Shown here piece after piece: positions 1 to 26,345 of a DNA stretch of 26,345 nucleotides (position 1 is the first letter of the stretch; each line of letters begins with the position of its first letter). Under the pieces are notes generated by a model. It saw only the letters and a program-made list of their open reading frames with translations. It searched no databases and was not told the origin of the DNA. Source of the stretch: a virus; IMG/VR virus record IMGVR_UViG_3300032284_003154, positions 1 to 26,345 of that record. The stretch is one strand, 5' to 3'. A program made the translations under genes and the position numbers.

Positions 1-398
1 GATTCACATCCAAGACAATAGTTACCGGAATATTTTTTCTTGTATATATCTCCTCTAGATTGAAATCTGTTCCAGATTATCTGGACTTTCTCGTGATGTG
101 ATTTTTCTGATGTTTTATAAAATGAATCATAATTAATCTCAAATTTTTTACAAAAATCTAACCAAACTTCTGTTAGTTTTTGTATATGATCCTGAGGTGT
201 TATTCCTAATTCTTGAGATTTTGACCAAACTTTTAAACCATGCTCATCCAATCCAATATTGAAATGTACATCAGTTTTAGTTTTTAAAAATCTTGAAATA
301 GAATCCGCTAATATAAACTCAAAAGCGTGACCAATATGTGGTTTAGAGTTTACATATGGTAGTGTCGTGGTTAAAAATGTAGGTGTATTGAAGGTCAT
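1..398 (-). CDS. metG: Methionyl-tRNA synthetase, N-terminal part (cut by window edge)
   Basis: Reading the - strand from the ATG at 398 gives about 132 residues that run off the window. The protein opens with a class I synthetase fold: LPYVNSKPHIGHAFEF near residues 13-28 carries the HIGH signature (PHIGH) in the form typical of MetRS. NIGLDEHGLK follows at about residue 50, matching the MetRS 'GxDEHGxK' motif. The last visible residues, YCLGCE, are the start of the CxxC zinc knuckle in the connective peptide. MetRS charges tRNA-Met with methionine in the cytoplasm. The KMSKS loop and anticodon-binding domain lie outside the window, so completeness cannot be judged. It is divergent from the gp32-like gene and has a TATCTTTG promoter box 16 bases upstream of the ATG. 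Synthetases are found in some very large phages, so it probably supplements host translation. Family assignment is firm; being functional is inference. Confidence 0.9.
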   Translation of the reverse strand, partial: MTFNTPTFLTTTLPYVNSKPHIGHAFEFILADSISRFLKTKTDVHFNIGLDEHGLKVWSKSQELGITPQDHIQKLTEVWLDFCKKFEINYDSFYKTSEKSHHEKVQIIWNRFQSRGDIYKKKYSGNYCLGCE

Positions 399-413
399 TA
401 TATTTTATTAAGA

Positions 414-421
414 CAAAGATA
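414..421 (-). promoter_or_regulatory. Bacteroidetes-type -7 box (TATCTTTG) for metG
   Basis: On the - strand TATCTTTG lies 16 bases upstream of the metG ATG and fits the TAnnTTTG -7 consensus of the Bacteroidetes primary sigma factor. No TTG is visible 19-21 bases further upstream, so the -33 element is weak or absent. The same octamer occurs before the MgtC operon at 25412-25419. Confidence 0.5.
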
Positions 422-475
422 GTAAAAAAATTCAATTTATATAAGTATTTAATAAACTTTTTTTAATTGGATTAA

Positions 476-483
476 TATAAATA
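476..483 (+). promoter_or_regulatory. T4-late-type promoter box (TATAAATA) before the gp32-like gene
   Basis: An exact TATAAATA match, the T4 late promoter consensus, lies in the 130-base divergent intergenic region 45 bases before the gp32-like ATG. In T4 this box spans about -13 to -6, which would put the start near 489. The region is AT-rich, so a chance match is possible. Support comes from the same box in the short gaps before 1612 (+) and 23743 (-). Confidence 0.45.
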
Positions 484-486
484 ATA

Positions 487-504
487 ATTAGGTAAAAACC
501 TAAT
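487..504 (+). promoter_or_regulatory. Inverted repeat in the leader of the gp32-like gene
   Basis: ATTAGGT, a 4-base AAAA spacer, then ACCTAAT form a perfect 7-bp inverted repeat 24 bases before the ATG. T4 gene 32 is known to repress its own translation through a leader structure, so this is a candidate autoregulatory hairpin or an operator. A transcript starting near 489 would lose part of the 5' arm. The function is inferred. Confidence 0.35.
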
Positions 505-528
505 ATAAAAAGAAATAAAAAGCAAAAA

Positions 529-1494
529 ATGGCAAATGAATTAGATGACTTATTTAGTGGCAATCTAGATGGAAAAATGGATTTCCTAAATGAAAAGAAA
601 CAAGTAAATGCTGATGGTATTTACAGAATCGATCTTTCTAAAGTGAAAGATAAAAAGAAAGGATATCGTTCCGTGGTACGTTTCCTTCCTAACTTAACAA
701 AAGAAGGTAAAGTTGGACAAGCAGCAATTGAAAAAATTACACACTACGTTGATATTAAAAATGCAAAAGAATTATCTGGATGGTTTGATTCAGCTAAAAA
801 CTTTAATGAGAAATGTCCTTTGACTGATCTTTATTATAACATGATAAATTCTAAAAATGCAATTTTACAAGAAAAAGCTAAATGCTTAAAATATTCTAAG
901 AAATACTATTCTTATGTATTAGTTCTTGAAGATGAAAACCAACCGGAATTAGTTGGTAAGGTTATGATTTTCCAATATGGCAAAACTATTAAGGATAAAA
1001 TTTTAGCTGAAAAAAATGGAGAAATCTCTGGTGTTCCTTGTAATGTATTTGACTTAGCAGCAGGTAAAGATTTTGTAGTATTGGTTAAAGAAATCCAAAC
1101 TGGTGATGATACTTATCCAGATTACAAAAACTCTATGTTCAAACCAGAAACTTCTTCTCTTCCAATTTACTTTGAAGATAAACAAGCTTTCAAGAATGTT
1201 CCATTAACAGATGGTCGTGTTGATGCTAAAGCTCAAGTAATGGTTAAAGATTTCTTAATGAAGAGAGATCACGAATTAGAAGAATTTGCTCCAAAAAGAT
1301 TAACAGAAGAGCAACAATCTAAGATTAATGAAATTAGTGCTTATTTAACTGGTAAATCAAGTGGTAACTTCGGAGGATCTAAAGAATCAAAACCTTCTTC
1401 TGATGACTTTGAATTAGATGGTGTAGTAACATCAGGTTCTAAAGAAGTTAGTTCAAGTTCAAATGAAGATGACTTCTTTGCTGACTTCAATTAA
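529..1494 (+). CDS. 32: Single-stranded DNA-binding protein, T4 gp32 family
   Basis: A 321-residue protein with the layout of T4 gp32 (301 residues). A central OB-fold core includes VVRFLP (49-54), aligning with the gp32 'VIRFLP' strand. EGK-VMIFQYGKKI-like sequence at about residues 142-152 aligns with the gp32 'GKVFKYRFGKKI' strand. A Ser/Gly-rich linker then leads to an acidic tail ending DDFFADFN. In T4 the protein coats ssDNA during replication, recombination and repair, and its acidic tail recruits replisome partners. The zinc site is unusual. H72 and C96 align with T4 His64 and Cys87, but the position matching Cys90 is Thr (CPLT instead of CPVC) and no Cys matches Cys77. C119 is the only other nearby cysteine, so zinc binding is doubtful. 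The start is preceded by A-rich sequence (AAAAAGCAAAAA), as at other genes here. A late-type box and a leader hairpin precede it and a strong terminator follows. Confidence 0.88.
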   Translation: MANELDDLFSGNLDGKMDFLNEKKQVNADGIYRIDLSKVKDKKKGYRSVVRFLPNLTKEGKVGQAAIEKITHYVDIKNAKELSGWFDSAKNFNEKCPLTDLYYNMINSKNAILQEKAKCLKYSKKYYSYVLVLEDENQPELVGKVMIFQYGKTIKDKILAEKNGEISGVPCNVFDLAAGKDFVVLVKEIQTGDDTYPDYKNSMFKPETSSLPIYFEDKQAFKNVPLTDGRVDAKAQVMVKDFLMKRDHELEEFAPKRLTEEQQSKINEISAYLTGKSSGNFGGSKESKPSSDDFELDGVVTSGSKEVSSSSNEDDFFADFN

Positions 1495-1502
1495 GAAATA
1501 GT

Positions 1503-1540
1503 AAAATAAATCCCCTTTCAATTGAAAGGGGATTTATTTT
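1503..1540 (+). terminator. Intrinsic terminator after the gp32-like gene
   Basis: A perfect 19-bp palindrome centred on CAATTG, with CCCCTTT/AAAGGGG at its core and a T run on the 3' side. It begins eight bases after the gp32-like stop. Both strands offer a U tract, so it may work in either direction. Confidence 0.85.
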
Positions 1541-1582
1541 TTTATATAGATAAGAAATATACAACTAAATATTGGTTTTCTA

Positions 1583-1590
1583 TATAAATA
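1583..1590 (+). promoter_or_regulatory. T4-late-type promoter box (TATAAATA) before gene 1612
   Basis: Exact TATAAATA between the gp32 terminator and the next ATG, 21 bases before that ATG. Because the terminator separates the two genes, this unit needs its own promoter. That makes this the best-placed late box on the + strand. Confidence 0.5.
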
Positions 1591-1611
1591 TAAGAAAATT
1601 ATTTTAAAAAC

Positions 1612-2613
1612 ATGGACTATAAAGGTAAAAAATTTACAGATTTAACAACCGGGAAAATTGTTGAGGTTAAAGACCACTTTGAGGATGTTGCTGTATTAGA
1701 TAACGGCAGTAGAATAAGAGTTAATAGATTGCTTGATAAAAGTTTTTTTGAAGATTATATTGATCCTCAATCATTCTTCAAGAATGACAACCTATTAAAT
1801 ACTTTTGCTCAGAAAATTCGTCAGATTCCAGAAAGTGTTATTCAAAATATGAATGAAAGTGCTACTAATCAACAACAAGATCTTAATAATATTAGTGGTT
1901 CTACTTCTGTTAATCCAATATTTGATGAACCAGCTGTTTTTCAATCTGATCCAGAATTAGAAAAAGAAGAATTAATGAGAAAATATGGAATCAAAAATAA
2001 TCCAAATGCTACTCCAGTTAATCCAATTAATGCTGCTCAACAACAATTAGAGAAATTTAAAAATTTATTAGAAGAACCTAATCAAGAAGAACCAGTTCAA
2101 AAAGTTGAAATTGAAAGAGATGAACAAGGAGAAGTTACGGAAGTTATTGTAAATACTCCTAAACAAGTACGGGTTGATAGAGAAGTAATACAACCAGTTC
2201 AAAAAGTAGATGATCCTATTATAACTATGTTTAAGAATGTTAAACGTAATACAGATTTTAAAATTGAATTAATAATTGAGAATAAAATTCCAAGAGCTGA
2301 CTTTATTGAGATGATGGAGGATTCTTATAATACGAGTATTATTGATTTCTTAGCTCAAGAGTTTACGGATAATCTTTTAAAGAATCCAGATATTATTAAG
2401 GAGAAGATAAAAGATAAAATAAATAGTATTGTATATAAAAAAGAATCTAAGGTTGAGAAGATAAATGATGTATCTAATTCTCCATTAAAGGATGTCAATC
2501 CTCAAATTACGGATGGTGTTACGCAGACTAAACCTGTTAGAAAGCCAAGACCTAGTACATCTAAGGGTGAAAAAGGTTTTGAAAAAACACCTAAAAAAGA
2601 AACTTCTAAATAA
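1612..2613 (+). CDS. Uncharacterised acidic phage protein (333 aa)
   Basis: I do not recognise the family. The first 50 residues look like a small beta domain, with alternating short hydrophobic strands (GKIVEVKDHFEDVAVL, then GSRIRV). A long Gln/Asn/Glu/Pro-rich, probably disordered middle follows (about 60-190) and includes DPELEKEELMRKYGI. A helical segment at about 195-270 starts DPIITMFKNVKRNTDF, and a basic Lys/Pro/Ser/Thr-rich tail ends the protein. No signal peptide or membrane segment is visible. The stop codon TAA overlaps the ATG of the next gene (TAATG), which suggests translational coupling. The position just ahead of probable virion genes and behind a late-type box suggests a structural or assembly protein such as a scaffold, chaperone or tail component. 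That role is inference from context only. Confidence 0.6.
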   Translation: MDYKGKKFTDLTTGKIVEVKDHFEDVAVLDNGSRIRVNRLLDKSFFEDYIDPQSFFKNDNLLNTFAQKIRQIPESVIQNMNESATNQQQDLNNISGSTSVNPIFDEPAVFQSDPELEKEELMRKYGIKNNPNATPVNPINAAQQQLEKFKNLLEEPNQEEPVQKVEIERDEQGEVTEVIVNTPKQVRVDREVIQPVQKVDDPIITMFKNVKRNTDFKIELIIENKIPRADFIEMMEDSYNTSIIDFLAQEFTDNLLKNPDIIKEKIKDKINSIVYKKESKVEKINDVSNSPLKDVNPQITDGVTQTKPVRKPRPSTSKGEKGFEKTPKKETSK

Positions 2614-3005
2614 TGATTGATAAACAATTAATTGAAAGTGCTAAACTTATAAGAAACGACTTTCTTACTTTAACTAATAATTTGAATAAATATTATGATG
2701 AGGTAAAAGAATTAGGTATTTTTTTCTTAAAAAAAGCAGATGAGTTAAGAGAATATAATGATAAGTCAGTTAAGAAATTAAAAAATAAAAGTGATTTATC
2801 CACGGTTACTAATCATATTTTAAAAGAAATTTCAGAGATTGAAGATGAAGAAAAAAAATTAGCTAAAAAAGTTGAGGAAATTAATCAAAAAATGGAAAAG
2901 CTAAAAAGGGATGAAATGATTTTATATCAAACTATAAAACAACGATATCCTCATCTTTCGGATGAACAAATAAAAAAAGAAATACACTCTCATTTAGATA
3001 AATAA
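2613..3005 (+). CDS. Small coiled-coil protein (130 aa)
   Basis: A highly charged, Lys/Glu-rich and almost entirely helical sequence. Heptad-like spacing runs from about residue 45 to 105 (ISEIEDEEKKLAKKVEEINQ), indicating a coiled coil. It has no signal peptide, membrane segment or catalytic motif. The start overlaps the stop of the upstream gene by one base, so the two products are probably made together and may interact. The end of the gene (HLSDEQIKKEIHSHLDK) looks like a short helical cap. The stop sits directly before a strong terminator, so the pair 1612-3005 forms one transcription unit. A scaffold, tail-assembly chaperone or other structural adaptor role is possible but unproven. Confidence 0.6.
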   Translation: MIDKQLIESAKLIRNDFLTLTNNLNKYYDEVKELGIFFLKKADELREYNDKSVKKLKNKSDLSTVTNHILKEISEIEDEEKKLAKKVEEINQKMEKLKRDEMILYQTIKQRYPHLSDEQIKKEIHSHLDK

Positions 3006-3042
3006 AAAATAAACCCTTCTTATTAGAAGGGTTTATTTTTTA
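3003..3042 (+). terminator. Intrinsic terminator after gene 2613
   Basis: An 18-bp stem with a TATT loop. CCCTTCT and AGAAGGG form the GC-richer core, with A and T tracts outside. It overlaps the last base of the preceding stop codon. Confidence 0.85.
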
Positions 3043-3069
3043 ATATATAATCCAAAATCTTTTTGGTAA

Positions 3070-5319
3070 ATGAAACTATCTAAATTTGTAAAAGCTGATA
3101 AAAATATACTCATAGAGTATATCTATGATGATGGTAATAATATCAGTGATTCATATAAGATATTGCTTAATTCTAAGAGTAATTCATATTCTTATATTGC
3201 TGGTTCATCTAGTATAACCGGAAATACACCAGGTAATCAATTATTTAAAATTGATGGTGTTACTAATAATTACGGATTAGTAGATACTACAAATTATAGT
3301 TTTTTACAATTAAAAGATTATGCTTCTGGATTTCCGGTTAGACATGATACAATTAAAATTCACTTACCGGTGAATTATACATTTGGTGAATATATTGGAT
3401 GTTATTTTAGAATTTTTACTTTTGATTATAATAATAAAATTACTTATGAGTTATCAAATTTCTTTTTTGATGCTACTAATATAGATCAATCTTATTTACT
3501 AAACTACACATCTCCTCCTTTATTATATCAGGAAAAACTTTGGGGTAAAAATATAACAATAAATGTACCATCTACATTTGCGGTTTCTAACCAAAGAGTT
3601 AATGGTTCTACTAAAGTTGATACTATTAACTTTAATTTGACTAACGGAACAGGTTTAAGTCTTAATGCTCCTATATTTATTGATTTTCATTTTTTAACTA
3701 GTAGAAAAACAATTAATAGTGTAACTACTTATTACCTAACAGCCAAGACTCCTATTAGTTTACCACAAACACCTGAATTTGAAAAATTAGGTGTTAAAAT
3801 TGAACATTCTGCTAACGGTGATTTCTTTGATATCTATGGCATTTATAATGATAATATTGCAGAATTTAACTCATTTATAGTAAATTCGGTTTTTTTGGGA
3901 AACCGATATTATGTAACTTATACTATTACACTATATGAACAAAATATTAGAGGTAAAACATTTACTATTACGGTAACAGATAATTTTAATGAAAAAATTG
4001 AATATCGTCCTATCATAAAATATTCAACCACAACAGCTATTATTGATGTTGAAATGAGTGTAATTGATGCAGTAGATAACTCTTCTATATTTAGAAAAGC
4101 ATCTTATGGTATGTTACAGGATGAGGTTGCTAAATATAGCTTAAATTTAACTAAAATCAATATTGCAAATGCTCATAAGCCTAAAATTTATAATGTTAAA
4201 TCACCAGAAGGTGCTGGAATATTTGGAAATACAAAAGTTAATAATAATGTTTTAAAGCCTCAAGTAGTTATTGAAACAGTATCAATTAATAGTACAGTTC
4301 TTGCTGATAGATTTAATGTAGTTGCTAAAAGTGATAATGTACAATATGGTAAAGATACATTTTTTGGTATAGGTAAATTATTATTAAAGATTTATCCATT
4401 TGATAATGTTATCCAAATTTCAATTGCTCAAAATGTTAGTAATGATCAAAAAAATGTTGATTCCGGAAATGGTTCTAAACTTGAATATGTTTATAAACCC
4501 GAATATATGGATATGAGTAATATGGGTGAAATTAAATTAGTAATCAAGAATGATAAAATATCAAGTGATTTTGGTTTATACTTAGCTTCCAATTCAGTTG
4601 ACTTATCAACCGGTAAATTAGTATTTAAAGTAACCGCAAGTAAAATTGCTGATATTAGAAAAATATATGACTCTGGAGTAAATATTTTTTATATTACATC
4701 TAAATTAGATACAAATACGACAGTTGTTTATAGTGGATTATTTAATATGTATGATTCAAATAACAACGTCCAAAGTTTAAATAATGCAGTAGCTCAAATA
4801 CAATCAGGATTAGTTAATCCATCTCAACCAACTATTATTAATGATCCAAACAGTGTAACTAAAGCTACAGCGATAGTTACTAGAAAAATTGTAAGTGGTA
4901 ATTTACCATTAAGTGGTACTGTTTCTACAGCTAATGGTGCTTCTGTTAAAACACCTATAAACTCATCAACTGTTCAATCACAAAGTACTTCACTTAGCGC
5001 ATCAACAAAAATTGGTGGAGTTACTTATACAATAAATAGTGATAGTAGTATTACAATTGATGGATATACTTGGCAATATTCACAATTAATGTCTGTGTTG
5101 AAGTCGATGAATATCATCACATCAAATGTTAAAAATTTAAGCATACAAACCGATTCTTTATATGCTGATGGGAAGCTATTAGGCAAATTACCATCTATAA
5201 ATTTAGCTTTACAAAAAGAGTATATAACTGATTCGGATAAATTACAAACACATACTTTAACTGTTAATAATTTTAAAAATGGCACATCAACTGGTGGTAA
5301 ATCAACTGGTAGAGCTTAA
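3070..5319 (+). CDS. Large probable virion protein (tail or baseplate type)
   Basis: A 749-residue protein with no enzyme motif, rich in Asn, Ser, Thr, Ile and Tyr and predicted mostly beta. That composition is typical of phage baseplate and fibre proteins. The first 580 residues read as successive beta-sandwich-like segments. Residues about 590-670 are a low-complexity Ser/Thr/Val linker (VSTANGASVKTPINSSTVQS). After this comes a small domain with GGVTYTINSDSSITIDGYTW, then a helical end and a Gly/Ser/Thr tail (GTSTGGKSTGRA). No signal peptide or membrane segment is visible. It is followed 16 bases later by a tail-tube-like gene. TTAATATATA at 3040-3049 is a possible degenerate late promoter 20 bases before the ATG. 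I infer a structural role; the exact tail part cannot be named. Confidence 0.55.
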   Translation: MKLSKFVKADKNILIEYIYDDGNNISDSYKILLNSKSNSYSYIAGSSSITGNTPGNQLFKIDGVTNNYGLVDTTNYSFLQLKDYASGFPVRHDTIKIHLPVNYTFGEYIGCYFRIFTFDYNNKITYELSNFFFDATNIDQSYLLNYTSPPLLYQEKLWGKNITINVPSTFAVSNQRVNGSTKVDTINFNLTNGTGLSLNAPIFIDFHFLTSRKTINSVTTYYLTAKTPISLPQTPEFEKLGVKIEHSANGDFFDIYGIYNDNIAEFNSFIVNSVFLGNRYYVTYTITLYEQNIRGKTFTITVTDNFNEKIEYRPIIKYSTTTAIIDVEMSVIDAVDNSSIFRKASYGMLQDEVAKYSLNLTKINIANAHKPKIYNVKSPEGAGIFGNTKVNNNVLKPQVVIETVSINSTVLADRFNVVAKSDNVQYGKDTFFGIGKLLLKIYPFDNVIQISIAQNVSNDQKNVDSGNGSKLEYVYKPEYMDMSNMGEIKLVIKNDKISSDFGLYLASNSVDLSTGKLVFKVTASKIADIRKIYDSGVNIFYITSKLDTNTTVVYSGLFNMYDSNNNVQSLNNAVAQIQSGLVNPSQPTIINDPNSVTKATAIVTRKIVSGNLPLSGTVSTANGASVKTPINSSTVQSQSTSLSASTKIGGVTYTINSDSSITIDGYTWQYSQLMSVLKSMNIITSNVKNLSIQTDSLYADGKLLGKLPSINLALQKEYITDSDKLQTHTLTVNNFKNGTSTGGKSTGRA

Positions 5320-5335
5320 AAAATAATATTTAATT

Positions 5336-5935
5336 ATGAGAATTTCTAGTCAAGGTTCACAATTCATCTTTAATCTACCAAGTGATTTTTTGCCACAAGA
5401 GATTATTAATACATATACCCCGATTCTCGAAAAGAATTGGATTCAGTACGAAAACGTAATTGATTACTTAAATTCAACTATTAAGTCAATTAATTATCCA
5501 GGATTAAGTATTCAAACTCCTGAGCAACATTTAATTCGTGGTAAAGTTAGAGCATATAAACCAGCGACTAACGTACAAGATATTCTTGCATCACATGAAT
5601 TAGAAGTTGTTTTTAGAAGTGTAGATGCTGATTTAAATTACTGGTTATCATATGATTTATTTTCCAAACATTATCTAGATGTTGAAAATCTTTATATAAA
5701 CCCATTTATGGTAACCGCGGTTGATATTTGGAGAGACGCTATTTATAGAATCAAATTTATGGAGTTGATTGCTATTTCTTTGAGTGATAATACCTTTGAT
5801 TATTCACAACAAAAAACAAATGCCAAAGAATTTACAATGAGGTTTAAGTTTAACTTTACTGATGTTGAATTTTTATTAAATAAATCAAAAGTATTGGAAA
5901 CAACTAATATACCAACTATTATTCAGAAGATTTAA
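5336..5935 (+). CDS. Tail-tube-like or tube-initiator phage protein
   Basis: A 199-residue protein with the rhythm of contractile-phage tube proteins: a Pro/Gly turn (NYPGLSIQTPEQ, about 53-64), a beta run (HELEVVFRSVDADLNYWLSY, about 87-106), and a closing strand (FTMRFKFNFTDVEFLL, about 165-180). The sequence VVFRSVDADLNYW resembles the 'VTFxxxDxxLNYW' pattern I associate with tube and tube-cap proteins. T4 gp19 (163 residues) is the tube, and gp54 and gp48 are the initiator proteins. Which of these it matches cannot be decided here. It lies 16 bases downstream of the large virion gene, with no terminator between, so they are probably co-transcribed. Its stop lies next to a pair of 12-bp repeats and it converges on the glycan cluster. 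Confidence 0.5.
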   Translation: MRISSQGSQFIFNLPSDFLPQEIINTYTPILEKNWIQYENVIDYLNSTIKSINYPGLSIQTPEQHLIRGKVRAYKPATNVQDILASHELEVVFRSVDADLNYWLSYDLFSKHYLDVENLYINPFMVTAVDIWRDAIYRIKFMELIAISLSDNTFDYSQQKTNAKEFTMRFKFNFTDVEFLLNKSKVLETTNIPTIIQKI

Positions 5936-5960
5936 TCTTTTCTAAGATAGATTTAATCTT
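5928..5960. repeat. Two 12-bp direct repeats of a near-palindrome (AGATTTAATCTT)
   Basis: AGATTTAATCTT occurs at 5928-5939 and again at 5949-5960. The starts are 21 bases apart, about two helical turns. Each copy is an odd-centred near-palindrome (AGATT-T-AATCT). The pair lies at the junction of the convergent tail genes and glycan cluster, where no standard U-tract terminator is visible. It may be a protein-binding site or a weak bidirectional terminator. Confidence 0.5.
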
Positions 5961-5979
5961 ATCCGACCTGATTAGTGGT

Positions 5980-6126
5980 CTACCTTGGTTCATTATTGTG
6001 AGCATCAATCGACTTTGTTAATTCATCTGTTAATATTTTAGAAAGTTCTTTTTCTACATCTATCCCATAATGATGTCCAGTTGAATAATGTTCACTTTTT
6101 ACTTTTACTGAAAAATATTTACTCAT
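5980..6126 (-). CDS. Small protein of 48 codons at the distal end of the glycan cluster
   Basis: ATG at 6126 overlaps the gmd stop by eight bases (ATGAGTAA), the same kind of overlap as at other junctions in this cluster. The ORF ends at TAG at 5980 and encodes a protein beginning [20 protein letters not shown] and ending [10 protein letters not shown]. The middle ([18 protein letters not shown]) looks like one amphipathic helix. No family is recognised. The ordered overlap with gmd supports it being real. A second 24-codon ORF (5919-5993) starts near its end in another frame and could be its frameshifted tail. Confidence 0.5.
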
Positions 6127-7201
6127 AATAGTTTGTTATTTCATATCCACCATCTTGTAGGTACTTATCTTTAGCAAACAATTTGATATCTTCCTGTACC
6201 ATCTCTGATACTAAGTCTTCAACTTTATACTTAGGTTCCCATCCTAATTTAGTTTTAGCTTTTGTATAGTCACCTATTAATAAATCGACTTCTGATGGTC
6301 TAAAATAAACCTGATCAATTTCAACTAAAACATCCCCGGTTTTAGAATTAATTCCCTTTTCATTTACTCCTTCTCCGATCCATTTGATATCAATATCAAT
6401 CTCATTAAATGATAATTCTACAAATCTACGAACTGAAATTTTACGATTAGTTGCTAAGATATAATCATCTGGTTGTTCTTGTTGCATCATCAACCACATA
6501 CCTTCTACGAAATCTTTTGCGTGGCCCCAATCTCTTTCAGCATCTAAGTTACCAAGATATAATTTATCATTAAGTCCGTGATGTATTTTAGCAACCGCTC
6601 TTGTAATCTTTCTTGTTACAAATGTTTCTCCTCTGACTGGAGATTCGTGATTAAATAAAATACCAGAACAAGTGAACATACCATATGATTCTCGATAATT
6701 CTTGGTAATCCAGTGTGCATATAATTTAGCAACCCCATATGGACTACGTGGATAAAATGGTGTAGTTTCTTTTTGTGGAACTTCTTGTACTAATCCAAAC
6801 ATTTCAGAAGTAGATGCTTGATAGAATTTAGTTTTCTTTTCTAATCCAAGAATACGAATTGCTTCTAATATTCTAAGTGTTCCTAATCCATCTGAGTTTG
6901 CTGTGTATTCGGGTGTCTCAAAACTCACCTTAACGTGTGATTGTGCGGCTAAGTTATAGATTTCATCAGGTTGTACTTCTTGAATAATTCTAATTAAATT
7001 AGTTGCATCTGTTAAATCACCAAAGTGTAAAAAGAAATTAGAAGAATCATGTTTATCTTTATAAAGATGGTCAATTCTATCTGTATTAAATAGTGAACTT
7101 CTTCTTTTAATGCCATGAACTATATAACCTTTTGACAGAAGTAGTTCTGCTAGGTATGATCCGTCTTGTCCGGTTATACCGGTTATTAATGCTCTTTTCA
7201 T
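6119..7201 (-). CDS. gmd: GDP-mannose 4,6-dehydratase
   Basis: A full-length (360 residues; E. coli Gmd is 373) extended short-chain dehydrogenase. It converts GDP-D-mannose to GDP-4-dehydro-6-deoxy-D-mannose, the precursor of GDP-fucose, GDP-rhamnose and GDP-perosamine. Visible motifs are the NADP-binding GITGQDG near residues 8-14, [15 protein letters not shown] at 33-47, and the active site with T131/S132, E133, Y155 and K159 ([10 protein letters not shown]). Glu and Arg also lie in [12 protein letters not shown]. These match the catalytic set of the family. No fucose synthase, reductase or aminotransferase is seen in this window, so the next step comes from the host or from outside the window. 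Together with the GT11 protein at 13338-14036 it suggests a 6-deoxyhexose such as fucose. The start is one base after the upstream stop. Confidence 0.95.
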
Positions 7202-7202
7202 A

Positions 7203-7640
7203 TCATTTATAATTTTCTATATAATCACTACAAATACCAATACATTTTGTAATATCATCATTATTTATTTCTGGCATGACAGATATACTTTTTTCGATTG
7301 GTTGTTTTCCGGGATAGGCCCAAATGTGATTAAGTGAAGTTAATGTTACTGTATCTGTTTCATGCCAAAAGTAGTTAAACTCATATTGACATTCTCTAAA
7401 AAAAATAATGGAGTCAATATTTTTACAGTGAATCCAAAGTTTAGTTATTCTATCTCTAAACCATCTAAGGTCAACACCATATTGTGGTTTATCATGTCCC
7501 AAATATAACACACCATCAACATACCAAACATCAATTTCAACATCATAACCTTTAAAAATCGCTAAATCAATATAAGTAGGTTCATTTTCATATGATTCAA
7601 ATCTACCATTAATATTTCCTCTATGCGCTATTAGTATCAT
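7203..7640 (-). CDS. Short GDPD-like phosphodiesterase family protein
   Basis: A 145-residue protein with the front half of the glycerophosphodiester phosphodiesterase (GDPD) barrel. HRG (residues 6-8) is the catalytic His-Arg pair. An Asn-Glu-Pro segment sits at 19-21. EID at 35-37 supplies the two metal-binding acids, and GHD at 48-50 is the second catalytic His. True GDPD enzymes are about 230-300 residues, so this is a half-size version that keeps every N-terminal catalytic residue and lacks the second half of the barrel. It might hydrolyse a glycerophosphodiester or trim a phosphodiester-linked glycan. It overlaps the upstream SGNH gene by 20 bases and ends one base before gmd. Family is likely; substrate unknown. 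Confidence 0.65.
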
Positions 7641-8265
7641 AAAATTTATTAAATCTAATATCTATTATATTAAATAATTTGTCATAGTTTAAATGGCAGT
7701 AGTCGGAAAAATATTCCATTTTTGTTAACCCATCATTATTTATCAATTGGTCAATAATTGAAATATGTGGTATATTATTTTCTTCACATTTATCTCTCAT
7801 TTTACTATCCCATAGTTTACTTATTATATTTCTTGTTAAACAGTCTCCAAAGATAGGTTGTGATGGATCATTGCTATGTGGATCTGTTGTTGATGGGTGC
7901 CCGCCCCAACCTATAACTCTATAACCCATTTTAGATAAAGAAATGTGTGTATTGAAAAACCGGTCAATACATTCTGATACAATATCATTAATTGGAATAT
8001 TTCTCTCATTTGATTGGAGTGGTAGATGCCATCTACAATCGACTTCACCAACTACTAATAGTATGTAGTCTTTTTCTTTATTTATAGCTGAGTTATTAAT
8101 AGCATTTATTAAATTTTGGTAATGGTGTTGCATGAAATTATATGCTATAACTGGACCTAAAGAAAAACTTATGAAATTTTTATTTTTATTTTCTCCTATA
8201 CCAATTGTGCCGGGTGATGAATTTGTAAATAAATGAGCATGACTATTACCAAACGTATATATCAT
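7621..8265 (-). CDS. SGNH/GDSL-like hydrolase
   Basis: A 214-residue protein starting MIYTFGNSHAHLF, in which G6-N7-S8-H9 resembles block I of the SGNH family with Ser8 as nucleophile. GEVDCR at 73-78 fits the block III region. GWGGHP at about 119-124 is a further loop. Asp188 and His191 in SDYCHLNYD fit the D-x-x-H catalytic pair of block V. SGNH proteins in surface-glycan clusters usually add or remove acetyl or similar ester groups. No signal peptide is visible, so the site of action is probably cytoplasmic. Its start overlaps the FkbM stop by four bases (ATGA) and its end overlaps the GDPD-like start by 20. The assignment rests on motif spacing, and the exact reaction is unknown. Confidence 0.6.
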   Translation of the reverse strand: MIYTFGNSHAHLFTNSSPGTIGIGENKNKNFISFSLGPVIAYNFMQHHYQNLINAINNSAINKEKDYILLVVGEVDCRWHLPLQSNERNIPINDIVSECIDRFFNTHISLSKMGYRVIGWGGHPSTTDPHSNDPSQPIFGDCLTRNIISKLWDSKMRDKCEENNIPHISIIDQLINNDGLTKMEYFSDYCHLNYDKLFNIIDIRFNKFYDTNSA

Positions 8266-9089
8266 AGATTTTTAATATATTTTTTATTGATGTAAATAAC
8301 ATCAATTTCACCAATATTTGATTTCAAATACTCATATGGTATATCATCAATTCCAATATCCATTACTTCTTTATGAGCGAAATGGTATGATATGATTTCG
8401 ATAAATCCATATGATTTTAAGTATTCATCTAATTCATCTTTTATTGTCGAGTTCTCGTATATATGATCAATTCCTACTTCGGTACAAATTGCTTTTACAT
8501 CGTATAGATATTCACCTATGCCACCAAAAACAACTTTTTCTGCTCCTTGTACATCAACCCAAAGAATGTCTATTTTATCAACGTTACTCTTTTTGCACCA
8601 ATCATCTATTCTAATAATTTCAACTTCTATTTCAGACTGTTTCCAATCTCTACTTCTTATGTGATCGTTTATTTTATACAAGGATGATGATCCCACATTA
8701 ACGTCTGATATAAAAAAACTAGCTTTCCCATCATAATCACCAACAGCTTTGTTGACTATTTCAATATTATATCCATTAACTACATCTGAAATCAAACCTA
8801 TTTGATTTGGATTGGCCTCAAACGCCACGATTCTAGCATCTGGAAACCAATTTCTAAATTCTACACTTTGATGACCATCTCTACTTCCTATATCAAATAT
8901 ACACCTGATTTCATCAAAGTTTATATGAGATGATATGACCTCTATAAAATTAAATGTCCAGTATATATTTATTGGATATCCTGTGATATACTTATCGATA
9001 TCAACATTATTAATGTATTTGATATTTTCAATTATATTGGTTTCTATTTTTCTATATTCTAGTGGAAATACAATTGGTTTATTCTTCAT
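8262..9089 (-). CDS. FkbM-family SAM-dependent methyltransferase
   Basis: A 275-residue protein with the FkbM core. FDIGSRDGHQS (65-75) is the SAM-binding motif I, VAFEANP (88-94) supplies the acidic residue after strand 2, and KAVGDYDGKASFF (about 114-126) is the family-typical segment. RIDDWC and ILWVDVQGAEKVVFGG follow at about 155-185, matching the 'xDVEGxE' motif of FkbM. These enzymes O-methylate sugars or polyketides, and in glycan clusters they usually cap sugar residues. The first 60 residues are an extra N-terminal segment with no clear motif. It overlaps its neighbours by 4 and 11 bases within the same operon. Family is clear; acceptor unknown. Confidence 0.85.
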   Translation of the reverse strand: MKNKPIVFPLEYRKIETNIIENIKYINNVDIDKYITGYPINIYWTFNFIEVISSHINFDEIRCIFDIGSRDGHQSVEFRNWFPDARIVAFEANPNQIGLISDVVNGYNIEIVNKAVGDYDGKASFFISDVNVGSSSLYKINDHIRSRDWKQSEIEVEIIRIDDWCKKSNVDKIDILWVDVQGAEKVVFGGIGEYLYDVKAICTEVGIDHIYENSTIKDELDEYLKSYGFIEIISYHFAHKEVMDIGIDDIPYEYLKSNIGEIDVIYINKKYIKNL

Positions 9090-9936
9090 GAAATGTTTTT
9101 ATATAAATTTTTGTTTTATTGGATATATATTCTATGTGTTCATCTGCCATAAAATGTAATCTAGTTATTCTATCACCTAATATATCTAATAGATTGCAAT
9201 ATTTATCAATGTTTATGTCATTTATTGATGAGCATATATACTCAAAGTTTGTGTTTCCTATTCTACTATTTTTCATGCTTTCTGATAATGACTCATCTAA
9301 AATAGAGTCTATGTCAATACATTCAGTAATATTATTTTTTTCTATAAACTGACAGTATAGTTGATATTCAAAGAATATTGTTGATGATAACATTTCATAT
9401 GTATTGGAATACTTTTTTTCTAAATATAAGATTAGAGATTTGCATATTTCATAGTCAAAATACCAGTAGCTCTTAATGAAGTACCATCTGTTTGAAATAT
9501 GGTCAATAATATTATTTAAATCATTAATCATATTAGACTGTATAAATTGAGTTTTATTTTCAGTATAATAAATTTTATTATCTATATTTTTGAAAATATC
9601 ACTCATATAAAAGTTTTTTATACATATATTTTCCGAATCCATCACTATTGCATTTTTTTCAATGTATAGAATACTTAAAAGTTTTTTTAGAGATTGATGT
9701 GAATATTTATCAATATATTTAACTTTTGTCTTGTATATAGAATATACAATTTCGTCATAATTTAATATTTCCACAAAGCTATATGATTTTAAATCATTAA
9801 ACAGTTCTATATTATGATTATCAACTACAAAGTATATTTTAGTTTGATCCTTATCGAGACAATGTGTATCATAACTATTTAGAAAACTTCTATTAAACTT
9901 GATATGCTTTTCATATGATGGTATTATAATATTCAT
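9079..9936 (-). CDS. Glycosyltransferase-like protein (DUF6492 type)
   Basis: A 285-residue protein that opens MNIIIPSYEKHIKFNRSFLN, like a GT-A-type fold first strand with a 'PSY-H/D' start. IYFVVDNHN comes next (about 34-42). HQSLKKLLSILYIEKNAIVM (about 79-98) leads to MDSENI, where the usual DxD is D-S-E. This 'QQ..KL...+++DSD' layout is what I associate with DUF6492 and related families. The rest is Ile/Asn/Tyr-rich with no further motif. It is probably a sugar transferase of the glycan cluster, with an altered metal-binding triad. The start codon overlaps the preceding stop by one base (TAATG). Family call moderate; donor and acceptor unknown. Confidence 0.5.
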   Translation of the reverse strand: MNIIIPSYEKHIKFNRSFLNSYDTHCLDKDQTKIYFVVDNHNIELFNDLKSYSFVEILNYDEIVYSIYKTKVKYIDKYSHQSLKKLLSILYIEKNAIVMDSENICIKNFYMSDIFKNIDNKIYYTENKTQFIQSNMINDLNNIIDHISNRWYFIKSYWYFDYEICKSLILYLEKKYSNTYEMLSSTIFFEYQLYCQFIEKNNITECIDIDSILDESLSESMKNSRIGNTNFEYICSSINDINIDKYCNLLDILGDRITRLHFMADEHIEYISNKTKIYIKTFHEE

Positions 9937-11312
9937 TATGACTTTTTATAAAAATTTTCCATATAGTAATTTAAATCCTCTGGTGTGCCCAATCCCCACA
10001 TTTTTTCCACATTGAATATTCTTATTTTCTTATTATCCTCAATAGCTTGATTGAAGACTGGACAAACATAAAACTCATTATTCACTCTTATATCCTTTGA
10101 TATCATTCTCTCAGCATACTTAACAAAATCAGACCCATGCTTCCAGTAATAATAACCAACAGTTGCGATATTGGATATTGGGTTTTTCTCAGCTACCTCT
10201 GTTGCATACCCATTTTCATCTATTTTAACAAAGGACCATTTTGGGTGTGTTGCTTCAAATGTTACTATTCCACCATCGGAATCTGTTTCTTGCATTTTAT
10301 ACATAAACTCATTTGAATTCCATTCTACAAATTGGTCGGAGTTAGCAAATAATAATGGGTAATCATTATTTATATGTTCCTTTGCTAAAAGAGCAGTACA
10401 TGCTGCTCCTTCTGTTATTCCATCGACTTCTACAATCTTACAGTTTGGTGTTATTAAATTTAATAGTGTATCTAAATTATACTTTTCTCTGTGAGACTTC
10501 TGAACAACATAAATATAGTTTGCTTCTATATTTAAATTTTCAACAACTACTTGTATCATTGGTTTATTTTTAACATCTATAAGAGGCTTGGGGAATGTAA
10601 ATCCGGCTTTTTCAAATCTGGATCCAGCTCCAGCCATTGGTATTAAAACGTTTAATTTATTATCGGTCCATCTAGGCATATGTTTAGTGTTATTTTTTTC
10701 TATTTCTTCTATTCTGTTGGTTATATTTTTATAATTGACATCTGTTGGGTTTAAAACCCTTAAAATATTTGATTTAGTTCGATGAGCAGCTAGTAGACCA
10801 TATGGTGAATCTTCAATAATTAATGTCTCCTCTGGTGTTACTCCAATCTCTGATATTGCTTTCCAATACATTTCTGGATGAGGTTTACTATTCTTAACAT
10901 CTTCATTTGATATTATCACATCAAAATATTCTATTATATTTAGTTTTGATAGAACCATGAGTACCGTTTTTCGGATTGAGTTTGAACAACATGCTATTTT
11001 ATACCCATCTGATGATAATTTTGATATAGTTTCAACAAGTTTATCATTTATATCTATATTTTTAAGGCTTTCAATTGTTAATCTTTGTTTTTCTACCCAA
11101 ATACTTTTATAGTGATCAGCTGAGAGACCCTTCTCTTTTGTTAACATCTCCAATTTCTGGTTAGTTTTTAGACCATCATACTTATTTAAGTGTTCATCCC
11201 AGGTTATGATGTATGATTTATCAATTTTTGATAATGACTCATTTAATGTATCATAATGTATTTTCTTAGCCTCAATTAAAACGCCATCCAAATCGAAGAT
11301 TATTAGTTTCAT
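9936..11312 (-). CDS. HAD phosphatase fused to a sugar nucleotidyltransferase
   Basis: A 458-residue two-domain protein. Residues 1-205 are a HAD subfamily IA phosphatase: DLDGV (7-11) with nucleophile D7, CCSNS (108-112) as motif II, SKPHP (142-146) with Lys143 as motif III, and IEDSPYG (166-172) as motif IV. Residues about 220-455 are a nucleotidyltransferase. IPMAGAGSRF and FPKPLI (224-245) form the NTP-binding signature, FANSDQF at about 320-326 is the metal-binding region, and WGLGTPEDL near the end is typical of sugar-1-phosphate transferases. Such a fusion could dephosphorylate a sugar phosphate and activate a sugar phosphate as an NDP-sugar for the cluster. It lies 26 bases after the upstream stop. 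The domains are clear; the substrates are not. Confidence 0.85.
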   Translation of the reverse strand: MKLIIFDLDGVLIEAKKIHYDTLNESLSKIDKSYIITWDEHLNKYDGLKTNQKLEMLTKEKGLSADHYKSIWVEKQRLTIESLKNIDINDKLVETISKLSSDGYKIACCSNSIRKTVLMVLSKLNIIEYFDVIISNEDVKNSKPHPEMYWKAISEIGVTPEETLIIEDSPYGLLAAHRTKSNILRVLNPTDVNYKNITNRIEEIEKNNTKHMPRWTDNKLNVLIPMAGAGSRFEKAGFTFPKPLIDVKNKPMIQVVVENLNIEANYIYVVQKSHREKYNLDTLLNLITPNCKIVEVDGITEGAACTALLAKEHINNDYPLLFANSDQFVEWNSNEFMYKMQETDSDGGIVTFEATHPKWSFVKIDENGYATEVAEKNPISNIATVGYYYWKHGSDFVKYAERMISKDIRVNNEFYVCPVFNQAIEDNKKIRIFNVEKMWGLGTPEDLNYYMENFYKKS

Positions 11313-11338
11313 TTTTTATTTTTATTTTTTCTGATATT

Positions 11339-11980
11339 TTACCTTATATCTTTTATGTATATAGCAGATAGACTTTTAAATTTATTTAACCTAATAATAG
11401 ACCTATCATTTATAACATAATTAAGATTATCTCTTATTCTTTTTGACCACTCAACATCTTCTCCCTCTCCCCATGAGAGATTTTCATCTAGTTTATTTTT
11501 CAACATGAATTCTTTTTTGGATATCCAATAGCTACCGGATATGTACATATATTCTACTTTAGAGTAATCATAATTTGGTAAGATTATTGAGTGACCATTT
11601 CTAAAGCAAATATCTGGATCATCCCATGCACACCAGTCTCTAAATCTACTCCCATCTGAATTTAGAATTCTGTTCATACAAACATCAAAAAATTTTACAT
11701 CTTTTTGATTTTCATACCAATCCGGGTCTAAGAGTAGATAGTCGTGCATATAGATTATATTTTCATATTTCGCATTTTCTGTTATTATATTTTTCTTCCT
11801 TGTTATCCAATTAGTCTTTATGCTTTCATCAAATTGTATATGATTTATTTTACTATCCATGTATGTATTCTCACCACCAACAATTATTATTTCAAAATTT
11901 TCAATATTTTGGTTTTTTATTGAATCTATAACTATACTATTTACTCTATTAGATGTTATTATACCAAATGTGCAATCCAT
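11339..11980 (-). CDS. Glycosyltransferase, GT2-like (GT-A fold)
   Basis: A 213-residue protein beginning MDCTFGIITSNR, followed by FEIIIVGGEN (about 28-37), the usual first two strands of a GT2 domain. YMHDYLLLDPDWY at about 75-87 provides the acidic metal-binding region. ISGSYWISKKEF and then LSWGEGEDVEWSKR (about 165-180) match the 'W-x-E-x-ED' loop of inverting GT2 and GT27-type enzymes, where the second Asp or Glu is the likely catalytic base. It is shorter than most GT2 enzymes (over 250 residues), so it may be a minimal domain. It is separated from the upstream gene by four bases and from the downstream one by 26. Glycosyltransferase is well supported; specificity unknown. Confidence 0.75.
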   Translation of the reverse strand: MDCTFGIITSNRVNSIVIDSIKNQNIENFEIIIVGGENTYMDSKINHIQFDESIKTNWITRKKNIITENAKYENIIYMHDYLLLDPDWYENQKDVKFFDVCMNRILNSDGSRFRDWCAWDDPDICFRNGHSIILPNYDYSKVEYMYISGSYWISKKEFMLKNKLDENLSWGEGEDVEWSKRIRDNLNYVINDRSIIRLNKFKSLSAIYIKDIR

Positions 11981-11984
11981 ATTA

Positions 11985-12641
11985 TTAATTAATTTTTATT
12001 CCTCTATATAGTTTATAGAATGAATTTATATCGCTATTTTCCTGTATGTCTGATATGAATTGGTAATCCACACTATCACATAGTTTTGGATTACTACCAT
12101 CAAATACATGGTGCATAAAGGTAAGAGGATGTGAAAGTAAATTATTTTTCAAGTAATAAGACCTGTCTAAATTATTTATAACATTCATAAATATCATTTT
12201 GTATTTTGATGGAAAAGCAAAAAAGTTGTCAGTTACAAATCTTACATTTATATCATTAACCACTCTATCCCAGTTTCCCTTCTCTCTAAATAGAAAATTA
12301 AATTTATTATAGTCTATATTAAAATCACTTATATTCTTATTAAAGAATATGTCAAATCTAGTACATATGATAAAATCAACATCATCATCAACATTATTCA
12401 ATGCTTTTATATATGTTCCTCTCTGTGTGTTTTCATCAATATTTAGAAAAAGCGACTTTACTGGATTATATGCTTGAATTATATCATCATTAAATTGTGA
12501 ATTATATGTAGTTATGTAATATCTGACATCAATTTCTTTAAAGAAATTTTTAATATTATCAACACAATTTCTCCAATCTCTTTTTTGTAAAGAATTGCCA
12601 TCATAGTATGACATGCCTATTAAACAAACTGCTATCCTCAT
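11985..12641 (-). CDS. Putative glycosyltransferase (GT-A-like)
   Basis: A 218-residue protein starting MRIAVCLIGMSYYDG, a short first strand with a glycine. VRYYITTYNSQ follows at about 39-49. DFIICTRFDIFF at about 94-105 ends in R-x-D, the position of the DxD motif in related capsule and phage glycosyltransferases. VNDINVRFVTDNFFAFP and LLSHPLTFMHHVFDG lie toward the C-terminus. No signal peptide or membrane segment is visible. It overlaps the upstream gene by four bases. I recognise the general layout of GT-A enzymes but not a named family, and the acceptor is unknown. Confidence 0.5.
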   Translation of the reverse strand: MRIAVCLIGMSYYDGNSLQKRDWRNCVDNIKNFFKEIDVRYYITTYNSQFNDDIIQAYNPVKSLFLNIDENTQRGTYIKALNNVDDDVDFIICTRFDIFFNKNISDFNIDYNKFNFLFREKGNWDRVVNDINVRFVTDNFFAFPSKYKMIFMNVINNLDRSYYLKNNLLSHPLTFMHHVFDGSNPKLCDSVDYQFISDIQENSDINSFYKLYRGIKIN

Positions 12642-13348
12642 ATTTTATATAAATTTTTTATGAAACAATAGTCTTCATCAGATAACAATTTATAAGTATG
12701 TGGCGATCGGTTCCAATTTTCTAATAACATACCTTTTGTGAATATGTGAGTAAAGTCAGTAATCGCTGGTATAGTTCCAAAACAATCGTATCCATCGTCA
12801 ATTGATAATAGATGTGAATCAACTTCCCATTGCCACAAATTATCGAATAAATTCAAATATTTGAGGAAGTATTCCTTTTTCCAAATAGAATTTGTTGCTG
12901 ACATTTTATGCCTTTCACCTTTAATGTTTTTGTAAACAGTAAACTCATTTTCAGTACACACAACTTCATGTTTTCTAAAAGTATTATCCAATGTCAATCC
13001 AAATCTTCCGATATTACCATTCTTTTTCATATAATTCAAGATGTCTTGAATCATATTCACATTGACTTTTTGAAAAATAGGTTTATCATCAACCTCAAAT
13101 ATAAAATATTCTTCCTCTGTTTTTTCAAAAAAATTAAAAAGACTTCTACAAACAATATCAGGACCTAAATCTTTTCCCAAGGAAATAAATTCTACAAAGT
13201 CACTTTTTACAGTAGGTTCTGAGTAACCTAAAACAACTACTTCCGATTCAGGATAATACTTTCTGTAAAAGTATTCTACAAGAAGTATCGTCTTATCGAC
13301 TAGTTTATCAGAGGTTAGTATATAATTTTTTATCATTTTAAAATTCAA
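12638..13348 (-). CDS. Putative glycosyltransferase (236 aa)
   Basis: The protein opens MNFKMIKNYILTSDKLVDKT and has EVVVLGYSEP at about 35-44, followed by EEYFIFEVDDKPIF at about 79-92. In that segment V-D-D could be the metal-binding acid cluster. NSIWKKEYFLKYLNLFDNLW (about 152-171) and QWEVDSHLLS (172-181) resemble the C-terminal acceptor-side helices of phage and cyanophage glycosyltransferases, where W-E-x-D recurs. No membrane segment is seen. It overlaps its neighbours by 11 and 4 bases. The call rests on this pattern and on the surrounding cluster; I do not recognise a named family. Confidence 0.5.
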   Translation of the reverse strand: MNFKMIKNYILTSDKLVDKTILLVEYFYRKYYPESEVVVLGYSEPTVKSDFVEFISLGKDLGPDIVCRSLFNFFEKTEEEYFIFEVDDKPIFQKVNVNMIQDILNYMKKNGNIGRFGLTLDNTFRKHEVVCTENEFTVYKNIKGERHKMSATNSIWKKEYFLKYLNLFDNLWQWEVDSHLLSIDDGYDCFGTIPAITDFTHIFTKGMLLENWNRSPHTYKLLSDEDYCFIKNLYKI

Positions 13349-14036
13349 TTTTTATCCATTTTTCTTCTAAAAAAATCTTTGGTGTCCAATTCCAAATAAC
13401 ATCTTCGTAATAAATTGATGTGGCTTTGCTATTATAACCCAATATGAAAGAATAGGTACCCTTACTTAGAATTAAGTTGTCAAATGCCATTCCGAAAATT
13501 AAATCTTCCATCGGTGAAGAATGATACAGTTCTACCTGCAAAAAATTATTCAAAATTCTATTGATTTTAGGATGATTTGGTGAATCTGTAATTAAATAAC
13601 CTTTTTTCAATCCCCTTTTTTCTAAAATATTGATAGCTTTCTCGAAATACTCATAGGGACAATCTCCAAAAATACTCTCAACATCTCCTAATCGATAGTG
13701 AATTGAAAATTTATCGTTATGTTTCATCTCAACTTCCAAAAATCTCTTCTTAATTTCTTTCTCATATTGATTGAAAAATTCTTTCATTTGAAAGTAACCA
13801 TCAAAATGGTATTTTTTATTTTCAATTTCATTAGAGTTTAAAAGATCCATAAAATTTGTCTCGTTAACAATAATAGGTTCTGAATCAAATTCGTTTTCAC
13901 CATAAATTGTCTTTATTAAAGGCTCAAAATTATTTCTATCATTAATTTTTAAATTGAATTTCTCACCAAAAATAGAAGCAGCTAAGTATTGAATTATATT
14001 ATTACAGAGTCTACCATTATATTGAATAGTAATCAT
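13338..14036 (-). CDS. GT11-type alpha-1,2-fucosyltransferase-like protein
   Basis: A 232-residue protein whose start, ITIQYNGRLCNNIIQYLAAS, mirrors the 'GRLGNQ-x-x-Q' opening of family GT11. HYRLGD at 113-118 matches the H-x-R-x-GD motif (usually HVRRGDY) that binds GDP-fucose. LITDSPNHP at about 148-156 and FGMAFDNLILSKGTYSFILG at about 185-204 match the later family motifs (the 'D.. LM..cd..I.sNSTFSWW' region, here altered). GT11 enzymes are usually about 280-300 residues, so this is short. Known members transfer L-fucose from GDP-fucose to galactose in alpha-1,2 linkage. With gmd in the same cluster, a 6-deoxyhexose product is a coherent inference. It overlaps the methyltransferase gene by four bases. 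Confidence 0.72.
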   Translation of the reverse strand: MITIQYNGRLCNNIIQYLAASIFGEKFNLKINDRNNFEPLIKTIYGENEFDSEPIIVNETNFMDLLNSNEIENKKYHFDGYFQMKEFFNQYEKEIKKRFLEVEMKHNDKFSIHYRLGDVESIFGDCPYEYFEKAINILEKRGLKKGYLITDSPNHPKINRILNNFLQVELYHSSPMEDLIFGMAFDNLILSKGTYSFILGYNSKATSIYYEDVIWNWTPKIFLEEKWIKIEF

Positions 14037-14596
14037 TCTATTATTTCAATTTTTTCATCTGAAAAGCTAACTAATCCACTTCCACTCCAATGCCCAATAT
14101 CTGTCAAATCATATTTATCGTGGGTTACTGAGTTCCAGAAATTTTTCATACCTTCATTAAGATTGATATCATCGAATAAAACTATCCCTTTATAGTTTAT
14201 TCTTTTTAATAATTCATAAAACCTGACTTCTTGAATCCCATCATGTGGATCGATGTCCAGAGAAATAAATTTTGCTGAATTTATTATTTCTTCATCTTCT
14301 AAATTTATATCTTTTGTAATATTTTTTAGATTTTCATATTTAAACCAATCACTGTGGAACTTTTGAACAATATCATATGTAAAAACTCTATTAGTTTTAT
14401 TCTGCGATAGTGCTAAGGACGAATGACCTTGTGCGGTTCCAACATCAAACAATATTTCATCCTCATATAAGCTACTAAGGTAAACAAGTAGCCGGTAGTG
14501 TTCATTTTTGTTTTTTAGATAAGGATAATACATCAAATCAATCTGACTATAAAAATCCAATTCTATTTTGTTAATTTCACTTTTTATTATTCTCAT
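14033..14596 (-). CDS. Class I SAM-dependent methyltransferase
   Basis: A 187-residue protein. LFDVGTAQGHSSLAL (about 49-63) is motif I of a Rossmann methyltransferase, with the Gly-rich SAM loop in GTAQG. RVFTYDIV (about 70-77) supplies strand 2 with an acid. FISLDIDPHDG (about 111-121) is the acidic strand 4, and GIVLFDDINLNEGM (about 136-149) is strand 5 with the DD pair of the Methyltransf_24 type. It is short, so it is a single-domain enzyme with no acceptor domain. It probably methylates a sugar or lipid-linked glycan of this cluster. It overlaps both neighbours by four bases (ATGA), the tightest coupling in the block. Confidence 0.78.
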   Translation of the reverse strand: MRIIKSEINKIELDFYSQIDLMYYPYLKNKNEHYRLLVYLSSLYEDEILFDVGTAQGHSSLALSQNKTNRVFTYDIVQKFHSDWFKYENLKNITKDINLEDEEIINSAKFISLDIDPHDGIQEVRFYELLKRINYKGIVLFDDINLNEGMKNFWNSVTHDKYDLTDIGHWSGSGLVSFSDEKIEIIE

Positions 14597-15339
14597 AAAT
14601 TTTCTATATATTTTTTTGATATTTCTGTTGTAGCCTGATTTTCACCTCTGGTTTGACCTACAAAAAGCGAATCAAATCCACTTCCAATATCCAACAAGGT
14701 AACTTTAGTATTATGATTTAGAATCCTATATATTAAATAGGGAGACATTGGACCCACACTAAACAAAATTATTGAATCGTCTTCAACTTCGACTAGAATA
14801 TTTCCTAAGATTTCTTCAAAATTATTAAAAGCGTTAATCAAAGGAATTTCTATATATTTGTCTATATCCAAGACACAATTTATTTCTCTAAGTCTCCAAG
14901 GACCAACATAAATTTTTTTTCTCTCGGATTTTTTAATTTTTTGTAAGAATTTAAAAAGAAAATCATATTCCATATTACCCCAACCCATCATTATTAATTC
15001 GAATGGCTGAATTGAATTTAATTTTAAGTTATAATGATTTTTCAAAGAGTTAAAAAAAGATAAATTAATATCGTCGTTTATATTTATTGGTGGATTCGAA
15101 AAATACCAATCCGGAAAATAAACATATGGATTTTGAGATAAATACACCAGGGACTCTATCAATTTATTTCCTAAATCTAAAGACAGATCGTGTTGATCAC
15201 AATTTTTTCCACCTCTTCTTGCCATACAGATTATCTCACCATCCCCATACTTAACGTGTGTAAAATTTTCTTTTTTTTCAATTTTATCCGAATACATTTT
15301 CAGATTTTTTTCTAAAAGTTCTTTTCTCATCTTAAACAT
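14593..15339 (-). CDS. GT-D fold glycosyltransferase (DUF1792-like)
   Basis: A 248-residue protein. HVKYGDGEIICM (about 28-39) carries the D-x-E motif (D33-G34-E35) in the same 'xxGDGE' context as GT-D enzymes, where it binds the metal and donor sugar. FPDWYFSNPP comes at about 84-93. ILFSVGPMSPYLIY (about 205-218) and VTLLDIGSGFD (about 225-235) match the conserved C-terminal half of the fold, with a Gly-rich turn and a 'DxGSxxD' segment. The GT-D fold was defined from the Fap1 glycosylation pathway of streptococci, where it adds a glucose to a serine-rich adhesin glycan. That family link makes a glycosyl addition to a protein-linked glycan plausible here. It overlaps its neighbours by eight and four bases. 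Confidence 0.7.
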   Translation of the reverse strand: MFKMRKELLEKNLKMYSDKIEKKENFTHVKYGDGEIICMARRGGKNCDQHDLSLDLGNKLIESLVYLSQNPYVYFPDWYFSNPPININDDINLSFFNSLKNHYNLKLNSIQPFELIMMGWGNMEYDFLFKFLQKIKKSERKKIYVGPWRLREINCVLDIDKYIEIPLINAFNNFEEILGNILVEVEDDSIILFSVGPMSPYLIYRILNHNTKVTLLDIGSGFDSLFVGQTRGENQATTEISKKYIENL

Positions 15340-15985
15340 TTCTTTTTATCCAATTTTTTCCGTCATAAACACAAGTTTGTATTCCTAGAAATTTTTGTGG
15401 TGGTAGTATTAAACATCTTTTATTTAATTTCATGAAGTTAAATAATTCCCATTCAATACAAATATTTGTCTTGAATTCTGGTGGTTGATTTTCACAACCC
15501 ACATACTTATAGAAATCTTTTAGAAGTTTGATTTTTATTTTGAACCAAAAAGTATGAACACCAGTCGGTAGATTCGGATAGATATCGCTATCATCTTTGG
15601 CCACACAATCAAAATCGTTATATTCATTGATATTTAGGTTCTGAAGTTTATACCTACCACTCATTTTATAAATAAAATCTTCTTCATCTGATTCGATATT
15701 TTTGATTATTTCGATAAGATGTGATATCTCATTCATTCCTTTGTTTAAAAAGGTATTTTCTTTTTGAGAATAAAAAACTCGAAACCCACTCTGTTCTAAG
15801 TAATCAAAATTTTCTTTTACTCTTGTCTCTAGGATAACTACCTCGTCAAAAAAATTTGAAAAATTTTTTAAAATTTCAAACGAATTTTTATATTCCTCTA
15901 TTCGACTTGCAAAGTCCATATTAATTTCTGAACACTCTTTTGGTTCAAGATGAGCCGTAGTAACGATTAAAATATTTCTTCCCAT
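15332..15985 (-). CDS. Putative glycosyltransferase (217 aa)
   Basis: The protein begins MGRNILIVTTAHLEPKECS, a first strand followed by a turn. FFDEVVILETR (about 44-54) and GFRVFYSQKENTFLNKGMNE (about 66-85) follow, and the 'NKG' sequence recurs in phage and polysaccharide-cluster transferases. FIYKMSGRYKL at about 101-111 fits the 'I-x-KM-x-GRY' motif of these families. The C-terminal part has PTGVHTFWFKIK and a Cys pair. Metal-binding acids may be DDSDIY (about 126-131). I do not recognise a named family. Location within the cluster and the KMSGRY segment point to a GT-A-like enzyme. It overlaps its neighbours by 19 and eight bases. Confidence 0.5.
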   Translation of the reverse strand: MGRNILIVTTAHLEPKECSEINMDFASRIEEYKNSFEILKNFSNFFDEVVILETRVKENFDYLEQSGFRVFYSQKENTFLNKGMNEISHLIEIIKNIESDEEDFIYKMSGRYKLQNLNINEYNDFDCVAKDDSDIYPNLPTGVHTFWFKIKIKLLKDFYKYVGCENQPPEFKTNICIEWELFNFMKLNKRCLILPPQKFLGIQTCVYDGKNWIKRNV

Positions 15986-16776
15986 TTCGTTTTATATTCT
16001 TTGTAATCTTTTTTGTTTGCTAAATAATTTTTATTAAAAAAATAATTTAATTCCGTTTCAGAAATCGAATAATCTCTGCTAAAAAAAACTTTTTCTCTGG
16101 AAAAAATATTTTTACAAAAATAACTATCCAAAACAATAGGAATGCACCCACAATAGATGGCTTCCCAATTTCTATGACAATCTATTCCGTTACCAGGAGG
16201 TGATATTATATACTTATATTCTTTTAATTTTCTAAGATAATTTTGATAGTCTCCTCCATTTCCAACCATTTCATAATCTACTTTATCTTTAAGTAGGTCA
16301 AATATTTTTTTTCTTTCCGGATTTGTGTTTGGGTTAAAGTTCATATAAACCAATTTGTCTCTTTTAATATCAGAACTCATTATATTATATAAACTTTCTT
16401 GTTTTTTTTGTTCAGGGAACCATCTAACTCTTTCTAAACCAATTGGTAAGCTTTTTACTACATCAGTTTCAATATAGTTGTAATTCTGGCACCACAATTT
16501 TTCAACATTTTTTGGAATATATGGTAATAATTCTTGTCCAAATGTCGCATCTGAATTATGAGCAATTATTCTACACTTTTGATTTGGAAATCTTCTAATT
16601 TCATTAAGTAGATATCCTATACGATGTGTTTCTATAAAAAAAATAGGATTTTCAAATTTATCAAATACTGATTTTAATATTTCATAACTTGGTTGTGTCA
16701 TATTATTTGAATACATATCACCAAAAGAGTAGTCAGCTAATGACTCAAAAAAATCACCATCAATAAAATTATACAT
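15967..16776 (-). CDS. Exostosin-like (GT47 or GT10-like, GT-B) glycosyltransferase
   Basis: A 269-residue protein. IIAHNSDATFGQ at about 70-81 and KLWCQNYN at about 93-100 belong to the first Rossmann half. LPIGLERVRWFPEQ at about 110-123 is the hinge that resembles exostosin and GT10 proteins. YIISPPGNGIDCHR (about 189-202) leads into NWEAIYCGCIPIV (203-215), which is the conserved 'E-x-L-x-x-GCIPVI' donor-binding motif of exostosin and fucosyltransferase-type GT-B enzymes. The protein is short for GT47, so some of the fold may be reduced. It probably transfers a sugar onto the growing glycan. The motif is strong; the donor is not known. It overlaps the upstream gene by eight bases. Confidence 0.72.
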   Translation of the reverse strand: MYNFIDGDFFESLADYSFGDMYSNNMTQPSYEILKSVFDKFENPIFFIETHRIGYLLNEIRRFPNQKCRIIAHNSDATFGQELLPYIPKNVEKLWCQNYNYIETDVVKSLPIGLERVRWFPEQKKQESLYNIMSSDIKRDKLVYMNFNPNTNPERKKIFDLLKDKVDYEMVGNGGDYQNYLRKLKEYKYIISPPGNGIDCHRNWEAIYCGCIPIVLDSYFCKNIFSREKVFFSRDYSISETELNYFFNKNYLANKKDYKEYKTKWEEIF

Positions 16777-17683
16777 TGTAATAAAAGTTTTTTATTTCCT
16801 CGCTACAAGAATCTATAATTTCCTTCATTTTATTTAATTGTGGAATGTCTAATTCTAATAATTTTTTTAACTTATCTCCTCTTAGGTTTGTTGGTTCGCC
16901 TGCCCATTTAGTTTCACTGTTTATTATCTCTAACATAGTTGAATCGAAATTAGATATATCAATTTTTTGTTTATAGTAATCTTGATTATATGATTCACAT
17001 TGAATTAATGGGTTACCAACCTTGTGATATTGAGTACTTATAGGTGAGTCTAAAAATCTTTGTTTGGTCCATACTGGGTTTTGAACAAACATATTTATCA
17101 AAGAACTTTGATCCAATCCCCAGCTGCCATTTTTAAAATGATTATAGTACATTTCAAATGTAATATCTTTTATAAAATCCACCTTTTTTGGTCTAAATCC
17201 ACATAATCCAGCTAATATTATAGTGTGTGGTATGATGTGGTTCGTGTGTGTTCTTAGTGTACTAACATAAAATCTATCTTCATTTAGGAAGAATAAAGTT
17301 GATCTTATCTCATCTTCATTTGGAATAGAGTCAATATCTCTACATAATACAACATCGGATTCCTTATTAAATAGTGGTTTATATCTCCACATAGTTGGTT
17401 CGGTATCTCTATAATCATATGGCATAAATACTAATTCTACATTTTCCATCTTTTCTGATATTTTTTCTAATATCTCAAATAGTGGATTGTTTTTAATCTC
17501 ATTAGATAGATGAATTTTTATTTTAGCATTTGGATAAACAAGTGAGTTTACCGCCATTGATGCTGGTATATTATACCAATATCTTTCTTGAGTATTGTAT
17601 AAATCCCAAGTTCTCATTTCTTTATGTAAGCTTTTTGGTGTAAAAAAGCAATAACTTATTATTAATGATTCCATTTCTTTCAT
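16769..17683 (-). CDS. Putative GT-A glycosyltransferase with DID motif
   Basis: A 304-residue protein. After MKEMESLIISYCFFTPKSLH, VYPNAKIKIHLS (about 49-60) and VELVFMPYDYRDTEPTMWRY (82-101) form the early strands. VLCRDIDSIPNEDE (about 112-125) holds D116-I117-D118, the D-x-D metal site of GT-A enzymes. HTIILAGLCGFRP is a later strand, and NGSWGLDQSSLINMF (about 190-204) contains 'GLDQ', which recurs in these families. Met4 is an alternative start nine bases later. The enzyme is cytoplasmic, with no signal peptide or membrane segment. It sits between a GT-D-like gene (gap of six) and the exostosin-like gene (overlap of eight). Glycosyltransferase likely; substrate unknown. Confidence 0.65.
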   Translation of the reverse strand: MKEMESLIISYCFFTPKSLHKEMRTWDLYNTQERYWYNIPASMAVNSLVYPNAKIKIHLSNEIKNNPLFEILEKISEKMENVELVFMPYDYRDTEPTMWRYKPLFNKESDVVLCRDIDSIPNEDEIRSTLFFLNEDRFYVSTLRTHTNHIIPHTIILAGLCGFRPKKVDFIKDITFEMYYNHFKNGSWGLDQSSLINMFVQNPVWTKQRFLDSPISTQYHKVGNPLIQCESYNQDYYKQKIDISNFDSTMLEIINSETKWAGEPTNLRGDKLKKLLELDIPQLNKMKEIIDSCSEEIKNFYYNV

Positions 17684-17689
17684 TTCTTT

Positions 17690-18550
17690 TTACCAATAAC
17701 ATCCACCTTCTACAAGATCTCCATTAGTTGGTTTTTCCTCTTTACTTGGTCTTATCCAATTTTCATTATAGAATTTAGTTACACCTGAATCAGTGTCCCA
17801 TCTTTTACCTTTTATTCCAAAGTAAAGTTGAAGACCACCACCTACATAAATAGAAGACTTATTTAATTTGTGATAAATAAAATCACAAAGTGGAAGTCCA
17901 TATGCTCCACAACCTAAAAGGGCAACATCAAAATCTATTTTAGATATATCATCGCACATAGTATCAAATGATACATACCAATCTTTATGTGGTCCTTTCC
18001 CACCTATCGATTGTACTGATTCATAAGTAATATATGTTGCATCAGGTAATACATCACTATTTTCCCAAATATTATTCTTATTCTCTAATTGAGAATCAAT
18101 ACTTTTTTTCAAAGGACTTATAATAAGTATTTTCTTTCCGGTTAAATTTTTTGTCCAAGGATTGTTACTTCTGAAAGATTCTAAAGCACCTGGATCTATT
18201 AATGTTTTGTTTTCAGGTATTAAAAAGTCTTCTAATTCAATAAATCCTTGAAATCCCCAATAGGCATTTAAGTCACAACTATCACAAGCTGACTTATACA
18301 TAGTGGCGTATCTCCTAAAGTCCATTGTTCCATAGAATCCAGCATTTACAAAAAACCAGTTTAATCCTTGTTGTGGTACTGGCTGGTTCACAAGAGTTAA
18401 TACACTGACCAACATCTCAGCGGTTCCTGCTCTTGTTATTAAATATTTTTTATCAGATTTTGTTAAATCATCAATCAATTTACAACTTGTGTCAAAGTCT
18501 AATCTTTTATCAATTCTCATTAAAAATTTGGTATTGTTTTTCTCTGACAA
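17690..18550 (-). CDS. GT-D-like protein with RAGTAE motif
   Basis: A 286-residue protein from the first ATG. A better-supported start may be the ATG at 18520 (Met11): its A is the last base of the upstream stop (TAATG, one-base overlap), against a 31-base overlap from the first ATG. That would give 276 residues. ITRAGTAEML at about 38-47 occupies the place where GT-D enzymes have 'xRFGDGEF', but the motif here is T-A-E instead of D-G-E. The C-terminal half, with LLGCGAYGLPLCDFIY and YVGGGLQLYFGIKGKRW, follows the Gly-rich pattern of the same fold. Proteins like this occur in surface-glycan clusters of bacteria and phages, and I infer a glycosyltransferase-like role. The altered triad leaves catalysis uncertain. 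It is the second GT-D-type protein in the block. Confidence 0.55.
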   Translation of the reverse strand: MSEKNNTKFLMRIDKRLDFDTSCKLIDDLTKSDKKYLITRAGTAEMLVSVLTLVNQPVPQQGLNWFFVNAGFYGTMDFRRYATMYKSACDSCDLNAYWGFQGFIELEDFLIPENKTLIDPGALESFRSNNPWTKNLTGKKILIISPLKKSIDSQLENKNNIWENSDVLPDATYITYESVQSIGGKGPHKDWYVSFDTMCDDISKIDFDVALLGCGAYGLPLCDFIYHKLNKSSIYVGGGLQLYFGIKGKRWDTDSGVTKFYNENWIRPSKEEKPTNGDLVEGGCYW

Positions 18551-19206
18551 TCTAATTTTATATCATTATTAGGTTCTACTAATAGATATGGACCCATAAC
18601 TATGTCAGTGTGGTTATAGGTTCTATAATTTGTATTATGTACATGAAATGATTGAATTTGTAAACTTGGATTCTTAACATTATATCCTAGTTCATGATAA
18701 ATTTGAACAATTCTATTATCACATCCTGGCTTACCCATTGTGAAATTTAATCTTTCATCTGTTTTAATTGGAGACTGATATATCCAACAATCTTGTGATA
18801 GTTGACCAGTTGTTATATTTCCCCTCCAAGGGTGATTATAAAATTGTGCAAACCATTTTCCATCTTGATTTACTAAATCCCATCTTGTTAATGCAATAAA
18901 TGTATTATTAAGGTTATCATTTAGGAAAGATAATGTTTGATTGAAAAAAATATCACCATTTGATATTATACAAATTTCATTTTTCAAATTTTGATTTGAC
19001 CAATCAATAAGAAAATTATAAGTTGGTCTATTATTGATTTTAATGATCTGAATTTTATCAGATTGTATATCTAATACAGAATTATCTGATATAAATACCC
19101 ATATTTTTTTTATTTCAGAGTTTTTTATGTTTTCGTTTATACAATATTTGTATTCTATATCTCTTTGCTTATTTGATGATTGGAAATATTCAATTAGTAG
19201 ATTCAC
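18520..19206 (-). CDS. Putative glycosyltransferase, first gene of the glycan cluster
   Basis: A 228-residue protein starting at GTG (19206); the overlapping ATG one base upstream is in another frame and stops at once. IKKIWVFISDNS and IQIIKINNRPTYNFLIDWSN come early. ICIISNGDIFF at about 77-87 contains N-G-D-I as the metal-site region. ALTRWDLV and FYNHPWRGNI come next. GKPGCDNRIVQIYHELGYNV (about 158-177) is the most conserved-looking part and resembles phage and cyanophage transferases in which a D-N-R segment precedes 'GY.V.NPS'. The C-terminal part has FHVHNTNYRTYN. It heads the operon, so its upstream region should hold the operon promoter, but no clear box is visible. Family name not known. 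Confidence 0.52.
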   Translation of the reverse strand: MNLLIEYFQSSNKQRDIEYKYCINENIKNSEIKKIWVFISDNSVLDIQSDKIQIIKINNRPTYNFLIDWSNQNLKNEICIISNGDIFFNQTLSFLNDNLNNTFIALTRWDLVNQDGKWFAQFYNHPWRGNITTGQLSQDCWIYQSPIKTDERLNFTMGKPGCDNRIVQIYHELGYNVKNPSLQIQSFHVHNTNYRTYNHTDIVMGPYLLVEPNNDIKLDCQRKTIPNF

Positions 19207-19268
19207 ATATTTATTTAATTTTCTTCATATTATATATGATAATGATTGTTTGTTTTAATATATACTCT
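19207..19268. promoter_or_regulatory. Divergent intergenic region between the glycan cluster and the peptidase
   Basis: These 62 bases must carry the start signals for the - strand cluster and for the + strand peptidase. No exact TATAAATA or TAnnTTTG box is present. TTAATATATACT at 19255-19266 is repeated exactly at 26167-26178 before the last gene of the window, but here it ends only two bases before the ATG, so it is unlikely to be a normal promoter for that gene. Confidence 0.35.
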
Positions 19269-20309
19269 ATGAATATTAAAGAAACTTTTCTTAAATTAAC
19301 CGAATTTACCACACCTTATGGACATGAATCTGATCTTGAACATTTATTACCTAAAGGAATTCAAAAGGATGAATGGGGTAATTACTTTATAAAAATTGGT
19401 TCATCTGAAACACTTTTTACCTGTCACTTAGATAACTATTGTAAAGAAAAAGAAAAAATAAATCATATAATTGAAGGTAATATTATTAAAACTGATGGTA
19501 CTACAATATTAGGTGGTGATAACAAAGCTGGTGTGACCGCTATACTTTATATGATATCACAAGGTGTTCCTGGATTCTACTATTTCTTTTTAGGTGAGGA
19601 ACCGATATTATCTGGTGGTTGTTGGGGTTCAAATCAATTGGTTGAACATAAGCCCGAATTTTTAAAAGGATTTAAGAGAGCAATAGCTTTTGATAGAAAA
19701 ATGATGGGATCAATTATTACGAGACAGATGGCTCAAGATTGTTGTTCTAATCAGTTTGTAGATTCTTTAGTTGATGAGTTTGTTAAGGTTGGTTTACCGA
19801 TGCAAAAAGATAAGACTGGATATTATACGGATACTGGTAATTTTATAGAATTGATACCGGAGTGCACTAATATATCAATTGGTGTTTGGAACGAACATCA
19901 TACTAATGAGTATGTTGATATTTCTTATACTGAAAAGGTTGCAAAAGCTGCGTGTAAAATAAACTGGGAAAGTTTACCATTTATAAGAGAGCCAAAATGG
20001 TGGTTAGATGAGCCCGAATATAGTTCAAATGATGAATTTATTAAAAAGTATTCACATTTTTATAATAGAAAATCTGATGATAAAATATTTATGATTATAT
20101 CTGATGCTTTAGATGATGAGAATTATTTATTAATGAGTAGATATGGGTTTGAACCGGGTAAAGAGATGGTATTTAATAGTTGGTTTGAGGAAAAAACTAT
20201 TCGTGTTAAGGTGTTGAATGGTCAGATTGAAATGAATGGTAAAAAAATTCCAAATAGTAAAAAACTTAAAAAAACTATAATTAAGTATATAAAAAAAGAG
20301 AGTCAATAA
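19269..20309 (+). CDS. Zinc metallopeptidase with M20/M28/M42-type metal site and extra C-terminal domain
   Basis: I place the start at 19269, giving 346 residues. An upstream in-frame ATG at 19173 would add 32 hydrophobic residues but overlaps the divergent gene and its start region. Metal-site residues, counted from 19269, are H53 and D55 in TCHLDNYC, D84 in GGDNKAG (the bridging Asp), E110/E111 in LGEEP, D142 in AFDRK, and H210/H211 in WNEHHTNEYVD. This is the full five-ligand set of di-zinc peptidases of the M20, M28 and M42 type. Residues beyond about 230 (from INWESLPFIREPKW) form an additional charged segment with no match I recognise. The enzyme would trim peptides in the cytoplasm. 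It converges on clpC, and both stops lie inside one terminator. Confidence 0.78.
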   Translation: MNIKETFLKLTEFTTPYGHESDLEHLLPKGIQKDEWGNYFIKIGSSETLFTCHLDNYCKEKEKINHIIEGNIIKTDGTTILGGDNKAGVTAILYMISQGVPGFYYFFLGEEPILSGGCWGSNQLVEHKPEFLKGFKRAIAFDRKMMGSIITRQMAQDCCSNQFVDSLVDEFVKVGLPMQKDKTGYYTDTGNFIELIPECTNISIGVWNEHHTNEYVDISYTEKVAKAACKINWESLPFIREPKWWLDEPEYSSNDEFIKKYSHFYNRKSDDKIFMIISDALDDENYLLMSRYGFEPGKEMVFNSWFEEKTIRVKVLNGQIEMNGKKIPNSKKLKKTIIKYIKKESQ

Positions 20310-20325
20310 TTGACTCTCTTTTTTT
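20291..20325. terminator. Shared bidirectional terminator between peptidase and clpC
   Basis: A perfect 16-bp stem (AAAAAAAGAGAGTCAA and its complement) around a TAA loop, with A and T tracts on both sides. The stop codon of the + strand peptidase forms the loop, and the clpC stop codon begins inside the other arm. The hairpin therefore terminates transcription from both sides and overlaps both reading frames. Confidence 0.88.
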
Positions 20326-22423
20326 ATTTTTTTGTTGTTCTTTTCTTTTTACAAGAAACAACCATTTTATCATCTTCTTTATTATAATCCAAAGTTAAAG
20401 TAGAACCTTTATCTGGATTGGAAGCTATTATTTCTTCTGTAATTGGATCTTCAATATACTTTTGAATTGCTCTTTTCAAAGGTCTTGCTCCATAGTCTGG
20501 GTCATATCCTTTTTCAGCAATGTGTTCTTTAGCATTTTCAGTAAGAACTAAATTATATTCTAATAATTTAACTCTTTCTAATAGTTTTTCAATTTCAATC
20601 TCAATAATTTTATTAATATTTTCTTTACTTAAAGAGTTAAACGTAATAACATCATCAATACGATTTAAGAATTCCGGTGCGAATGTTTTCTTTAATTGTT
20701 TTTCTATAACCGCTTTAGATTCGTCGGTTTTAGAATCCTCTTTTGATTTAGTATTGAATCCCACACCTGTTCCAAAATCTTTTAATTGGCGAGAACCAGT
20801 ATTAGAGGTCATGATAATTACTGTGTTCTTAAAATTAACTTTTCTTCCTAAAGAGTCAGTTAATTGACCATCATCTAAAACTTGAAGTAATAGATTAAAT
20901 ACTTCTGGGTGAGCTTTTTCTATTTCATCCAATAGAATAACAGAATATGGCTTACGTCTTACTTTTTCTGTTAATTGTCCACCATCTTCATGTCCAACAT
21001 ATCCTGGAGGTGCTCCAATTAAACGAGATACTGCGAATTTTTCCATATATTCACTCATATCAATTCTAATTAAAGAATCTTCTGAATCAAACATATATTT
21101 AGCTAAAATTTTAGCTAATTGTGTTTTACCAACTCCAGTTGGACCTAAGAATAAGAAAGTACCAATAGGTTTATTTGGATCTTTAAGTCCTACTCTACCA
21201 CGTTGAATTGATTTAACAACTTTAGATACCGCTTCATCTTGACCAATAACTTTACCCATAATTGATTCAGGCATCTTAGATAGTTTTTCATTTTCTTTTA
21301 AAGAAACCTTTTGTAAAGGGATTCCAGTCATCATCGAAACAACTTCAGCAACATTATCTTCTGTTACGGTTTGTTTTTGAGTTTTTTGTTCTTCTTCCCA
21401 TTTTTGTCTTGCTTCTTCAAGATTTGTATGAAGTTGTTTTTCAACATCTCTTAATTGAGCTGCTTCTTCATATCTTTGAGACCTAACAACTAATGTTTTC
21501 TTATCTTTTATTTCTAAAATTTTCTTTTCAATATCAACAATTTCTTTAGGTACAACGATATTAGAAATGTGTACACGAGAGCCGGCTTCATCTAAAGCAT
21601 CCATAGCTTTATCTGGTAAAAATCTATCTGACATGAATCGTGATGTTAAATCAACACAAGCTTTAATAGCTTCTGGTGAATAAATAACATTATGATGTGT
21701 TTCGTATTTGTCTTTAACATTATCAAGTATCTCTAATGTTTCTTCTTCTGATGCAGGTTCTACAATAACCTTTTGGAATCTGCGTTCCAAAGCTCCATCT
21801 TTCTCGATATGTTTACGATATTCATCTAAAGTGGTGGCTCCAATAATTTGGATTTCTCCACGAGCTAAAGCAGGTTTAAACATATTGGATGCGTCTAATG
21901 AACCGGATGCTCCACCAGCTCCAATAATAGTGTGGATTTCATCAATAAAAAGGATAATATCGGGTTGTTTTTCTAATTCAGCCATAACAGCTTTAATTCT
22001 TTCTTCAAATTGACCACGATATTTTGTACCTGCTACCATAGAAGCTAGGTCTAAAGTACAGATTCTTTTATTGAATAAAACTCTGGATACTTTACGTTGA
22101 GTGATTCTAAGTGCTAATCCTTCGGCAATAGCTGATTTACCAACACCTGGTTCTCCAATCAAGATTGGATTGTTTTTCTTTCTACGAGAAAGAATTTGAG
22201 ATACTCTTTCAATTTCTTTTTCACGACCTACGATTGGATCGATTTTTCCTTCTTCGGCCATTTTAGTTAAATCTCTACTGAAAGAATCAAGAACTGGTGT
22301 TTTTGATTTGGGATCAGTTGACTTTTTGGGATTTTTATAACGATCTGAATCTTCTTCATCGTCTTCAAGAGACATCTTGATATCTAACAATTCTTCGTCT
22401 GAAATTTGATTGTGTTTATCCAT
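20324..22423 (-). CDS. clpC: ClpC-type AAA+ ATPase lacking the Clp N-domain
   Basis: A 699-residue Hsp100 protein; host ClpC is about 840. The first 45 residues are short, acidic and charged ([15 protein letters not shown]) and replace the double Clp N-domain. From about 43 it reads like Bacteroidetes ClpC. NBD1 has Walker A GEPGVGKS at 90-97 and Walker B ending FIDE at 159-162. A middle region has the UVR motif [15 protein letters not shown] (317-331). NBD2 has Walker A GPTGVGKT at 427-434, Walker B LLDE at 497-500, and the pore loop GYVG (474-477). VGF (554-556) is the ClpP-binding tripeptide loop. It should therefore still dock on ClpP and unfold proteins, but it lacks the domain that recruits MecA-type adaptors and substrates. 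It was probably acquired from the host. On the - strand TAAACTTTGC at 22467-22476 is a possible promoter. Confidence 0.9.
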
Positions 22424-22473
22424 TATTAATTAAATTTTGGTTTGTATTTTATATCTATATATTGTTGCAAAGT

Positions 22474-22998
22474 TTAAGCTAATCTAAATTGTATTAAGAA
22501 TTTTCTTAAAAACAAGTTCTTTTCACCACCAATTGACTCTACCCACTTATTATATTCTCTCTTATATTTCCATGGATTTATAGATGATACTAAGTCTGGT
22601 TCATAGTCTGGGTATTTAACACGATTGAATACTCTTTCATCAACTATAAAAGTAATGCCAGTTAATTGATCTCCCAAATCTGGTTCGTAAAATTCAGTAC
22701 AAAAGACACCATTATCTTTAAGTGTTTGTAAGTGTTGATTAAGTGTTCCTAGTCTTTCTGGGTTAGTATTAGTTGTACCACCGTTTAGGATGATATAGGT
22801 TTTCCAATTTTCTAACCAGTCTAAATAAGAATCAACATCTGATTGAGATATTGTTTCTTTTTTCCCTAAAATTGATTTGATTACTTTTAAAGTAAATTCG
22901 TCTTTTGTGTGTCCATATTGGATACCTTGTTGAATAGGACTAATGTTGTATGGAACTAATCCCATCATCCTAAGTTCAAGTTTATTTTTCATTTTCAT
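22474..22998 (-). CDS. Peptidyl-tRNA hydrolase 2-like protein (fold-level call)
   Basis: A 174-residue protein with a PTH2-like order of segments. ISPIQQGIQYGH (about 19-30) sits where PTH2 has its 'xKG-x-x-x-QxxHA' helix. DWLENWKTYIILNGG (about 60-74) fits the 'W-xx-x-K-VVLxV' strand. GTLNQHLQTLKDNGVF (about 83-98) is the next helix, and FYEPDLGDQLTGITFIVDER (103-122) fits the 'DAGxTxxxPGTxTxLAI' region, although the DAG triad is absent. The lysine-rich start (MKMKNKLELR) allows several Met choices; the first overlaps the GIY-YIG stop by 17 bases. I infer PTH2-like architecture, not activity, because the key Lys and Asp residues are not clearly kept. The gene begins just downstream of the homing endonuclease. 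Confidence 0.4.
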   Translation of the reverse strand: MKMKNKLELRMMGLVPYNISPIQQGIQYGHTKDEFTLKVIKSILGKKETISQSDVDSYLDWLENWKTYIILNGGTTNTNPERLGTLNQHLQTLKDNGVFCTEFYEPDLGDQLTGITFIVDERVFNRVKYPDYEPDLVSSINPWKYKREYNKWVESIGGEKNLFLRKFLIQFRLA

Positions 22999-23743
22999 TT
23001 TTCATTTTATATTTTTTTAATCCAACTCTACCTTTTTTCCATCCTAAAGAGATATAGTTATCTATTTCATTATTTTTTATTCTTTTGTTTAGAGAATTTT
23101 TATTTACCCAAATTGTATCAAAATGTGATGAAATAGTTCTTTTATTTTTCTGTAAAGTTCCCAATATCCACCCATTATCTAAATACAGTTTTACTTCATC
23201 AATATTTACTAATTTTTGAGATATACCATTATTAATTTGTTTTTTGTTCCAGTTTCTATGGCTTTTACCTTTATTTGATGTAAAAAAGTTATTGTGTACT
23301 AACTCACCATTTAAATATCTATCGTCATTTTTTGATACAAGAAATATATTACCTTCTTTATTTCTAACTAAAGTTAATCCTTTTGTTATTCCAAAATACT
23401 CAACCCCAAAAAGAGGATCCTCTTTATGAATGGATACAATTTTACCACTTTTACTAATAGCAGTTATTAGGTTGACTCTATGAAATCTACCATTAGGTAT
23501 CGAGTAGTTTCTATTTAGTGAATCATCTATACTATTAACTATGATATATCTTTCATATAATATAGCCTCTTCCATAGATTGGAAATCTGAACGTATTATT
23601 TCTTTTTTTAGATTTTTAATATTTGGCTTCCAAGTATAAGGTGATCCTAAATATTTATCTTCAAATATATTACCATCGAATTTTCTAGAACCAATATAGT
23701 ATTCATTTGTATAGATATCGGTCACTTTGTAAACATAAAACAT
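22982..23743 (-). CDS. GIY-YIG homing endonuclease, free-standing
   Basis: A 253-residue protein. The N-terminal GIY-YIG domain has VYK (4-6) in the GIY position, YIG (16-18) and R20 nearby, and E64 in LYERYII as the expected metal-binding Glu. The C-terminal half holds two similar units of about 40 residues that end in GW. One is NGISQKLVNIDEVKLYLDNG, ending WILG. The other is WVNKNSLNKRIKNNEIDNYI, ending GWKKG. These resemble the DNA-binding repeats of T4-type free-standing homing endonucleases. It should cut a specific phage DNA site to spread its own gene. Its 3' end overlaps the PTH2-like gene by 17 bases. The 45 bases before its ATG hold a TATAAATA box inside a hairpin, as in the regulation of T4 endonuclease genes. 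Confidence 0.85.
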   Translation of the reverse strand: MFYVYKVTDIYTNEYYIGSRKFDGNIFEDKYLGSPYTWKPNIKNLKKEIIRSDFQSMEEAILYERYIIVNSIDDSLNRNYSIPNGRFHRVNLITAISKSGKIVSIHKEDPLFGVEYFGITKGLTLVRNKEGNIFLVSKNDDRYLNGELVHNNFFTSNKGKSHRNWNKKQINNGISQKLVNIDEVKLYLDNGWILGTLQKNKRTISSHFDTIWVNKNSLNKRIKNNEIDNYISLGWKKGRVGLKKYKMKNENEK

Positions 23744-23745
23744 TT

Positions 23746-23786
23746 GTACGGACTTTTTTATTTATATATAAAAAGTCAATCCATAC
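23746..23786 (-). promoter_or_regulatory. Hairpin that would block the GIY-YIG start codon
   Basis: On the - strand GTATG (23786-23782) can pair with CGTAC (23750-23746, one G-U pair). GACTTTTT (23777-23770) pairs with AAAAAGTC (23758-23751). The result is a 13-bp stem with a GATT bulge and an 11-base loop, ending two bases before the ATG. It has no 3' U-run, so it is not an intrinsic terminator. Confidence 0.55.
23759..23766 (-). promoter_or_regulatory. T4-late-type promoter box (TATAAATA) in the loop of the hairpin
   Basis: Exact TATAAATA on the - strand lies in the hairpin loop. A transcript started about six bases downstream (near 23753) would lack the 5' arm of the hairpin, so its start codon would be free. 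Longer transcripts from upstream would carry the hairpin intact. The ATG is 15 bases from the box. Confidence 0.55.
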
Positions 23787-23788
23787 AT

Positions 23789-23986
23789 TTATAATTTTAA
23801 TTTTTTACAAATTTCATATTCTTCACAATCTTCAAAATATTTAATAAGTGTGAGTATTTCTTGTTGGGTTGCTTGTAATTTACCAAGATTTATTTGTAGT
23901 GCTTTATATAAAAACATTACATGATCTTTTTCTTTTTCCATTATTTCTGTTTCTCTTAGCCACTGTATTCTTTCTATTTCATTCAT
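23789..23986 (-). CDS. Small helical protein (65 aa), unknown
   Basis: A 65-residue charged, largely helical sequence. It begins MNEIERIQWLRETEIMEKEK and ends in a short acidic and Cys-containing segment (KYFEDCEEYEICKKLKL) with C53 and C59. No family is recognised. The start overlaps the upstream gene by four bases (ATGA), so it belongs to the operon that runs from the MgtC gene. It is the last gene of that operon before the homing endonuclease. A DNA- or protein-binding adaptor role is conceivable, but nothing in the sequence decides it. Confidence 0.5.
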   Translation of the reverse strand: MNEIERIQWLRETEIMEKEKDHVMFLYKALQINLGKLQATQQEILTLIKYFEDCEEYEICKKLKL

Positions 23987-24174
23987 TTATTTATTGCTTT
24001 CAATATTTTTCTAATTCTTCCGGTTCTAATCATTCGTAATCTAATATGAGATGATCCGGGTATCTTAATTGTACTTTTATAATCAATAAAGAGGTTCCTG
24101 ATATCAGAACCTCTATAATTATTTAATAGATTTGCTTCTCTAATGGATCCTTCTATTTCTATTATACTATTCAT
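23983..24174 (-). CDS. Small basic protein (63 aa), unknown
   Basis: I choose the start at 24174 (MNSIIEIEGSIREA), giving 63 residues and an eight-base overlap with the preceding stop (ATGAATAG). An upstream ATG at 24213 would add 13 residues and a 47-base overlap, which is out of line with the other junctions. The protein has a short acidic start, a basic middle and a basic end (RLRMIRTGRIRKILKAINK). No family is recognised. It could bind nucleic acid because of the Arg/Lys-rich tail. It is translationally linked to the next gene by a four-base overlap. Confidence 0.5.
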   Translation of the reverse strand: MNSIIEIEGSIREANLLNNYRGSDIRNLFIDYKSTIKIPGSSHIRLRMIRTGRIRKILKAINK

Positions 24175-24448
24175 AGTTAATATAGTTTTCCAATACAGAA
24201 CGGAAGCTTTCAACTTGACGATTAAGTAAGATCATTTCTTCTTCAAGATTGCCTTTTGGTCGGTAGTTTCTAAAATTTTTAACAGTTAGAAATTCCATTT
24301 GATATCCACTTTTTGTGAAAATAGTGAACAGTAAGGTTGTTGAATTTGGTCGGTTATTACCTTGTACCCAAATTTTTGAAAATTCTGGTCTAATTCTTGG
24401 TTCTATAAGATTGCTTAGGTTATGTAATGTTAATTCAAAATTTGTCAT
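24167..24448 (-). CDS. Small protein (93 aa), unknown
   Basis: Begins MTNFELTLHNLSNLIEPRIR, then has a mixed region with WVQGNNRPNSTTLLFTIFTK (about 27-46), which looks like one or two beta strands. It ends in an acidic helix (GNLEEEMILLNRQVESFRSV). No motif or membrane segment is seen. The start overlaps the CYTH stop by four bases (ATGA), so it is co-translated with it. No known family is recognised and no function is assigned. Confidence 0.5.
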   Translation of the reverse strand: MTNFELTLHNLSNLIEPRIRPEFSKIWVQGNNRPNSTTLLFTIFTKSGYQMEFLTVKNFRNYRPKGNLEEEMILLNRQVESFRSVLENYINYE

Positions 24449-24939
24449 TTTTCTATTTTTAGAGACAATGCTCGGTTACTAAATTGTTTTAATCCTGTTA
24501 CTTCGAGTAACATAATATCTTCTATGAACTTAGGAATTTTAAGGTCATATTTTTTGTTTGGAATTTCGATTTCAGCGATAATCAGATGATATCCACTATT
24601 AAATTTATCAACTTCCCATTTAAGGTCACCATCTTTGTATATCCATCTTTCTTTAGAAATATGTTTAGATTCAATTCCTGGTGACATACATTTTTTTCTA
24701 AAAGATTCGAACTGTTCTTTAGTCATTTCATATTCATCTTCCATATTCACACCTTTAGAAACTGATTTTTTTACGGTGTGTATATACATATCGCCTGTTT
24801 TATCTGAATGGTAAGTTCTAGCTCTTTCCCAGACTCCTTTTTCATTCTTAAAGTAATATTGTTCAATTTGATGAACATCATCTTCTTTAATTTTTGGCAA
24901 AGATTTAACAATGAATTTGCGTTCGATTTCTAATTTCAT
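24445..24939 (-). CDS. CYTH-domain (triphosphate tunnel) protein
   Basis: A 164-residue protein with the family signature E-x-E-x-K at residues 4-8 (EIERK), followed by the successive strands of an eight-stranded tunnel: RARTYH (about 40-45), YIHTVKKS (about 52-59), EDEYEMT (67-73), KWEVDKF (about 107-113) and IIAEIEIP (about 120-127). The last strand region has LLEVTGLKQFSNRALS. The alternating Lys, Arg and Glu residues line a tunnel that binds a triphosphate and divalent metal. Family members include class IV adenylate cyclase, thiamine triphosphatase and inorganic triphosphatases. Which activity applies here cannot be told. It overlaps its neighbours by four bases on each side. A triphosphatase or RNA-end or nucleotide-signal role is possible, but unproven. 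Confidence 0.85.
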   Translation of the reverse strand: MKLEIERKFIVKSLPKIKEDDVHQIEQYYFKNEKGVWERARTYHSDKTGDMYIHTVKKSVSKGVNMEDEYEMTKEQFESFRKKCMSPGIESKHISKERWIYKDGDLKWEVDKFNSGYHLIIAEIEIPNKKYDLKIPKFIEDIMLLEVTGLKQFSNRALSLKIEK

Positions 24940-25394
24940 TTTTCTTTTTGATTGTTTTTTATATGTTTTTCAACTTTTTCAAATACTCTACTGATAATAA
25001 GTAATCCAATTGTTAAGAAAATTGGTGTAATATATGAACCAATTCCTACTAAAATACCAATTACACTTACTACCCATATGAATGCCGCGGTGGTTACTCC
25101 AACAATTTTATCATCATGTTTTACAATAACACCTGCTCCTAAGAAACCAATACCGGTAATTATTTGCCCAATTATCCTGGTTGGATCTGTATGTTCTAAT
25201 GTATTCGAAATATAAAATGAAATAGCGGTCAACAATGCACAACCAACACAAATAAGTATATTGGTTCTAATACCTGCTACTTTTTGTTTGAGTTCTCTTT
25301 CGTATCCAATAATGCCTCCACAAATTGTAGCAACTAAGAGTTTTGGAAATAAGAATGGAAGTAAATGAAAAATTTCATAATCTATTGTTGACAT
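24936..25394 (-). CDS. MgtC/SapB-family membrane protein
   Basis: A 152-residue hydrophobic protein with about four membrane segments. It keeps the family signatures GGIIGYEREL (26-35), KVAGIRTN (38-45), and QIITGIGFLGAGVI (77-90) followed by GVTTAAFIWVVS (99-110). Salmonella MgtC is about 230 residues and has an extra C-terminal soluble domain; this protein stops soon after the last membrane helix (KVEKHIKNNQKEK), like the short SapB/YhiD type. In bacteria these proteins modulate membrane energetics and adaptation to low magnesium, and MgtC can inhibit ATP synthase. It is the first gene of its operon with a clear promoter (TTG, 19-base spacer, TATCTTTG). A phage copy might alter host membrane physiology during infection; that is inference. 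Confidence 0.9.
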   Translation of the reverse strand: MSTIDYEIFHLLPFLFPKLLVATICGGIIGYERELKQKVAGIRTNILICVGCALLTAISFYISNTLEHTDPTRIIGQIITGIGFLGAGVIVKHDDKIVGVTTAAFIWVVSVIGILVGIGSYITPIFLTIGLLIISRVFEKVEKHIKNNQKEK

Positions 25395-25411
25395 ATAATG
25401 TGTATTTTATA

Positions 25412-25441
25412 CAAAGATAAGTAAAAGTTTTTTAAAAACAA
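25412..25441 (-). promoter_or_regulatory. Bacteroidetes-type promoter for the MgtC operon
   Basis: On the - strand TTG (25441-25439) is followed by a 19-base spacer and TATCTTTG (25419-25412), with the ATG 17 bases after the box. Both elements and the spacing fit the Bacteroidetes -33/-7 promoter (TTG, 19-21 bases, TAnnTTTG). The -33 element overlaps the HU terminator. Confidence 0.6.
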
Positions 25442-25469
25442 AAAGACCGATAATATTATCGGTCTTTTT
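25440..25469 (-). terminator. Intrinsic terminator of the HU gene
   Basis: A perfect 30-base palindrome, with GACCGATAAT and its complement at the core plus A and T tracts. It lies 21 bases beyond the HU stop, between HU and the MgtC promoter on the - strand, so it separates the two units. Confidence 0.85.
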
Positions 25470-25490
25470 TGTAATCAACGATTAAATAAA

Positions 25491-25766
25491 TTAACCATTA
25501 ACTTGCTGTGAAAGCTTAGAACCAGCTCTGAATCTTGCTACCTTCTTTGCAGGGATAGAGATTTCAGCACCTGTCTTAGGGTTGCGACCTTTACGAGCTT
25601 GACGACTTGAAGTTTCCCAAGTACCAAAACCAACTAAAGTAACTTTTTCACCGTTAGAAAGAGCTGTTTCGATTGCACTAACCATAGCATCAATTGTTTC
25701 ACCAGCCTTAGTTTTTGTTAAACCAGTTGAGTTAGCAATTTCATTAATTAAATCTGCCTTGTTCAT
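25491..25766 (-). CDS. hup: HU-family DNA-binding protein
   Basis: A 91-residue protein, the usual HU length. MNKADLINEIANSTGLTKTK is the N-terminal helical half. GFGTWETSSRQARKGRNPKT (46-65) is the beta-arm region, with the conserved GFGxF replaced by GFGTW. EISIPAKKVARFRAGSKLSQ (68-87) is the end of the arm and the last helix, with the family-typical VxFxxGKxLK here as VARFRAGSKL. HU dimers bend and compact DNA. A phage copy may shape the phage genome during replication or packaging. It is transcribed alone: a terminator follows it, and its 5' side holds a palindrome. It could also be an IHF-type subunit, but HU is more likely. Confidence 0.92.
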   Translation of the reverse strand: MNKADLINEIANSTGLTKTKAGETIDAMVSAIETALSNGEKVTLVGFGTWETSSRQARKGRNPKTGAEISIPAKKVARFRAGSKLSQQVNG

Positions 25767-25816
25767 GTTACGAATTTTTTATTTTTATTATGAAAACTTA
25801 TAGTATTCATATGTTC

Positions 25817-25832
25817 GTTATATACCTATAAC
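25817..25832. promoter_or_regulatory. Palindrome upstream of HU, possible operator
   Basis: GTTATA-tacc-TATAAC, with 6-bp arms and a 4-base centre, lies 51 bases before the HU ATG and next to CGGCCG (25833-25838), an unusually GC-rich hexamer in this AT-rich gap. Its position fits a regulatory site for HU, but no promoter box can be assigned with confidence. Confidence 0.35.
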
Positions 25833-25879
25833 CGGCCGTTGTTTTAAAAGTTTTAAAATAATTTGAATATTTTTTAAAA

Positions 25880-25911
25880 TAAAAAAACCTCTTAAAAAAG
25901 AGGTTTTTTTA
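25880..25911. terminator. Strong hairpin with A and T tracts beyond HU
   Basis: A stem of AAAAAAACCTCTT and AAGAGGTTTTTTT around an AAAA loop (one further T-A pair outside). On the + strand nothing is transcribed toward it. On the - strand the decayed endonuclease reads into it, so it probably ends transcripts from that side before the HU region. Confidence 0.75.
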
Positions 25912-26080
25912 GTAGCAATTTAACATAATATAAATTATAGGCATTATAATTATCAATACCTCCAAAATATTCAATAGGATAAAAATGTTGTTCTCCGTCG
26001 AATTCTATTAATAAATTATATTCCTTCAAATAAAAATCAAAGGGTAATTTTTTATTAAATTTACATTCTTCAAAGAAAAA
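25892..26080 (-). pseudogene. Remnant of a Vsr/PDDEXK-type homing endonuclease
   Basis: An open frame of 62 codons with no start codon, bounded upstream by an in-frame TAA and ending in the terminator stem. The protein has PFDFYLKEYNLLIEFDGEQH near its middle. D in FDFYL and the E...Q pair in IEFDGEQH match the catalytic region of the phage Vsr-like/PDDEXK homing endonucleases. YPIEYFGG then follows, as in intact members. The next segment (GIDNYNAYNLYYVKLLLKKP) no longer fits the usual pattern and the frame ends early. The N-terminal DNA-binding part is missing. It is therefore a truncated relic of a second homing endonuclease, not a functional gene. Confidence 0.7.
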
Positions 26081-26194
26081 TTACTTTTTTTATATTTAAG
26101 CTAAAGTTTCAACGGGTCTGAATATTTCTTTAGTTCTGTTTATTTTTTCTTCTTGGATATTAAAAATTAATATATACTAAAAATAACCAAAATT
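26081..26194. other. Intergenic stretch before the last gene
   Basis: This is the rest of the 428-base gene-free gap (25767-26194), whose other contents (palindrome, terminator, endonuclease remnant) are listed separately. An open - strand frame at about 26105-26179 (ending EKINRTKEIFRPVETLA) has no start codon and might be another decayed fragment. TTAATATATACT at 26167-26178 precedes the + strand gene by 16 bases. Nothing else is visible. Confidence 0.4.
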
Positions 26195-26345
26195 ATGAAA
26201 CACATTAAACTATTTGAAGACTATAATAGATTATTTGAGCACCATTTAGGGTTGAAGAATTTTAATACATCTCCTGAATATACTAAGATATGGAAAGAAT
26301 GTAAATCTATTGAAAAGGATTATCTGACTAAAAAGGGGTTAAGTA
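26195..26345 (+). CDS. N-terminal part of a phage protein with MKHIKLFEDYN start (cut by window edge)
   Basis: ATG at 26195 opens a frame that runs off the window. The first 11 residues, MKHIKLFEDYN, resemble a short N-terminal tag that recurs on several proteins of T4-like phages. In T4 the comparable MKTYQEF-type start is a capsid-targeting sequence that is removed by the prohead protease. The following residues (RLFEHHLGLKNFNTSPEYTK) look helical. A + strand start fits the orientation of the structural genes. Protein identity cannot be assigned because only 50 codons are visible, and the tag resemblance is suggestive only. Confidence 0.65.
   Translation, partial: MKHIKLFEDYNRLFEHHLGLKNFNTSPEYTKIWKECKSIEKDYLTKKGLS

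Follow-up and report, generated by a model that had tools for sequence, protein, structure and literature searches.

The window analyzed here, an entire virus record of 26,345 bases, carries on its minus strand a gene for a 253-amino-acid (253-aa) protein that lies between a CYTH-domain gene upstream and, downstream, a 174-aa gene that we read as Pth2-like, its PHROG family being named only as a hydrolase (Table 1). A hairpin with a promoter-like box at its loop directly precedes the start codon of the 253-aa gene, and a short open reading frame (ORF) for 65 aa ends where this hairpin begins. The nearest named relative of the window, judged from a ClpA-like gene with 77% identity, is the 634,780-base uncultured phage LR745206.1, which is one megaphage among those treated in PMC9723777. 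The ClpA-like gene was also used to retrieve 80 loci of related phages, and promoter motifs were derived from 780 kb of two related huge phages (G007 and G003), with the window excluded.

Table 1. Features at the endonuclease locus of the window
Feature	Position	Strand	Basis or remark
CYTH-domain gene, upstream neighbor, marks the insertion point	24445..24939	-	Pfam CYTH, synteny
65-aa ORF, stop codon abuts the hairpin 5' arm	23789..23986	-	No relative found
5' arm, outer helix (UGUAUGGAUU), would be lost from RNA started at the box	23778..23787	-	Fold
5' arm, inner helix (UUUUUAU), shares bases with the promoter box	23768..23774	-	Fold
Putative promoter box TTTATATATA	23763..23772	-	13.2-bit motif match; overlaps the loop
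Earlier-noted box TATAAATA	23759..23766	-	Overlaps the TTTATATATA box, the loop and the 3' arm
3' arm (AUAAAAA + AGUCCGUACA), separated from the AUG by one base; would become the short leader of RNA started at the box	23745..23761	-	Fold
GIY-YIG-like stand-alone homing endonuclease gene	22982..23743	-	253 aa, ATG at 23743
Pth2-like gene, 174 aa, overlaps the endonuclease 3' end	22474..22998	-	PHROG "hydrolase"

An earlier note on this DNA, made from the letters alone, had called the 253-aa product a GIY-YIG endonuclease. This identity is supported by relatives and motifs, although a direct Pfam match is lacking: the N-terminus carries a GIY-YIG-like signature (YVYK...YYIGSR) that is visible in the alignment, the protein's best match among phages is to a seg-like GIY-YIG homing endonuclease (E = 3e-4), and residues 120-164 match a PHROG HNH endonuclease, whereas a Pfam search of the protein returned no endonuclease family and no GIY-YIG match. 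The relative L083 matches PF01541 with a score below the family cut-off. Single-sequence structure prediction for the 253-aa protein gave a mean pLDDT of 39.5. Close relatives were restricted to one protein in viral contigs, found by profile search and described below as L158; none was found in genome contigs.

The surroundings of the gene are those of a stand-alone homing endonuclease, present in one allele, missing from syntenic relatives, and adjoining a conserved gene. In relatives without the endonuclease, the Pth2-like gene directly follows the CYTH gene; the two are at most 39 nt apart or overlap in 14 of the 19 related records that have both neighbors (a count that includes a few near-duplicates), and about 1.4 kb separates them in the window. 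Unrelated endonuclease-type genes, with matches to families of homing or HNH endonucleases, lie on the opposite strand at the same CYTH/Pth2-like junction in two other loci (L013, positions 813-1685, and L058, positions 3963-4658). The empty junction in the relatives, together with these other endonucleases, identifies the junction as a repeated insertion point and indicates that the leader of the window gene does not belong to the empty site. The Pth2-like gene is likely to be the host or target gene of the endonuclease. Terminator-like hairpins are found between the genes upstream of the endonuclease, at 25469-25440 and 24114-24090 (both minus strand).

Positions 23788-23738 (minus strand) fold into one stem-loop (-13.3 kcal/mol), whose two helices have 17 pairs in total and lie on either side of a 3-nt bulge; it spans 23787-23745 on the gene's own strand. 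The start-blocking hairpin that had been described as a 13-bp stem ending two bases before the ATG is thus present, with more pairs than stated and with its end one base before the ATG. It persists when folded in a 131-nt context, and its energy lies far from that of its dinucleotide shuffles (-4.5 +/- 2.2 kcal/mol), with z values of -4.0 to -4.7. A set of 865 leaders, taken from the window and two relatives, contains 12 with an energy of -13.3 kcal/mol or lower, the window leader belonging to this top dozen; many of the 12 are upstream hairpins of the terminator type, and within the subset of leaders that have a promoter motif of at least 12 bits, the window hairpin is the strongest. A terminator reading of the start-proximal stem was rejected, the terminator scan listing it on neither strand. 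By computed folding, the window leader therefore shares with T4-type leaders a stable RNA structure that covers the start and ends at or near the AUG.

What the stem covers appears to differ from the usual case. GGAG, GAGG, or AGGA precedes 3 of 375 ATG genes in G007 and 9 of 353 in G003, against a chance level of about 7 per phage in shuffles, and the window leader contains no Shine-Dalgarno site that the stem could sequester. As Shine-Dalgarno sites are lacking in these phages, the hairpin would mask an A-rich start region and not a ribosome-binding site.

Comparison of the regions upstream of operon-starting genes in G007 and G003 revealed a dominant motif, TTWATATATA, with A-rich sequence behind it. 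From 296 regions, the window excluded, a 20-base model of this motif was fitted, which has 42 matches of at least 13 bits in the two phages, 35 of which lie 16 to 45 nt before the start of a same-strand gene (0.7 expected). The genes behind the motif include those for the tail sheath, the portal, the head-tail adaptor, and a peptidase family also present in the window. Because of its position ahead of the tail sheath, portal, and adaptor genes, the most plausible reading of the box is a late promoter, which would be used late in infection. Weak matches to phrog_234, the late-sigma family that includes T4 gp55, were obtained in G003, G007, G030, and LR745206 (E = 5e-7 to 1.5e-5); a direct search with the T4 gp55 sequence gave no match, and neither did a phrog_12791 search.

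In the endonuclease leader, the model matches TTTTTATATATAAATAAAAA at 23774-23755 (minus strand) with 13.2 bits, the second best of all positions in the window, and the last A of the box lies 19 nt from the ATG, within the 17- to 25-nt spacing class. Further copies in the window are found ahead of the genes at 3070 and 26195 and, at 19255, ahead of the peptidase gene. The peptidase ORF (19173-20309, plus strand) has a TTG as its listed start; the box, with an in-frame ATG right behind it, suggests a true start at about 19269. Across the G007 and G003 loci (L088 to L126), the distance from a T[AT]ATATATA box to the ATG is either 4 to 5 nt (91 of 225 box genes) or about 17 to 25 nt; given a T4-like start site, the shorter class would yield leaderless mRNAs. 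An exact-pattern search of viral contigs for the box plus the inner arm returned 30 scattered matches.

The earlier note had taken another word in the loop, TATAAATA, the consensus of T4 late promoters, as the late box. An exact copy is indeed there, but it lies partly in the 3' arm, and the word occurs in the window at chance frequency (9 copies versus 10.2 expected), which makes it uninformative by itself; in the relatives it shows no preference over other AT words. The box that is enriched in these phages is TTWATATATA. We rejected TATAAATA as the late box of this phage; it is probably not the promoter, and the evidence supports TTTATATATA, shifted by a few bases, in its place.

If transcription from TTTATATATA began 6 to 7 nt after the box, as it does at T4 late promoters, the RNA would start at 23756..23757 (minus strand) and, as in T4-type leaders, would not contain the 5' arm. 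RNA folded from 23753 onward is essentially unstructured, and for the 16 bases that precede the AUG, the mean probability of being unpaired increases from 0.10 in the long RNA to 0.77 in the short RNA at 37 C; the corresponding values at 20 C are 0.08 and 0.67. Removal of the 5' arm thus abolishes the computed structure; the earlier note had expected RNA made from its box to lack that arm.

We consider hairpin-gated late translation of the endonuclease to be the best explanation of these findings, and probably the correct one. A homing endonuclease gene would have been inserted between the CYTH and Pth2-like genes together with its own control leader. In read-through RNA from the upstream genes, both arms would pair and mask the start region, and the endonuclease would be translated poorly; RNA from the late promoter at TTTATATATA would start inside the hairpin, without the 5' arm, carry an unstructured leader of about 13 nt, and be translated, so that the endonuclease would be produced mainly late. 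The late use of the box, the read-through RNA, and the block to translation in the cell are the steps that we infer. The terminator-like hairpin at 24114-24090 (minus strand) may lower read-through into the endonuclease gene.

The relative in a second phage, L158 (record G041, IMGVR_UViG_3300032304_001632), allows the layout to be compared. Its product is 56% identical to the 253-aa protein, and its gene is also near a Pth2-like gene, lying downstream of it whereas the window gene lies upstream. In the L158 leader, ATATTTATTTATA, which carries the promoter-like motif of its own phage, occupies the loop region of a hairpin (-12.9 kcal/mol, z of -3.3) with an 11-pair outer stem that stops two bases short of the ATG. 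The start-proximal motif of this phage differs from that of G007 and G003; as ATATTTAT, it occurs 10 times in sense and once in antisense orientation in 24 other upstream regions of G041 (0.6 expected), while TTAATATATA is absent from the same 24 regions. In the G041 loci L224 and L225, this motif, written as ATATTTATWWATA, is seen mostly 17 to 27 nt before the ATG. The arms of the two hairpins are unrelated (TATCGAATGTA / TACATTCGATA in L158 versus TGTATGGATT / AGTCCGTACA in the window). The layout is thus kept in two related enzymes of two phages, with arms and boxes of different sequence.

This recurrence bears on the possibility that the box is a real late promoter but that the hairpin has no translational role, being a by-product of an AT box flanked by chance sequence. 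The box is nearly self-complementary, which favors any stem around it; weak spanning pairs occur in many box-bearing leaders, and, as would be expected of a by-product, such leaders are as a group no more structured than others (mean z of -0.14 versus -0.13). However, when the arms were dinucleotide shuffled and the box was kept, just 16 of 4,000 sequences reached the energy of the window hairpin, and 88 of 4,000 folded as well as that of L158; moreover, the outer helix contains no box bases, and the stem is found again in L158 with different arms. We therefore regard a by-product as unlikely.

The comparison with L158 also concerns the 65-aa ORF. A terminating ribosome should extend over about a dozen bases past the stop codon. 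Since the stop codon of the 65-aa ORF lies directly at the 5' arm, a ribosome finishing this ORF could open the hairpin, in which case translation of the endonuclease would be coupled to that of the ORF and its timing would be set by the upstream promoters. In L158, however, about 10 nt separate the stem from the stop codon upstream of it, and an adjoining stop is therefore no requirement of the layout; the 65-aa ORF is without relatives, and coupling would leave the strong box unexplained. We judge translational coupling to be quite improbable.

More improbable still, in our view, is that the palindrome serves as a DNA operator through which the endonuclease represses its own promoter, even though the repeat in the window is centered on the box and I-TevI is known to bind an operator overlapping its late promoter (PMC2988022). 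An operator resembling the homing site was looked for and rejected: the best agreement between the leader and Pth2-like genes was 15 to 17 of 20 bases, no better than the shuffle maxima of 16 to 17, although this is a weak test in that the target is a presumed one. The arms, furthermore, are unrelated between two enzymes that are 56% identical.

Hairpin-gated late translation, as we propose it for the window gene, might be more widely used. Start-proximal structure is stronger in 45 distinct GIY-YIG leaders (median of -3.9 kcal/mol) than in 1,389 others (median of -1.2 kcal/mol), with a Mann-Whitney p of 4e-7 that is generous because the set contains related genes and the start codons were chosen by rule. 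Stems around an AT box are also found ahead of other GIY-YIG genes, for example, L221, L085, L160, and L168. Arms that flank the box were seen in 2 of 15 endonuclease leaders with a strong motif and in 8 of 167 others, which is no clear difference and marks the gate as a minority layout and not a rule. The junction endonuclease of L013 has a box four bases before its ATG, with no comparable hairpin evident. Ahead of another GIY-YIG gene, at about 1400-1440 of L166, lies a long inverted repeat (AAAGAAAGGAACT...AAGTTCCTTTCTTT). At three other genes of G007 and G003 (L093:11891, L090:6743, and L125:8865, all minus strand), a strong hairpin around the box includes the AUG (e.g., CCCCATAGG..TTATGGGG), and the gate may therefore extend beyond endonucleases.

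If the gate has been rebuilt from phage to phage, each time with other arms and another box, selection for translation restricted to the late phase would have produced or reconstructed it on several occasions. We tentatively suggest, with somewhat less confidence than an even balance would warrant, that huge phages without Shine-Dalgarno sites possess a portable late gate, repeatedly rebuilt from a start-masking hairpin and the late box of the resident phage at its loop. The control proposed for the window gene would bring a mechanism known from T4-like phages to uncultured huge phages that have another late promoter and lack Shine-Dalgarno sites. This would suggest that homing endonucleases are generally selected for late translation and that structure at a bare start codon suffices for it. 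TTWATATATA would, in addition, provide a late-promoter consensus for huge phages that are known here from metagenomes alone.

The reason for such a gate need not be the one proposed in the earlier note, toxicity of the endonuclease. Removal of the I-TevI hairpin did not reduce phage viability and instead harmed intron splicing (PMC2988022), so toxicity is not an established reason even for T4. As the window gene is stand-alone, a benefit to splicing cannot be the reason for its late gate either.

Published hairpins mask the ribosome-binding site of I-TevI, I-TevII, I-TevIII, segB, and mobE (PMC2988022, PMC3014915). The closest parallels to the window leader are I-TevI, I-TevII, and I-TevIII, in which a promoter lies at or inside a start-proximal hairpin, the long RNA folds, and RNA from this near (late) promoter is without the 5' arm (PMC2988022, PMC3014915); I-TevI and I-TevII are, like the window gene, GIY-YIG enzymes. 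The window gene differs in that it does not reside in an intron, has TTTATATATA as its box and has no Shine-Dalgarno sequence for the hairpin to mask; similarity in sequence between the leaders is not established, and the window case is known from computation. The I-TevI-like layout put forward in the earlier note is supported by an independently derived late motif and by a homolog with different arms and box, but it does not extend to the identity of the box or to a Shine-Dalgarno site. T4 segB and mobE of Aeromonas phage Aeh1 resemble the window gene in that each is a stand-alone homing endonuclease gene that adjoins a host gene and has its translation start covered by a hairpin (PMC2988022, PMC3014915); they belong to another phage lineage with another promoter box, their ribosome-binding site is masked, and mobE encodes an HNH enzyme. 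In T4 gene e (lysozyme), a late start inside a hairpin likewise frees translation (PMC3014915), but this is not an endonuclease cassette, and a Shine-Dalgarno sequence is masked there and not in the window. The window leader would thus work like the T4-type leaders without being identical to them in kind: the arrangement itself is known from T4 and appears to recur in the window, where the sequence is unrelated and the usual ribosome-binding site is missing.
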